DNA of 64,000 nucleotides, from NCBI RefSeq assembly GCF_000022545.1, contig NC_012883.1, positions 1,604,276 through 1,668,275 of the forward strand, given 5' to 3'. The notes under the pieces were generated by a model. It had not been told where the DNA came from. It did no database searches and saw nothing but the letters and a program-made list of their open reading frames with translations. The stretch comes from Thermococcus sibiricus MM 739. GTDB lineage: Archaea > Methanobacteriota_B > Thermococci > Thermococcales > Thermococcaceae. The translations under genes were made by a program, and so were the position numbers. This document shows positions 1-64,000 of the stretch, one piece after another (position 1 is the stretch's first letter; every line of letters starts with the position of its first letter).

Positions 1-221
1 TAAATTATTATATCTGCTATCTCATCCTCTATTTTCTCTTTTATTTCTGTGTTGTTTAGCTTTTCTAAGATCTCCTCGTTTGTTTCCCATTGAAAATGTT
101 CCAAGAGTTCTCCCAGTTCGATCGCTAATGATATTGCAAGGTTCTTTGGGGTGTGATACTTTTTCCATAACCTTTCATCCCTAAATTTCACAGCTTTTTC
201 TTCAATTTCTTTAAAACTCAT
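1..221 (-). CDS. MazG-like nucleotide pyrophosphohydrolase, partial (cut by window edge)
   Basis: The reading frame starts at the ATG at 221 and runs off the left edge after about 73 residues. It contains AISLAIELGELLEHFQW followed by EDEIADI. This is the ExxE...ExxD metal-binding pattern of the all-alpha NTP pyrophosphohydrolases (MazG/dCTPase type), which hydrolyse (d)NTPs to monophosphate and pyrophosphate. The start lies inside the 3' end of the upstream gene (11-base overlap), so the two genes are probably co-transcribed. The C-terminus is not visible and the substrate cannot be inferred. Confidence 0.75.
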   Translation of the reverse strand, partial: MSFKEIEEKAVKFRDERLWKKYHTPKNLAISLAIELGELLEHFQWETNEEILEKLNNTEIKEKIEDEIADIII

Positions 222-498
222 GACTCCTCATCTCCCGCATAACTCTCAGATACTCCAATAACTCCTTTAGTTCTTCTTCTGAAAATTTCCCCTCAACATG
301 TTCCTCTTCACCAAACTGCTGCAGGTATTTTCTGATTTTATTAAGTCTTTCAAGCTCATCTTCAAGTTTAAGAGATCTTTTTGTGAACTCCCAGGAAGTG
401 TGAGGACTTTCAAAAATTCTTTGTTTGTTGCTGACTATAGCTATCTTTACATTCGCTATTGCCTCATCAACCAATTCTAAAAGTTCCTTTATTTTCAT
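211..498 (-). CDS. Small helical protein of unknown function
   Basis: This encodes 95 residues. They are rich in Glu, Lys and Leu and look almost entirely helical, probably coiled coil, with no cysteines. I do not recognise the family. The stop overlaps the start of the MazG-like gene downstream, which suggests an operon and perhaps a shared role. It could be a regulatory or partner subunit, but nothing in the sequence shows that. Confidence 0.6.
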   Translation of the reverse strand: MKIKELLELVDEAIANVKIAIVSNKQRIFESPHTSWEFTKRSLKLEDELERLNKIRKYLQQFGEEEHVEGKFSEEELKELLEYLRVMREMRSHEF

Positions 499-571
499 CT
501 TTCACACCATTGATAATAACCAAGTAAATTATTTAAAGTTGAGTGTTAAAATCAAAATGAGGGGGAACCCC

Positions 572-829
572 ATGGACTTTGCCCTATTTATGGAAAGGTA
601 TGGGTACAAAATCCTCTTAGGAATAATGGCGGCAGTTATTATAGGCCTTTTTGCAATACCTGCCCTTGGAATTGCAACGTTAATAAAAACTTATGGACTA
701 GGAATTGGACTTGTCTTCCTTATAGTGGCAGCAGCTTATGGCTTTACCGTTTGGAGAAGAAGTGCAGAGGCTTATGCAAAAGCACATGGAAAGTACTTCT
801 ATGACGATAAATGGTATAAAAGAAAGTGA
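572..829 (+). CDS. Small two-helix membrane protein
   Basis: This encodes 85 residues from the ATG at 572, which has GAGGGGG just upstream. The longer frame back to about 425 overlaps the divergent gene's 5' region and is not credible. An in-frame ATG at 557 lies inside the ribosome site, so 572 is preferred. Two hydrophobic stretches (about residues 15-36 and 41-57) are followed by a basic, aromatic C-terminal tail. No family is recognised. It is convergent with iorA, with 2 bases between the two stops. Confidence 0.6.
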   Translation: MDFALFMERYGYKILLGIMAAVIIGLFAIPALGIATLIKTYGLGIGLVFLIVAAAYGFTVWRRSAEAYAKAHGKYFYDDKWYKRK

Positions 830-831
830 AA

Positions 832-2718
832 TCACTTTTTACTGGGATAAACAATCACATCAAACGGGCAGAGCTGTTCGCATAGTCCACAGCCCGTACA
901 TATGAGAGAGTCAACACTTATCTTCCCTCTTTCTTCATCGAATACCAACGCTGGGCACCCGGTTAGAAGGGCACATGCCTTACATCCTGTGCACTTGTCT
1001 TTTATTACCACTGGAATTTCTCTGATTTCTCCCCTTCTAAGCACTGGGATTATACATTCCCTTTTTGCTATTATCACCGCTGGGCCCTTGACCTGCATGG
1101 CCTCCTTTATGGCCTCTTTTGTGGCTTTTAGATCATAAGGATCAACAATCTTCACGTACTTTACTCCCAGCGCCCTTACAAGAGCCTCAAAGTCTATTTC
1201 ATTGAATTTTCTTCCTGTTTCACTCCCTCCAGTTCCGGGATGTGGCTGATGTCCGGTCATTGCCGTGGTTCTATTGTCAAGAATCATTACGAGGACATCA
1301 AGGTTCTTGTAAACTGCATCCACCAGTGGTTGCAATCCATTGTGGAAAAACGTCGAATCTCCTATTGTTGCAATTATCTTCTTGTTCATAGCTATGCTCT
1401 GACCGTTTGCCAAACTTATGCTTGCTCCCATGACGTATTCTGTCCATATAGCCTCCAGAGGTGGCAGTAACGAGAGGGCATAACATCCTATATCTCCATG
1501 AATCGGCAGTTCATCCTTTTTGAACTTTAACTCCCTAAGAGCGTCAAGCAGGGCTCTGTAAGAGCCCCTATGTGGACAGCCGGGACACATTGTAGGGGGC
1601 CTTGATGGAGCCAGGTTTTCAGCCCCCTCGACTTCTCTGGGTTTTAAATACCTCTCTCCTCCCTTGCCAAGGAGTTTTAAGAGGGCGTTCTTAACCAATC
1701 TGGGAGTTAGTTCTCCTTCCAGAGGTAAATGTTCAGTGCGTTTGCCGTATATAGGGACTCTTATCCCTTCCTCATAAGCCACTATCTTTATTTCCTCCTC
1801 CAGAAACGGCGCACCATCCTCCACAACTATCGCTTTTTTGACCCCTTTTAAGAACTCAACGACAAGTTTTCTTGGCAGAGGATGGGGAGTTGAAATCTTA
1901 AGAATTTTAAATCCCCCTCCAATCTTTGGAACAACCTCCTTTACATAATTATAAGGGGCTCCTTCGGCTATAATTCCAATTTCACCCTCTCCTTCAACCC
2001 AGTTAAAGCCCAAATCCCCAAACTCATCCTCAATTTCCTTTAGTGTTTTATTTAACCACTTATGCCTCTCAAGGTTACCCTTCATTGAGGCCCTCACGTA
2101 TCTTGGAATATCTTTGTTGAATTTTGGCTTTCTATCAAGCGTAATGAACTCTCCAACCTCAACATCAGCTGTAGTGTGGTTCACTCTAGTAGTTGTCCTG
2201 AAAATAACCGGGACTTTGTACTTCTCACTTAACTCGTATGCGTACTTTATCAAGTCATGGGCCTCTTGAACATCTGCAGGCTCTAAAACAGGTAACAAAG
2301 CAAGCTTTCCATAATACCTATCATCTTGCTCCGTTTGAGATGTGTGTGGCCCAGGATCGTCAGCAACCAAAATAACCAACCCTCCCTCAACACCAGAATA
2401 AGCAAGACTCATTAGAGGATCCGCCGCAACATTGAGACCAACGCACTTCATGGTCACAAGGGCTCTAAGGCCTGTATATGCAACACTGGCAGCCTCTTCA
2501 AGCGCCACTTTCTCATTAGGGGCCCATTCAGCAAAAACTTCGGGGTTTAATCTTGCTATTGTTTCAATTACCTCAGTAGAAGGTGTTCCCGGATAACCTG
2601 TTGCAAATGAGACCCCACTTTCCAGTGCTCCATATGCAATAGCTTCATTTCCCATGAGAAGTTTTTTATTTGGTATTTTCGGAGTAAGACTTGAGGATTG
2701 TGAATTAGCTATTTCCAT
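832..2718 (-). CDS. iorA: Indolepyruvate ferredoxin oxidoreductase, alpha subunit
   Basis: This is the thiamine-diphosphate and iron-sulfur subunit that oxidatively decarboxylates aryl pyruvates, formed by transamination of aromatic amino acids, to aryl-acetyl-CoA with reduction of ferredoxin. It has about 628 residues. The N-terminal pyruvate-oxidoreductase-like domain has GYPGTPSTE. A central TPP-binding part has MCPGCPHRG and GDIGC. The C-terminus carries two 4Fe-4S motifs, CTGCKACALLTGCP and CTGCGLCEQLCP. The ATG at 2718 follows a run of GTGG and is preferred over the GTG at 2730. In other Thermococcales I expect iorB directly downstream, but here a convergent gene follows and no beta subunit is visible in the window. 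Confidence 0.93.
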   Translation of the reverse strand: MEIANSQSSSLTPKIPNKKLLMGNEAIAYGALESGVSFATGYPGTPSTEVIETIARLNPEVFAEWAPNEKVALEEAASVAYTGLRALVTMKCVGLNVAADPLMSLAYSGVEGGLVILVADDPGPHTSQTEQDDRYYGKLALLPVLEPADVQEAHDLIKYAYELSEKYKVPVIFRTTTRVNHTTADVEVGEFITLDRKPKFNKDIPRYVRASMKGNLERHKWLNKTLKEIEDEFGDLGFNWVEGEGEIGIIAEGAPYNYVKEVVPKIGGGFKILKISTPHPLPRKLVVEFLKGVKKAIVVEDGAPFLEEEIKIVAYEEGIRVPIYGKRTEHLPLEGELTPRLVKNALLKLLGKGGERYLKPREVEGAENLAPSRPPTMCPGCPHRGSYRALLDALRELKFKKDELPIHGDIGCYALSLLPPLEAIWTEYVMGASISLANGQSIAMNKKIIATIGDSTFFHNGLQPLVDAVYKNLDVLVMILDNRTTAMTGHQPHPGTGGSETGRKFNEIDFEALVRALGVKYVKIVDPYDLKATKEAIKEAMQVKGPAVIIAKRECIIPVLRRGEIREIPVVIKDKCTGCKACALLTGCPALVFDEERGKISVDSLICTGCGLCEQLCPFDVIVYPSKK

Positions 2719-2794
2719 TGCCACCACCACAGCTTTTTCATTTTAAGCCTATAAAACTTATAGTTCGAAGAATAGGAGATAAAATTGAAAATTT

Positions 2795-3475
2795 TTAGGA
2801 TTTTGCCTCAAATACCATAAAAGTTCTTGCAATTGGATTTGGGTATATCTCCCATTCAAATTCTTTACCCTCCATACTAATCTCCCCGTAGAGATCTCCT
2901 TCTCTCGAATCTAGACTCTTTCCTAGAATTTTTTCCTTATTGATCTCAATAGTCATATACCTCGGGAGGCCAATCCTCACAAAACCCTCTTTCATTGCAT
3001 ATTCAATTCCCCATTTGACCGAATAGATCCCGGCGTAAATTTCTGCTATTCTAACAGCAACACTTTCTTTTCCTATTGCTAGGATCTCAATTCCCGTTTC
3101 TTCCCAGAATCTCTTTGCTAGCGGTTGGAGGTCTTTACTGAGCTCATGCCATATGGCCTTTCCTCTATCTGAAATCCTCAAAGCATCTATTGTAGGATCA
3201 TCAAGCTTTCTAATCTCTATTCCCCCAAGAGTAGAGTCCAAATGGATAACATCTGGTTTAACCTTTTTTGCAAGTTTTAATGCTAAAAAAGTCTCATCTT
3301 TCAATGCCATCCTTCCACTAAGGTCATATTTGAAGGGATCTGAATATTTTGCAATACTGAGTTTGGCCGTTTTATATGGCCTCTCTACAAGAACAGCGGC
3401 AGTGGCAATTAAGCCAATTGGATTGTAATTCTCATCAAGCAAAGCTCCTCCGGTGTCTGCTGAAACTATTCTCAT
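2795..3475 (-). CDS. DUF4152-like protein, possible 3'-5' exonuclease
   Basis: This encodes 226 residues from the ATG at 3475, with GGTGAT 5 bases upstream. The N-terminus RIVSADTGGALLDENYNPIG resembles the first acidic strand of an RNase H-like fold, and a second acidic segment VIHLDSTLGGIEI follows. From memory it matches the DUF4152 family, of which Pyrococcus furiosus PF2046 was reported as a single-strand-specific 3'-5' exonuclease. I hold the family call with moderate confidence and the activity as inference. It starts 5 bases after the dph6 stop, so the two are likely one transcript. Confidence 0.6.
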   Translation of the reverse strand: MRIVSADTGGALLDENYNPIGLIATAAVLVERPYKTAKLSIAKYSDPFKYDLSGRMALKDETFLALKLAKKVKPDVIHLDSTLGGIEIRKLDDPTIDALRISDRGKAIWHELSKDLQPLAKRFWEETGIEILAIGKESVAVRIAEIYAGIYSVKWGIEYAMKEGFVRIGLPRYMTIEINKEKILGKSLDSREGDLYGEISMEGKEFEWEIYPNPIARTFMVFEAKS

Positions 3476-3480
3476 TCTTA

Positions 3481-4161
3481 TCACCTTTTTGGCTCTAGGT
3501 GAGCTTTTTTAACTATGAGCAATCCTGAACTGGTATATCTATCCCATATTTTCTCAATATCATCAAATACTACTTTAGCCTTAAAAAAGGGAGCGTCTCT
3601 AACAAAAGTCTCGAATTCCCCCCCTTCCCCAGCTATATGAACTTTGTACTTTTTATTGAGTGTCTTCAACTCTTCAAGAGCCTTTTCATCTATTCGTCTC
3701 CCTAACCATTTTTCATCTAAACCATAAGCTGAAACTCCAACTATAACTACGTCAAACCCTTCTTCGATAATGGTTCTCATGTATTTCTCTGGATCTACTT
3801 TCCAAAATGGAGTAAACAAATTTATTCTTAATTCCTTAGCGACTTTTTCAACCCTCTCTTTTTGGTATTGACTTGCAAGAGCTCCTGCAACTACCCCCTC
3901 TATCTTTAGACCTTCAAGAACCCGTTTTAAGTCTTCAACTTCTCTCTCTTTTTCCCCTTTTGTAAACCCCTTCACAAAAGGAATATTAATTGCCTTGGCC
4001 TGTAACTCTGTCAGGTGTATGTTGGGAACATGATACATATAACTCTCATCATTCTCAGAATACATACTCACAAGATATTTAACCTCAAAACCTTTTTTTA
4101 AGGCCCAATAAAGGGCATACGTTGAGTCTTTTCCTCCAGAAAAAAGTACTGCAACCCTCAT
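3481..4161 (-). CDS. dph6: Diphthine--ammonia ligase (Dph6 type ATP pyrophosphatase)
   Basis: This encodes about 226 residues of the PP-loop ATPase superfamily. The N-terminal [10 protein letters not shown] is the pyrophosphate loop. The family motif [16 protein letters not shown] sits at about residues 180-195. Dph6 makes the last step of diphthamide synthesis on elongation factor 2, amidating diphthine with ammonia and ATP. The start is the ATG at 4161, with GAGTGAT upstream, rather than the earlier GTG. It is followed closely by the DUF4152-like gene, which suggests an operon. Confidence 0.85.
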
Positions 4162-4185
4162 TTTTATCACTCTCTATTTTTTAAT

Positions 4186-4368
4186 CTAATTGGATGCCAC
4201 TTTAAAAAATTTTGGAAAAGTTAAGGAAGATATTCTAGAGCTTTTTCCGTTTTTATCAAAAAGAATAACCTTTCCTTCATTTGGAACGATTGTTACTTTT
4301 TCTCCGAAACTAAAGTGTTCCCCTTCTGGAGCAAAGACTTTTACAAAAGCGTCATCAAATCTTCTATC
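4186..4368 (-). pseudogene. Coding-like remnant, possibly a TOBE-like domain end
   Basis: A frame of 60 codons with no start codon runs from a TGA at about 4371 to the TAG at 4186. It reads AFVKVFAPEGEHFSFGEKV and then IVPNEGKVILFDKNGKS. The alternating beta pattern and codon use look like real coding sequence and resemble the C-terminal beta domain of ABC transporter ATPases, but I cannot prove the family. A second coding-like frame (VWDEIEDLMTLL) just upstream on the same strand suggests a frameshifted, truncated gene. It lies between dph6 and the ino1 promoter. Confidence 0.3.
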
Positions 4369-4423
4369 TCATCCCATACACATTCCCGAAAGTGTTATAT
4401 ATTTAGTAAAAGATTAAAGACCA

Positions 4424-4464
4424 AAAAATATTTAACAAGCGTGAAACAATCAGATAGAGGTGAT
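4424..4464 (+). promoter_or_regulatory. ino1 promoter and ribosome site
   Basis: An AT-rich TATA box (AATATTTAA, about 4427-4436) is preceded by an A-rich element. It lies about 25 bases before the probable transcript start near 4458. The ribosome site AGAGGTGAT ends 4 bases before the ATG at 4469, so the leader would be very short. Confidence 0.5.
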
Positions 4465-4468
4465 AAAA

Positions 4469-5620
4469 ATGGTACGTGTGCTCATACTAGGTCAGGGATA
4501 TGTGGGAAGTACTTTTGCTGTGGGTGTAGAGAGGATAAAAAAGGGAGAGCTTGGATATTATGGTATCCCTTTAAAAAACGAGCTTCAAGAAAAAGTTGAA
4601 GACATCGAGATAGTCGGTAGTTATGATGTGGACAAAAATAAAATTGGAAAATCTGTTTATGACGTGGTTAAAAACTATTGGGAGAACCACATTCCAGAAA
4701 GTTTGAAGAATGTTATAGTAAGAAAGGGGATCCACTTAAGAAGTTTAAGGAATTTGCCTATAGAAGCAGAGGGATTAGAGGATGAGATGACTCTGAAAGA
4801 AGCCGTTGAGAAGCTCGTTGAAGAATGGAAAAAATCTACCCCCGATGTGATAATAAATGTTTGTACTACGGAATCATTTACTCCATTTGGAAACAAAGAG
4901 AAACTAATAAAAGCAATCGAAGACAATAATAAAGAAAGACTGACAGCCAGTCAAGTTTATGCATACGCTGCAGCCCTCTATGCAAAGGAAGTTGGAGGTG
5001 CAGCCTTCGTAAATGCAATCCCAACATTAATAGCAAATGACCCTGCTTTTGTAGAACTCGCTAAAGAGAATAATCTGGTCATATTTGGGGATGATGGTGC
5101 AACTGGAGCAACCCCATTAACAGCAGATATTTTATCACACCTAGCTCAGAGAAATAGATATGTCAAAGATATCGCCCAATTTAATATTGGAGGGAACGCA
5201 GATTTCTTAGCTCTAACAGACAAAGAGAGGAATAAGAGTAAGGAGTTCACTAAATCAAGTGTTGTTAAGGAGCTTCTTGGATATGATGCTCCCCACTACA
5301 TTAAGCCCACCGGCTTTTTGGAACCACTAGGGGATAAGAAGTTCATAGCAATGCACATAGAATATGTGAGTTTCAACGGAGCCGTTGACGAACTTATAAT
5401 AAACGGAAGAATCAATGACAGCCCTGCCCTAGCGGGCCTTTTAGTGGATCTAGCTAGATTAGGAAAAATAGCCGTTGACAAAAAGGAATTCGGCACTATT
5501 TACGAAGTAAACGCATTCTACATGAAAAATCCAGGTCCAGTTGAAAAGCCCAATATACCAAGAATCATTGCTTATGAAAAAATGAGAATGTGGGCAGGAT
5601 TAAAGCCAAAATGGTTTTAA
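4469..5620 (+). CDS. ino1: myo-Inositol-1-phosphate synthase
   Basis: This converts glucose 6-phosphate to L-myo-inositol 1-phosphate using NAD. The product feeds archaeal phosphatidylinositol lipids and, in hyperthermophiles, the heat-stress solute di-myo-inositol phosphate. It has 383 residues. A Rossmann motif ILGQGYVGSTFAVG lies at the N-terminus, and the catalytic region holds FGDDGATGATPLTADIL and NIGGNADFLAL. The ATG at 4469 follows AGAGGTGAT. The upstream GTG lies inside that ribosome site and is rejected. The 3' end overlaps the convergent AlaX gene by 4 bases. Confidence 0.93.
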   Translation: MVRVLILGQGYVGSTFAVGVERIKKGELGYYGIPLKNELQEKVEDIEIVGSYDVDKNKIGKSVYDVVKNYWENHIPESLKNVIVRKGIHLRSLRNLPIEAEGLEDEMTLKEAVEKLVEEWKKSTPDVIINVCTTESFTPFGNKEKLIKAIEDNNKERLTASQVYAYAAALYAKEVGGAAFVNAIPTLIANDPAFVELAKENNLVIFGDDGATGATPLTADILSHLAQRNRYVKDIAQFNIGGNADFLALTDKERNKSKEFTKSSVVKELLGYDAPHYIKPTGFLEPLGDKKFIAMHIEYVSFNGAVDELIINGRINDSPALAGLLVDLARLGKIAVDKKEFGTIYEVNAFYMKNPGPVEKPNIPRIIAYEKMRMWAGLKPKWF

Positions 5621-6846
5621 TCTTCCTTAATTTTCTCTTTTAAAAATTTCTTTGCTATTTCAATAACCTCCTCAGGACTTCTTTTAAATCCTCCACCTCT
5701 TGCTAAGATCTCACTTCCACCTCCACCACCACCAACTTCATTCAACACCTCTCTCATAAGTTCATTCATTGAAATTCTTTCAATGTTCTTATTTTTAGCG
5801 AAGAGTAAGTAATTACTGCCCACAATGAGTACCACCGTCTTCGGATTCTTTTCAATAAAGTAAACAATGAATGCTTGAGCGTCTTTCATCTCCCAGGTAT
5901 CTAAGAATGATATAATTTTAATTCCATTTATTTCTTCGGCCTCTTGTAACAAAGCTTTGCTTTTCCATTCCCATAATTCTTTCCTCAGCTGATCCTTCTC
6001 ACCTTCAAGTTCCTCTAATAGCTGTTTGAATTCCTGCATTCTCTCAAGCAGAGGTCGGTTTTTATTTGACATCTCATTTAAACTCCTCCAGTAATCCTCC
6101 AAAAGTTTATCTAAGTATATTAATGCTCTATACCCGCATGCAAACTCTATACGCCAAATATTCTTAGTTTTTTTATAAAAGTTGAGAACCTTTATGAAAC
6201 CTACTTCTCCAGTGTTTTTTACATGAGTTCCACCACAGGGAATTAAGTCAATATTTGGGATTTTTACTAGTCGTATTTTTCCTTGTACATTTTTTGAGAG
6301 GTCTTTTCTAAGGGCATTATGAACCTCTTCCGGTAATTCTTCATATTCCTCAACTTCAACTGGCAAGTTATCCCAAACAACTTCATTTGCCTCAAACTCT
6401 GCTGCAAGTATATGTTCCCATGTCAACTCCTCATCAAAGTTTATTTCTATCTTATTATACTCAGGAAATATCTGAAATCCAGTTGTATCGCTATTATACA
6501 TTTTCTTCAGAATTGCAGAAAGGATGTGCTGGCCTGTATGCTGCCTCATATTCTCATATCTCCACTCCCAATCAAGCTCAAGTTCGACTTCTTCCCCTAC
6601 TTCTGGTATTCTTCCCTTGACTTTGCCTTCATGCCAGATATCTTCTTTTCCTTCTACTTTTTCAACTTCAACTCTAAATCCATCTCCTTTTATGATACCA
6701 ATATCACCAGGCTGACCCCCACCCTCGGGATAGAAAATAGTCCTATCGAGCTTTAATCTCACTTTACTATCCTTAACCTCAACTTTCTCAACTTTTGCCC
6801 TTACTTCCCTTAAATATGGATCACTATAAAATAACTTAACTGTCAT
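5617..6846 (-). CDS. alaX: Alanyl-tRNA editing protein, AlaX-L type
   Basis: This free-standing trans-editing enzyme removes Ser or Gly wrongly attached to tRNA-Ala. It has 409 residues and matches the editing and C-terminal halves of alanyl-tRNA synthetase without the catalytic core. The N-terminal beta domain has [11 protein letters not shown]. The zinc site is HTGQH and CGGTH. A coiled coil spans about residues 255-300, and a DHHA1-type end has glycine-rich GGGGGGSEILARGGG. A complete alaS lies at 27577-30300 in the same window, so this is a second, dedicated editor. The stop overlaps the ino1 stop. Confidence 0.9.
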   Translation of the reverse strand: MTVKLFYSDPYLREVRAKVEKVEVKDSKVRLKLDRTIFYPEGGGQPGDIGIIKGDGFRVEVEKVEGKEDIWHEGKVKGRIPEVGEEVELELDWEWRYENMRQHTGQHILSAILKKMYNSDTTGFQIFPEYNKIEINFDEELTWEHILAAEFEANEVVWDNLPVEVEEYEELPEEVHNALRKDLSKNVQGKIRLVKIPNIDLIPCGGTHVKNTGEVGFIKVLNFYKKTKNIWRIEFACGYRALIYLDKLLEDYWRSLNEMSNKNRPLLERMQEFKQLLEELEGEKDQLRKELWEWKSKALLQEAEEINGIKIISFLDTWEMKDAQAFIVYFIEKNPKTVVLIVGSNYLLFAKNKNIERISMNELMREVLNEVGGGGGGSEILARGGGFKRSPEEVIEIAKKFLKEKIKED

Positions 6847-6892
6847 TAGTTTTCACCAAAAATAAAATCCCAATGAAAAGATAAAAAGATAA

Positions 6893-7537
6893 CTAACCTT
6901 GGGCCTTGGCCTCGAGAAGAGCTTTAACTCTCTTTAACCTGAAGAAGTTTTCCCTTTCCATCTCATCTAAATGCTGACTAATATATTTTACAGTTTCTGC
7001 CATCCGAGGTATAATAATATATTCCAAGGCGTTTACTCTTCTTTTGGTTTTTTCTATCTCTTTTGCAAGCCTTTTTAGAGTTTCTTCAATTTCTGCCAAA
7101 CGTGTAACTAATTCCAGAACTTCTTCAAATGTTTCTGCTGTAACATCCACTTTAGGAGAAGTTGAAACAAACGCATACCCTCTTTCATAGGGGTCTCTTC
7201 TAAATCCTTCTGCCTCGATAAGTGGGACTGGCACTCCCATAATATTCCTTCTCTTTATTTTTATCTCTTTATTGGACTTAACACTTAGGGCAATTTCACT
7301 CAATTTCACAATACCTACATCTATCTCGGCCAACCTAAGTTGCTCAAATGCTTCTGCTATTTTTTGATTTACCTCTCTCCTTAATGCCAGTGCCTCATCA
7401 TAAATCGTGAAAAACTCCATTATAAGGGCATCTTGCTTTTCTTTTAATATTTTGTGACCTTTTTCTGCTAATTTTATCCTCCTCTTTAATCTAAGTAATT
7501 CCATTCTGGTTGGCTTCACTTTTAGTATTCTTGTCAT
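6893..7537 (-). CDS. atpD: A-type ATP synthase subunit D (central stalk)
   Basis: This encodes about 214 residues. Long N- and C-terminal helices flank a short globular part, typical of the rotating central axle of A/V-type ATPases. The start is the ATG at 7537, with GAGGTGAG upstream. The N-terminus [19 protein letters not shown] is characteristic. It is the last gene of the H-I-K-E-C-F-A-B-D operon, 29 bases after atpB. Confidence 0.93.
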
Positions 7538-7566
7538 TAAACTCACCTCAATGAAAATAAAGGGAA

Positions 7567-8955
7567 TTAAGAGGAGTGCCTGTAGTTTGGATGATACTTC
7601 TCTATGTACTTTCTCTCAACTCTCTTAAGTTCTGATTCTGGTAGTACTGAAAGGATGTCCCATCCAAGATCAAGGGTTTCAAATATCCCTCTATCCTCAT
7701 CATATCCTTGTGCAACAAACTCCATTTCAAACTTATCTGCAAATTGGAGATACTTTCTATCTGTTTCTGAGAGGGCCTCTTCACCAACAACCGCTACAAG
7801 ATCTCTTAGGCTCCTACCTTCAGCGTAAGCTGCATAAAGCTGCTGACTGAGCTGTGAGTGTTCTTCTCTTGTTCGTCCCTTACCTATACCATCTTTCATT
7901 AATCTGCTAAGGCTTGGAAGAACATCAATTGGTGGATAAATACCTTTTCTATGTAAATCTCTGCTCAGAACTATCTGCCCTTCAGTGATGTAACCTGTAA
8001 GATCCGGAATTGGGTGAGTAATATCATCATCTGGCATTGTTAATATTGGCATCTGAGTAATACTTCCTTTTCTTCCCCTAACTCTACCAGCTCTTTCATA
8101 AATCGTTGCCAAGTCAGTGTACATGTAACCCGGATACCCTCTCCTTCCTGGAACCTCTTCTCTTGCTGCAGAGATTTCACGCAGAGCCTCTGCATAATTG
8201 GTCATATCCGTTAAAATAACTAAGACCTGCATGTCATAATCGAAGGCTAGATACTCTGCTACTGTGAGGGCCATTCTTGGAGTGATAATACGCTCAATGG
8301 CCGGATCATCTGCAAGATTTAAGAACAATACGGCCCTTTCAATAGCCCCTGTTTCTTCAAAACTCTTTTTAAAGAAGTTTGCCTCTTCATAGGTAATACC
8401 CATAGCTGCAAATACTACGGCAAACTGCTCCTCTTCTCCCAAAACTTTCGCTTGTCTTGCAATTTGGGCAGCCAGCATATTATGAGGTAAACCACTACCA
8501 CTGAAAATTGGGAGCTTTTGGCCTCTAACAAGAGTGTTCATACCATCTATTGCCGAAATACCAGTTTGAATGAAATCTCTCGGGTATGCTCTTGCCACAG
8601 GGTTAAGGGGAGCTCCATGGACGTCTCTCCTATCCTCTGGAATTATTTCCGGACCTCCATCTATCGGTTCTCCAATACCATTGAACACTCTTCCAAGCAT
8701 ATCCATTGATACTGGAACTTTCAGTGTTTCCCCTGTGAACCTAACCCTTGTGCTTTTTACATCTAGGTCTCTGGTCCCTTCAAAAACTTGGACGATAGCT
8801 AGATCCTCCCTTGCTTCTAAGACCTGTCCCTTCCTTTTCTCCCCCCCTTCGACTTCTATCTCTACAACCTCACCATATGCTACTCCTCTAACACCTTGAA
8901 CAATCATCAAAGGACCGTAAATCTTGCTTATTGTGGAATATTCCATAGCGGGCAT
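7567..8955 (-). CDS. atpB: A-type ATP synthase subunit B (regulatory nucleotide-binding)
   Basis: This encodes 462 residues from the ATG at 8955, with GGAGAGTGAT upstream. The upstream in-frame starts would run into atpA and are rejected. This subunit alternates with A in the hexameric head and has a degenerate P-loop region ([19 protein letters not shown]). The sequence is contiguous, with no intein. It sits 4 bases after the atpA stop. Confidence 0.95.
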
Positions 8956-8959
8956 TTTA

Positions 8960-10717
8960 TCACTCTCCATACTTCTTAAAGAGTTCTTCAAATTGCTCTT
9001 TGGTCTTTTCCATCAGGACAGCTATCTCTTCGATGTTTGGATTATACTTCATTCTTCCTATCTCTTCCCTAACAGGGAGTTTTGCAATTTCTTCGACTGG
9101 AATTCCCGCATCTATAGCCCTCATAGTATGTCTATAGAAATTGAGAATAACCCTCATCATTGTTACTTGCTTCTTTGGCAAGCAGTACGTATCAACTTCG
9201 TGGAAGGCATCTTGCTGGAGATAATCTTCTCTAAGCATTCTAGCCACAAGTAATATGGCCTTCTCTCTCTCGGGTAGTGCATCTGGCCCAACTATCCTAA
9301 CTATTTCCTCAAGCTCTGATTCCTTCTGCAGGAGTGCCATTGCCTCATCTCTCATTGCTTTCCATTCTGGGTCAACGTTGTTTTGCCACCAGTCTTTGAT
9401 CGAGTCTACATAAAGCGAATAACTTGTAAGCCAGTTAATAGCTGGGAAGTGCCTTCTTCTTGCAAGGTCAGCGTCTAAGGCCCAGAAGACCTTAACTACT
9501 CTCAAAGTGTTCTGAACAACTGGATCACTTAAGTCACCACCAGGAGGTGAAACAGCCCCAATGACACTAACACTTCCAATTCTATCATCACTTCCCAACG
9601 TTCTCACTCTACCCGCTCTTTCATAGAACTCAGCGACTTTTGAGGCCAAATATGCTGGATAACCCTCTTCACCGGGCATCTCCTCAAGTCTTCCAGAAAT
9701 TTCTCTCAAAGCCTCTGCCCATCTTGAGGTTGAATCTGCCATAAGAGCCACGTTATACCCCATATCTCTAAAGTACTCGGCTATTGTAATTCCCGTATAA
9801 ATAGAGGCTTCTCTCGCCGCAACGGGCATGTTTGAAGTGTTTGCTATAAGCACAGTCCTTTCCATTAATGGTTTTCCTGTTCTTGGATCTTTAAGTTTGG
9901 GGAACTCTTCAAGAACGTCCGTCATCTCGTTTCCTCTTTCACCACAACCGATGTACACAACAACCTCAGCATCACTCCACTTGGCCAATTGGTGCTGTGT
10001 GACCGTCTTTCCACTCCCAAAGGGCCCTGGAATAGCTGCAGTTCCTCCTTTAGCCTGCGGGAAGAAAGTATCAATTGTCCTCTGCCCTGTAACAAGGGGA
10101 ACTTCTGGAGGTAACTTTTGTTTATAAGGCCTCTTCATACGAACTGGCCATCTTTGATACATTCTAACCTCTTTAATCTCACCATTTGGAGCTTTAACCT
10201 TTGCAATAACTTCCTCTATTGTGTAATCACCTTCTCCAACAATTTCAATTATCTCACCCTCAATCTCAGGGGGGATCATTATCTTATGCTCTATAATACT
10301 TGTTTCGGGAACAACGCCAATGATGTCCCCCCCAACCACTTTGTCCCCTACTTTAACTTTTGGTGTGAAGTGCCACTTTTTATCCCTGGAAAGAGCAGGG
10401 GCTGTGAGACCTCTTCCTATAAAGTCCCCACTTTGACTCCTTAATATTTCAAGAGGCCTTTGAATTCCATCATATATTGAAGTAAGCAGCCCCGGCCCAA
10501 GTTCAACACTCAAGGACGCTCCTGTACCCATAACTGGTTCTCCGGGTTTAATACCTGCAGTTTCTTCGTAAACCTGAATAACTGCTTTGTCTCCTTCTAA
10601 TCTAATGATTTCTCCAATAAGTCCTAGTTCACCTACTCTGACTACCTCATACATCCTAGAACCTCTCATCTCATCTGCAACGACCAATGGCCCAGTAACC
10701 CTAACTATCTTTCCCAT
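8960..10717 (-). CDS. atpA: A-type ATP synthase subunit A (catalytic)
   Basis: This encodes 585 residues from the ATG at 10717, with AGAGGTGA upstream. The catalytic P-loop GPFGSGKT is intact. It is followed by [20 protein letters not shown] and the non-homologous region (about residues 110-190) specific to A/V-type catalytic subunits. Several Thermococcales carry an intein at the P-loop of this gene. Here the flanking sequence is uninterrupted. The subunit makes or hydrolyses ATP in the peripheral head. Confidence 0.96.
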
Positions 10718-10722
10718 GTTTT

Positions 10723-11031
10723 TCACCTCTTTATCTCAACACCTATGGCCCTTCTAACAATTTCTCTTAGTTGTTCTTCACCATATAATGACCCGTATTT
10801 ATCAGGAATTTGAAGAATTATTGGAAATGCGACATCTGGAATTTCCACCCTTTGTGCCAACCGTTCTGTTATTAAAATCACACCAACATCTTCCCTTTCT
10901 ATCAATTCCATTATTTTATTTCTCACTCTCTCTATTTCATGTGTCGTATCCTCAAAAGAATAAGTTTCATGAACCCCTGCTAATCTAAAGCCAAGTACCG
11001 TGTCTTTATCACCCAACACCACTATTTTCAT
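10723..11031 (-). CDS. atpF: A-type ATP synthase subunit F
   Basis: This encodes 102 residues with a compact Rossmann-like fold. It starts [19 protein letters not shown], the hallmark of the V/A-type F subunit at the base of the central stalk. The ATG overlaps the atpC stop (ATGA), which indicates translational coupling. Confidence 0.94.
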
Positions 11032-12137
11032 AGTTGCTCACCTATAATCTTCTTTATTACCTCTGGTTTCAGCCCATCTTCTATTAACTTGGCAATTGCT
11101 TTAAGCCTTCTAATTTCCCATTCCTTTTGCAGTATGTAGCTTATCGGAGTAGCTATGCTAAGTGGATAGAATTTTGTAAGTTCAGACATTCTTTGTTGGA
11201 TATATTTTTCGAATGCTCTTTCAAAAGCTGAAATATCCACCACAACTTTTTCTCTAACCTCTCTTAGTATCGAAGAGTACTCTGTAGAATCAAGCTCAGC
11301 TAGTGCCATTTCAATATCCTCTACATTTAGGAGAGTCTCAATGAGTTTTCTGTTCATTTTCCCACCAGGAATAAGGGAGTTTCTGATCTTATCTGCACTT
11401 AAATGATGTGCCTTAGCTCTCAAAATTGTTACCAAGTTTATTTTATCAATCTTTAAGTTCACGAATTCTTCGAGGATTTCTCTTTCCTCAGCTTTCCGAG
11501 AGCGAGCATATTCAAGAAGTTTGGAATAGTGCTTTTTATACAACTCAGTTTCAAACTCTTCTAGACTTATCTCCTTAAGAAGAAGTCTCTGATATGGATC
11601 CTCATATTCCGTACCTTCAAGTATAACAAGAATTTCTTCCAGAGTCTTGGCCTCAGCCATAGCTTTTACTTTCCCTATAAGAGTTCCCAGTTCGTGTATA
11701 TAGTCTCTTGCCACTTCTCCGCTAAATTTCGCCTTAACTACTGAAGAAATGTTCCTAACATCCCATTCTTCAAGGAGAAGCTGGAAAAATGCACTTGTTC
11801 TTTTGGGTAAAATTTTCAGCATTAACTGGTATGTATCAGCTAAGGATGCTTCCAATGCCCTGTCAATGGTCTCCGCTCTTAAGGAGGGCAAGTTCCCCAA
11901 ATATGGTTTGTAATCACTATCCTCTAAGTTCATCACAAAGTTGTTGAGGGTTTTTGATTCCGACAATTCTCCAAGTTTCTGTTCATTGAATAATCTTGCT
12001 TCCATAGCTTTAATCCTCGCATTGGGATATGAATATGGAGTGTACTTCCACAGTATTTGGCCCGTTTTATATGCCACCCAAGTAAAAATCACGACCAACG
12101 TTGTATCCATCAGTGCCGTTATAGTACTCACTTCCAC
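11028..12137 (-). CDS. atpC: A-type ATP synthase subunit C
   Basis: This encodes about 369 residues, all helical. It is the funnel-shaped subunit that couples the central stalk to the membrane c ring. The GTG at 12137 ([15 protein letters not shown]) is preferred because GGGTGA sits about 6 bases upstream and related proteins begin at that point. The GTG at 12146 is part of the ribosome site. A segment [16 protein letters not shown] near the N-terminus is family-typical. Confidence 0.92.
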
Positions 12138-12142
12138 GCCTC

Positions 12143-12754
12143 TCACCCAAATAGAATTTTCGCTATTTTAGTTCTTAAGTCAGCCTGAAGTCTCTCCATT
12201 CTAGCTTCAAAAGTGTTATCTATTCTTATCGTTTTTTCCAGATTTTGCACTATTACGCCACCTATTGTCTCTATGGGTTCTCCCAGTGATATTGTTATAT
12301 CCTTACCGAGCTTCTCATTTACACTTTCCTCCATTTCCTTCAAATGGGCCTTTAACAGAGATAATGTCTCTCCATTTGAACTGAGTACTACCTTCTCTTC
12401 TCCCAATTCCCGAATTCCAGTTACTATAAGGTCCTTAAGTATTTCCATATACTCAGCTTCTGGAATCGATAGCAATCTATCCTTTATAGCTCCTATAACT
12501 TCATTAATTAACTCCTCCTGAAGGACAAGTTTCTTTCTCCTAACTTCAAGCTTAGCATTTGCTATTATTCTCTGTTTTTCCAGTTCTGCTTGGGTTTGAG
12601 CCTTTCTAATAATCCAATCTGCTTTTATTCTAGCTTTCTTTTCAGCTTCTTGCTTAATTTTTTCTGCTTTCTGCTCAGCCTCTTCCAAGATATACTTTAT
12701 CTTTTGCTCAGCCTCTTTGTTAATTTCCTCGATAATTAGCCTTGCTCCTTCCAT
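12143..12754 (-). CDS. atpE: A-type ATP synthase subunit E (peripheral stalk)
   Basis: This encodes 203 residues. A long N-terminal coiled coil (about residues 1-85, rich in Glu, Lys and Gln) is followed by a small mixed domain. It pairs with subunit H to form the peripheral stator stalk. GGAGG lies upstream of the ATG at 12754. It follows atpK by 35 bases. Confidence 0.93.
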   Translation of the reverse strand: MEGARLIIEEINKEAEQKIKYILEEAEQKAEKIKQEAEKKARIKADWIIRKAQTQAELEKQRIIANAKLEVRRKKLVLQEELINEVIGAIKDRLLSIPEAEYMEILKDLIVTGIRELGEEKVVLSSNGETLSLLKAHLKEMEESVNEKLGKDITISLGEPIETIGGVIVQNLEKTIRIDNTFEARMERLQADLRTKIAKILFG

Positions 12755-12789
12755 TGGTAGTTCCTCCTTGAAATATTGGAGAGAAGGCC

Positions 12790-15274
<2,485 letters not shown>

Positions 15275-15277
15275 ACA

Positions 15278-15589
15278 TCATCTCCCTCTAATGAGTTTTA
15301 TCGCTTCGTTAATAGCATTTTCAAAATTTTGTTCTGCCTTGAGTTTTATTTCTTCAATTTCTTTTTCTCCTTCTTTTACAATCTTTTCTGCCTCAATCTC
15401 TCCCTCTCTCTTTTTTTCCTCTATTAATGAGTTTGCCTGATTTTGAGCCGCATTAATTATTTCCTCTTCAATTTGCTTAGCCTCCTTCTTTGCATGTTCA
15501 AGTATTGCTTTTGCCTCCCCCTTGGCCTTTTCAATCCTTTCTTCCGCTTTTTTCTCAGCTTCCACAACCTCTTTAATGATTATCTCCAT
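15278..15589 (-). CDS. atpH: A-type ATP synthase subunit H (peripheral stalk)
   Basis: This encodes 103 residues, a continuous right-handed-coiled-coil-type helix rich in Glu, Lys and Ala. It dimerises with subunit E in the stator. It is the first gene of the operon, with GGAGGGC upstream of the ATG at 15589 and the promoter just beyond. Confidence 0.92.
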   Translation of the reverse strand: MEIIIKEVVEAEKKAEERIEKAKGEAKAILEHAKKEAKQIEEEIINAAQNQANSLIEEKKREGEIEAEKIVKEGEKEIEEIKLKAEQNFENAINEAIKLIRGR

Positions 15590-15648
15590 GAAAAGCCCTC
15601 CAATGAATTTAGTGAAAGTAACAGTTTCAATGGAGTGTTAAGTGAATG

Positions 15649-15667
15649 CCTTAAATAATTTATGCTC
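15649..15667 (-). promoter_or_regulatory. Promoter of the A-ATP synthase operon
   Basis: On the minus strand, GCATAAATTATTTAAGG forms a TATA box about 60-75 bases before the atpH start, so the transcript should start near 15625-15630. No other gene or open frame lies between it and trkA. Confidence 0.5.
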
Positions 15668-15757
15668 AAAAGTGCACAAATAAGAACAGAAAAGATGAAA
15701 GTTTTTGCATAAATGATAAAACAAAAATAAAGTTTCATGGTAAGTATTGAACATTAT

Positions 15758-16453
15758 TCAAGTTTGCTCCACATTATTCTTCTTTCGCTCAAACACGCTT
15801 TTAATGTCTTTTAATGATGCATTCTTTGCAAAAACTACAACTTCTCCTTTCTTCGGCAACTTTGTATCTCCTGAAGGTATTACTAAGTTGCCTTTTTCAT
15901 CATATATTGCTACTATAAGAGAATCCTTGGGTAAACTAAGTTCTTTCACGAGTTTTTCTGAAATTTCACTGTCATTACTTAGTTGGAATTTCACGATCTC
16001 TGCACCCTCTCTCGGGAATAAAACTCTATCAAACCCTGGCGTAGTTATGCTTCTAAATATATAATTAGCAGCGATCTCTTCTGGGCTGATTACTACATCG
16101 AAATACTTCTTTAGATCTTCAATCTTTTCAAAAACCTCTTTATTCTTGGGCTTGCTTATTCTGAGAATGGTTTTTATAGTAGGATTTAGATGCTTTGCAA
16201 GGATACATGCCAAAATATTAGCATCATCCCTCCCAGTTAAAGCAGCAAATGTATCTGCTTGCTTTAAATTAGCTTCTTCCAATGTTTTTTGATCCGTCGC
16301 ATCCCCCTCGATAACAAGGCCATTGACAAGGAAGGAAAGCTCCTTAGCCCTTTCCTTGTCTATATCAATTATTGTTACATCGTGACCTTCATTTTCCAGC
16401 ATCTTGGCCACGAGATAACCAACTCTTCCAGCACCCATTATCACAACGAACAT
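15758..16453 (-). CDS. trkA: TrkA-family potassium uptake regulator
   Basis: This encodes about 231 residues. An N-terminal RCK/TrkA-N Rossmann domain (VVIMGAGRVGYLVAKML, then IIDID) binds NAD(H). A C-terminal TrkA-C domain spans about residues 140-225. Such proteins gate a TrkH/Ktr-type K+ channel, which is not seen in this window. The ATG at 16453 has AGAGGTGA 4 bases upstream and lies 5 bases after the secD stop, so it is probably co-transcribed with secFD. Confidence 0.87.
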   Translation of the reverse strand: MFVVIMGAGRVGYLVAKMLENEGHDVTIIDIDKERAKELSFLVNGLVIEGDATDQKTLEEANLKQADTFAALTGRDDANILACILAKHLNPTIKTILRISKPKNKEVFEKIEDLKKYFDVVISPEEIAANYIFRSITTPGFDRVLFPREGAEIVKFQLSNDSEISEKLVKELSLPKDSLIVAIYDEKGNLVIPSGDTKLPKKGEVVVFAKNASLKDIKSVFERKKNNVEQT

Positions 16454-16458
16454 ACGCT

Positions 16459-17979
16459 TCACCTCTTCTCGCTAAGGAGTACTTTTGCGATTTCAGCATA
16501 TGCGGGTCTTGTTATTAAAATCCCAATTAGCACACCAAGTATTGTCGTAAATGCAAATCCTCTAAGCCCGCCAACAAAGAACCTGAATAAAAAGCTCATT
16601 GCTACTATTGTAGTTGTTGCCGAAGCCCATATAACGAAAAATGCCCTGCCCATTCTTTTTAAGATGCCACTTCTCTTTGTTATTTTTCCTACTTTTATCC
16701 CACCTAAGAGTTCATCAGTTATGACGATCTGCTGATCAACTCCAGTACCAATGGCTGCTATTATACCAGCTATACTTGGGAGGTCAAGATTCCATTTAAT
16801 CAATGCAGCAACACCTAAAATTGCAACGACTTCACTCAAACTTGTTAAAACAACGGGTACTGCTATTTTTACCTTCCTATAATGAAGATAAACCACAAGA
16901 CCAACAACAAACAATGCTGCCAAACCTGCTTGGAGAACTTGTTTTTTAAATTGTTCCCCTAAAGTTGGCGGGATGTAATTGACACCTTCTACAAACACTT
17001 TTATTGGAAGGGAGCCACTTCTAAGAACTACAGAGACAACTTGGGCCTGTTTCATTGCAGTAATATCCTCCTTAGAACCTCCAATTGAAATAGCAAGATC
17101 TGTGTGAGGTTCTCCCGTAGTAAGACCTTCTTGTAGCCTATATGGCCCATATAAACCTAATATTCTTCTTACAAAGTCATCAGCAGTCTCTCCTGCTCGT
17201 AATTCTCTCTCCTCAACTTTTATTCCTAGGTTCTTTAATTGAGATTCAAGACCACTGTTAACCTCTACTAATATAACCTTCTCCTTACCTTGTGCGAGTT
17301 TGGCAATTTCTTCTATACTTTGATTACCATAGGGAACAACATCAATATTAAACGCCTCTTTAAGCCTTGAAGGCAAAGTTTTAGCGTCTGAAGAAAACTG
17401 GAATTCGCTTGAGCTCATTAAAGAGTATAACTCTTGTGGAACAATCAATAAAGAATCTATGGGGGGATCTAGAAATATATCCACAGGATAGCCAACTTTT
17501 CCTAAGGCCAACTGGGCGAACTTTTCCGCGGCTTCTTTAGATATTGAAAACGGAACAATCCAAGCTCCTTCTCTCGGCTCATAGTATACCTGATCTACCC
17601 TCTTTATGTCTGCTCCAGTTGCAAATATGACGCCATTGAATTCAGCATAGAAAACACCTTGACGATTTATTGTATCTATAATGCTATTTGCCTCCTCTTC
17701 AGTGACATTAGCTACCCTTATTTTAATTATTTGATCTCCCCATGGTTCCAATGTGATATCTTTAACTCCTAGAGTGTTCAACCTTGTCTCCAAGGAGGTC
17801 CTAACTTCCTCCATGGTGCCCTGATCAACAGGCCTTTCTAATTGTGTAGTTATCTCAACTCCACCACTTATATCCAAACCATAAGTTATTCCCTGAGAGG
17901 CTATTGTAATTATTGAGATCAAGATAACAAGTATGAGCAGTAAAACCCTACCGTTTAACAAAAGTTTTTTTAGATTCAT
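16459..17979 (-). CDS. secD: Protein-export membrane protein SecD
   Basis: This encodes 506 residues. It has one N-terminal membrane helix, a large extracytoplasmic domain starting at [12 protein letters not shown], and five C-terminal helices of the RND-like SecD/SecF type ([20 protein letters not shown]). It assists late stages of Sec translocation. The ATG at 17979 overlaps the secF stop by 4 bases, which indicates coupled translation. Confidence 0.94.
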
Positions 17980-18827
17980 CTCTTCTCACCTCTTTGAAGG
18001 TACCATCTTAGAACTCCAGCATTGAGTATCCAAGTGTTCATGAAGTCAGCAAGTAATCCAAATATTAATACTGTCGCAATCATATCTATGACTTCTGCTT
18101 GGGAGAGCACCCACAATGAAGCAAGGGCTCCTAAAGTCGTAGTACTCATTGTAAAACCTGTGGAAACTGCTGAAAAGTAAGCACCCTCAATTGTATCCTC
18201 TTTTCTTCTTAAGAGCTTTGTAGTGAGCAAGATGTTGCTATCCACTGAGTAACCGATAAGCATTAGCAGTGCAGCAATAGTCGCTTGGGTCAACTCTAAA
18301 CCAAAAACACTCATCAATGCAAGTGCTATTACCATATCTGAAAATGCCGAGAATATAACAGTCAAGGAGGGAAGGGGTATTCTAAAGAACAAAAATACAA
18401 CCACTGCCATTCCAATAAACGCCATAGAAACTGCTTTTAAACTTTGTTCTTGAGCAGTTCTTGACAAGCTTGGGCCAAATTGAGTTTGTGATATGGTAAC
18501 GTCCGGATACTTTGATTTTACAATGCTAATTATTTTCTGCACATTAACATCAGTAGATGCCTTAATCTCTATCCTAGTATCTCCAGTTATACTTTTAATC
18601 TCTCTAACTGTGACATCAAACCCTTGTTGTTTCAAGAGATTTTCCACCTCTTGGGAGTCTGCATTGCCCCCATGAAGAGTTATCACTACTCCACCTTTGA
18701 GGTCAGTTCCGAGGTTTGGAAAGTGAACTGCGAGGAGTAAAACCGATACAAGGAAAATAATTAAAGGATAAGTTATCATTTTTTTAGGTTCAACTGATGC
18801 AAGCTTTTTTAGAGTATTCTCAAGCAT
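17976..18827 (-). CDS. secF: Protein-export membrane protein SecF
   Basis: This encodes about 283 residues with six predicted membrane helices. The motif [16 protein letters not shown] near the N-terminus and [19 protein letters not shown] in the RND-like half are family-typical. The ATG at 18827 follows AGAGGTGA. The gene order secF-secD is the usual archaeal one. Confidence 0.93.
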
Positions 18828-18839
18828 TCTGTTCACCTC

Positions 18840-18957
18840 TTATGTGTTTTTAATGTATTCCATTGTCTTTTTAAATAGTTCACCGCAGCATTTAAAAATC
18901 TATTCAATATGAGCTATTAGGCACACAACTTTTAAAACCTAAGGTGAATAACTGGAT
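18840..18957. promoter_or_regulatory. Divergent promoters for secF and speH
   Basis: On the minus strand CTATTTAAAAAG (18867-18878) is a TATA box placed to start secF mRNA near 18845-18850. On the plus strand ACTTTTAAAACC (about 18919-18930) is a TATA box placed to start speH mRNA near 18953. No third gene lies between. Confidence 0.45.
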
Positions 18958-18969
18958 TAGGTGATGCTC

Positions 18970-19386
18970 ATGGACACTATTGGATATCACTACGTGGTTG
19001 AGGCTTCAGGCTGTGATCCCGAGGTTTTAAAAGATCCAAACAGGATAAGAGAGATTTTTATGAATGCTGCAAAGACAGGAAACATGGAAATAAAAGCAAG
19101 TTACTTCTTTAGATTCTCACCAACGGGGGTTAGTGGAGTAGTTATTGTTGCCGAGAGTCATATTTCCGTTCATACATGGCCAGAGGAAGGATATGCAGCG
19201 CTGGATGTTTACACCTGTGGCGAGAAAGCAGATCCAGAGAAGGCTGTTGATTACATTCTTGAGAAGTTCAGAGCTCAGTACGCTCACGTCTCAGAAGTCA
19301 AGCGGGGTATCAAAGAAGAAGAGGGTACGTTTACTCATATGATCTTAACATGGGAAGAAAAACTAGACAGAAGAAGCGAGAAGTGA
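18970..19386 (+). CDS. speH: S-adenosylmethionine decarboxylase proenzyme
   Basis: This encodes 138 residues from the ATG at 18970, with AGGTGA upstream. The start is confirmed by numbering: self-cleavage falls between Glu62 and Ser63 in VAESHISVHTWPE, His68 is present, and the proton-donor cysteine is Cys83 (DVYTCG), the same positions as in bacterial SpeH. After cleavage Ser63 becomes the pyruvoyl cofactor. The product, decarboxylated SAM, supplies aminopropyl groups for the long polyamines of thermophiles. Confidence 0.95.
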   Translation: MDTIGYHYVVEASGCDPEVLKDPNRIREIFMNAAKTGNMEIKASYFFRFSPTGVSGVVIVAESHISVHTWPEEGYAALDVYTCGEKADPEKAVDYILEKFRAQYAHVSEVKRGIKEEEGTFTHMILTWEEKLDRRSEK

Positions 19387-19388
19387 AT

Positions 19389-20339
19389 TCACTCCAATAG
19401 CTTTTCTAGCTCCATCTTTATTTTCTCTATCTTATCTCTGAGGTTCTCAAATCTGATCTTATATGTCTCAAGCTCTTCAATTCTCTGTTTAAGTTCATTA
19501 TTCTCCCTTGTTAACTCTTTGATTTTCTTCTCAAGCTCTTCCTTTTCTTTTCTAAGCTCATCTGCAAGGCCTTCAAATTCTTCAACTTTCTTCTCAAGTT
19601 CCAGTTTTTCACGTGTTACTTCATCAACTAGTCTCTCTAATCTGCTGAGTTCCTCTTCTTTTGCTTTGAGCTTTTCTTCAAGTTCCTTAACTTTTGTTTC
19701 CTCAATTCTTTTGCTCTGCAGCTCCATAATTTTTACCCTGGCCTCTGCGAGCTCTTTTTTAAGTTCTTTGTTCTCCTTTCTGGTTTTTTCAAGTTCTGCT
19801 TTAACTGCTTCTAGTTCTTTCCTGAGCCTCTCTATCTTCCCTATCGCCTTTTCCAAGCTCTCAAGATCTACTGTCTGCTTCATCTTCTCAAGTTCCGCTT
19901 TGACTTTTTCATATTCAAGTTTGAGGTTCTCATATTCTTGCATAAGTTTTTCATACTCCTCTTTGGCAATTACTTCCTTAAGGCCGCCTTTTTCAATCAT
20001 TTCAATTGTTTTGATTAGCTCATCAAGCTTTCCTTGCTTTATCAGTTCATAGGTCTCTCTAACAAGCTGCCCAGCTTTGCTTTCTCCTTTGAGATGCTTC
20101 CTTATTGTTTGCTCAGTTCTTCCAAGCTCTCCTGCAATCTCGCTTGTTGTCATTCCTGCTTTTTCTCTCGCTATTGCTCCAGCCGCAACTGCCAAGCTAT
20201 CAACCCATGTTAATCTCTCTGCTGAGTCTTTTATGAGCTCGATGACCTCTGGCCTGAAGAGCGTTGCAAATAATAAGATACTCTCCAGCTGATGAATCTC
20301 CTGCCTTCCAACCGGATTGAGTGGGATCTCAACCGGCAT
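19389..20339 (-). CDS. Helix-turn-helix regulator with long coiled coil, partner of UPF0273 ATPase
   Basis: This encodes 316 residues. The first about 110 form a globular DNA-binding-like part with a helix-turn-helix (MTTSEIAGELGRTEQTIRKH at about residues 70-89). The rest, from about residue 125, is continuous charged coiled coil. It reads as a transcription or chromosome-associated regulator. I do not know its ligand. The start is the ATG at 20339 after GGGGGTGAG. It lies 13 bases downstream of the KaiC-like ATPase, so the two should be made together and may act together. It is convergent with speH, with a 2-base gap. Confidence 0.7.
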   Translation of the reverse strand: MPVEIPLNPVGRQEIHQLESILLFATLFRPEVIELIKDSAERLTWVDSLAVAAGAIAREKAGMTTSEIAGELGRTEQTIRKHLKGESKAGQLVRETYELIKQGKLDELIKTIEMIEKGGLKEVIAKEEYEKLMQEYENLKLEYEKVKAELEKMKQTVDLESLEKAIGKIERLRKELEAVKAELEKTRKENKELKKELAEARVKIMELQSKRIEETKVKELEEKLKAKEEELSRLERLVDEVTREKLELEKKVEEFEGLADELRKEKEELEKKIKELTRENNELKQRIEELETYKIRFENLRDKIEKIKMELEKLLE

Positions 20340-20352
20340 TGTTCTCACCCCC

Positions 20353-21096
20353 TTAAATTTCTACAATTCCTCCTCTCTTCAGAACTTTATTCGCATATAC
20401 TGTTATTCCTTTATCAGTTATCTCAAATGGATGTCTCCTCATTGAATGGCTGGTTCCCCTCATCTTCCACACTATTAGGGAGCGCTTAAGCTCTCCATCG
20501 ATCTCATCAAGGTCTAATCTTATAATACCGTCAACACCGTGTTCCACTCCCGGCCCTCCAAAACCTCTTTCACCAACGCTGATCTGGCTCACAAAGATGC
20601 TTGTACATCCTGTTCCAGCCAAAACTCTCTTAAGCTGGAGGATTATGCTTCTGGCTAAGGAAGGCTTGTTAATGTAGAGCGTTGTAACAGAATCAACAAC
20701 AACTCTTCTGGCGTTGATGTCTTTTATGGCCTGTCTTAATACATCTATGAACTCCCTAATATCGGTTAGGTCATGAACTATATACTTCTCGTACTCCTTG
20801 GACTTCCCGATTCCTGCCGTAAAGGCATCTACCATAGCAAACATTCCCTGCTCCTCATAGGGCTTTACATCCCACCCAAATTGAGCCATATTTTGTCTAA
20901 CTTGTACCGGGTGTTCTTCGAGAGCCACATATATTCCAGGTTCACCCATTTGTAAGCCGTTCCATAGGAACTGCTGGCTGAATATTGTCTTTCCCGTTCC
21001 CGGCCCTCCACTAAGCAAAACTACGTTTCTTTCTGGTATCCCTCCATGAAGGATTTCATCCATCCCTGGAATTCCAGTTTCTACCCTCTTTATCAA
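20353..21096 (-). CDS. KaiC-like RecA-superfamily ATPase (UPF0273)
   Basis: This encodes 247 residues and a single RecA/KaiC domain. The Walker A is GGPGTGKT, with Walker B-like [10 protein letters not shown]. It matches UPF0273, the family of Pyrococcus horikoshii PH0284, whose structure is known but whose role is not. The start codon is TTG at 21096, with the strong ribosome site GGGGGTGA 5 bases upstream. No ATG or GTG fits. The downstream coiled-coil regulator is its likely partner. Confidence 0.85.
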
Positions 21097-21162
21097 TTTT
21101 TCACCCCCTTATAAGAGTTATTCACTGATTTAAGCAAGTTTAAACAGAATAGATATTTTAAT

Positions 21163-21174
21163 TACCAATTGGTA
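21163..21174. promoter_or_regulatory. Palindrome TACCAATTGGTA upstream of UPF0273 gene
   Basis: A perfect 12-base palindrome lies about 25-30 bases upstream of a TATA-like GCTTAAATC (minus strand, about 21130-21138) that would drive the UPF0273 gene. It could be an upstream operator or activator site. The regulator is unknown. Confidence 0.35.
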
Positions 21175-21229
21175 GTATATTATGAAGATATTTAAATTTT
21201 ACGGTGAAAGGAAAAAACTCAAAGAACCC

Positions 21230-21730
21230 TCATTTATGTCGTCTTATGAATTCTCCAATGTCAGTGATGTTCTTGATGAACTTCCCATTGCTTTTTGGGT
21301 TTATAAGGCCTAATCCAAGGATTATACCTTCCTCATTTAGGATAACCAACTTTTTACTCCCTTTCCAGCTGTACTCTTTGACCCCATTTTTGGGCACGTC
21401 TTTGCCGGTTGTGAAGAGGAAAGCTGTTTTTGGTTTTAGAATAGCAAAGTTCTGTTTGATATCAACAAAGTAGAAAAACTCGATGTTGGGATAAAACTTT
21501 TCAACAAGATTTCTGTCAACCTTTATTGTGCCCACAAAGGTTCCGAATGCATAGGGTTTTATCTTCAAGCTCTCTATTCTTCTCCAAACTTCTCCGTTTA
21601 CCGCATAAACATCCCTGAACTTCCCCTCAACTATCCCAAAAAACTCGTGCTTTAGCTCCCCAAACTTCTCTGCTTCTTTCATTATCAAATCAAACTCCCA
21701 AGACGAAGCCCTTCTGTATCTAAGTTCCAT
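21230..21730 (-). CDS. NIP7-like pre-PUA/PUA RNA-binding protein
   Basis: This encodes 166 residues from the ATG at 21730 (MELRYRR), with GGTGAG upstream. The order of motifs follows eukaryotic NIP7: a central GTFVGTIKV, then [15 protein letters not shown] at the start of the PUA domain, and [10 protein letters not shown] at the C-terminus. NIP7 binds pre-rRNA in large-subunit assembly, and an archaeal rRNA-binding role is inferred. The start overlaps the YkgJ-like gene's stop by 11 bases. Confidence 0.75.
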
Positions 21731-22235
21731 TGTACTCACCGTTTAAGAGCCTGCTTAAACCATCTAAATCAGTCTTTTCAGACTCCTTCTGAAACTTCAA
21801 CCCAAGCTCAGCTATATCTTCCTTCTTTATTATCTTCTCCCCCTCGCCAATGCCAGGGCAGCTTTCATCGTAATATAGCCAGAGATTTTCTCCCTTGTAT
21901 TCAAAAGGCTCCTCACCTTCAATCCCAAGCGGCTTGTGAGAGACCATAAAAGGATAGATTTTGCATATTAGTGGATTGTAGGAGTGGATTTTGCACTTTC
22001 CGGTCTCTGGGTCATGAAAAATACATCCGAGATCCCACTCTCTGTAAGCCAAAAAAAACCTTATTTTCCCTCCTTCAGCAGTCATAAGAACGAAATCCTG
22101 CGGATCGTGGCCATGAGCCATAATGTTGGCTATATCTGAAATAGTCAAGTAGATAAACCTACCTCTACAGCAGTCGAGACAGAATTTGCACTCAAAGTTT
22201 ACATCATCTTTCAGTGGTTTTGGTTTGAACCTCAT
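21720..22235 (-). CDS. YkgJ-family cysteine cluster protein
   Basis: This encodes 171 residues. The N-terminal [12 protein letters not shown] and later [21 protein letters not shown] form the CxxCxxCC-type cluster of the YkgJ/UPF0153 family, which probably binds zinc or an iron-sulfur cluster. The function is not established. It is translationally linked to the NIP7-like gene downstream. Confidence 0.8.
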
Positions 22236-22270
22236 CTTTATCCCCGTGCTTTTTTAAGTGCATCCCCAGT

Positions 22271-24043
22271 TCAAGTGTTCAAATGCCCATCAAACTCCTG
22301 GCTTTTCACGAAGTTGGCATGCCCATTTTTATCAAGTCTCTTGCTTACATATGGCCCATCCTTTCTATAGCCAAACTTTCTGTAGTACTCCCTAACACCA
22401 ACCCCACTTATGATAAGCATTTTCTTTCTGTCAAATTCTTCAAAGGCTATTCTCTCAGCCTCAGCTAAGAGCTCCCTTCCGTAACCGCGGTGCTGCCACT
22501 CGTACTTCGGCTTTCCACCTATTGGTACCAGTGGCCCGTAAACGTGGAGCTCCCTAACTATAGCAGACGGACAGCAGTTTATTTCTTTCCTGTGAGCTTT
22601 TTCACTTGGAATTCTAAGCCTTATGAAGCCAATTAGAATATCGTTCTTCACATCCTCGAAGCTCAGGAATATCTCGTGACCTTCACTCGCCTCATAATCC
22701 TCTCTCAAAAGTTTGATGTGTTCCACTTCGGGCTCTATCCCAAACTTCTGCATCTGGTGTCCAACTTCTCTAAAACGAATCTCTCTAGGTCTTATTCCCC
22801 TTCTCACAAGTTCATTAAAGACCAGTTGACCAAGATTAGAATGCTTTACACCCGCTTCAACGAGTTGCACTGGAATGTCTCTCTGAATTCTCATGACCCT
22901 AACCCACTTAGGAAGCATCTTGTAAACTTCAACAAGCAGTTCAACAGCCTCTTCGGTTGTATAAGGCCTGTATTTTCCTTCTTTATACCACCTATAAAGG
23001 ATCGTATCCTTCGTAACCAATGTGGGGTAAACCTTAAGCATATCAGGCCTGAAGCGTTCGTCCTCGAAGATTATCTGAAATGCCTTTAAGTCTCTCTCAA
23101 AGTTGCTTCCCGGTAAGCCCGGCATCATGTGGTAGTTTATCTTGAGACCGGCATCTTTGAGGAGCTGTGTAGCCCTTAAAGTGTCCTCAACAGTGTGTCC
23201 TCTCTTAACCCTCTCGTAGATGAAGTTAAACACCGTTTGAACGCCAAGCTCTACTCTCGTTGTCCCGAGCTTCAGCATTCTATCTATTTGCTTTTCCATA
23301 GCCCAATCGGGCCTTGTTTCAATCGTCAATCCCACCATCCTGACTTTTGCCTTTTCATTTTTCCTCTGCTCCTCTTCGAGATAGTAGTAAGGTTTCTTGT
23401 GTGTTCTTTCCCAGGCTGCTTTAAAGAGTGGATCTTTATCAATATCTCCAAAGAGAACTGCATTCCTTATCTTTTCCTCAAGGTTTTCAATGTCTTTGAA
23501 ATGTGAAAAGTCATTCATAGCTTTGAAGGCCTCTTTAATGAACCATTCCTGGTAATCTAGATCCACAGCTGGGAAAGTTCCACCTTGGATGATAACTTCA
23601 ACCTTGTCTATATCGTGGCCAATGTCGTAGAGCTGCTTTAGGCGGTTCATCATTATAAGGTAAGGATGATAAACATTCTGAAGAGCTCTCAAAGCCGAAG
23701 GTTCTTTTCCAGTATAACTCTGCGGAGAACCTTCACTCGGCCCTCCGGGGCAATAAATACACCTACCATGGGGGCATGGGAAAGGTTTTGTCATCATGGC
23801 CACAACGGCCACTCCACTTATAGTTCTTGTTGGCTTCTTCTTAAGAAACTCCTTAAACTTCTCCCTCTGGTCTTTCCTCATCACCCTGAGAATGTCTGAA
23901 TTAGTAGGGAGCTTACTTAGATGATATTTCCTAGCTATTTTAACCTTAAACCTGTTAAGTTGATCCTTATCCTTAATCTCGCCAGATATTATCACCTTTG
24001 CAATTTCCTCGCAGGCCTTTCGGTATTTTTCTTCCATCCTCAT
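22271..24043 (-). CDS. elp3: tRNA uridine-34 modification enzyme Elp3
   Basis: This radical SAM plus acetyltransferase enzyme carboxymethylates wobble uridine-34 of tRNA, starting from acetyl-CoA. About 590 residues. The unusual iron-sulfur motif CPHGRCIYCPGG lies near residue 88. The C-terminal GNAT domain has HRGYGRELLAEAERIA. The frame is open to a GTG at 24082, but TATA-like elements at about 24070-24104 place the transcript start at or after that codon. The ATG at 24043 (or 24037) is therefore more likely. Confidence 0.92.
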   Translation of the reverse strand: MRMEEKYRKACEEIAKVIISGEIKDKDQLNRFKVKIARKYHLSKLPTNSDILRVMRKDQREKFKEFLKKKPTRTISGVAVVAMMTKPFPCPHGRCIYCPGGPSEGSPQSYTGKEPSALRALQNVYHPYLIMMNRLKQLYDIGHDIDKVEVIIQGGTFPAVDLDYQEWFIKEAFKAMNDFSHFKDIENLEEKIRNAVLFGDIDKDPLFKAAWERTHKKPYYYLEEEQRKNEKAKVRMVGLTIETRPDWAMEKQIDRMLKLGTTRVELGVQTVFNFIYERVKRGHTVEDTLRATQLLKDAGLKINYHMMPGLPGSNFERDLKAFQIIFEDERFRPDMLKVYPTLVTKDTILYRWYKEGKYRPYTTEEAVELLVEVYKMLPKWVRVMRIQRDIPVQLVEAGVKHSNLGQLVFNELVRRGIRPREIRFREVGHQMQKFGIEPEVEHIKLLREDYEASEGHEIFLSFEDVKNDILIGFIRLRIPSEKAHRKEINCCPSAIVRELHVYGPLVPIGGKPKYEWQHRGYGRELLAEAERIAFEEFDRKKMLIISGVGVREYYRKFGYRKDGPYVSKRLDKNGHANFVKSQEFDGHLNT

Positions 24044-24130
24044 CACGTTCATAAGATAGTGTGGGCATTTAAAAGTCTTCACCTGAAAAGTGTTTTAAGC
24101 AGTAGAGAATACTAATTTCGGTGAAGAAAA

Positions 24131-24889
24131 ATGGTTAACAAAGATGAAATTGTAAACTTCCTTGATGAATACCTAGACATAAACTCTTTTCCTGATAAAT
24201 CCCGCAATGGTCTGCAAGTGGAAGGAAAAGAGGAAGTTGAAAAGATTGCCTTTGCCATCGATGCCTGTATGGACACCTTTATTAAAGCCCGCGCATTCGA
24301 TGCTGATATGCTAATAGTTCACCATGGCCTTATATGGGGAGGAATAGAATACGTCAGGGGGCTTGTGCAGAAAAGGCTCAAGTTCCTTCTTGAGAACGAG
24401 CTGAACCTCTATGCAGCTCACCTTCCCCTTGACCTTCATCCCGAAGTGGGGAACAACGTCCAACTTTTGAAACTTTTGGGATTGGAGCCAAAGGAACCCT
24501 TTGGAAGCTATAATGGTTTAAGCATAGGATATACATCCGAATTTGATGAACCAAAACCGCTGCCTTTAGTTGCTCAAATACTCGTGGAAAAGTTGAAAAC
24601 TGACTATGTGAAGGCCTATGAATTCGGGGTTGAGGAGATAAAGAGGGTTGCCGTTGTAAGTGGCAGAGGCGGGTTTACCATACCGGAGGCAATAGAAAAA
24701 GGAGTGGATTTATTCATAACGGGAGAATTTTTGCATGACGACTACCATACGGCAAAGGAAGGAAGGCTAAGCGTTATTGCCGCTGGACACTACGCGAGTG
24801 AAACCCTAGGAGTTAAGGCGCTAATGCCCGTCCTAAGGGAAAAGTTTAGAGTCAAAACGGTGTTCATTGACAATCCGACTGGGTTGTGA
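24131..24889 (+). CDS. Nif3-like dinuclear metal centre protein
   Basis: This encodes 252 residues of the NIF3/YbgI family. Metal ligands are visible in LIVHHGLIWG, AHLPLDLHP and the C-terminal AAGHYASE. The family forms toroidal hexamers with a two-metal site and has been linked to GTP cyclohydrolase-like or hydrolase activity, but the physiological role is not settled. The start ATG at 24131 has CGGTGA about 5 bases upstream. It is divergent from elp3. Confidence 0.86.
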   Translation: MVNKDEIVNFLDEYLDINSFPDKSRNGLQVEGKEEVEKIAFAIDACMDTFIKARAFDADMLIVHHGLIWGGIEYVRGLVQKRLKFLLENELNLYAAHLPLDLHPEVGNNVQLLKLLGLEPKEPFGSYNGLSIGYTSEFDEPKPLPLVAQILVEKLKTDYVKAYEFGVEEIKRVAVVSGRGGFTIPEAIEKGVDLFITGEFLHDDYHTAKEGRLSVIAAGHYASETLGVKALMPVLREKFRVKTVFIDNPTGL

Positions 24890-24959
24890 GGTCTTTTACT
24901 TTCTTTTCTCATGCTCAGTTGTGATCTTAGTTTTTTATGAAATAACACTATCAATTACT

Positions 24960-25065
24960 TTTCTCAATATAAAAGTTTAAAAAGTTCTAATGAGCTATTG
25001 TTAATGGTAATGAGGGCCCCCTCTAAGCGCCCCCATGCCCGAACCACGAAAATTTTTTAGGAGAT
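24960..25065 (+). promoter_or_regulatory. Promoter and GC-rich leader of the secreted 450-residue protein
   Basis: TATA-like AATATAAAAGTTTAAAAAG lies at about 24967-24985. It is followed by a GC-rich leader (25014-25040: GGGCCCCCTC, then CGCCCCCATGCCC), which stands out in an AT-rich genome and may fold. AGGAGAT precedes the ATG at 25072. Confidence 0.4.
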
Positions 25066-25071
25066 TCCACA

Positions 25072-26424
25072 ATGTGGAGGAAACTCTTAAGTTTAATAGT
25101 AGGATTGTTGGTTTTGGGAGCGATAGGAGAGATAGCTAGTGCAAAGGAATTGCAAGGGATGCAACAATTATCGATTTCTCTAAGCAAGATTGTTCAGCAA
25201 GAGTTTAGTATTAAGATGGAAAATGGTACAATTATATCATTAAATGAAAGACCTACTAGCGTTACCATAACTGAGAATGGTACCACAATAAAACAGGTTG
25301 AAAAATATCATTTCAAAAACATAAAACTCTCAAAAATTACATTCATTACCCAACACGATGTTAGGACAGTGCTGGTTATTGGTTCTTCAAAGAAACAGAA
25401 AGTAGATATACTTTGGAAAATAAAGCCAAATCATGACATTGTAAAAAGTATCACAATAATAGACACTGACAAAAGATCAACTATTCCCACAGGAAACACT
25501 GAGATAACATTCATGACTAAACCGAAAGAAATGTTGATAAGAACTGAGAACGGCAATATATTAATTGAGTATGATCACATAGCTTCGAAATTTCATAGGA
25601 GGGCTATATCCAATAAAGAAACAGCACTCATATTTGGGCCATTTGAACTCAATTCTGACACAGTGTTAAATGTTGGAGAATTCGCTTTGTCTAGTGCAAC
25701 GGTGAATTCATATTACTACGTCCCCTCACCTTCACAGTATCCAATAGAGGACTACTTTGATATCTACGACTATGATGGGGATGTTGTTGGGAGAGCTGTA
25801 GTTGCAATATACGGCACTAGAAAAAGTGGCAGTTATTATGCCCACTTATATGATGGGCAAGAAGGATATACATCATTGGGTTATGCCGTTTCTCCAGCAG
25901 ACACCAATAAGTATTCTAAACTTGTTTTCCATTCCCTAAGTACAACATTCAAATTTTATGGAGGATATTTCAGTTCAGATTATCTCCCATTAGAAATAGA
26001 ACTTAGTTATGATGCATTTAATGGAGATTACACAAGCTCACAATTCAGAGAAGTCTTTACAACTTTAGTAAACCTTGCATCAATATACCTTGAAGGTGGA
26101 GGGTTTCTACCAATTTTACTTGATGGTCTAACTGCAGAAAGTCGCAATAATGTTGGTACAGATGAGCTCACCAAGTACTATCGGGGCCCTGAGCATATCA
26201 CATATCAAGGTGTTATAATGGAGTACATTGGAACAGATGAAATTGGTCAGTATTACACATATACTGTGCATTTACCCTTTGACTTAGAAGAGGATATTAT
26301 CAAGTTCTATCTTACAGTAAGGCCCGGAATTGCTGCGAACCATCCAGATGGTTATCCGACTGATGTATTATTCGCTAGGGAGTATTCAATTCCAATATTT
26401 ATTACTTTGGAACAATACCCATAA
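25072..26424 (+). CDS. Secreted or surface protein of unknown function
   Basis: This encodes 450 residues. A clear signal peptide (MWRKLLSLIVGLLVLGAIGE, cut near ASA) is followed by a beta-rich, Ser/Thr/Tyr-rich ectodomain with no C-terminal membrane helix. The part from about residue 215 has many Tyr and Asp residues (DYFDIYDYDGDVVG). No family is recognised and no catalytic motif stands out. It lies 13 bases ahead of another exported protein, which implies an operon. It belongs to an accessory stretch of exported proteins flanking alaS. Confidence 0.7.
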   Translation: MWRKLLSLIVGLLVLGAIGEIASAKELQGMQQLSISLSKIVQQEFSIKMENGTIISLNERPTSVTITENGTTIKQVEKYHFKNIKLSKITFITQHDVRTVLVIGSSKKQKVDILWKIKPNHDIVKSITIIDTDKRSTIPTGNTEITFMTKPKEMLIRTENGNILIEYDHIASKFHRRAISNKETALIFGPFELNSDTVLNVGEFALSSATVNSYYYVPSPSQYPIEDYFDIYDYDGDVVGRAVVAIYGTRKSGSYYAHLYDGQEGYTSLGYAVSPADTNKYSKLVFHSLSTTFKFYGGYFSSDYLPLEIELSYDAFNGDYTSSQFREVFTTLVNLASIYLEGGGFLPILLDGLTAESRNNVGTDELTKYYRGPEHITYQGVIMEYIGTDEIGQYYTYTVHLPFDLEEDIIKFYLTVRPGIAANHPDGYPTDVLFAREYSIPIFITLEQYP

Positions 26425-26437
26425 TTAGGTGAAATTC

Positions 26438-26920
26438 ATGAGAAAGCGGAGCATTTTGGCATTTTATTTCTTTTATGTAATCTTGTTCAATTTAGTGATT
26501 CCAACAAATTCTCTAGTCTCAGAGAACGGCTTTGAATGGCATCCTTACTACACGTACACAGACTACTCCAAACTTACTTACACCTCTTCTCTTTATTGTT
26601 GGAAGGGTACAAGGTATAATGCCTTAAATGAACAATATTTCGGATGTTATCTCGTGTTTAAAGACAAATTGCCCATTATTAAGGGATTTTTAATCAAAGT
26701 TGACACTAAGAACGATATTTTGATTAAAGTGGAAAATCCAAGCAGGAGTAGTTACGTAGGATTTACTTTAAACCCCGCTTCAATGGGAAATCACACAATC
26801 ACTGGAGAGATACAGGTTTATGAATTCTGGTGGCTCGGTATTGTTGTCCCAAGCAAATTGAAATTTGAAATTGAACTAAACTGCAGAGAAAAAGAATGCA
26901 AAGTAACTCTAAAGAAGTGA
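26438..26920 (+). CDS. Exported protein of unknown function, 160 residues
   Basis: The ATG at 26438 has AGGTGA 6 bases upstream. A signal peptide or anchor (ILAFYFFYVILFNLVI) precedes a beta-rich domain with four cysteines (LYCWKG, FGCYLVF, LNCREKEC) that could form two disulfides outside the cell. No family is recognised. It follows the 450-residue secreted protein by 13 bases, so the two are probably co-expressed. Confidence 0.65.
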   Translation: MRKRSILAFYFFYVILFNLVIPTNSLVSENGFEWHPYYTYTDYSKLTYTSSLYCWKGTRYNALNEQYFGCYLVFKDKLPIIKGFLIKVDTKNDILIKVENPSRSSYVGFTLNPASMGNHTITGEIQVYEFWWLGIVVPSKLKFEIELNCREKECKVTLKK

Positions 26921-27051
26921 TTATCCAGAAAGCCGGATTCACCGAAGTAACTATTTTGGACAATTTCAAAACGTTGCCTAAAGAAAAAGGGGTTATCATC
27001 ATAAGCCGGGGCTTGAATGAACATGAGCTCAGCTCACTGGAGAAAGGTTAG
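26896..27051 (+). CDS. Possible small ORF or gene remnant
   Basis: This encodes 51 residues from the ATG at 26896, overlapping the end of the preceding gene by 25 bases. The product (for example EVTILDNFKTLPKEKGVIII) has normal-looking composition, but there is no ribosome site and no family match. It may be the relic of a longer gene. Bases 27052-27163 hold no gene that I can see. Confidence 0.2.
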   Translation: MQSNSKEVIIQKAGFTEVTILDNFKTLPKEKGVIIISRGLNEHELSSLEKG

Positions 27052-27163
27052 CTTACCGCTGGATGGGTGATGGATGAGGGGGATGGTACACCACTCAAGA
27101 GAGAAGCCTCGTAATAGTGTTCACACTTCAGTATTGACTCCAGCGTTAGATTGATGAGAACCA

Positions 27164-27517
27164 TCACAACTTGCTGTCATATCCAACAAGACTGGCTAAA
27201 AAGTCTCTAACTTTTTCCTCCACTTCTTTAGGATGGACAACCTCAACTTCCACTCCAAGTTCCTCTATAAAGCTTCCAACCCAGCTATTTCTCAGGGGTT
27301 TATTGTTGAAGGGATACACGATCCAAAGTCTACTGAATCCATCCCTATGGACCTTTATTGCATTGTAAAGAACCCTCTGCTTTATCCATTTATAGGAGTT
27401 TTCAAATTCAATTGCCAAGATTTTTTCGTTTTCTCTCAGAATAGCTAAATCTATCCTAGCTCCATCTATGGTTGAAAGCTCTTTAACAGCATTGAATCCC
27501 ATCTCTTCACACATCAT
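27164..27517 (-). CDS. Conserved-looking nuclease-like protein, possibly 5'-damaged
   Basis: This encodes 117 residues. The arrangement ARIDLAI...ILAIEFENSYKW followed by a basic helix resembles the PD-(D/E)xK nuclease core (Asp, then Glu-x-Glu), which is inference only. It lies downstream of alaS on the same strand. A strong ribosome-site sequence GGAGGG sits at 27559-27564, but no start codon follows it in this frame. The first ATG (27517) has no good ribosome site. The coding pattern seems to continue upstream of the ATG (ALTNEII), so the 5' end may be damaged. Confidence 0.5.
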   Translation of the reverse strand: MMCEEMGFNAVKELSTIDGARIDLAILRENEKILAIEFENSYKWIKQRVLYNAIKVHRDGFSRLWIVYPFNNKPLRNSWVGSFIEELGVEVEVVHPKEVEEKVRDFLASLVGYDSKL

Positions 27518-27576
27518 AATTATCTCGTTAGTGAGAGCTTTTATTTTGATCTTAAACCCTCCAAAAAATTGAAAAA

Positions 27577-30300
27577 TTAAAGGGCCTTCTTAAGCTCTTC
27601 AAGAGCTTCCTTGGCCTTTAGGATGTTCTTTATCTTTCCTTGGGCAAGATCCTTCTTACCTCCACCGCCTCCACCTGCGACCCTCGTGATTATCCTTATC
27701 AAATCGCCGGCCTTGTAGTTTAAGTCCTCACCAACCGTTACAACAACTGCGTTGCTCTCCTCACTTATCAAGGCAACAATACGGTTTGACTTCTTGAGCT
27801 TGAGGGCGGCCTCTCTTAAGTGGTCTATCTCCCCTTCCACTACGGCTCCAATGAACTCTATCTCTCCTATCTTCTCTACTCTGTTCTCAAGCTCATAAAC
27901 CAAAAGCTTTGCAAGCTCCTTGTTGAGCTTCTCTACTTCCTTCCTTGCTTGCTTCCACTCTTCAAAGAATCTCCCCGCAGTTTCGGGCAGTTTTTCTAAA
28001 GGTACTCTAAAGACTTCACTCGTTTTACTTATAATCTCCCTCTCTTTTTGCCATTCTTTGATAGCGGCTTCACCACATGCGAAAATTATTCTCTCTACAC
28101 CATCTTGGATTCTCTCAGTTCTTAGTATTTTTATAGGGCCTATTAAACCAGTTCTTGGTAAATGCGTACCTCCACAGGCCTGGACATCCCAGTCTTTAAT
28201 GTTAAGCACTCTAATTACTCTTCCTGGTACAACTCCACCCTGATAGAGTCTAAAGCCATACCTCTGCTCTGCCTCCGTTCTTGGTAGCCATTCCCACTTT
28301 ACTTCTCTGTCCTCCATCACAATTCTATTTGCCAAGAGCTCTATCTCCTTAAGTTCCTCTTCACTTACCCGTTTATAGTGGGCTATGTCTAGTCTGGCCC
28401 AATCAGTGCTTAATTGGGAACCTGCCTGCCAGACATGTTTTCCGAGGACTCTAACAAGAGCTCCCATAAGGACGTGAGTACCAGTGTGGTGCCTCATATG
28501 TTGTATTCTTCTCTCCCAGTTAATCTTTCCATGGACAATTCCCCTTTCTTTGAACTTTTCAGGTTCTTTCACCTTGTGGAGGATTATCTTTCCAACTTTT
28601 TGGACATCTAAGACTTCAACACCGTTCAGCTCTCCCAAGTCACAGGGTTGCCCTCCCCCTTCTGGGTAAAAGGCCGTTGCATCTAAAACCACCCAATCTT
28701 CTATTATTCCAACCACTTTAGCGTCAAATTCTTTCATGAGCGGCTCTTCATAATACAAAGTTCTAGTATCTGGCAAATCTTGAACAAGCTCAAAATCTAC
28801 TATTTTCTTTTCTTCTTCCTCCTTAATACCTTTTTCGGCTTCTTTAGCAACGAGACTGTAGAAATTATCCGGAATGCGGACTGTCATGCCCTCTTTTTCA
28901 GCTATTTCTTTCACAATCTCAGGGGTTAAACCATGACTCTCGTAGAAAAGCATCAATCTCTCCAGTGGGAGCTCTCCAACTCCCTGCTTCTTAAGTCTTT
29001 CAATTTCCCTCCTGACAAGATCATTACCCCTGTCCAATGTGTCAGCATATTTCCTTTCCTCAACATTTACCATATCAATGACAACATCTTCCATCTCTTT
29101 GAACTCTGGAAATGTCTTGTGAAGTTCCTTTATGTGCATTGCCACTATCTCACTAAGTGGAATCTGTAGACCTAATTCTCTAAGGTGTCTTATACTCTTT
29201 CTTATGAGTAATCTAGCCAAATAACCAGCTTTAGCATTCGATGGAACAACCCCATCAGCCAACATAAACGTTAGGGCCTTTGTATGATCTGCTATTGCGT
29301 AGATTAACTCATACGGCCTGACAAGCCTTGTTAGCTCATCCGGAGCCATATCTACATTTTTAGCAACTGTTTCCCTTAGCACTCTTAAATCTCCCATATC
29401 TTCTATATCGAACATTCCAGCCAATCTAGAGTTTTCCATGAGAATTCTATCGTCTATTTTATCGATTCCAGCCATTCTCTTCAGAGGTTTAACAACATAA
29501 CCAAGAACAGCATCATAAGCTGTTGGTGTCCCTTGGCTCATCCAAACTAATCTTTCAAGGCCATATCCAGTATCGACAACTCTTGTATCCATTGGAACAT
29601 ATTTGTCTCCTTTAATCTCGACTATTTGAGAAGGATCTGCATCGGGTGGGGCCAATTTATATTGCATAAAAACCAATGTAGCTACCTCTAATCCTCTGTA
29701 AAGAACTTCAAAAGCTGGCCCTGCATTTCCTCCTCCTGCCCATGGATTTTCCTTGAAGGTTATATCCTCTCCTTTCATGCCGAGGTCTTTAGTGAAAAAC
29801 TCGTAGGCGTATTCCACAGTTTCATCCATCCAATAAATTGGCTTTCCGGGATAATTAAAAGCATGATGGGCCATCATCTCGAATATCGTGAAGTGTCTGC
29901 CAGTAATTCCAACATTATCAATGTCAGTAAACCTTATTGAGGGTTGAGAGATTGTGAGAGGATTTGCAGGGGGATCAGCTTCTCCACTTATGACCCAAGG
30001 CTGAAAATCCATGATACTAGCACCCACTAAAAGAACATCGTCTCTCCATCTTGGGAGTACTGGGTATCTCTTAACCCTTCCATGATTTTTTCTTTCAAAA
30101 TAACTTAGAAAAGCTTCTCTCATCTCTTCCAATGTGTATTTCCTTGGAATACCTGGTTTGCCTATAAATTCATACTCGTCACATGGAGGATCTCCACATG
30201 TCTCTCTATCCGGATCTATCGTCCAGAAAGGTTTTCCACATACTTTACAAGTCTTTCTTAACCAGCCCTCCTCTTTGAACATCCTTGTGCTCATGTCCAT
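27577..30300 (-). CDS. alaS: Alanyl-tRNA synthetase
   Basis: This encodes about 907 residues and charges tRNA-Ala. The N-terminal zinc-like CKVCGKPFW and CGDPPCDEY are archaeal features. The class II catalytic core follows, then the editing domain with [17 protein letters not shown] and CGGTH, and a C-terminal DHHA1/C-Ala part with [13 protein letters not shown]. The ATG at 30300 ([13 protein letters not shown]) follows GGTGAT and is preferred to the earlier GTG. Confidence 0.96.
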
Positions 30301-30387
30301 GATTATCACCATCCTTTACTCTACCTAAAAGTTGCTTTTCGTATTAAAAAGTCTTTGTCTGAAGGGGAGTTCACAAATTATGCAGAA

Positions 30388-30540
30388 TCACTTGTCAATC
30401 TCCACGTCTTCAAACTCATCCTCATCAACAACGACAAAAGGCATTATATAATTTTGTTCATCCCCGCTGTAGTTAAGAATCTTGTCTACACTGGTAATTT
30501 CTGTTGGAGGGCATCTAAACAATCCCAATATTGTCAGCAT
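30388..30540 (-). CDS. Possible small acidic protein, 50 residues
   Basis: The ATG at 30540 opens a frame of 50 codons ending with the TGA at 30388. It has a hydrophobic N-terminus (MLTILGLFRCPPTEITSVDK) and a very acidic end (VVVDEDEFEDVEIDK). A TATA-like AATTAAAAAC lies about 30 bases upstream on the minus strand. The composition looks coding, but the ribosome site is weak and I recognise no family. It fills most of the 400-base gap between alaS and the peptidase gene. Confidence 0.4.
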   Translation of the reverse strand: MLTILGLFRCPPTEITSVDKILNYSGDEQNYIMPFVVVDEDEFEDVEIDK

Positions 30541-30704
30541 TTTAATTACTCTCTAAAGTTTTTAATTCTTAATTTTTGTGTATTTTGAGATCGGGCTTTT
30601 TAGCACTTACTTTTTCTTTGAAGTAGATTTTACTATCATAATAAAAAAAGTTTAGGTATCTTGATAATATAATAGTTTATGAGAACTTCCCTAAGTGATG
30701 CTCG

Positions 30705-31925
30705 ATGCAATGGAAGAAATTAAGTGTCTTATTAATCGGTTTGCTGGTTTTGAGTTCTTTTGGAAGTGCTGCAGTGTCGGGTAATAAAATCCCTCTACCG
30801 CTTGCTGAAAAAGCCGCCAGAAGCTACGTGAATTGGATTGCTGCCAATATCCCTGACTTCAAAGAATGGGAGAATGCAACTCTCGGAGAGCCTGTCGTGT
30901 ACTATTTCCCCAATGGCGAGAAAAGCGTTTATGAGTTTGCAGTCTTCAAAAACGGTAAAAATGTCGGATTTATCCTTGTTTCGGCAAGAAAAGACATGCC
31001 TCCAGTTTTGGAGTTCAGTAAGGCAGAACCACCAAGCTGGAATTTAGAGAAGGCTAAAGAACTTGCAGAAAAGAAAGGCTATAAGGCTGGAAAACTACTC
31101 TATTACGGAGCACTAACTTATGGTATTAATATTGGAAACGGAAAAACAATAGGCTTAAGAGACATGAAAGTGAGAAAATACCCAATGAAAGTAGAACTAA
31201 AATTCAACAAAGAGAGAGCAAGAAAAGAATGGGAAAAAATTGCAAATAGTGCTATCACCAGTACAAAGGGGGCAGTACCAATGTCATCTACTCCAATTTT
31301 TATTTGGAACAAGGTTTATGGAGTTCCAGCGTGGACATCCACAGACTCAGGAGATGCTGATATTCAGTATCCAAACAATGTGGGTCCGGACCCCGATCCA
31401 TGGGAAGAGTGGGATGGATGTGCTCCAATATCAGGCTCAATGATAATCGCATATTATGAACTGCAATTACAGGACGATTGGAACAGGGAGGCAATAATCG
31501 ATATTTTACACCACACAATGGGCACACTAAATGGGGGAGGCACCCTCGCTCCACAACAAGTTACAGCTGGTATAGCACTTTTTGACGAGGAGTATAATCA
31601 ACTTTTACAAGAAGGCATAGTCTCAGAAAGTATATCTCATGAATTTTCTGCTTATACTGATTTCTATGTATCCGAAAGCGATGTAATTCGAGAAATTGAC
31701 GACAATCAGCCATTTGTACTAAGCATGAATTATCACTGGTTTAATGGTCATGCGGTTGCAGTAATTGGCTATACCGGATGGAAGTACAACGATGGTGGTT
31801 TAGAATATGTTGAGTTAAGTTACATAATTGTTCACGATCCTAACAAGCCGGGAGAAGATGATTACATAGCTTGGAATGACTGGACAAGTGCAGCGGCAAG
31901 TTTCATCACTGCAACAGAGGTGTAA
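30705..31925 (+). CDS. Secreted C39-like (papain-fold) cysteine peptidase
   Basis: This encodes 406 residues. A signal peptide (LSVLLIGLLVLSSFGSAAVS) comes first. A propeptide-like region at about residues 30-190 contains ARSYVNW and GFILVSARKDMPPVLEFS, as in PepSY/C10-type prodomains. The peptidase domain from about residue 200 has catalytic Cys in EWDGCAPISGSMIIAYY, His in NGHAVAVIGYTG, and Asn/Asp in IVHDPNKPG. The sequence therefore supports an extracellular cysteine peptidase with a maturation segment. The next gene starts 4 bases after its stop, so they form a pair. The substrate is unknown. Confidence 0.78.
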   Translation: MQWKKLSVLLIGLLVLSSFGSAAVSGNKIPLPLAEKAARSYVNWIAANIPDFKEWENATLGEPVVYYFPNGEKSVYEFAVFKNGKNVGFILVSARKDMPPVLEFSKAEPPSWNLEKAKELAEKKGYKAGKLLYYGALTYGINIGNGKTIGLRDMKVRKYPMKVELKFNKERARKEWEKIANSAITSTKGAVPMSSTPIFIWNKVYGVPAWTSTDSGDADIQYPNNVGPDPDPWEEWDGCAPISGSMIIAYYELQLQDDWNREAIIDILHHTMGTLNGGGTLAPQQVTAGIALFDEEYNQLLQEGIVSESISHEFSAYTDFYVSESDVIREIDDNQPFVLSMNYHWFNGHAVAVIGYTGWKYNDGGLEYVELSYIIVHDPNKPGEDDYIAWNDWTSAAASFITATEV

Positions 31926-31929
31926 ACCC

Positions 31930-32727
31930 ATGAAGAAAAATTTTGTTCTTTTGCTTGTTTCATTCTTTTTCCTTGTTGGAGTTTTGTTTAAATTGTCTGA
32001 CAGGACAATACTGTTTGTTCCCTTCTTTATATTTGCCCTCGTCTTCTCGTTTACTAGCGAAAAGCCTCTAATTGGATTTGCTGCATTTGGAGGGAGCTTG
32101 TTGTTTTCCAAAGTAGTTGAGGAATGTTGGGCACTTTTTTCTGACCTTTATAAAATTCAGGGATGGGTAGCTTGGATTATTGGAATATTTGTGCCGAGTA
32201 TTATATTCTCCCATTTTGTATCCAAAATTACACAAAAAAGCAAGCGTACTGTTTTCATTGTTTTCGTTCTTTTCCTAATCTTAACAAGCATGAATATAGA
32301 CTCACCCCCGCAAGGAGTTGCATTTCGAACAGCTTATGCCCTTGGAGCATCTTCTAAGGACTATGATGATAACTGGCTTGAGGGTTATCCCTTCCTACCC
32401 AAGCGCTATGGTGGATTATGGGCAGGAAAGATCTCCCAGTATTATGTTGCAGTATACGTTTGGCGGTGCCATACTTTCTGCCCATTAGGAGGATCCCTAT
32501 GCCGGAAGGCGTATGATAAATCTTTGAAGAACTTAAAACTGAGGGGATTTAAGGAGCAGAACATTATAACAAAACGGAGAGCGGAGAGCAAGAGTTTGCT
32601 CTCAAATGGGACAACCATGATATATCTCGAATGCTCGGGAGAAGTTGGGTACCAAAGGCTAATCTTCCTTGTTGGGAACGCCAACGAAACTGAAAATTTT
32701 CTCCGGTTTATTGGGGAACTTAGATAA
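31930..32727 (+). CDS. Polytopic membrane protein with cysteine-rich outer domain
   Basis: This encodes 265 residues from the ATG at 31930, with GAGGTG upstream. About four to five membrane helices occupy residues 5-135. They are followed by a soluble domain with four closely spaced cysteines (RCHTFCPLGGSLCRK) and a further Cys near the end. No family is recognised. Its 4-base spacing from the C39-like peptidase suggests a functional pair, for example membrane anchor, regulator or substrate. That is inference. Confidence 0.65.
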   Translation: MKKNFVLLLVSFFFLVGVLFKLSDRTILFVPFFIFALVFSFTSEKPLIGFAAFGGSLLFSKVVEECWALFSDLYKIQGWVAWIIGIFVPSIIFSHFVSKITQKSKRTVFIVFVLFLILTSMNIDSPPQGVAFRTAYALGASSKDYDDNWLEGYPFLPKRYGGLWAGKISQYYVAVYVWRCHTFCPLGGSLCRKAYDKSLKNLKLRGFKEQNIITKRRAESKSLLSNGTTMIYLECSGEVGYQRLIFLVGNANETENFLRFIGELR

Positions 32728-32825
32728 GTTAAAGATTGTTGCAATTGCAAATCAAAGGCATGGTTCGAACTTGAAAACTCTGATAAGCTTTCACGAACCC
32801 CTGTCCATTAAGCCGGAACATTATT

Positions 32826-32882
32826 GCGGTCAGCCCCGCGAAACCTCCTCACCACTCAGGGGGCTCCAGACTCATCATTCCA
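32826..32882 (-). ncRNA. C/D box guide sRNA
   Basis: On the minus strand the boxes fall in textbook archaeal order. The C box is ATGATGA (32872-32878). A 12-base guide GTCTGGAGCCCC is followed by D' box CTGA. A 3-base spacer GTG leads to C' box GTGAGGA. A second 12-base guide GGTTTCGCGGGG ends at D box CTGA (32830-32833). By the D+5 rule the guides would direct 2'-O-methylation of a C (D' guide) and a G (D guide) in their target RNAs. A TATA-like ATTAAAAG (about 32905-32912) lies about 27 bases upstream. The rest of 32728-32974 holds no gene I can support. Confidence 0.72.
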
Positions 32883-32974
32883 TTTTTTTATGTAAACCTT
32901 CTTCTTTTAATCTTTTGTTTTAAGGTGAGATTGCTTAAGAAGTGAGAAAAAATTAACAAAATGGCCCCCATTGG

Positions 32975-33769
32975 TTAGATAACATAATGTTCAGGTCTCC
33001 TATCTTTAAACAGGTCATTGAACTCGTTAAGCTTTTTATTCCTTGCTTTCTCTACGTTTATTTCCACTAATCCAACTTCCTCCTTGTTCTCGCTTGCCCT
33101 GAGCAGGATCTCTGCTTTTGGTGAGTTTATCTGGCTCATCCCTATGAATCTCAACCCCCTCTCCTCTCCGATTCTATTTGCGGTTATGCTAAACACCCTG
33201 TTTTCAAGGCTCCTTATTGGCATGGCCTTTGGTGCGTAGGGCAGAACGAGGTTTGCAGGATGTGCAACTATGTCAGCTCCTTTAAGAGCAAGAGTTCTCA
33301 TGGCTTCTGGAAAAATCCAGTCAAAACATATCATAATTCCAACTTTCGCTATGCCTATGTTGAACACATGAAACCCGAGATTTCCGGGCTCAAAGAAGAG
33401 CTTCTCCCTGTAAAATAGATGAATCTTGCGATACTTCCCTATATAGCCCCCTCCTATTGGGCCTACTATTACGGCAGAATTATAGAGTTTCCCTTTTTCA
33501 TCTTTTTCCGCAGTCCCGGCCACTATAAACATATCATGCTCCTTTGCCTGCTCCATTAGAAATTGGGTTGTTTCACCATCCGGGATTTGCTGAGCTATTT
33601 CTTCCACTTCTTCCTTGGTTTCAAAATTATACCCTACATCAAAAAGCTCCGGTAATACAATTAACTTAGCATTTTGTTTTGCGGCATCTTTTATCAGCGT
33701 TTCAGCTTTGCTTAAATTAGCATTTAGATCCAAAAGCTTCGGTTCCATTTGGATAAACCCGATCTTCAT
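32975..33769 (-). CDS. Nitrilase-superfamily amidohydrolase
   Basis: This encodes 264 residues. The catalytic triad is visible: Glu in LIVLPELFDVGY, Lys in GKYRKIHLF, Cys in VGIMICFDWIFPE. The length and sequence resemble the Pyrococcus abyssi nitrilase that prefers aliphatic dinitriles, but omega-amidase or N-carbamoyl activity cannot be excluded. GAGGGG precedes the ATG at 33769. It is a single-gene unit. Confidence 0.87.
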   Translation of the reverse strand: MKIGFIQMEPKLLDLNANLSKAETLIKDAAKQNAKLIVLPELFDVGYNFETKEEVEEIAQQIPDGETTQFLMEQAKEHDMFIVAGTAEKDEKGKLYNSAVIVGPIGGGYIGKYRKIHLFYREKLFFEPGNLGFHVFNIGIAKVGIMICFDWIFPEAMRTLALKGADIVAHPANLVLPYAPKAMPIRSLENRVFSITANRIGEERGLRFIGMSQINSPKAEILLRASENKEEVGLVEINVEKARNKKLNEFNDLFKDRRPEHYVI

Positions 33770-34176
33770 TATGTACCCCTCATTAGATATATGGGTTGGA
33801 TGATTAATAACTTATCGAAAGCCATCTCTACTATTGGAACGCAACATTTCAAAATATAATTCACTGAATCCAAATACACATCTTTTGAGGCTTTTAATAT
33901 AATTCAAAGATTAAACTATTCTTTGTTTGCATAAAAGTTTGCTAATAACATCACAAGGACAATAAATCATAAGCTAAAAGCTTTTTATAAGGTATAACGG
34001 GCTTAAATTCCTGGTAGATATTTGAAATAAAGAAAAAGCTCTGATTAGTCAAAATCTCTTTCAAACCCTCTTGTTTTGTTCTTTTTGTTTTTGCTATAAT
34101 CTAATTTCTTTTGGGGGAAAAGCTTAAAAACCAAGCGAAGTGAGCTTAGTCTGGAACGATTATTGGGGTGATGATC
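33770..34176 (+). promoter_or_regulatory. 407-base gene-free region with L41e promoter
   Basis: There is no credible coding frame. A TATA box GCTTAAAAACC (34122-34132) with GGGGGAAA upstream fits a transcript starting near 34152 for L41e. A second TATA-like CTTTTTATAAGG lies at about 33979-33990, with nothing recognisable downstream of it. GGGGTGATGATC precedes the L41e ATG. Confidence 0.45.
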
Positions 34177-34290
34177 ATGAAGAGAAGACCAAGGAAATGG
34201 AAAAAGAAAGGAAGAATGAGATGGAAATGGATAAAAAAGAGAATTAGGAGATTAAAGAGGCAGAGAAAGAAGGAAAGAGGGATTATTTGA
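34177..34290 (+). CDS. rpl41e: Large-subunit ribosomal protein L41e
   Basis: This is a 37-residue, extremely basic single helix ([20 protein letters not shown]...). It is recognised at once as L41e, which sits between ribosomal subunits in archaea and eukaryotes. The ATG at 34177 follows GGTGAT. It is far too short for routine ORF cut-offs and has its own promoter. Confidence 0.93.
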
Positions 34291-34334
34291 TATCCTTCCC
34301 TTATCTTTACACTTCCCCTTTTTGAGTGGTAACA

Positions 34335-34994
34335 ATGGAGGTTTTTCCACTTTATGAAAAACTTTCCCTTGACTTCGAGACTTCTCTTGGAAAAACTCTT
34401 GTATTAGCAGATCCTCACATAGGATTCGAACTTTCAAGAGGTTTAAGAATCAGAACAAGGTTTGAAAAGTTCCTTGCAGATTTTATAAAGTCAAAGAATC
34501 CCGATTTACTTATTATTCTAGGAGATGTTAAAGAACCCATTGGATTGGGAGCGTTCACTAAGAAGCTCCTAATTGAATTCTTTTCTGAAATTAGTGAGTT
34601 TAAAACCGTTATTACAAAGGGGAATCACGATGGAAAGATAGAAGAAATAACAGAGGCCTTTGATAACATAAAAATTACAGATTACTTTCTTCTTGATGGC
34701 ACACTTTTTCTCCATGGGCATCAGCTGCTTCCGGGTGTTAAATTTGAGAAGGCTATCTTGGGCCATATACACCCCGCAATTAGTGTAAGAATCGGAAGCG
34801 CAGTTAAGAAAACTAAATGTTTTTTTAAAATTAACAAATTTTTGATCCTCCCCACTGTAAATCCTTACATAGAAGGTTTTGATGTTAGAGAGGGAATAAA
34901 AATGGTGCCCTTCTTAAAGCAATCTCCAATGGGAGAAGCATATTTACCTGATGGTACATACCTTGGAGTTATTGAACTCAACCCAAAAACTTAA
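34335..34994 (+). CDS. Calcineurin-like metallophosphoesterase
   Basis: This encodes about 219 residues from the ATG at 34335. The five metallophosphoesterase motifs are visible in order: LADPHIGFE, ILGDVKE, TKGNHDG, LHGHQL and LGHIHPAI. It resembles the archaeal ICC-like family related to bacterial proteins near Lhr helicases. The substrate (phosphodiester, nucleotide or nucleic acid end) is not known. It starts 44 bases after L41e and may share its transcript. Confidence 0.83.
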   Translation: MEVFPLYEKLSLDFETSLGKTLVLADPHIGFELSRGLRIRTRFEKFLADFIKSKNPDLLIILGDVKEPIGLGAFTKKLLIEFFSEISEFKTVITKGNHDGKIEEITEAFDNIKITDYFLLDGTLFLHGHQLLPGVKFEKAILGHIHPAISVRIGSAVKKTKCFFKINKFLILPTVNPYIEGFDVREGIKMVPFLKQSPMGEAYLPDGTYLGVIELNPKT

Positions 34995-34999
34995 AATAT

Positions 35000-35017
35000 A
35001 TGAAGATAAATCTTCAT
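35000..35017. promoter_or_regulatory. Perfect inverted repeat, likely operator
   Basis: ATGAAGAT, two bases, ATCTTCAT: 8-base arms match perfectly. It lies directly after a TATA-like TTAAAATATA (34991-35000) and before the ATG at 35033 of a helix-turn-helix gene. This position suits repression of that promoter, probably by the gene's own product. Confidence 0.5.
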
Positions 35018-35032
35018 AGGTGTGAATTGGGT

Positions 35033-35368
35033 ATGGGGGACATCTATGAGAAACTAGAGGGCTTGTTAAAAAACCTCGGTTTTAAGAAAAATGAACTCAG
35101 GATATACCAGCTCCTTCTTGAAAAGAACAGTGCTATGCATATTACAGAAATAAAAGAGGAGCTTGGAATAAGTGAAAGAAGCGTCAGGGAGCATGTACTC
35201 AACCTTTATAGACGAGGAGTTCTTAAAAGAGAGCTCATACAGAAGGGATGGCTTGGCTATGTTTATTCAGCAGTCTCACCAGCAGAACTTTTGACAAAAA
35301 TCAGGGAAAATATGGTAAAAAAGATAAATGAGCTGGAAAAAGAACTAAAAAGAGATAATATTCAATGA
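35033..35368 (+). CDS. Winged helix-turn-helix transcription regulator (TrmB/MarR-like)
   Basis: This encodes 111 residues from the ATG at 35033, with AGGTG upstream. The winged helix at about residues 10-75 contains MHITEIKEELGISERSVREH as the turn and recognition helix. The C-terminus is helical for dimerisation. It lacks the sugar-binding domain of full TrmB proteins. The palindrome 16 bases upstream is its probable operator. The 3' end overlaps the convergent M28 peptidase gene by 24 bases. Confidence 0.78.
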   Translation: MGDIYEKLEGLLKNLGFKKNELRIYQLLLEKNSAMHITEIKEELGISERSVREHVLNLYRRGVLKRELIQKGWLGYVYSAVSPAELLTKIRENMVKKINELEKELKRDNIQ

Positions 35369-37030
35369 TTTTAATATCTCAAGGGCCTTTTCAAGTTTTT
35401 CACGATCTATATCCCCAAATTCTTCTTTTAATGCTGTGTAAGCTTCCTCTTTTGGTAACATTTCTCCGAGCATTAACAACTCATGAAGAAGAATCGCTGT
35501 TTTTCTATCCTCCAAAATTTTGGTCAATTTTTCTCCTTTATCTTTGTCTATTTGCATTATAGACCTCGGGGAGATTAGCCCTTTCTTTTTCCAATCCAAC
35601 CAAGGTTCATATTTAAATTCATGACCAATGTGTAGACCCAAAAATCTTGAATCCCTGTATAATCCGTCCATGACAAGCTTCTCGGCCACTTCAAGGTCTC
35701 TTTCCATGTTTAATTCTCCTAAATACTTCATTATATAAGCCCTTGCAAATCTCTTAAGCTCCTTCTCATCCCCTTTTGAGAGAGCTAATGCTGTGGATAA
35801 GACCGCTTTTCCAATAATTTCAAGACTATCTTTACTAATTTTCTCAATTGTGTCCTCGCTTGAATGGTAAAACTTATCGGGCCATGTTATAGGCATTACA
35901 CTTGGAATCCCAAAAAAGTTGAAAACATCATGATCGCTTCCCATCTCGTAGGAATAGCTTTTCATTTTCATCTTTGGTAATGGACTTCCACCAAAACTTT
36001 CTCCTCCGGAGTTTGCTAAGTTAATGAAGTACTCCAGTAGTCCGGATATTATAGAGAATCGTGAAAGAGGTGTTTTTATTACCATTATAGTTGATCCAGA
36101 TCTGTCTTCACTACCACCAACCATGTCTAGATTTATCACTGCATAGTACTCTTCAAGACGGGCCCAATTTTCTATAAAAGCCTGGGTACCATAGTGCTCT
36201 GGAATCCAGAGAAATGCAAATCCAAATCTGAAGGAGTCATAGTAAAACTCTTTGAGAATTCTGGCCAGCTCTATCAACATGGCCGCACCACTTGCATTAT
36301 CATTTGCTCCAGGTTTAGGATGGCACATATGCGCCGTAAAGAGAATGTATGGAGGACTTCCTATTTTAGCATATACAAGAGGTAAGGTTTGTTTCTCTGA
36401 GATGACACTCTCAACTTTTAATTTTACCTCTACTTTCTTCCCTTTCTTGAGCTTCTGGATAATCTTATTTGCGAGATCTTCACTAAGAGCAACTGCTGGG
36501 ATCTTCGCCCATTCTAAGTCCCTTTTTGTTAAGAATAACCCTATATAAGGAAAAGCTTTACCAGAACCTTTTCTATACGCTATAAATCCTAAAGCTCCAT
36601 TTTCATTGGCCTTTTTATAATTTTCATGCCATTTTTCGCCGATTAGAACTACTTTTTCTTTTGCCTTTTCCCAGTCTTCATCTTTTTCAATTGTTATAAC
36701 TTCCCCCTCAGTTTCTCCTGGTGGGGAGTGGGCCATTACTACTAAGGGAGTTCTTGATGTCGTTATCTTCTCTCTCCCTATCACTATCTCTCCATAAATT
36801 AAATCCCATGCAATGGGGGAGACCAGTGTTAAATGCCATTTTTTCCCATCATATACTTCCTCTAGAAGTTCTGCTTTTATTCCATTTATTCTCAACTCTT
36901 CCATAATGTACCTTGCAGCTTGTACCATCTCTTTTGAACCCTGAATTCTGTGGAACTTGGTGAGCTCTCCAATATGGCCTATAACATTTTCAGGATCAAA
37001 AACTTCACTTTCTTTCAAAAACTTTCTCAT
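35345..37030 (-). CDS. M28-family zinc aminopeptidase-like protein with PA domain
   Basis: This encodes 561 residues without a signal peptide, so it is likely cytoplasmic. A PA-type insert lies at about residues 90-215. Co-catalytic metal ligands of M28 follow in order: TAHMCHP, GANDNASGAAM, WIPEHYGT, NLDMVGG and FYHSSEDT. A helical C-terminal extension (about residues 420-561) is not part of the catalytic fold. It probably cleaves peptides. The exact specificity is not shown. Confidence 0.82.
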   Translation of the reverse strand: MRKFLKESEVFDPENVIGHIGELTKFHRIQGSKEMVQAARYIMEELRINGIKAELLEEVYDGKKWHLTLVSPIAWDLIYGEIVIGREKITTSRTPLVVMAHSPPGETEGEVITIEKDEDWEKAKEKVVLIGEKWHENYKKANENGALGFIAYRKGSGKAFPYIGLFLTKRDLEWAKIPAVALSEDLANKIIQKLKKGKKVEVKLKVESVISEKQTLPLVYAKIGSPPYILFTAHMCHPKPGANDNASGAAMLIELARILKEFYYDSFRFGFAFLWIPEHYGTQAFIENWARLEEYYAVINLDMVGGSEDRSGSTIMVIKTPLSRFSIISGLLEYFINLANSGGESFGGSPLPKMKMKSYSYEMGSDHDVFNFFGIPSVMPITWPDKFYHSSEDTIEKISKDSLEIIGKAVLSTALALSKGDEKELKRFARAYIMKYLGELNMERDLEVAEKLVMDGLYRDSRFLGLHIGHEFKYEPWLDWKKKGLISPRSIMQIDKDKGEKLTKILEDRKTAILLHELLMLGEMLPKEEAYTALKEEFGDIDREKLEKALEILKSLNIISF

Positions 37031-37114
37031 TCACAACACCAGATAAAATAAGTTAGAAATATCAATAAAGTTTACCCTTCTCTTCCAAAAGCTTCTTTCA
37101 TTAAAGTAGAGGAC

Positions 37115-37546
37115 TCAATCTTCTTCACCAAGTATCTTGGGTAAGGAAAGCATTTTTGGAGCTTCTATGGATTTTATGAGTTTTATTATCTCGGGAGGTT
37201 CCATTATCTTTGGCGTTTTTGCAAATGCCTGGTAATCTTCTTCAATTTCTTCTTTTTCTTTGGTTTTGGTGGCTTCTTTTGTACCCTCTGGGATGATCTC
37301 AGATTCTAATTTACTGAGTCCGAGTTCTATTTCTTTTAATCTTCTGATCTTTCCGTCTTCTATGCCTTTTTCATATGCTGCCCTTACTTCATTATATATA
37401 CTAAAGAACTCTGCCTTTTCGTAGATCTCTCTCTTTTTCTTGAAGATCCAGGAGACCCATTCTGTATGCCCCTTATATCCAACAAAGTATCCAAGCCTGT
37501 AAGCCTCTTTTATAAGTTTTTGCCTTTTGGTTGCCTTTTCATTCAT
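37115..37546 (-). CDS. Small charged partner protein of KaiC-like ATPase
   Basis: This encodes 143 residues from the ATG at 37546, with GGTGAG upstream. The N-terminal half (about 1-75) looks globular and helical with conserved-looking AYRLGYFVGYKGHTEWVSW. The rest is a charged linker and a short Pro/Ile-rich tail. I do not recognise the family. The start lies 5 bases past the KaiC-like gene's stop, so the two are expressed together and probably interact. Confidence 0.6.
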   Translation of the reverse strand: MNEKATKRQKLIKEAYRLGYFVGYKGHTEWVSWIFKKKREIYEKAEFFSIYNEVRAAYEKGIEDGKIRRLKEIELGLSKLESEIIPEGTKEATKTKEKEEIEEDYQAFAKTPKIMEPPEIIKLIKSIEAPKMLSLPKILGEED

Positions 37547-37551
37547 ATTAC

Positions 37552-38262
37552 TCACCAAGGTGCTTCATTGTACACCTCTATACCATTTTCTGTGATCTTT
37601 ATTTTCTTCAAATTACTATCATGGGAAGTCCCTCTCATTTTTAGTATTTGAAGTGCTCTTATCATGTTGTACTGTCTCATAAAATGATGCATTATTACCA
37701 CCCCACTGGCCACATAGTAGTCATCTGTGTATTTTTCGGATTCTATCATCTCCGTTATTACGATTGCTGTTATTTCCATGGTAGAAAGCAGTTTTATTAG
37801 GCCCACAACTTCTTTTCGTTTATTTTCAGGGTCTTGTACCATGAATTCTAATGGAGTAAAGGAATCTATAACAACTCTTTTTGCATTTTCATGTAATATA
37901 ATCCTTTTTATTTCCTTTAAAATCTCCTTCCATGTTGGTTTTTTGCCTCCTTGACTTAAAACGGCTCCTAAGTCATATATCACAATCTTTTTGCTTCGAA
38001 TATGGGACAGAAGATTGAACCTATAATAGAGCATATCTTGGATTATAGTCTTGGAGTCATCAACCAGAGAAATATAAATTCCCTTTTCCCCGTTCTTAGC
38101 TCCTTCAACTAGAAACTGGATTCCCAAGGTGGTTTTGCCACTACCCGGGGGCCCGGTAACAACGTAGACTCTGCCGGGGATGAGCCCTCCACCGATGAGG
38201 TTGTCAAGCCCTTTTACTCCAGTAGAGACGCGGCTATATATTGGGAGTGATTTATTTTCCAT
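37552..38262 (-). CDS. KaiC-like RecA-superfamily ATPase, second copy
   Basis: This encodes 236 residues from the ATG at 38262, where GGAGGAG sits 6 bases upstream. Walker A is GPPGSGKTT, Walker B is KRVVIDSFTPLE. The C-terminal KMRGTSHDSN matches the KaiC-type arginine loop region. It is distinct from the UPF0273 copy at 20353-21096 and is paired with an unrelated small gene. Such archaeal single-domain KaiC proteins are presumed signalling ATPases. Confidence 0.82.
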   Translation of the reverse strand: MENKSLPIYSRVSTGVKGLDNLIGGGLIPGRVYVVTGPPGSGKTTLGIQFLVEGAKNGEKGIYISLVDDSKTIIQDMLYYRFNLLSHIRSKKIVIYDLGAVLSQGGKKPTWKEILKEIKRIILHENAKRVVIDSFTPLEFMVQDPENKRKEVVGLIKLLSTMEITAIVITEMIESEKYTDDYYVASGVVIMHHFMRQYNMIRALQILKMRGTSHDSNLKKIKITENGIEVYNEAPW

Positions 38263-38328
38263 TATGTTCTCCTCCATTTGTATTTTGGCACAGAAATATT
38301 TATTTCTTTTTCTTTAAGGATAGGCGAA

Positions 38329-39384
38329 TCATCCCCATGTAATATTTCGATTAAAGAGAAAACGCACTATAAATGAAAATCCAATTCCAATTAAATTCGC
38401 AACTAAATAATGGAGGCCCACATGAAGGAGAACTAGGTAAATGGCCCATTGAACCAATGCCCCCGTAAGAGCCGCAAAGTGGAAGTTCAAAAGTCGTAAA
38501 TAAAGGGCTTTTCTTTTAAGGTCTTTAAATGTCCAAATATCATTCCATACAAAATTATTCAATACTGAAAGCTCTGTAGCAGGAAGTACAGCTAACCTTT
38601 TGTCCCAACCTAAAAACTCAACAAATCCCCATAATGTCCCTTCATTGACCAAAACCCCACTTAAACCTACAACAGAGAACTTTACCAACCTATCTATTTC
38701 TCCTTCCCATCTCATTAAGCGGTAAAGATGCTTTAAATAATTAAAAATCTGTTTCTGACTCAATTTACTTTCTCCGCCCTTTCTTAACCCAAATGTAAAT
38801 GGAATCTCAATAACTTTTTCATACTTTCCTTTTATGAGGATCTCCAAAAGTATTTTAAAGCCCACAGGGTTTAAATTGACATTTTCGATGACCTCCCGTT
38901 TGAAAGCAAAGAATCCACTTACTGGATCTTTTATATTCCGTATTTTAGGTAATGCGACCCTTCCAACCATGATAGCACCTTTGGAAATAACCTTCCTCCA
39001 CCAGTACCAATTTTCAGCCTTTCCTCCCTTAACATACCTGCTAGCTATCGATATATCTGCTCCATGTTCAATAGCTTCTATTAGTTTGGGGATAACCTCT
39101 GGAGGGTGCTGAAGATCAGCATCCATTACCACAATGATGTCTCCATTAGCTTCTTCAAACCCTCTTATAACTGCTGAAGAAAGGCCTTTTTCGTTTGTTC
39201 TTCGTATAACCCTCACAGGATATATTTTTCCGAGGATTTCTGCTTTTTCCCAAGTTTTATCGGGGGAATCATCGTCCACTATTATTATTTCAAAATCTCT
39301 ATCTTCTAATGCTCTTGAAATTCGTTCAAAAAGTTCCTCTAAATTTTCACGTTCATTGTACGTTGGTATTATTATGGATATCAT
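38329..39384 (-). CDS. Dolichol-phosphate mannosyltransferase with GtrA membrane domain
   Basis: This encodes 351 residues. The GT2 domain (about 1-230) has SIIIPTYNERENL, the metal motif VMDADLQHPPEV, and DPVSGFFAF. A GtrA-like membrane domain of four helices follows (about 232-351). The same two-domain layout and length occur in the structurally characterised Pyrococcus furiosus DPM synthase. It makes dolichyl-phosphate mannose at the membrane for N-glycan and possibly lipid glycosylation. Confidence 0.88.
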   Translation of the reverse strand: MISIIIPTYNERENLEELFERISRALEDRDFEIIIVDDDSPDKTWEKAEILGKIYPVRVIRRTNEKGLSSAVIRGFEEANGDIIVVMDADLQHPPEVIPKLIEAIEHGADISIASRYVKGGKAENWYWWRKVISKGAIMVGRVALPKIRNIKDPVSGFFAFKREVIENVNLNPVGFKILLEILIKGKYEKVIEIPFTFGLRKGGESKLSQKQIFNYLKHLYRLMRWEGEIDRLVKFSVVGLSGVLVNEGTLWGFVEFLGWDKRLAVLPATELSVLNNFVWNDIWTFKDLKRKALYLRLLNFHFAALTGALVQWAIYLVLLHVGLHYLVANLIGIGFSFIVRFLFNRNITWG

Positions 39385-39476
39385 GAGGACCCCCCAACAC
39401 TATGCAACCCAGACCTTATATTTATTTTTGTTAGGTTAGAAAGATTTATAACTTGATTCTTAAAAGTTAGCCCTGG

Positions 39477-39554
39477 GGGGCCGTGGGGTAGCTTGGTCCA
39501 TCCTTCCGGCTTCGGGAGCCGGAAACCCGGGTTCAAATCCCGGCGGCCCCACCA
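39477..39554 (+). tRNA. tRNA-Pro (anticodon CGG)
   Basis: The cloverleaf is complete. The acceptor stem is GGGGCCG with CGGCCCC, and the discriminator A is followed by an encoded CCA (39552-39554). The anticodon stem is CCGGC/GCCGG around loop TTCGGGA, giving anticodon CGG at 39513-39515. The T arm is CCGGG-TTCAAAT-CCCGG. There is no intron. A TATA box GATTTATAACTT at 39443-39454 is correctly spaced for transcription starting near the mature 5' end. Confidence 0.96.
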
Positions 39555-39577
39555 AAAAAGACTTCTAGGTGAGTATA

Positions 39578-40207
39578 ATGCCATATCTACTGATCGAGCA
39601 TCTTGAAGAAATAAGTGAGTGGCTTTGGCTTGAATATTCTCACGCGGCACAGTGGTGGAAAGATAAACTTATCTTTACAAATGTTAGAGCGGATGAGAGA
39701 GAAAAGTTCGCAAAACTGGGGAGTGTCTTAAGTGAGACTGTCACAAAGTTTCCATTTGAGTGTTCAAAACTTATTGTTCTTGATCTTCAAGCCGAAGAAG
39801 AACTTAAACCAGAGGATATTGAAGATGACACCATAATAGTCATTGGGGGCATTTTAGGAGATGCAATCCCCAAAGGGAGAACCAAGGAGTTTATAACCTC
39901 AAAAATGAAAGGAGTAAAAGTTAGACACATAGGAAAACCCCAATATTCGATTGACGGGGCTTCAATAGTGGCAAAGCTTATTGCAGATGGAAAAAGACTT
40001 GAAGAAATTGAATATGTAGAAAACCCAACGATAAGACTTGACAACTTAAGTGAAATCACCCTCCACTATGCTGTTCCAAAGCTCAACGGAGAACCTTTGA
40101 TCACTCCAGGTTTAATAGAACTTCAGAAAAAAGAGCTTGGATTTGGAGACGACGATGTAAGCGATGAAGAGCTAATTAAGTTCTTTGAAGGAAAAAGAGA
40201 ACTCTAG
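39578..40207 (+). CDS. Sfm1-like SPOUT methyltransferase
   Basis: This encodes 209 residues from the ATG at 39578, with AGGTGA upstream. It aligns by eye with yeast Sfm1: IEHLEEISEWLWLEYSH at the N-terminus, LDLQAEEELKPED, the knot segment VIGGILGDAIPKGRTKE, and SIDGASIVAKLI. In yeast Sfm1 methylates an arginine of ribosomal protein S3. The archaeal substrate is unknown and could be protein or RNA. It starts 24 bases after tRNA-Pro, so read-through transcription is possible. Confidence 0.75.
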   Translation: MPYLLIEHLEEISEWLWLEYSHAAQWWKDKLIFTNVRADEREKFAKLGSVLSETVTKFPFECSKLIVLDLQAEEELKPEDIEDDTIIVIGGILGDAIPKGRTKEFITSKMKGVKVRHIGKPQYSIDGASIVAKLIADGKRLEEIEYVENPTIRLDNLSEITLHYAVPKLNGEPLITPGLIELQKKELGFGDDDVSDEELIKFFEGKREL

Positions 40208-40279
40208 AGTTTTTTCTCCAATTTTTCACAAAGTCTATATCAGTTTTTCTTGGCCAGACTTTATCTGATACTCGTATCT

Positions 40280-40883
40280 TTATGAGTGTGAACCCTCCCT
40301 GTCGAATGGGATGCCAACATAGTCCGTAATAATAGAGACAACATCCATAAGCTCTCTGCTTTCCTTTGAAAAGAACATTTCAAGGTGCTCAAATGAGAAT
40401 GGCTTAACATTGTAGAAATTTTCAAAAACCTTGATCCTCAAGGTGGGAGAACCCATAAAGAGAGAATATATGTCCACCATGCCCTTCCAGTGTTTTTCCC
40501 GTTTCTCGTCAGAATACGTAGGGTTGGAATATATGTCGAGTTTCAGTACGATAAGAGCCTCGGGAAGAACAACCCTAACTTTTCCGGAGAGCCCTTCAAA
40601 CTCAAACTTTTCAATAGAATAATATTTTTCTTTGAACACTTTTTTTCACATAAGGACTCTCGAAGCTAAGCCTGCTTGGTTTTCTATCAAAGAGCAAATC
40701 AACATTTATCCTTTCCTCGAGGAATGGAAGCTCTCCATCTTTAACCACTTTAAAGTACTTGAAACCTGAACTTTGATAGCCCAGTTCCCTCAGTCTTGAA
40801 TATACTTCCTTAAAAGAGTCCCATCTAACGAGGAAGTCTACGTCGACTGAGGGGACGCCATTTAGGTTCCACTTCTTCAGCAA
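40280..40883 (-). pseudogene. Frameshifted nucleotidyltransferase (AbiEii/MNT-like)
   Basis: Two overlapping frames are the halves of one gene. The first (40611-40883) has GVPSVDVDFLVRWDSF, a nucleotidyltransferase metal motif. The second (40280-40639) continues KYYSIEKFEFEGL and onward. A run of seven A on the minus strand (40640-40646) breaks the frame. With six A it reads YVKKVFKEKYYSIEK without interruption. The 5' end also lacks a good start and runs into the PIN-domain remnant. It was probably a toxin-like or substrate-modifying nucleotidyltransferase. Confidence 0.7.
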
Positions 40884-41256
40884 ATGTTTTCCACAACTGG
40901 AAGTTTTTACTTTGGCTCAAGGATTCACCATACTCTCCAGTGACGAGTGCAGTAGTTTATACTGAGTACCTTTATCATCAGTCCAAAAAACTTGGGAGCG
41001 TTGAAGAGGGAAAGAGCGCTGTTGAGACATTATTCCGTAGTATCGGGATTGAAGTTTTGGGATTCGATAAGGAATGCGCAGTAGAAACAGTGAAGGCAGT
41101 TGGGGGTAGGTGGGACTTTAAAAAAATGCAAGGGATTACATGATTGGGGTATTAGCAGTAAAGCTCAACGCCCCGTTAGTGACATACAATAAAAAGCACT
41201 TTGAATGATACGACGAAGTATATAATCCAGAAGAGTTTATAAAGCTCGCAAAGTAG
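40880..41256 (+). pseudogene. Broken PIN-domain (VapC-type) toxin gene
   Basis: The frame reads ANVFHNWKF, then TSAVVYTEYLYHQSKK, and on to KAVGGRWDFKKMQGIT, where it stops. The protein continues in another frame as GVLAVKLNAPLVTYNKKHFE, an in-frame TGA (41206-41208, where Trp is expected), then YDEVYNPEEFIKLAK and a TAG. The pattern (ANVF, acidic helix, LVTYNKKHF) is that of VapC-type PIN ribonucleases. It carries one frameshift near 41140, one nonsense codon and no proper start, so it is dead. Confidence 0.65.
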
Positions 41257-41604
41257 CCGACTGACTTTTCTTTTCGAGAGATATACTCAACCAAAACGAC
41301 AATGTAATGAGGAGCAAGACCTTGAGTGGGAACTAGCATCCCGCATGGGGGGCACACTATGTTATCAAGTGAACTGTCGGTGTAATTAATATTTGGGAAT
41401 TTCTTCATCTGAAATGAAACGATTTTTAGGACTTCTTTGCACAATACAAAGGGCAGTCCTCATAGATGAAACAAATCAGAGTAAAATAGAAGCAAGTGCA
41501 CAATTCTAATCATGGGCAGGCCGTACGGGGTTATGTCCATGCAACTTGGTTTCCACTTCTTAACACATACCCTCGATGTTTTAGTATCCAGACTAAAGAC
41601 TTAC
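41257..41604. other. Gene-free stretch, probably decayed sequence
   Basis: No intact gene is seen. A minus-strand frame here holds CPPCGM and some coding-like segments (GLAPHYIVVLVEYISRKEK), which may be a relic of a lost gene, but it lacks a start signal and overlaps the PIN remnant. Confidence 0.3.
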
Positions 41605-41639
41605 CTGACCTCCTCCCCGCCTTAAAAGGCGAGGCTTTC
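41605..41639 (-). mobile_element. IS605/IS1341-type right-end relic
   Basis: The minus strand reads GAAAGCCTCGCC, TTTTAA, GGCGGGGAGGAGGTCAG. This is a stem (CCTCGCC with GGCGGGG) flanked by GAAAG and the GGAGGTCAG tail that I recall from the right ends of archaeal IS200/IS605 (TnpB) elements. No tnpA or tnpB is present beside it, so it is a solitary end. TTAC lies directly beside it at 41601-41604. Confidence 0.5.
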
Positions 41640-41683
41640 AAAAGAAAAATGTAATGAGTTAGCCAAAAGTTAACTCGAAAACT

Positions 41684-42859
41684 TCAAGGTGTGAGATCGA
41701 GGAGGAAAAAGGGCACATCTTCCTTTTCGAGCACGGTGACAGTCTTTGGATGCCTCCTGTGGGCTTTCCCTGCCTTCACCTCGACCTTCAGGTTCCCCGC
41801 TATCGCATCAACTTCGTATGAGTTCCTGTAATAATAAACTTTCCCAAACTTCCTGTAGAGGTGTTCCTGGACAAGCCACTCGTAGAGGGCGTCTTCCCTC
41901 AACTGGGTGCCACTCCAAGCCGAGAAGAGTTGCGCCAACAACGGGTCCCTAAAGAAGAATTTCTTCTCTCGCCTATAGAGTACCCGCCCCCCCTGCTTGA
42001 GATATGCTATTCCGAGCAGGTACAACTCTCTAAAGAACTCGATGTAATCCTGCACAACTTTGTAGGAGTAACCGGAGGTCATTTCAGCTAGTGCCCTAAA
42101 GCTTGTCGCCGAAGGAGCGCTTTGAACCACTGTGGTAATTGTCTCCTTAGCTATTTCAAGGTTTTTCCCAAAACGGACGAATTCTCCTATATAAGCCCCT
42201 AAAAGGTCGTCCATGGGCATGCCGTTGATCGTTCCTGGGAAGCCACCAGTTTTCAGGTACTCTCCAAAGAGTTTCAGCGTTTTTTCTCTCTGGAGCTCTG
42301 GCCGTTTCAAACCCATAATCTCAACATATTCTCCGAAAGATAGTGGCATAACTTCGAGTGTTGTTCCTTTTCCCCTCCTCCCCGGGAATAGTTCTATGTC
42401 CCGCTTTACCCGCAGGGAACTTGATCCCGTGACCGTGACGACATTGTTCTCCAAGAGGCCTGCATCAATGAGTGGTTTGACTCCCTTCCACCACCCATCG
42501 AGCGAAGTGGCCTCGTCGAGAAATATATAACCCGTTTTGATGTCTTCCTTCTCCCTAATGGCTTGGAACTCTCTTATCAAGGCCGAGAGCCCTTTGTAGT
42601 CTGGAAGGATCTCAACATTGATGTATAGGATAGACTCGGGAGGGTTTTCCTTCAAGAGCTTTTGAATTAGGAGTTTTATTCCTGTTGTTTTTCCAACCTG
42701 TCTCGGACCTAGAACGAAGTTTAGCGAGAAAGGTTCGAGTGAGAGCTTTTTAATCCACTTGGGCCACCAGTGGATTTTCTGCTCCCTCCACCGCCTTGCA
42801 TGGTAGTCCTCTTCTCCCTCCCACCAAGGATTCATGTAGGTTAAATCTCCAAACCTCAT
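41684..42859 (-). CDS. Archaeal AAA ATPase with DUF4143 domain
   Basis: This encodes 391 residues. The AAA_14-type ATPase domain has Walker A LGPRQVGKTT (about residue 50), Walker B YIFLDEAT and sensor VTGSSS. The C-terminal DUF4143 part ends in a nuclease-like pattern EVDAIAGNLKVEVKAGKA (Asp, Glu-x-Lys). Such genes are common, mobile-prone and of unclear function in archaea. AGGTGGTGG precedes the ATG at 42859. Its higher GC content than the neighbours suggests horizontal transfer. Confidence 0.85.
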   Translation of the reverse strand: MRFGDLTYMNPWWEGEEDYHARRWREQKIHWWPKWIKKLSLEPFSLNFVLGPRQVGKTTGIKLLIQKLLKENPPESILYINVEILPDYKGLSALIREFQAIREKEDIKTGYIFLDEATSLDGWWKGVKPLIDAGLLENNVVTVTGSSSLRVKRDIELFPGRRGKGTTLEVMPLSFGEYVEIMGLKRPELQREKTLKLFGEYLKTGGFPGTINGMPMDDLLGAYIGEFVRFGKNLEIAKETITTVVQSAPSATSFRALAEMTSGYSYKVVQDYIEFFRELYLLGIAYLKQGGRVLYRREKKFFFRDPLLAQLFSAWSGTQLREDALYEWLVQEHLYRKFGKVYYYRNSYEVDAIAGNLKVEVKAGKAHRRHPKTVTVLEKEDVPFFLLDLTP

Positions 42860-42868
42860 ACCACCACC

Positions 42869-42921
42869 TGAGAATTTATAGTTCTCAAATCTTTATAAAC
42901 TTTGAGAAGTTTGAGTTCTCA
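42869..42921. promoter_or_regulatory. Two identical-spacing operators at ATPase promoter
   Basis: TGAGAA-7-TTCTCA occurs twice: 42869-42887 and 42903-42921. The centre-to-centre distance is 34 bases. A minus-strand TATA (GTTTATAAAG, about 42891-42900) lies between them and a second (TTTATAAATTTC, about 42923-42934) lies beyond. The nearer operator falls between the TATA box and the ATPase start. The architecture indicates cooperative repression of the DUF4143 ATPase gene, and perhaps of a divergent transcript. Confidence 0.6.
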
Positions 42922-42963
42922 GAAATTTATAAATACCGATGCGAAGGTGTTAATTGTCAAGCA

Positions 42964-43113
42964 ATGGATAAGGAATGGTCAAAGTTAAGTGATACTACAA
43001 TTAAGAAAATGTTTGACTCCTTTGAATTGATTCCTTCTCTCAGAGCCTGCTCCTGTAGGAGTTTCGCTTTGTTTCTTATATCCATCATAAATATTTCTGT
43101 GTGGATGAATTAA
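42964..43113 (+). CDS. Possible small ORF, antitoxin-like N-terminus
   Basis: This encodes 49 residues from the ATG at 42964. The first about 20 (MDKEWSKLSDTTIKKMFDSF) look like the start of a small archaeal antitoxin-type protein. The rest is hydrophobic and Cys-rich and looks out of frame. A TATA box at about 42926-42935 would make it nearly leaderless. It may be a truncated gene. It overlaps the 3' end of the DUF2103 gene. Confidence 0.25.
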   Translation: MDKEWSKLSDTTIKKMFDSFELIPSLRACSCRSFALFLISIINISVWMN

Positions 43114-43409
43114 CTCTTTCTCCAATCTTCATTGATCCTGTGCATTTCTTTTCTGATTCTTTCTCTGTCTGCTTTATCAACAACTAAGAATATTTCCTGA
43201 ATACTTCCATCACTCTTTGCCAGAAGCTTTAGGCCGGTAAGCGTTTCTCTAACCACCTTAATTTCAAAACCTCTTGAATCACTCGAATAAATTCTCCCTG
43301 GAATAACTTTTTTAACTCCCTTTAACGCTGAGATTTCCTCAAGGGCCTTTTCAATACCCTTGAGTAAATGATGCTCTCGTTTGACACCTCTTTTGAAGTG
43401 CTTTGGCAT
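43110..43409 (-). CDS. DUF2103-like small metal-binding protein
   Basis: This encodes 99 basic residues: HHLLKGIEKALEEI, then GVKKVIPGRIYSSD and LTGLKLLAKSDGSIQEIFLVV. The pattern matches my memory of archaeal DUF2103. The function is unknown, and the basic charge suggests RNA contact. It lies 14 bases after arcS on the same strand. Confidence 0.65.
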   Translation of the reverse strand: MPKHFKRGVKREHHLLKGIEKALEEISALKGVKKVIPGRIYSSDSRGFEIKVVRETLTGLKLLAKSDGSIQEIFLVVDKADRERIRKEMHRINEDWRKS

Positions 43410-43423
43410 GTTCCCACCAGGAG

Positions 43424-45139
43424 CTATGCTTTCTTTCTGACCTTAACAGCAATCCCTCTTCTCGCTTTTATCATCTCTTCTCCACTTAGAATGGCTTTTC
43501 CAACACCAACCACTTTTTCGTCTCTCACAACACCAACAATATCGTCTGGCCTTATTTTGGCATCAGCCTCATTCACACCGATAGCAAAAACGTCTCCTCT
43601 AAGATCAAAGTCTATCTTCACATAGTAGCTTTTTGTCGCTTCATAAATGCGTTGCATTCCAAAGGGAGTCACGCTTATGATCCCATCTTGATACGTGCCT
43701 GTTTGTTGATTATCTACCTGAATACGAAGCATTTTAGAGCCCTTTATCTTCGCACTCTCTGGAAGAACAGCATCCCCTGCTCCTATGCCAAAATAGAAAT
43801 CAAAAACTTTTCTTATGTTTTCATAGAAACGGTAAATTCTATCTTCCTTTCCAACCATTAATTCCAAATCAAGCTCTTTTATAGTCTCTTTTAGAGAGTC
43901 CAAGCTCTTTTTACTCGTTGTTCCATTTTTAACTTTGGTAAAAACTATTTCTCTTCCACTTATTTCGCTCGCTCTCTCTGCTACTTCTACATAGGCCTCA
44001 TCCAGATGTGCTATGATGGGAATGTGGTTTGGATATTTTTCGAGGGTTTTAGCTAATAACTCTGCTGCGCTGCTTATCTCCTCCTCACTCCAATGTCCAG
44101 TAACAACAATATCATATTTAGCCAGCCATTCCCATTCTCTCGGAACAACACCAAAAGGTGACGTTAAGATAAGCTCATGTACCCGGTAAATTCCATTTCC
44201 CAAGCTCTCTTTAAGGGCTTTCCTATAAAGAATGTGACTTCTTGAGTGTGAATAAGGTTTCTTTGCAGAGCATGGGAAGAGGAAAAGAGCCTCCACATTT
44301 TCTGGGGGTTTGAACCTCTCAATCACTCTCTGCCTCCATCTAATAACTTCAGGCCTGTTTTGAGATGCATCACTTATGAAATAAACGGTATCCTTCTGGA
44401 TCGGTGTGTATTTTTCCAGATAATCTGAATGCTCCTTATCAGCTATTCTCAGTACCCCTGTGTGAACTTGAGTATAGAAAAAGTTCTCAACTAAGTAACG
44501 GAGTTTACCCTCTTCCAATGCTTTTCTAACAAGCCCTATAACATCCTTTGCAAACTCCAAGGGATTTTCTTCCTCTTTCCATAATATCGGTGAAAATTGA
44601 GTAAAACCTTTTTTATGAAAGTCATAAAGTTTCAGAGAACGGGTATCGAATGCATCAATCCCAAGATAAACGGCCAATGGGTAGAAGAATGGTTCTAAAT
44701 CGATGATTAACATTAAGTTCGGATCTTTTTCACGAATTAAACGGATTACTTCAACAAACTTCCTGTATTCCTTCACAAATATTTTGGAATTTCCAATATA
44801 AACCGCATCAAAAGACTCACGAGAGAGAACTTCTTCGAGAAATTCATTTATGTATTTTAAATCCCTAACTACAGGGAGGTAGAGAGCATTAAATCTTGAA
44901 TAATCAACTTCATAAAGCCTTTTTAAGGCCTTCTCTATTATATCTCTTGGAGTGTAAAAACTGAGGGGAATTGAAGGCGCTAGATTAAAATCGTACTCTC
45001 CAAAGTCTTTGGGGTAGAAGTATGAATTGAATGGAGAAAGGGTAAAATCAATGTTCACAAGTGCAGGAGTTTTGAAAACTTTATCATTAACTCTACTCAA
45101 GCCAAGTCTTCCAGGGCCTTCGTGTTTTAGAGTTTCCAT
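43424..45139 (-). CDS. arcS: Archaeosine synthase alpha subunit
   Basis: This encodes 571 residues. It converts preQ0 at position 15 of archaeal tRNA towards archaeosine, as the TGT-like paralogue. The TGT-related domain occupies about residues 1-280. The ArcS-specific motif LFPCSAKKPYSHSRSH lies at about residues 290-305. The C-terminal PUA domain spans about 490-571. GGTGTGAGG precedes the ATG at 45139. It lies directly downstream of the coiled-coil gene (3-base gap). Confidence 0.92.
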   Translation of the reverse strand: METLKHEGPGRLGLSRVNDKVFKTPALVNIDFTLSPFNSYFYPKDFGEYDFNLAPSIPLSFYTPRDIIEKALKRLYEVDYSRFNALYLPVVRDLKYINEFLEEVLSRESFDAVYIGNSKIFVKEYRKFVEVIRLIREKDPNLMLIIDLEPFFYPLAVYLGIDAFDTRSLKLYDFHKKGFTQFSPILWKEEENPLEFAKDVIGLVRKALEEGKLRYLVENFFYTQVHTGVLRIADKEHSDYLEKYTPIQKDTVYFISDASQNRPEVIRWRQRVIERFKPPENVEALFLFPCSAKKPYSHSRSHILYRKALKESLGNGIYRVHELILTSPFGVVPREWEWLAKYDIVVTGHWSEEEISSAAELLAKTLEKYPNHIPIIAHLDEAYVEVAERASEISGREIVFTKVKNGTTSKKSLDSLKETIKELDLELMVGKEDRIYRFYENIRKVFDFYFGIGAGDAVLPESAKIKGSKMLRIQVDNQQTGTYQDGIISVTPFGMQRIYEATKSYYVKIDFDLRGDVFAIGVNEADAKIRPDDIVGVVRDEKVVGVGKAILSGEEMIKARRGIAVKVRKKA

Positions 45140-45142
45140 TCC

Positions 45143-46084
45143 TCACACCAGGTTATACCTCTGCAGGAGGAGTAGCTCATCAAGAGTAAGTTTTTCTCCA
45201 CGTTTGAATTTTTCAAGGGCCTCTACTGCGCGCTCAAATGTAGCATCTTTCTTTGATCTCATTTTTGCTACCATTTTGTAGGCTATAAGCTCTTTGTGTT
45301 TCTGATCAAATTCAAAAATTTTCTTTTCTACTTCTCTTAGTTCCTCTCTGATTTCCCTCATTTTATCCCGCAACTCTATAACCTTCTGATGATATTCATC
45401 CGCTTCTTTCTTGATTTCATCTGCTTGTTGATAAGATTTAAGCATCTGCTCATGGAACTGTTGACTTTGATTTGCTAATTTTTGTATTTCCAGACCCATG
45501 GCCCTTCTAGCTCTTTTCAAACTTTCTATCTTTTTTCTAGTCTCTTGTAATCTCTTGTGGAATCTATCGGCCTGCTGAAGAATCTCAAGCTCTGTTGCCA
45601 GAACCTGAATTTGATCAACTATTTGTTTTTCCCTTTCAGAAGTTATGGTCGGGTTAGTCTGTAATTCCCATTCAAGCTTCTCTATTCTTTCCTCTATTTT
45701 TTCTTTTGGCATTTTAAGTCTTCTAAGTTGTCGGTATTCATCCCTTTTAGCTCTATACTCCATAGCCTCTTGATACAGGAGATTAAGTTTGGCATTTATC
45801 TCCTCTCTGTTCTTCTTAAGTTCCTGAATCTGTTGATTAACTTCATCCCTCTTAGTTTTGTATTCCCTAGCCTTTTCTCTTAGGTGTTTTACTTCTTTAT
45901 TTTTCTCATCTCTTTTTTGTACCCAAATATTCAGCTCTTTTTGGAGCTGTTCTAATCTCTCTTTAATTTCCTTTTTCTCTCTTTCTAAAACCTCTATTTC
46001 GGCTTTTATCCTTTTAATTTCTTCTGGGTCTACTTTCACTTGCATGGTCTCTTCCCCTTCCTCTATTTTAGAATAGTTAATCAT
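45143..46084 (-). CDS. Long coiled-coil protein
   Basis: This encodes 313 residues, almost all heptad-type coiled coil from about residue 15 to 285, with a short C-terminal domain ending TFERAVEALEKFKRGEKLTL. It is a conserved type of archaeal protein of unknown function, sometimes annotated as phosphoserine-phosphatase-associated. GGGTGAG precedes the ATG at 46084. It is upstream of arcS in one probable operon. Confidence 0.7.
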   Translation of the reverse strand: MINYSKIEEGEETMQVKVDPEEIKRIKAEIEVLEREKKEIKERLEQLQKELNIWVQKRDEKNKEVKHLREKAREYKTKRDEVNQQIQELKKNREEINAKLNLLYQEAMEYRAKRDEYRQLRRLKMPKEKIEERIEKLEWELQTNPTITSEREKQIVDQIQVLATELEILQQADRFHKRLQETRKKIESLKRARRAMGLEIQKLANQSQQFHEQMLKSYQQADEIKKEADEYHQKVIELRDKMREIREELREVEKKIFEFDQKHKELIAYKMVAKMRSKKDATFERAVEALEKFKRGEKLTLDELLLLQRYNLV

Positions 46085-46228
46085 GATCTCACCCTGATTT
46101 AAGCCTCACTAAGTTGAAGTAAAAACCCAATAAAAACTTTTTGGCTATTATGAGAAATCATCCAATAAAATTAAGAGCATTTGTTTAGATTTACTAAAAT
46201 TATTAAAAAATAAAAAACAAAATCGTAT

Positions 46229-46975
46229 CTAATCCCGTCCCTCTTGTTTCACTGGATAAGGCATGAACTCTACAGTCCCCCTTTGTTTAATAGGCTGTCT
46301 GTACAGCTCCATTAATGTATATACTTCCATTGGAACGTTTGTATTTACATTCAATCCAAGTTCCCTTGCGTGTTCTACTGTTATTGGATAATCATGTGTC
46401 CATCTACCTTCCGTTAAAACTTGAGCCAGTTGTTTGGCTTTTTCTTCTCCATATTTGTCTTTCAAGAGATGGTACACAAAATCCCGTACCTGATTTATAG
46501 CTTTCTTTGCTACATCCGCCAGTATTAGAGTTTGATCTTCCACTTTATCTATACTCTTTTGCTCAACAGCTTTTATTATACTTGGCGCCGGGTATTGGCC
46601 AAGTTGTGGATCAACAGGACCCAAGACGGCATGTGGATCCATTATTATCTCATCCGCAGCAAGTGCTATTAAAGTTCCACCACTCATTGCATAGTGGGGA
46701 ATTATTACCCTTGTTTTAGCAGGATGATCCTTCAAGGCCTTGGCTATCTGAGTAGCTGCTAGAACCAAGCCTCCGGGCGTGTGAATGATCAAATCTATGG
46801 GTTTATCTTTCGGTGCCATCCTGATAGCTCTGAGTATCTCCTCGCTGTCTTCTATGCTTATAAACTTGTACACCGGAATTCCAAAGAACCCTATGCTTTC
46901 TTGTCTGTGTATCATTGTGATTACAGTAGAATTTCTTTTTCTTGCTAGTTTTTCCAATAGTTTTGTTCTTGCCAC
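46229..46975 (-). CDS. SDH-type Clp-fold serine protease, catalytic part
   Basis: This encodes 248 residues starting at a GTG. It belongs to the SDH family (PF01972) with a ClpP/crotonase fold. The oxyanion region is LIIHTPGGLVLAATQIAKAL, the nucleophile Ser is in YAMSGGTLIALAADEI, and LGPVDPQLGQYPAPSI follows. In related Thermococcales proteins as I remember them, this is one chain with an N-terminal membrane helix. Here the helix is encoded directly upstream in the same frame but is separated by a TAA (46982-46984). The GTG has no proper ribosome site, so the protease is probably untethered or lost. Confidence 0.85.
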   Translation of the reverse strand: MARTKLLEKLARKRNSTVITMIHRQESIGFFGIPVYKFISIEDSEEILRAIRMAPKDKPIDLIIHTPGGLVLAATQIAKALKDHPAKTRVIIPHYAMSGGTLIALAADEIIMDPHAVLGPVDPQLGQYPAPSIIKAVEQKSIDKVEDQTLILADVAKKAINQVRDFVYHLLKDKYGEEKAKQLAQVLTEGRWTHDYPITVEHARELGLNVNTNVPMEVYTLMELYRQPIKQRGTVEFMPYPVKQEGRD

Positions 46976-46981
46976 TTGTAA

Positions 46982-47071
46982 TTACCTGTAATGAATTTGT
47001 GGACCCATAAGTAAGTAGAAGAGGAATATCCACCATATCAAAGATCCTACTATCCCACTAAACGGATCCAT
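46982..47071 (-). CDS. Membrane-anchor fragment of the SDH protease
   Basis: This encodes 29 residues (MDPFSGIVGSLIWWIFLFYL..., ending GPQIHYR) from the ATG at 47071, with a strong CGGAGGTGG upstream. The TAA at 46982-46984 is in frame with the protease. Two codons, TTA CAA, then lead to the GTG start. A CAA-to-TAA change would explain the split. As it stands, the cell makes a single-helix peptide. Confidence 0.75.
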   Translation of the reverse strand: MDPFSGIVGSLIWWIFLFYLLMGPQIHYR

Positions 47072-47165
47072 AAAACCACCTCCGTGATATCCTAAAAATT
47101 ACAACATCAATGTCTTTAAGCCTTTTGGTAAATAAGATTATAAAGAATAGAAAATTAGATAAAGG

Positions 47166-48113
47166 TCATCTTGTTATTTGGGTGCCTGTTTTTCCTTCCA
47201 ATGCCTCAACAGCCTTATCCAGTGCCGCTATTATTGCCCTCTCCCCACCCCACTCAATAAACCTTATTGCTGCAAGTACTTTTGGCCCCATGCTACCCTT
47301 TTTGAAGTGGCCTTCCTCATAATACCTCTTTATTTCTCCCAAAGTAACCTTTTCAAGCCACTTTTCGTTAGGTCTACCATAGTTAATTGCAGCTCCATTA
47401 ACATCCGTAAGAATCATGAAAATATCAGCGTTAACTTCCTCAGCAAGCCTTTCTCCAGCCAGATCTTTGTCAATAACTGCTTCAACGCCCTTAAGCTCAC
47501 CATTCTCCTCTACAACAGGAATTCCTCCACCACCTGAAGATATCACTATAAATTCTTTTTCAACAAGATCTTGGATTATGGGAGCCTCTACATGTCCCTT
47601 TGGGTCTGGACTTGGCACTACCCTCCTCCAACCCCTTCCAGCGTCCTCTATAACCACCCAACCTTTCTCCTTAGCGAGTTTTTTAGCAGTCTCTTCACTA
47701 TAGAAGGGCCCAACTGGTTTTGATGGGTGCTGAAAAGCGGGATCATTCTTGTCCACAATAGTTTGGGTGACTATAGTCGCCACTGGCCGTTCAACACCCC
47801 TCCTCCTCAATTCATTCATTATTGCCTGCTGAATCATGTAACCTATTTGACCCTGACTCATTGCACCACAAACATCCATAGGTTGAGCAGGAATTCCATG
47901 CACGTGCTCTCCAGCATCCTGTTGGAGAAGAAGAGCTCCAACTTGAGGACCATTACCATGAGTGATAACCACTTCATACTCATTATCAAGAATAATATCA
48001 ACAATCTGCCTTGCAGTCTTTCTCACATTCTCCATTTGCTCTTCATAAGTACCTTTCTGACCCCTTTGAAGAATAGCATTCCCACCTAAAGCTATGACAA
48101 CTCTCTTTCTCAT
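47166..48113 (-). CDS. Carbamate kinase
   Basis: This encodes 315 residues of the amino-acid kinase fold. Motifs: [15 protein letters not shown] at the N-terminus, [26 protein letters not shown] and [13 protein letters not shown]. It interconverts carbamoyl phosphate plus ADP with carbamate plus ATP. The Pyrococcus enzyme is known to act in carbamoyl-phosphate formation at high temperature. It is a single-gene unit. Confidence 0.93.
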
Positions 48114-48268
48114 TCATAATCCCTCCATCACTAGTGCATAAGATTAGACACTGAAGGATTAAAAGAGTTTCTTAGTGCTAAAATAAATTTTATAGAAAAA
48201 ATTTCGAATTCTTCTTGAATCACTTTACAAATATAAAAATAGTAAACCAAATCGGTTTCTAAAGAACT

Positions 48269-49531
48269 TCAGAGGTACCATTCAGCGAAATTCCCTATTT
48301 CCAGACTTTGTAGGGTTTTCATTACTCCCAGGGCAATTCCTTCAACCTCAATACCACCTTCACCCTTATTAGCGTCTCCTACAATGTAAACATTCTCCAT
48401 TGGAAATTCAACATGCTGCCCTGAGGCAACCCTATTAACTGGATTCCCATCACGATATGTCTGAACCATCAAGACTTCTCCATTCTTTTCAAGATCTGGA
48501 AAGAGGTAGTAAAGGTCTTCAATTCCAAGTCTCTGTTCTTTCTTTATATCTCTGCTTTTTAAGGCCTGGTGGGTCATTACAAGAGTGTATCCCTTCCTTG
48601 CGAGTTGGAGAGAAAGAGATGAGGGTTCATTATAACCATTTATTCTCTTGGTATCTAGGGCAAACACAACAGTATTCCCTATTCTTGGTTCCCCTTTTAG
48701 GGCTACATTAATTTTAATGCCCTCAGCAGGCTTTAGAGAATCAACTCTCTTTAAATAATTCCTATCAAATTCATCCCGTCCAAAAAGCTCCACCGTCTCC
48801 CTTATACCAATATTCGAAATGAGAATATCATAAAGGTATTCTTCTCCATCTGCAGTTATGACTCTCCCATCATCCACTTCCACCGCTTTCTTCCTTGTAA
48901 TCATTTTTCCCCCGTTTTCTCTCACAATCCTTGCAAGTTCTTCACTAACTGCCTTGCATCCGCCTTTTATAAGGCCTGGTCCACCCCACTTTAAAGTTGC
49001 CTTGATTTCCTTAGCCAATTCTATTGCAGAAACTTCTTCGGGAGCTAGACTAACTGCCCATCCAAGAAAGCTTTTTATGAAGAGATATGCAAATTCATTC
49101 TCTCCTATCTTTTCACTTAACCATTCCCATGAGTTGAGATGAGCTTCCTCCCCCTTTGGGAGTTTATTGGCCTTTATCTCTGCTAAGAGCTTCATGGCTT
49201 TAGCCTTCTCTTTTAGGCTTAGATACTTCCAGCCTTCCCTGTAGTGATATATTTTTCCATCTATGAAGAATTTTCCTTTGGGAGTTGAGTTTACTATTTC
49301 CACATTTGCATTGAGAAGCTTTAATAGATGGGCAAGTGGACCGTTCTCACCGTGGGGAACCATATGAAGAGCACCTGTTGAAAGTTGAAACCCCTTGTAC
49401 GCAATGTTGGTAAATCTCCCCCCCACAAAGGGAGATTTTTCTAAAACTGTGACATCATATCCATTCTTAACCAAAAAAGCACTGGTTAAAAGACCTCCAA
49501 GTCCAGCGCCAATTGTTACAACTTTCTTCAC
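48269..49531 (-). CDS. FAD-dependent phytoene desaturase-like oxidoreductase
   Basis: This encodes 420 residues. The start is the GTG at 49531, placed 4 bases after AAGGAGGTGAAATA. The upstream ATG lies within coaD. The FAD-binding Rossmann motif VVTIGAGLGGLLTSAFLVKNG opens the protein. The C-terminal GDANKGEGGIEVEGIALGV holds the second FAD contact. It is of the COG1233 type. A carotenoid or polyprenyl substrate is possible but not shown. It starts 4 bases after the coaD stop. Confidence 0.78.
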   Translation of the reverse strand: MKKVVTIGAGLGGLLTSAFLVKNGYDVTVLEKSPFVGGRFTNIAYKGFQLSTGALHMVPHGENGPLAHLLKLLNANVEIVNSTPKGKFFIDGKIYHYREGWKYLSLKEKAKAMKLLAEIKANKLPKGEEAHLNSWEWLSEKIGENEFAYLFIKSFLGWAVSLAPEEVSAIELAKEIKATLKWGGPGLIKGGCKAVSEELARIVRENGGKMITRKKAVEVDDGRVITADGEEYLYDILISNIGIRETVELFGRDEFDRNYLKRVDSLKPAEGIKINVALKGEPRIGNTVVFALDTKRINGYNEPSSLSLQLARKGYTLVMTHQALKSRDIKKEQRLGIEDLYYLFPDLEKNGEVLMVQTYRDGNPVNRVASGQHVEFPMENVYIVGDANKGEGGIEVEGIALGVMKTLQSLEIGNFAEWYL

Positions 49532-49535
49532 TATT

Positions 49536-50003
49536 TCACCTCCTTGGATTGCCAAAAGGGTCTATTAACCCTGCCCTTATCAAGGAAGAGCTTATTTTAC
49601 TTCCAATTTTGCTTTTAACTATGTCTATTGTAACTATATCAAGAGGTTTTAATCCTTTCTCCTTTCTTGCTTTATTAACTAAGAGAGCCCCTTTGTAGGT
49701 TTCTTCACTTACCACTATAGCATCCAAACTTCTTATTTTATCTGCAAATCCTATAGCACTATTAATTTTTATTATCCGATAATTACTATACCCATTAACC
49801 TCAAAAAACTTCAATAGATCCCTTAAACGGATATCATAAGGAAGGATTTTTTCTGCATACGGCTTGTCCTTTATCATCTCGTCAGAGGTTATACCAACAT
49901 AAACGTACCTACCTACCTCAAAGGCCTTTCTAAGAAGAGCTTTATGCCCCAAATGCAACCTATCAAAGGTTCCACCCACAACGACCTTTTTATACCTTCT
50001 CAT
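49536..50003 (-). CDS. coaD: Phosphopantetheine adenylyltransferase (archaeal type)
   Basis: This encodes 155 residues from the ATG at 50003. The nucleotidyltransferase signature is VVVGGTFDRLHLGHKALL, with KSKIGSKISSSLIR near the end corresponding to the second ATP motif. It makes dephospho-CoA from 4'-phosphopantetheine and ATP. It is followed directly by the FAD oxidoreductase. Confidence 0.9.
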   Translation of the reverse strand: MRRYKKVVVGGTFDRLHLGHKALLRKAFEVGRYVYVGITSDEMIKDKPYAEKILPYDIRLRDLLKFFEVNGYSNYRIIKINSAIGFADKIRSLDAIVVSEETYKGALLVNKARKEKGLKPLDIVTIDIVKSKIGSKISSSLIRAGLIDPFGNPRR

Positions 50004-50080
50004 CTGTATCACATCATATTCTTCTGTGCACACCAATAAATTTTTGTATTGCTATTTGAAAAACTTTTGGAGGTGAAGGG

Positions 50081-51956
<1,876 letters not shown>

Positions 51957-52006
51957 TCTCCATATCCTATACAGTTATAGAAAGCTACAATGGAACCATC
52001 TCTTAA

Positions 52007-53023
<1,017 letters not shown>

Positions 53024-53024
53024 T

Positions 53025-53855
53025 TTAAAATTTTTTCTTTATTTTCAAAGTATATTTTGGATAAATTCTCTCTGAGAACCTTACAAACTTCGTTTTTCTT
53101 GGTGATTTTTCAACCCTTATTTTTAAGTTAGAAGGCAATTGAGTATAGAACTGCCCATCAACTGTAAGAACAATCTCCCTTTCAGTCAATACTTCTATTT
53201 CTATACTGGAGCAATCAGGAACCACAAGAGGTCTAGCCGTTAACGCCACAGGAGCTAGAGGAACTAACAAAATTGCATGCAAACGGGGATCAACTAAAGG
53301 ACCCCCTGCAGATAGGGCATAGGCGGTTGAACCTGTAGGCGTTGAGATTATCAACCCATCCGCTCTTATATCTTCAGCAAGTTCGCCATCAACGTAGTAC
53401 TTGAGGTGCGTAACTTTCCCCGGAATGCTCGTAAGAATCACTACATCATTAAGCGCATCTGGTATGCTAACATCCTCAACAAACACTCTTATTTTCATTC
53501 TCTCATCAATAAAGTAGTCTCCCTCAAGTATTCTCGAAATTGCAAAAAATGTCTCTGCTGGTTCTATCTCGGCCAAAAACCCCAAAGTTCCCATGTTTAC
53601 AGCTAAAATTGGAATATCTTTTGAGGTGTTATGTTCAACTCTAAGTACAGTTCCATCGCCCCCGATTGCAATTATCATATCTACATCCATCTTTTTTAAC
53701 GATAGAACATCTTCTGAAGAAAAATGGGGAAAGTGTATATAAGCCTCCTCATCAACATAAACCTCATAATTATTAACCTTAAGAAAATCATATACCCTAT
53801 AAGCCAGCTTCAATGCTTCCTCACGATCTCTCCGAGCTACTATTCCAAACTTCAT
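53025..53855 (-). CDS. nadK: NAD kinase
   Basis: This encodes 276 residues from the ATG at 53855. The longer upstream frame lies in the flippase gene. GGDGT in [16 protein letters not shown] and the nucleotide motif [19 protein letters not shown] are diagnostic. It phosphorylates NAD to NADP, and archaeal forms can use polyphosphate. The start overlaps the upstream gene's stop by 4 bases. Confidence 0.93.
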
Positions 53856-54871
53856 TTTCTCACACTCTTTTGAGTAAATTTTGTTCCTAGATACATACTT
53901 AGCCCTCCTCCAATAATTGTTGGAAGCCAAAAAGATATAAACCTATCTAAGACTGTTGCACTGACAGCTAAGCTTTTACTAATTCTTAAACTTAAATAAA
54001 GAGCCGAATTTACAGCTTCCGTTATTCCAACCCCTCCAGGAAGAATACTTATCATTCCCAGCGCTATTCCTGCCATTTGAACCATCAAAATTTTGTATAT
54101 CTCAAGATGATACCCAACACTCTCAAAAACAAAGTAAGTACGGAGAAGCATAAAACCCCATAGAGCTAAAGAATAGAATAAGGTCTTTCCCATAACAACT
54201 GGGTCTTTTGAAAGTTCCAAAAAAGTTTCCCTAAACTCAAAGATTGATTTCTTAAGCCTCTCCTCAATTTTTGATTCTATTCCTGCAAATCTTTCAGGGA
54301 ATATACGTTTTCCAAGGTTTGTTATTTTTGATAATAGCTTGAATGCCAAGTTTTCATTTAATGAGACCAAGAGACTTACAAAAACTATCATGAGAAGCGC
54401 TACAGTTGAAAGTGAAAGAACCGACAGTAAAAGTTTGATTTTTAAGGAAAGTGCATATTTAAACGCTACAAGAGTAAATAACAATACAGGGATAACGTCC
54501 AAAATTCTATCAGCCATAATAGTGGCAAAAACTTGCCCATAAGTACTATCAGATCTTTTAGTTATCACATACATTCTAGCAGGTTCTCCACCAGCTCTAG
54601 CCCCGGGAGTTAGATTGTTTGCAAATATCCCCACTAAGGTAGCTATTAAAATGTCCTTTGTCCTCACAACTACTTCTGCTCGTTTTAGGAAGATGCTCCA
54701 TCTAAAGACCCAAGCAAGTGTTGCAAAAACTTGCATAAGCAACGCTAAAAGGAGAAATCTCAGATCAGCCCTTATTATAAGCTCAATAGTTTCCTCTATC
54801 CCGGCCCACCACATTAAGATCAAAATCACAACAATGCCAATTCCTATTAACGCTCCATCTCTTTTCTTCAT
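53852..54871 (-). CDS. Flippase-like integral membrane protein (UPF0104/LPG synthase TM type)
   Basis: This encodes 339 residues with about eight membrane helices. Typical segments are [18 protein letters not shown] and the C-terminal [18 protein letters not shown], as in the COG0392/AglD-like family. The role is probably in lipid or glycolipid handling at the membrane. The ATG overlaps the preceding stop (TGATG), so translation is coupled to the RNA methyltransferase gene. Confidence 0.82.
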
Positions 54872-56022
54872 CAGCTCACCTTCCTTAGTCTCGCTATAAA
54901 AAACCCTTGGGTTTTGTGCTTGTGGGGATAAAAGCGCTGGACTTTATTAATTCCGATGCCGGGGGAACCAATGAAGAGTTTTTGTTCCTCTAGCTTTAAA
55001 CCCTTTTTCAGCATGTACTTGACATTCCCCTCATTCTCTTCATAACTTAAAGTGCAGGTTGAATAAACTAAAACCCCTCCCTTTCTAAGGCTTTTTATTG
55101 CTGCATTTATAAAGTGTTTTTGATATCTAGCAGTTGCATCTATATCTTTTGGAGTCCTTGTCTCCCATAGTTTGGGCCTAACTCCCAATGCCGTGCATGG
55201 AGCATCCAACAAAATTTTATCCGCTTGAATCCCAAGCTCAGGAAGATTTCTTGAGTCCATTTGGATTAGTTTAACATTTTTTACACCCAACCTCTCAAGT
55301 TCATTTTTCATTTTTGAGAGTCTATTCTTGGATTTGTCTAAAGCCAATATCTCTCCTCTATTTTCAAGTAATTGTGCTATATGTGAGGTCTTTCCTCCCG
55401 GTGCGGCAGTCATGTCTATTATAAGATCTCCTTCTTTGGGATCTAAAACGTGAGAAGCAACCATTGAAGGCAGAGTCTGCACATAGAAGTAACCTTTTTC
55501 ATAACTCTCTAATTCATTTAGACTTGGAAGTTTAAACTTTGGCATAGTCACCTCAACCGCCACACCCCTTGTGGCTATTATCATTTCTTTGGCATTCATC
55601 CTAGCAATGCCTATTCCCACCAAAAGTCCCTTTGGATCTCTTATTTGAACTTGGTCTCCCTCCCTAATCCCTTTATCTGCTTTTAAAACTCCAGGAGCAT
55701 ATAGTTGTGCTCCCTGATAAACACTTTCAGAGGCAAACTTATTTGCAACAACTTTGGGCAAATCGGGATTGTAATCATCTAAGAAATTTGGGCCTTCTCT
55801 CTCGAAATATATTCCCTCTTCTAAATAAGGACTCCTCTTCGGCTCTAATCCTTCCTTTCTGAGATCCTCGATAAGTCTGTCTCTACTAATCTTAAGGGTA
55901 TTCACTCTTATGTAATACTTCTCTACAGGTTCTCTTAGTGTCCTCATAAGCTCCTCCGCTTCATCTCCAAAGAAACCGTAATAATACCGCCGAAGTTCCA
56001 CTGGAAATGCTTCTTTATACAT
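54871..56022 (-). CDS. NSUN6-like RNA m5C methyltransferase with PUA domain
   Basis: This encodes 383 residues. An N-terminal NOL1-type part is followed by a PUA domain (about 95-170) and a Rossmann SAM domain with DMTAAPGGKTSHIAQLL. The two catalytic cysteines are in LLDAPCTALG and VYSTCTLS. The PUA insertion is like Pyrococcus horikoshii PH1991 and human NSUN6, which methylate C72 of tRNA. That target is inferred. Confidence 0.87.
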   Translation of the reverse strand: MYKEAFPVELRRYYYGFFGDEAEELMRTLREPVEKYYIRVNTLKISRDRLIEDLRKEGLEPKRSPYLEEGIYFEREGPNFLDDYNPDLPKVVANKFASESVYQGAQLYAPGVLKADKGIREGDQVQIRDPKGLLVGIGIARMNAKEMIIATRGVAVEVTMPKFKLPSLNELESYEKGYFYVQTLPSMVASHVLDPKEGDLIIDMTAAPGGKTSHIAQLLENRGEILALDKSKNRLSKMKNELERLGVKNVKLIQMDSRNLPELGIQADKILLDAPCTALGVRPKLWETRTPKDIDATARYQKHFINAAIKSLRKGGVLVYSTCTLSYEENEGNVKYMLKKGLKLEEQKLFIGSPGIGINKVQRFYPHKHKTQGFFIARLRKVS

Positions 56023-56031
56023 GGAATCACC

Positions 56032-56544
56032 TTAAAGTTCTAGAACACCATGTTTTTTTGCCAACTTTATGAAACCAAAAAGTTTCTCCTCTATTTCTGA
56101 GGCCTCTTCCTCCTCAACTTCAAACTGTAATACTTCTTCTTGACTTTCTGTAATAAGCCTATAAACTTCATCAGGCAACTTGGGTTTTTTGTGATTATAA
56201 ATATCCTCCAAAAAATTTTCACTTCCATAGATATAGCTTTTGGGGAATTTTTTTAAGAATTCAAGAACAAAACCCTGGCTTATTTTATCTTTAAGAATCC
56301 CAAAAACTATATAAAAGCTTTGAATAGTAGCTCCAAGCTCTCCTTGTGGTTTTATCTCAAAAGCAGGGTGTGGATAGATCATCTCTCTCCATTCACCTTC
56401 TAGATAAATATAGGCATTAAAAACTTCTTCAACAGGTTCAACTTTAAAGCCCATAGGGGAGAGTTTCTCTTTAAGCTCCTCATTCATTCTAAAAATCTCA
56501 CCCCAAATTTTATTCAAATGATTATGAATTTCAAGCAAATTCAT
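56032..56544 (-). CDS. Uncharacterised protein, DUF3201-like
   Basis: This encodes 170 residues with a helical N-terminus and a mixed core (MIYPHPAFEIKPQGELGATI). The acidic C-terminal region has a Glu-rich stretch (FEVEEEEASEIEEK). I recall similar Thermococcales proteins as DUF3201, but the match is from memory. The function is unknown. It precedes the RNA methyltransferase gene by 9 bases on the same strand. Confidence 0.6.
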   Translation of the reverse strand: MNLLEIHNHLNKIWGEIFRMNEELKEKLSPMGFKVEPVEEVFNAYIYLEGEWREMIYPHPAFEIKPQGELGATIQSFYIVFGILKDKISQGFVLEFLKKFPKSYIYGSENFLEDIYNHKKPKLPDEVYRLITESQEEVLQFEVEEEEASEIEEKLFGFIKLAKKHGVLEL

Positions 56545-56591
56545 AATACCTCACCCCTAAACCAAATATAAAAGAGAAATTTAAATGTTTA

Positions 56592-56629
56592 CCCCCATAT
56601 GCCGAAGACCCTGTTCATTAGGATGGGGG
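56592..56629. other. GC-rich inverted repeat in intergenic gap
   Basis: CCCCCAT (56592-56598) and ATGGGGG (56623-56629) flank 24 bases containing CCGAAGACCCTGTTC. The GC content is far above that of neighbouring gaps. It could be a structured leader or a terminator between two minus-strand genes. No C/D boxes are present. Confidence 0.3.
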
Positions 56630-56634
56630 GCAAA

Positions 56635-57528
56635 TCACCTTGAGAGGGCCCAGTTTAGCTCCTCTAAAATGTTTGTTTCCAAGGTTTTTTTAACTGCTGG
56701 TAATTCGAAAGTGATTTCTTTACTAAACACCTTTACACCCAATGAAAACTTTAGAGTTAATTCACTTGTCTCTCCTCTATTTATGTGTTCTGCAATCACA
56801 CTAGGCAGAACTGTTGTATCAACCAATGTCTTTATCTTAGCAGTGGCCCTCCCATTGGCTGGGATTGTAACCCCTTCCAAAAGTTCTCCCTGGGCTATTT
56901 GATGGTTATTGGCATCTATTGTATACTTAATCCCAAATAGTGGGAGAGGGAATGAATTAGGGTTATAAAGCTTTACCTCACTCAAGATCACAATAATGTC
57001 CTCCTTTACCTCTCCCCATTGAGAAGGCATGCCTTCTATGGCAGGTGTTTCTATCAAATCCCCACTGCTTTCAATACTTACATCACTAATATACGACAAC
57101 AAGTCAGTTTCCAGAGGCTGAGAAAAACTTCCCCTCAATAAAGGCAACCCAAATATCGAGCCTCGTATCTTTATCTCCACTTCACTTCGTTCTCCACTTC
57201 TTATATGCTCTTTCAAAGCATTTATCACTTCATTGCTATTAAGAACCAATACCCCTCGAGCATTCTCTTTAAGGAAACTTATCTTTAGATCTTTAAGAGT
57301 TCCTATCTTTATACCGGCCCAATATATCTCCGCCTCTTCAATGCCTCCGGAAATCGGCAATGGTTTTCCAAAATAAAGATTTATATCAAGTTCCACACTA
57401 TTTTCGTCTACATGCCCCCATGCCCCACTTATTTGGGGGCTCATTGTAAGAATAGCATAACCTAAATAAACACCCCATAAGACAAGAATCAAACTGATTA
57501 CTGCTAAAACTTTTCCCAGAACTCCCAT
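56635..57528 (-). CDS. LEA14-like membrane-anchored protein
   Basis: This encodes 297 residues from the ATG at 57528, with AGGTGATAAG upstream. One N-terminal membrane helix (VLAVISLILVLWGVYLGYAI) is followed by two beta-sandwich domains of LEA_2 type. The second has VKLYNPNSFPLPLFGIKY and IPANGRATAKIKTLVDT. It would face outside the cell. It is the last gene of the RND/surface-protein unit, and its role there is unknown. Confidence 0.72.
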   Translation of the reverse strand: MGVLGKVLAVISLILVLWGVYLGYAILTMSPQISGAWGHVDENSVELDINLYFGKPLPISGGIEEAEIYWAGIKIGTLKDLKISFLKENARGVLVLNSNEVINALKEHIRSGERSEVEIKIRGSIFGLPLLRGSFSQPLETDLLSYISDVSIESSGDLIETPAIEGMPSQWGEVKEDIIVILSEVKLYNPNSFPLPLFGIKYTIDANNHQIAQGELLEGVTIPANGRATAKIKTLVDTTVLPSVIAEHINRGETSELTLKFSLGVKVFSKEITFELPAVKKTLETNILEELNWALSR

Positions 57529-57579
57529 TCTTATCACCTGTTGAAAAGAAGGGAGTAAAAATTTAAAAAGTTTTGGACT

Positions 57580-58772
57580 CTAGCTCTTTTTTCTTCTCCA
57601 GTACGTCCATAGGACCACTATCGTAGCTAAAATTCCCAATACTGCTCCCGCTATTTTTAAATTACTCTTAGTTCTAATATTTTCCTCGACTGGAACTGTA
57701 ATCGATTCCTCAAAAACATATACATTATCATCTCCGCTTTCCTTGTCTCCAACTGCTCTAATCCGTACTTGAATTGTGTAATCTTTGGGAATGGCATTGT
57801 TTGCAATGTTTAACTCCAAAACACCCTCTCCTTCCTTGCCCGGATCAAGGGTTCCAATGTAGTCCGATCTTTTTGAAAGTGTGAAGGGCTGGTCGGCTTT
57901 TACGACACCTTCTATTATTACATTTTCAGCTTGCTCTCCACCGGTGTTTTTGACCCTTATGTACATGAGCACTTCTTGGCCCTGCATGGGCTTTTTGTCA
58001 AAACTTACCTTTTCAACGGTTATTTTTGGTTTTTCATTTACAATAATTGGTATTTTGATAATATCTTCCTTGTATTCCCCGGAAGCATCTTTATACTCTA
58101 TCTTTACTGGAATCTCATAAGTTCCACCTTTTGCATCTTCTTTAACATTTATCTTGAATATTGCCTTTGCTGAATCTCCTTGTCTTAAAGTGCCTATATT
58201 TATTATTTGTTCACTTGTCTCACTTAACTCAAAAGGTTCTTGAGGAATTGGTTTTAAAATCACGTAACGAGCGCTTCCACTACCAATATTCTCTAATTCA
58301 AAATTCATCTCCACACTATTTGCTCCAGCTAAAACCCTGCTCGGGGATGTTGAGATCTTTGAGATTATTATACGCTCTCTACCGAGAATCGGTACACCAA
58401 TAAGTCGCTCATCTGTCAATTTTTCGTCATTCGGTGCACTCAGGTATTCCAGAGAAACCTTTAATGGATAAATCCCATTTTCAAGTCTCTCATTAGTCTT
58501 TAAGTGAAACTCAAGAATTCTCTCCTCTCCTGGATTTAGTGCAGATAGGTATTTTATGTTATCTTCTCCAAGAGGTAAGAAAGCATTAATGTTCTCCCTA
58601 GCTAGCTGCTCCATAATTTGATTCAAAGCAACTTGAAGGTTTTCACTTATACTCTGACTTCCCTGTATCGGAAGACTCTGAAGAGATGAAAGATCAACTT
58701 TTGTAACTTCTCCTGGTACACTTGCTTCACTTGGTTCTATTCTAAGGGAAATGCCTTCAATTTTTCCTCCCC
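57580..58772 (-). pseudogene. C-terminal half of frameshifted surface repeat protein
   Basis: The part open from an ATG covers 57580-58626 (348 residues), but the same frame continues upstream with coding character to about 58772 (GISLRIEPSEASVPGEVTK). It contains COG1361/NEW3-type beta-sandwich repeats such as ALNPGEERILEF and VSFDKKPMQGQEVLMYIRV. It ends with a membrane helix (IAGAVLGILATIVVLWTYW) and basic RRKKS. It is the missing end of the gene at 58737-60257. The frames meet in GGGGAGGAAAAA at about 58761-58774, where one base appears to be lost. Confidence 0.75.
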
Positions 58773-60257
58773 AATATTTTTCACCTTCACTTTAAGTACA
58801 AACTCATCTCCAGGCTCTATTGCCTCGGGTTCCATATCAACACTCTCAATCTCAACAAAGGCCTGATTTCTCCTCACAACTTGGATTGAAAATTCAAAAC
58901 TTTGTTCTTTTTGTTCTTTTGAATCTCCACTAAAGTAAGATAATTTTAAAGTCATTGGATAGCTCCCAGTAACTGCATCCTCACCTACATGCAATCTAAA
59001 TGTATACTTCATAGTTTTCTCACTGTTTATCACGTAAGTGAAATGCTGATTTGTAGTGTTATCAATTAGTATTGAACCTTCTCTAAGCTCAGTTTTCGGT
59101 TTAAGCTCAACTAAAACGTTTTTTGCTTCTTCAAACCCCAAATTTCTCAGATTTACAGCAATCTCAAAGCTCTCTCCAGGGTGCACAAAATCGGGCTTTT
59201 CAACACTTTCAAGTTCGAAAGTTGCTTCTCCCTCTTGAATTACTGTTATGGCAAAGTAATTAAATCCTTGAACCATTTGCATACTATCCCCACTAGAGAC
59301 ATAGTATGCTGTTGAGATGTAAAGAGGATAAATACCCGGATCTATATTCTCATTTACTTTGAATTTAAATCCAAGAACTTTTTCTTCTTTCCCATCTAAA
59401 TACTCTATATATTTTATCGCACTATCTACAGGCAAGAGGGCACTTTGAGAAGCCACCTGAGCCAGAACTTCGGTAGCTCCGCCTCCCGGGGAGGGTGTTA
59501 AGGATATAGGTGTTGGCGAAAGAACCACTGTGACATATTTTGCCTTTAAGGCCCCTTCATTCTTAATGTGAACCTGTATTGTTACTTCATCTCCCGGTCT
59601 AATTCTTTTGGGTGTTTCGGCCCAAGTAGTGAGGTATGCTGGGATCATAGAAGCCTTCCACTCAGAAGGCCCGCTTATGCTTATTCTGGCTCCATTTGGA
59701 TAAATCTGAAGGGCTGTAATAGCAACTTTTTCTCCATCCACTTCTACTTCTACGGTCTCGTTCTCCCCTATGAGTTCAATATTTGGGTAAGTGATCGTCA
59801 TCAACAGGTCTTCTTTGGATATTCCCAGCTCTGGATGTTCCTCAACAGTTTGGAAAATCGCATCCACAATTTCTTCTTGATTTGCGTTGTTCAGCCAGAG
59901 ATAGAATTGAGTAAGCTCTATGGGATTTATTGGGTTGTATCCAAGCGTTTCTGCCATTGCATAGAGAAAAGTAGTATTTGTGAGAAGCTCTTGTATTTTG
60001 TCGGGATTTGGAACTTGAATTGACTCATAACCCATGTTCAGCACTTTGTTGTCTTTTATAACTAGTATCATGGCTTTGTATTCTTTCTCTACATAGTCCT
60101 TCCGGACATCCTGAAGGACAACCACAAGCGGACCCACAAGTATTGAGTCTCCTTTGTTAAGATAACCCTCAAAGAGAAGTTCTTCTTCTGCTGCAGCAAG
60201 ATTAATGCTACTCATGATGATTAACAGTCCTAATATAAGCCCAAAATGTTTCCTCAT
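58737..60257 (-). pseudogene. N-terminal half of frameshifted surface repeat protein (COG1361/NEW3 type)
   Basis: This encodes 506 residues with a signal peptide (LILGLLIIMSSINLAAA). Tandem CARDB/NEW3-like beta domains follow (IRPGDEVTIQVHIKNEG, VHPGESFEIAVNLRNLG, IEPGDEFVLKVKVKNIG), ending abruptly at a TAG. The intact protein would be about 892 residues, anchored by a C-terminal helix and exposed on the surface. Its start overlaps the RND gene's stop by 4 bases, so the three envelope genes form one operon. Confidence 0.75.
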
Positions 60258-62500
60258 TTTTCTTCACCTCTTATCTTTTCTCCATAAAATACCTGAAGTA
60301 GAGCAGGTGTCACAGTGAAAGCGGCAAACATTGAAGCAAATATTCCGATTGCTAAAGTCTTTCCAAAATCATGTATTGCGGTAAGCTCCCCGCTAAGAAG
60401 GGCTAAAAATCCTCCACCTGTTGTTAACGCTCCGATCAAGATTCCTGGCCCAACTCCTTCAAGGGCAGATATAATGGGATGGGGATTACCCTCTCTAAGC
60501 TCCTCTAAAAATCTATGAGTGAGATGCATTCCGTAATCCACTCCAAGGCCAACAATCATTGAGATAACCCCAGCCAAGGTTTGACTGAAAGGTATTCCAG
60601 CAAGCCCCATGTAACCAACCGTCCAAAGAGCTCCAAGGAACATTGGAAGTATCATCGCAATGGAAACCAGGGGCCTTCTAAAGAGGAGAACCACAATTAT
60701 CACCACAAAGATACTCCCGTAGGTGGATATCCTACCAAGTTCTTGGTTTGTGAGCCCATCTAAAACATAGGTCAGATATAAATCACCGGCCGGCCTTATC
60801 TCAACTCCCGGTGGAAAATCTGCATTTTTTGCTTGCTCTTCAAAGTATTGCATAATCTCTCTGAAATTTTCAGGATTGGTTCCGCCAAAGTTTCCCTTTA
60901 CCTGGATTAAAGTCATCGAATAGTCACCACTTATGGGAGCTGAACTTTCTTTAATAATATCCTTTATTCTTTCCTTATCCTCAGGAATGTAGCCATATTT
61001 TTGAACAACAATATCTGCTATACTGTTAGTCTCAAAGACATTGTTGTAATGAGAATCTGCAAGTATCTCTTGTTCAAAGCGGTAAATATCCCTAACTATT
61101 GCTGGATCTCTAACATCATCCGCACTTACAATAATATCAACTTCATCCTGACCGCCAAATTCATATCTAACGTCTTTCATTGCCTCAATCTCGGGTATCC
61201 CTTCAGGAATCATCTTCTCAAGCCTAACTTCCGTTGTTACCTGAGTTAAACCGTACAAGAACACAAGGGTAAGGATAAATACAACGGTCAAGATTGTTTT
61301 TGGGTGATTTTTAATTAAATTCCCCATTTTATGGAAAAAATTGGCAATAAAACCGGAATGCGCCCTTATTTCGGGAACTTCATATTCTCCCTTAATCTTC
61401 TTCACTATATCTTCGTGGAGTATTACGAGTGAGGGAGTTATTACAACCGCATTTATCACTGCTAAACTGAGGCCCATTATTAAAACTCCACTTAACCTTT
61501 GAAGAGAAGGCAGAATAGAAAGGCTTAATGCAGAAAACCCGGCTATGGTTGTTAATGCTGCTCCCAAGAGGGCTTTCCCTGTTTCCGCTATCGCTTCTTC
61601 CGCAGCTTCCTCTATGGCCATTCCCTTTTTCCTTTCCTCATAATAACGATTAGTCACGTGGACGCCATAGTCAATTCCCATTCCAACTATCATGGCCCCA
61701 ACTACAGTAGTCACCATGTCTATTGGAATCCCAAGAAGTCCCATAAAACCAAGGGTCATGACTACACCGAATACCAGGGGTATCAATGGAAGCATCGCCC
61801 TAACAACAGATTTATAGAAATACACCAAAAGTGCCGCAACAAACAGAAAAGCAATCGCCATAGTCCTGTTTAAGTCGCTTTGAAGCATTTTCAGGATTCT
61901 ATAAGCAATTCCAATTGTTCCGGTTTGAATGACCTCAACGTTCTTGGGAAAGTTTACTTCATTTATATCTCTCTCAATATCCTGGTAGATCCTCTCAACA
62001 GCCTGAGCTCCGGAACCAGCTGTTAACGTGGCTACGACAAGCGTTGTTCTATAATCAGAGCTTATAAACCCTTGAACTGCTTCTGGAGGCAGAGTGTTTA
62101 AAACAAACTTAACCTCTTCCTCGTTTTCAGGTAATCTACCTAGAACCTGGATAAAAATATCAGCAATACTGATTGTATCCGTCACATATTCATGAACCCT
62201 TAAGCGCTCTTCAAGCTCGTGAATAGATCGTATCACTTCTGGGTCCCTTATATCATAAACTCCTTCTTCTTCAATTGAGTTTACTTTGACGATTATTAAA
62301 GCAGAATCTCCGCTTTGAAATTCATTTTTAAGTGTCAAATAGTCCTTAACAGCGGGTAAATCTTGAGGAAGCTGTTTGGTCAAATCGCTTTCAAACTCCA
62401 GCTGCTGGATACCATAAATTGATACAATAAGTAAGAACATTGCAACTAATGAAAATGCTATCCGATATTCTACTATTATCTTCGCGAGCCTTTTGAGCAT
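60254..62500 (-). CDS. RND-superfamily (MMPL/SSD-type) transporter
   Basis: This encodes 748 residues. Two repeats each have one helix, a large outer domain and a block of five helices, giving 12 helices in total. The acidic TM4-type motifs are GAMIVGMGIDYGVHVTNRYYEE and its duplicate MIVGLGVDYGMHLTHRFLEE. It is similar to archaeal HpnN/MmpL-like exporters, which use an ion gradient to move lipids or proteins. No adaptor or outer-membrane partner exists in archaea, and the surface protein downstream is the likely partner. AGGTGAGTA precedes the ATG. Confidence 0.88.
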   Translation of the reverse strand: MLKRLAKIIVEYRIAFSLVAMFLLIVSIYGIQQLEFESDLTKQLPQDLPAVKDYLTLKNEFQSGDSALIIVKVNSIEEEGVYDIRDPEVIRSIHELEERLRVHEYVTDTISIADIFIQVLGRLPENEEEVKFVLNTLPPEAVQGFISSDYRTTLVVATLTAGSGAQAVERIYQDIERDINEVNFPKNVEVIQTGTIGIAYRILKMLQSDLNRTMAIAFLFVAALLVYFYKSVVRAMLPLIPLVFGVVMTLGFMGLLGIPIDMVTTVVGAMIVGMGIDYGVHVTNRYYEERKKGMAIEEAAEEAIAETGKALLGAALTTIAGFSALSLSILPSLQRLSGVLIMGLSLAVINAVVITPSLVILHEDIVKKIKGEYEVPEIRAHSGFIANFFHKMGNLIKNHPKTILTVVFILTLVFLYGLTQVTTEVRLEKMIPEGIPEIEAMKDVRYEFGGQDEVDIIVSADDVRDPAIVRDIYRFEQEILADSHYNNVFETNSIADIVVQKYGYIPEDKERIKDIIKESSAPISGDYSMTLIQVKGNFGGTNPENFREIMQYFEEQAKNADFPPGVEIRPAGDLYLTYVLDGLTNQELGRISTYGSIFVVIIVVLLFRRPLVSIAMILPMFLGALWTVGYMGLAGIPFSQTLAGVISMIVGLGVDYGMHLTHRFLEELREGNPHPIISALEGVGPGILIGALTTGGGFLALLSGELTAIHDFGKTLAIGIFASMFAAFTVTPALLQVFYGEKIRGEEK

Positions 62501-62891
62501 TTACTCACCTCTGAACTTTTGGAATTTTCCGAAAGATTTAGATGATTGACATTTAAAAACTTTGCTGGGTTTGAAAGTCGTTTTCTCTGTATCCTTATTA
62601 TGTCTTTAAACATCCCTATAAGGAAATATTTAAAGAATGGGGACTAAACGTGGATTTAAACCAAGTAAAGGACCTGAACCTTTGGATGTTAATCGAATGG
62701 ATGAGTGTGAATCGTACCCAGCGCTATCACTAATTGAAACATATTAGAGAGGTGTATCGTTATACCAAAGGTGGAGATTAAAAATGAAAGTCATGATAAA
62801 TTTGTTCCACTGAAGAAGGAGTGATTTCTCCTTTATTTTTATCTTTTTGTTGTTTGTAAGATCCTTTCCAAAAGGGGAGATTTTTGGGGAA
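62501..62891. other. Gene-free region with coding-like remnants and a hairpin
   Basis: On the plus strand a start-less frame from about 62566 reads YVFKHPYKEIFKEWG, then NLWMLIEWM, and stops near 62730. Another frame ends IVIPKVEIKNESHDKFVPLK at the TGA near 62824. Both look like pieces of a decayed gene, but no family is recognised. AAGGAG and CTCCTT (about 62816-62835) form a short hairpin followed by a T-rich run, possibly a terminator. Confidence 0.25.
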
Positions 62892-63080
62892 GGTTTTAAA
62901 TACTCCAAAATATAACATGATAATAATTTAGGAACAGCTGAATGACTGGACAACCCGTAAGGGTTGGTGTAAAAGTAGCCCCCGATTCCGGGAGGATAGG
63001 GGGTATTGGCCGTGTGAACCGGCCTGTGGAGGGTAACCCCCCCACGAAACTCCTTGCGTAAGCATGGAGTAGTTCACTTA
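62892..63080 (+). mobile_element. Solitary TnpB 3'-end / IS605 right-end relic with own promoter (omega-RNA-like)
   Basis: A TATA box GGTTTTAAATACTCC (62892-62906) precedes a strongly GC-rich, foldable stretch. Stems include AACCC/GGGTT, CCCCCGATT with AGGGGG, GGCCG/CGGCC and GGAGGGTAACCCCCC. It ends with hairpin ACTCC...GGAGT followed by AGTTCAC (to 63079). It also contains a 39-codon frame (62942-63061, VGVKVAPDSGRIGG, then VEGNPPTKLLA) that resembles the C-terminus of archaeal IS605-type TnpB. The combination matches the tnpB 3' end plus right end that yields omega-RNA, here without the rest of tnpB. The family call is from memory. Confidence 0.5.
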
Positions 63081-63114
63081 TACTTTCAATCCATTTTCAA
63101 GTGAGGTGGTGGAG

Positions 63115-63303
63115 ATGCCGACCATAATTATTGAAGGCCCATCAATTAGTGTTGAGAAGAAAAGGGAGCTTGTGAAAAGGTTTACCGAGGTAGCGTCGGA
63201 GGTTTACGGGATAGAACACATAACCGTTCTTATAAAGGAGAACCCACCCGAGAATGTGGGTATTAATGGGGAACTACTGTTAGACAGGAAAAGAAAACAA
63301 TGA
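63115..63303 (+). CDS. 4-Oxalocrotonate tautomerase-like protein
   Basis: This encodes 62 residues from the ATG at 63115, with GGTGGTGGAG directly upstream. The N-terminus is MPTIIIEGPSIS. Removal of Met would expose Pro1, the catalytic base of this superfamily. The helix VEKKRELVKRFTEVASEVYG and strand HITVLIKE are typical. The substrate is unknown. It is followed 10 bases later by a radical SAM gene. Confidence 0.85.
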   Translation: MPTIIIEGPSISVEKKRELVKRFTEVASEVYGIEHITVLIKENPPENVGINGELLLDRKRKQ

Positions 63304-63313
63304 GGCAGTAAAA

Positions 63314-64000
63314 ATGAAAATTGTCCTTGTGAGGACAAATCCAGGAGAAAGCGGATATGCCTCGGCCTATGGTTACATTGCTCCTTCTTTAGGCCTTGTA
63401 TCCTTAGCTGGGGCTGTTAAAGATATTGCAGAGGTAAAGATAATAGATGCAGAAGCGAAAAACCTCACTGAGGAGGAGACTATAGAGGAAATAGCTACCT
63501 TTAACCCCGACGTTGTAGGCTTCACCACCATAGCATCTACCTACGTAAACCCCTCTATAATGATTGTCAGAAAAATGAAGGAGAGAGGAATTAATCCCAT
63601 CATCGTTTTTGGTGGGCACCATGCAACATTCACTTACCCCCTTATATTAAGAGAAGGAATTGACTTTGTGGTCATAGGAGAGGGAGAGCAGACATTTAGG
63701 GAGATCATTGAGAGGCTAAAAGAAGGAAAAGATATTAGAAGTGTTAGAGGCATAGCATACAGAGATGGGCAAAAAGTTAACGTTTCTTATCGAGAACCCA
63801 TTGTTAACCTTGACAATTTGCCGATACCTGCCTACGATTTACTTGATCCAGATGTATATAAAGCGAGCATTGTTGGAAAAAACGTGAGAATTGCCTCCAT
63901 AGAAACTTCCAGGGGATGTCCCTACAACTGTGAGTTTTGCAGTGCTTCAGCCATGTGGGGACATGCTTGGAGGTTTAAGAGCAACGAGCGTGTTGTTGAT
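63314..64000 (+). CDS. B12-binding radical SAM protein, partial (cut by window edge)
   Basis: The ATG at 63314 opens a frame that runs off the right edge after 229 residues. The N-terminal cobalamin-binding-like Rossmann domain has DVVGFTTIASTYVNPSIMIV and VFGGHHATFT. The radical SAM motif SRGCPYNCEFCSAS holds the three cysteines for the 4Fe-4S cluster. Class B methyltransferases and related enzymes have this layout. The substrate is unknown. It is probably in one operon with the tautomerase. Confidence 0.85.
   Translation, partial: MKIVLVRTNPGESGYASAYGYIAPSLGLVSLAGAVKDIAEVKIIDAEAKNLTEEETIEEIATFNPDVVGFTTIASTYVNPSIMIVRKMKERGINPIIVFGGHHATFTYPLILREGIDFVVIGEGEQTFREIIERLKEGKDIRSVRGIAYRDGQKVNVSYREPIVNLDNLPIPAYDLLDPDVYKASIVGKNVRIASIETSRGCPYNCEFCSASAMWGHAWRFKSNERVVD

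Follow-up and report, generated by a model that had tools for sequence, protein, structure and literature searches.

The locus at 32826-32882 on the minus strand of the stretch of DNA analysed (64 kb from Thermococcus sibiricus, here called the window) encodes sR23, a methylation guide RNA already catalogued for Thermococcus and Pyrococcus; its family is known, so that it is no discovery. The D' guide of this box C/D sRNA very probably directs methylation of C32 of tRNA-Trp(CCA). By sequence reading, the sRNA is a 57-mer situated in a gap between converging genes, and its minus-strand order, from 32882 to 32826, is TGGA-ATGATGA-GTCTGGAGCCCC-CTGA-GTG-GTGAGGA-GGTTTCGCGGGG-CTGA-CCGC. The features of the locus are the following:

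32828..32880, minus strand: sR23 box C/D sRNA gene, Rfam-matched extent (RF01138, model 1-54 of 54)
32872..32878, minus strand: C box ATGATGA, from the sequence (ATGATGA in 59/60 homologues)
32860..32871, minus strand: D' guide GTCTGGAGCCCC, 12 nt; predicted target tRNA-Trp 29-39, methylation site C32 (pairing and conservation)
32856..32859, minus strand: D' box CTGA, from the sequence (CTGA in 59/60 homologues)
32853..32855, minus strand: spacer GTG between D' and C', from the sequence (3 bases long in 52/60 homologues)
32846..32852, minus strand: C' box GTGAGGA, from the sequence (the most frequent form, 26/60 homologues)
32834..32845, minus strand: D guide GGTTTCGCGGGG, 12 nt; candidate target tRNA-Trp C39-A46, site G42 (pairing scans)
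32830..32833, minus strand: D box CTGA, from the sequence
32904..32912, minus strand: TATA-like GATTAAAAG, possibly a promoter element (roughly 26-34 bases ahead of the C box)

The Rfam model RF01138 (sR23) matched the locus over its full length with 73.4 bits (E 7e-16), above the curated gathering score of 45 bits, and related C/D families of Rfam gave matches below threshold only. Strict and loose C/D patterns, searched on both strands of the window, had the locus as sole match, and zero matches were obtained in 100 mononucleotide shuffles of the window, confirming the original prediction of a C/D sRNA on the minus strand. The archaeal set of boxes is present in order, C (RTGATGA), D' (CTGA), C' (RTGAnGA) and D (CTGA), with guide, spacer and guide of 12, 3 and 12 bases, an arrangement shared by most homologues; every element was recovered in the place and with the spacing first proposed for it. 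The fold of the 57-mer was barely more stable than those of shuffled sequences (z -0.7), which speaks neither for nor against this class. A chance resemblance or a pseudogene, for which no supporting point was found, has a negligible probability, given the Rfam E value, the lack of the motif in the window shuffles, and boxes and guides that are intact and conserved throughout the order; it is refuted by this conservation.

Searches with the Rfam model detected sR23 in 60 of 61 Thermococcales genomes, in 58 of them above the Rfam cut-off, and normally as a single copy. The weak second hits that were examined are a different C/D sRNA, and a paralogous sR23 copy, considered for Pyrococcus and one other genus, was therefore rejected. 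This second C/D sRNA, with the D' guide GTACGGGGCCAC or a close form, was found at loci L092-L100 of Pyrococcus-type and g4 genomes as weak hits of the sR23 model.

The gene lies, as had been predicted, in an intergenic gap. On one side an ORF without Pfam match ends at 32727 (plus strand), and on the other an ORF for a carbon-nitrogen hydrolase ends at 32975 (minus strand). The TATA-like box claimed upstream of the gene, with a TTAAAA stretch at 32910-32904 (minus strand), 26-32 bases ahead of the C box, is well supported, the interval from -37 to -26 being enriched in A/T in an alignment of 51 homologous loci. In these loci G-rich letters directly precede the C box. TATA boxes of T. kodakarensis precede the start sites by about 23 bp (PMC4247193). 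It is plausible that sR23 has its own promoter, of which the TATA-like sequence is a candidate element.

Two other features of the window were recorded. The ORF at 30705-31925 (plus strand, 406 aa) contains a C39-like peptidase domain and matches a Spi-type protease inhibitor propeptide weakly, with a score under the cut-off. At 41595-41676 (minus strand), directly downstream of the ORF at 41684-42859 (minus strand), Rfam HgcC (RF00062) gave a match below threshold (36.8 bits, gathering 50, E 7.6e-5), in which the 3' hairpin CCUCGCCUUUUAAGGCGGGG, with AGGAGGUCAG after it, shows good conservation and the initial portion of the model is shortened; it is possibly a divergent or truncated HgcC RNA.

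To identify the target of the D' guide, the whole genome (1,845,800 bases, one contig) was searched. Neither guide core has an exact complement in it besides the sRNA gene itself, contrary to the expectation that the guides suit rRNA targets. With one mismatch allowed, the D' guide matched the intron-containing tRNA-Trp(CCA) gene, located at G000:C1:1674945-1675086 (minus strand), about 6.7 kb past the end of the window. The intron position, 37/38, was deduced from the CUCC/GGAG pairing of the bulge-helix-bulge motif, whose bulges have 3 bases, and the anticodon arm after splicing is GCGGG-CUCCAGA-CCCGC. Positions 2-12 of the D' guide form 11 consecutive Watson-Crick pairs with G29-C39 of the spliced tRNA-Trp, and position 5 faces C32. 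The nucleotide methylated by a C/D guide is the one that faces the fifth guide position upstream of the D or D' box, so that Cm32 is predicted, in agreement with the C originally expected as the methylated base. In the unspliced precursor 10 of the 11 pairs are already formed, since the intron, too, begins with A.

The complement search proposed at the outset, in rRNA or tRNA, was thus positive for tRNA (the 11 pairs with tRNA-Trp) and negative for rRNA as regards D'. Among 16S, 23S, 5S, SRP RNA and RNase P RNA, no good rRNA site was found for the D' guide; its best rRNA site is an 8-base stretch including a G-U pair, against 11 Watson-Crick pairs with tRNA-Trp. The 11-base run is the longest in the stable-RNA pool of this genome (9,156 bases), and 0.9% of composition-preserving shuffled guides reached a run of this length in the same pool.

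Conservation is considered stronger evidence than this shuffle statistic for the proposed pairing of D' with tRNA-Trp. Guide positions 3-11 are unchanged in all 60 homologues and position 2 is kept in 59; the end positions 1 and 12 are under no pairing constraint, and position 12, the end of the duplex, varies. On the other side, the target arm is identical in 59/59 parsed tRNA-Trp genes (60 genes in the set, 59 of them parsed; none was found by the search in genome G011). When all distinct D' guides were ranked, tRNA-Trp C32 was first, followed by a tRNA-Leu site and an SRP site, both of which need G-U pairs, and one of 60 permutations of whole D' guides by position scored equally well. Guide and tRNA are both nearly invariant, and hence there is no compensatory change that would prove the pairing. 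The 3' acceptor of tRNA-Thr with its CCA (GGGGCTCCA), with 9 pairs ending at CCA, was also considered as D' target and was rejected because positions 10-11 of the guide, used by tRNA-Trp, are invariant as well. The guess of an rRNA target is replaced in this way by a tRNA target that is specific, conserved and testable.

For the D guide, first predicted to act on a G, there are several candidate matches. In this genome it forms 9 contiguous pairs with 16S around G352, 11/12 pairs with 23S around G2117 with a mismatch beside the methylation site, 12/12 pairs, counting four G-U, with the T-arm/acceptor junction of tRNA-Gln, and 8 pairs with tRNA-Trp C39-A46, site G42. Neither a 9-base run anywhere in the stable-RNA pool (P = 0.20 against shuffled guides) nor the tRNA-Trp match (P = 0.48) is significant for this genome alone. 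In Pyrococcus-type D guides, positions 7 and 8 alternate between C and T. This switching preserves the pairing where the target base is G, as it is in tRNA-Trp or tRNA-Gln, and the change at position 8 breaks the pairing with the A of the rRNA sites, which argues against both of them; the rRNA sites set against these guides were those of the present genome.

That sR23 guides rRNA methylation with one or both guides, for example at 16S G352 or 23S G2117 through the D guide, is in consequence improbable. The 9 contiguous 16S pairs and the 11/12 23S pairs speak for it, as does the fact that archaeal C/D sRNAs with known targets act mostly on rRNA (PMC4644070). However, the D' guide is without a good rRNA site, the 9-base D match is unremarkable and the 23S mismatch adjoins the methylation site. 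In 16S and 23S the D guide has only interrupted or 9-base matches, both lost in Pyrococcus-type guides.

The mean pairing over all distinct D guides was highest for tRNA-Gln (7.5), with 7.07 for tRNA-Trp, so that the two score about equally over all species. The higher mean is the point in favour of a D guide directed at another tRNA, for instance tRNA-Gln, with D' still acting on tRNA-Trp C32. Such an arrangement seems rather unlikely, since the tRNA-Gln match depends on G-U pairs and is outscored by tRNA-Trp when Pyrococcus-type guides are considered; with these guides the scores of 16S nt 1265 and of two sites in tRNA-Leu are a little above that of tRNA-Trp. The D' and D guides are partly complementary to each other (AGCCCC / GGGGCT), which would be explained if the D guide acts on G42, situated on the opposite strand of the same tRNA-Trp stem. 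As a hypothesis, then, G42 of tRNA-Trp is a candidate D target beside tRNA-Gln and others of similar score. The reading of sR23 as a double guide of one anticodon arm, with D' on C32 and D on G42 of tRNA-Trp, is put forward tentatively, as a possibility that is open to considerable doubt. If true, the number of guided sites in the tRNA-Trp arm would be unusually high, counting the intron's own sites C34 and C39, and in Pyrococcus, for which the search gave no TrmJ family member, sR23 would be the sole known Cm32 route.

In C/D RNPs, L7Ae, Nop5 and fibrillarin assemble on the boxes and methylate the target nucleotide. We infer that sR23 is transcribed from the minus strand in Thermococcus sibiricus, assembles with these three proteins and acts in methylation. 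In the proposed duplex, the D' guide GTCTGGAGCCCC would bind nt 29-38 of the tRNA-Trp(CCA) anticodon arm, in the 5' strand of the stem and the loop; C39 would join after splicing, and C32 would receive a methyl group on its 2'-OH from fibrillarin. The partner of the D guide may be the 3' strand of this arm, from C39/C40 to A46, with G42 as the site. A fibrillarin gene is present in the genome (G000:C1:729178-729840, E 7e-102).

Published data on tRNA-Trp bear on the Cm32 assignment in both directions. According to PMC7668247, the Lowe-lab snoRNA database has C32, C34 and C39 of P. furiosus tRNA-Trp as predicted sites of C/D-guided methylation, and sR23 is, judging from its D' guide, probably the P. 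furiosus guide behind the C32 prediction. The tRNA-Trp C32 assignment with order-wide conservation, in agreement with this database prediction, is what the present analysis adds. On the other hand, most predicted positions, including C32, were undetected in the P. furiosus tRNAs analysed (PMC7668247), which counts against the assignment. In T. kodakarensis, tRNA-Trp carries two m5C and four Cm, one of the latter at position 6 (PMC12255305); another is Cm34 (PMC7668247). The presence of four Cm counts in favour of the assignment. The failure to detect Cm32 in P. furiosus would also suit a role of sR23 as a helper of pre-tRNA-Trp folding or splicing, in which the guides separate both strands of the anticodon arm and methylation is secondary or absent. 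The D' target contains CUCC, which at the splice site also takes part in the central helix of the bulge-helix-bulge. Nevertheless, the boxes and the 12-base guide spacing are of the active-guide type and the pairing at D' position 5 is invariant, and a helper role appears very unlikely. Methylation of tRNA-Trp C32 through D' is the reading retained here.

A protein route to the same modification has also to be considered. Archaeal TrmJ is a tRNA Cm32 methyltransferase in other organisms (PMC6313347), and this genome has a gene of the TrmJ family (TIGR00050) outside the window (G000:C1:930682-931383). This homologue could make Cm32 unaided, which counts against the assignment to sR23. TIGR00050 was found in 43/61 Thermococcales genomes and in none of the Pyrococcus-type (g3) genomes, whereas sR23 is present in nearly all. 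Perhaps there are two routes to Cm32 in Thermococcus sibiricus and the guided route alone in Pyrococcus, and, more broadly, it may be asked whether in Thermococcales the guided route and the TrmJ route, which needs protein only, overlap or replace each other.

Compared with the Rfam family sR23 (RF01138; Pyrococcus and Thermococcus), the locus has the same boxes and the same D' guide, and differs from the consensus slightly in the C' box, in the D guide and, by one base, in the D guide length. TrmJ yields Cm32, the modification predicted for sR23, but is a protein enzyme without guide RNA. The box C/D RNA sR50, contained in the archaeal pre-tRNA-Trp intron, guides C34 and U39/C39 (PMC7994747, PMC6313347). 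Guide class and target tRNA are common to both RNAs; sR23, unlike sR50, is a separate gene, trans-acting only, with C32, and perhaps also G42, as its predicted site.
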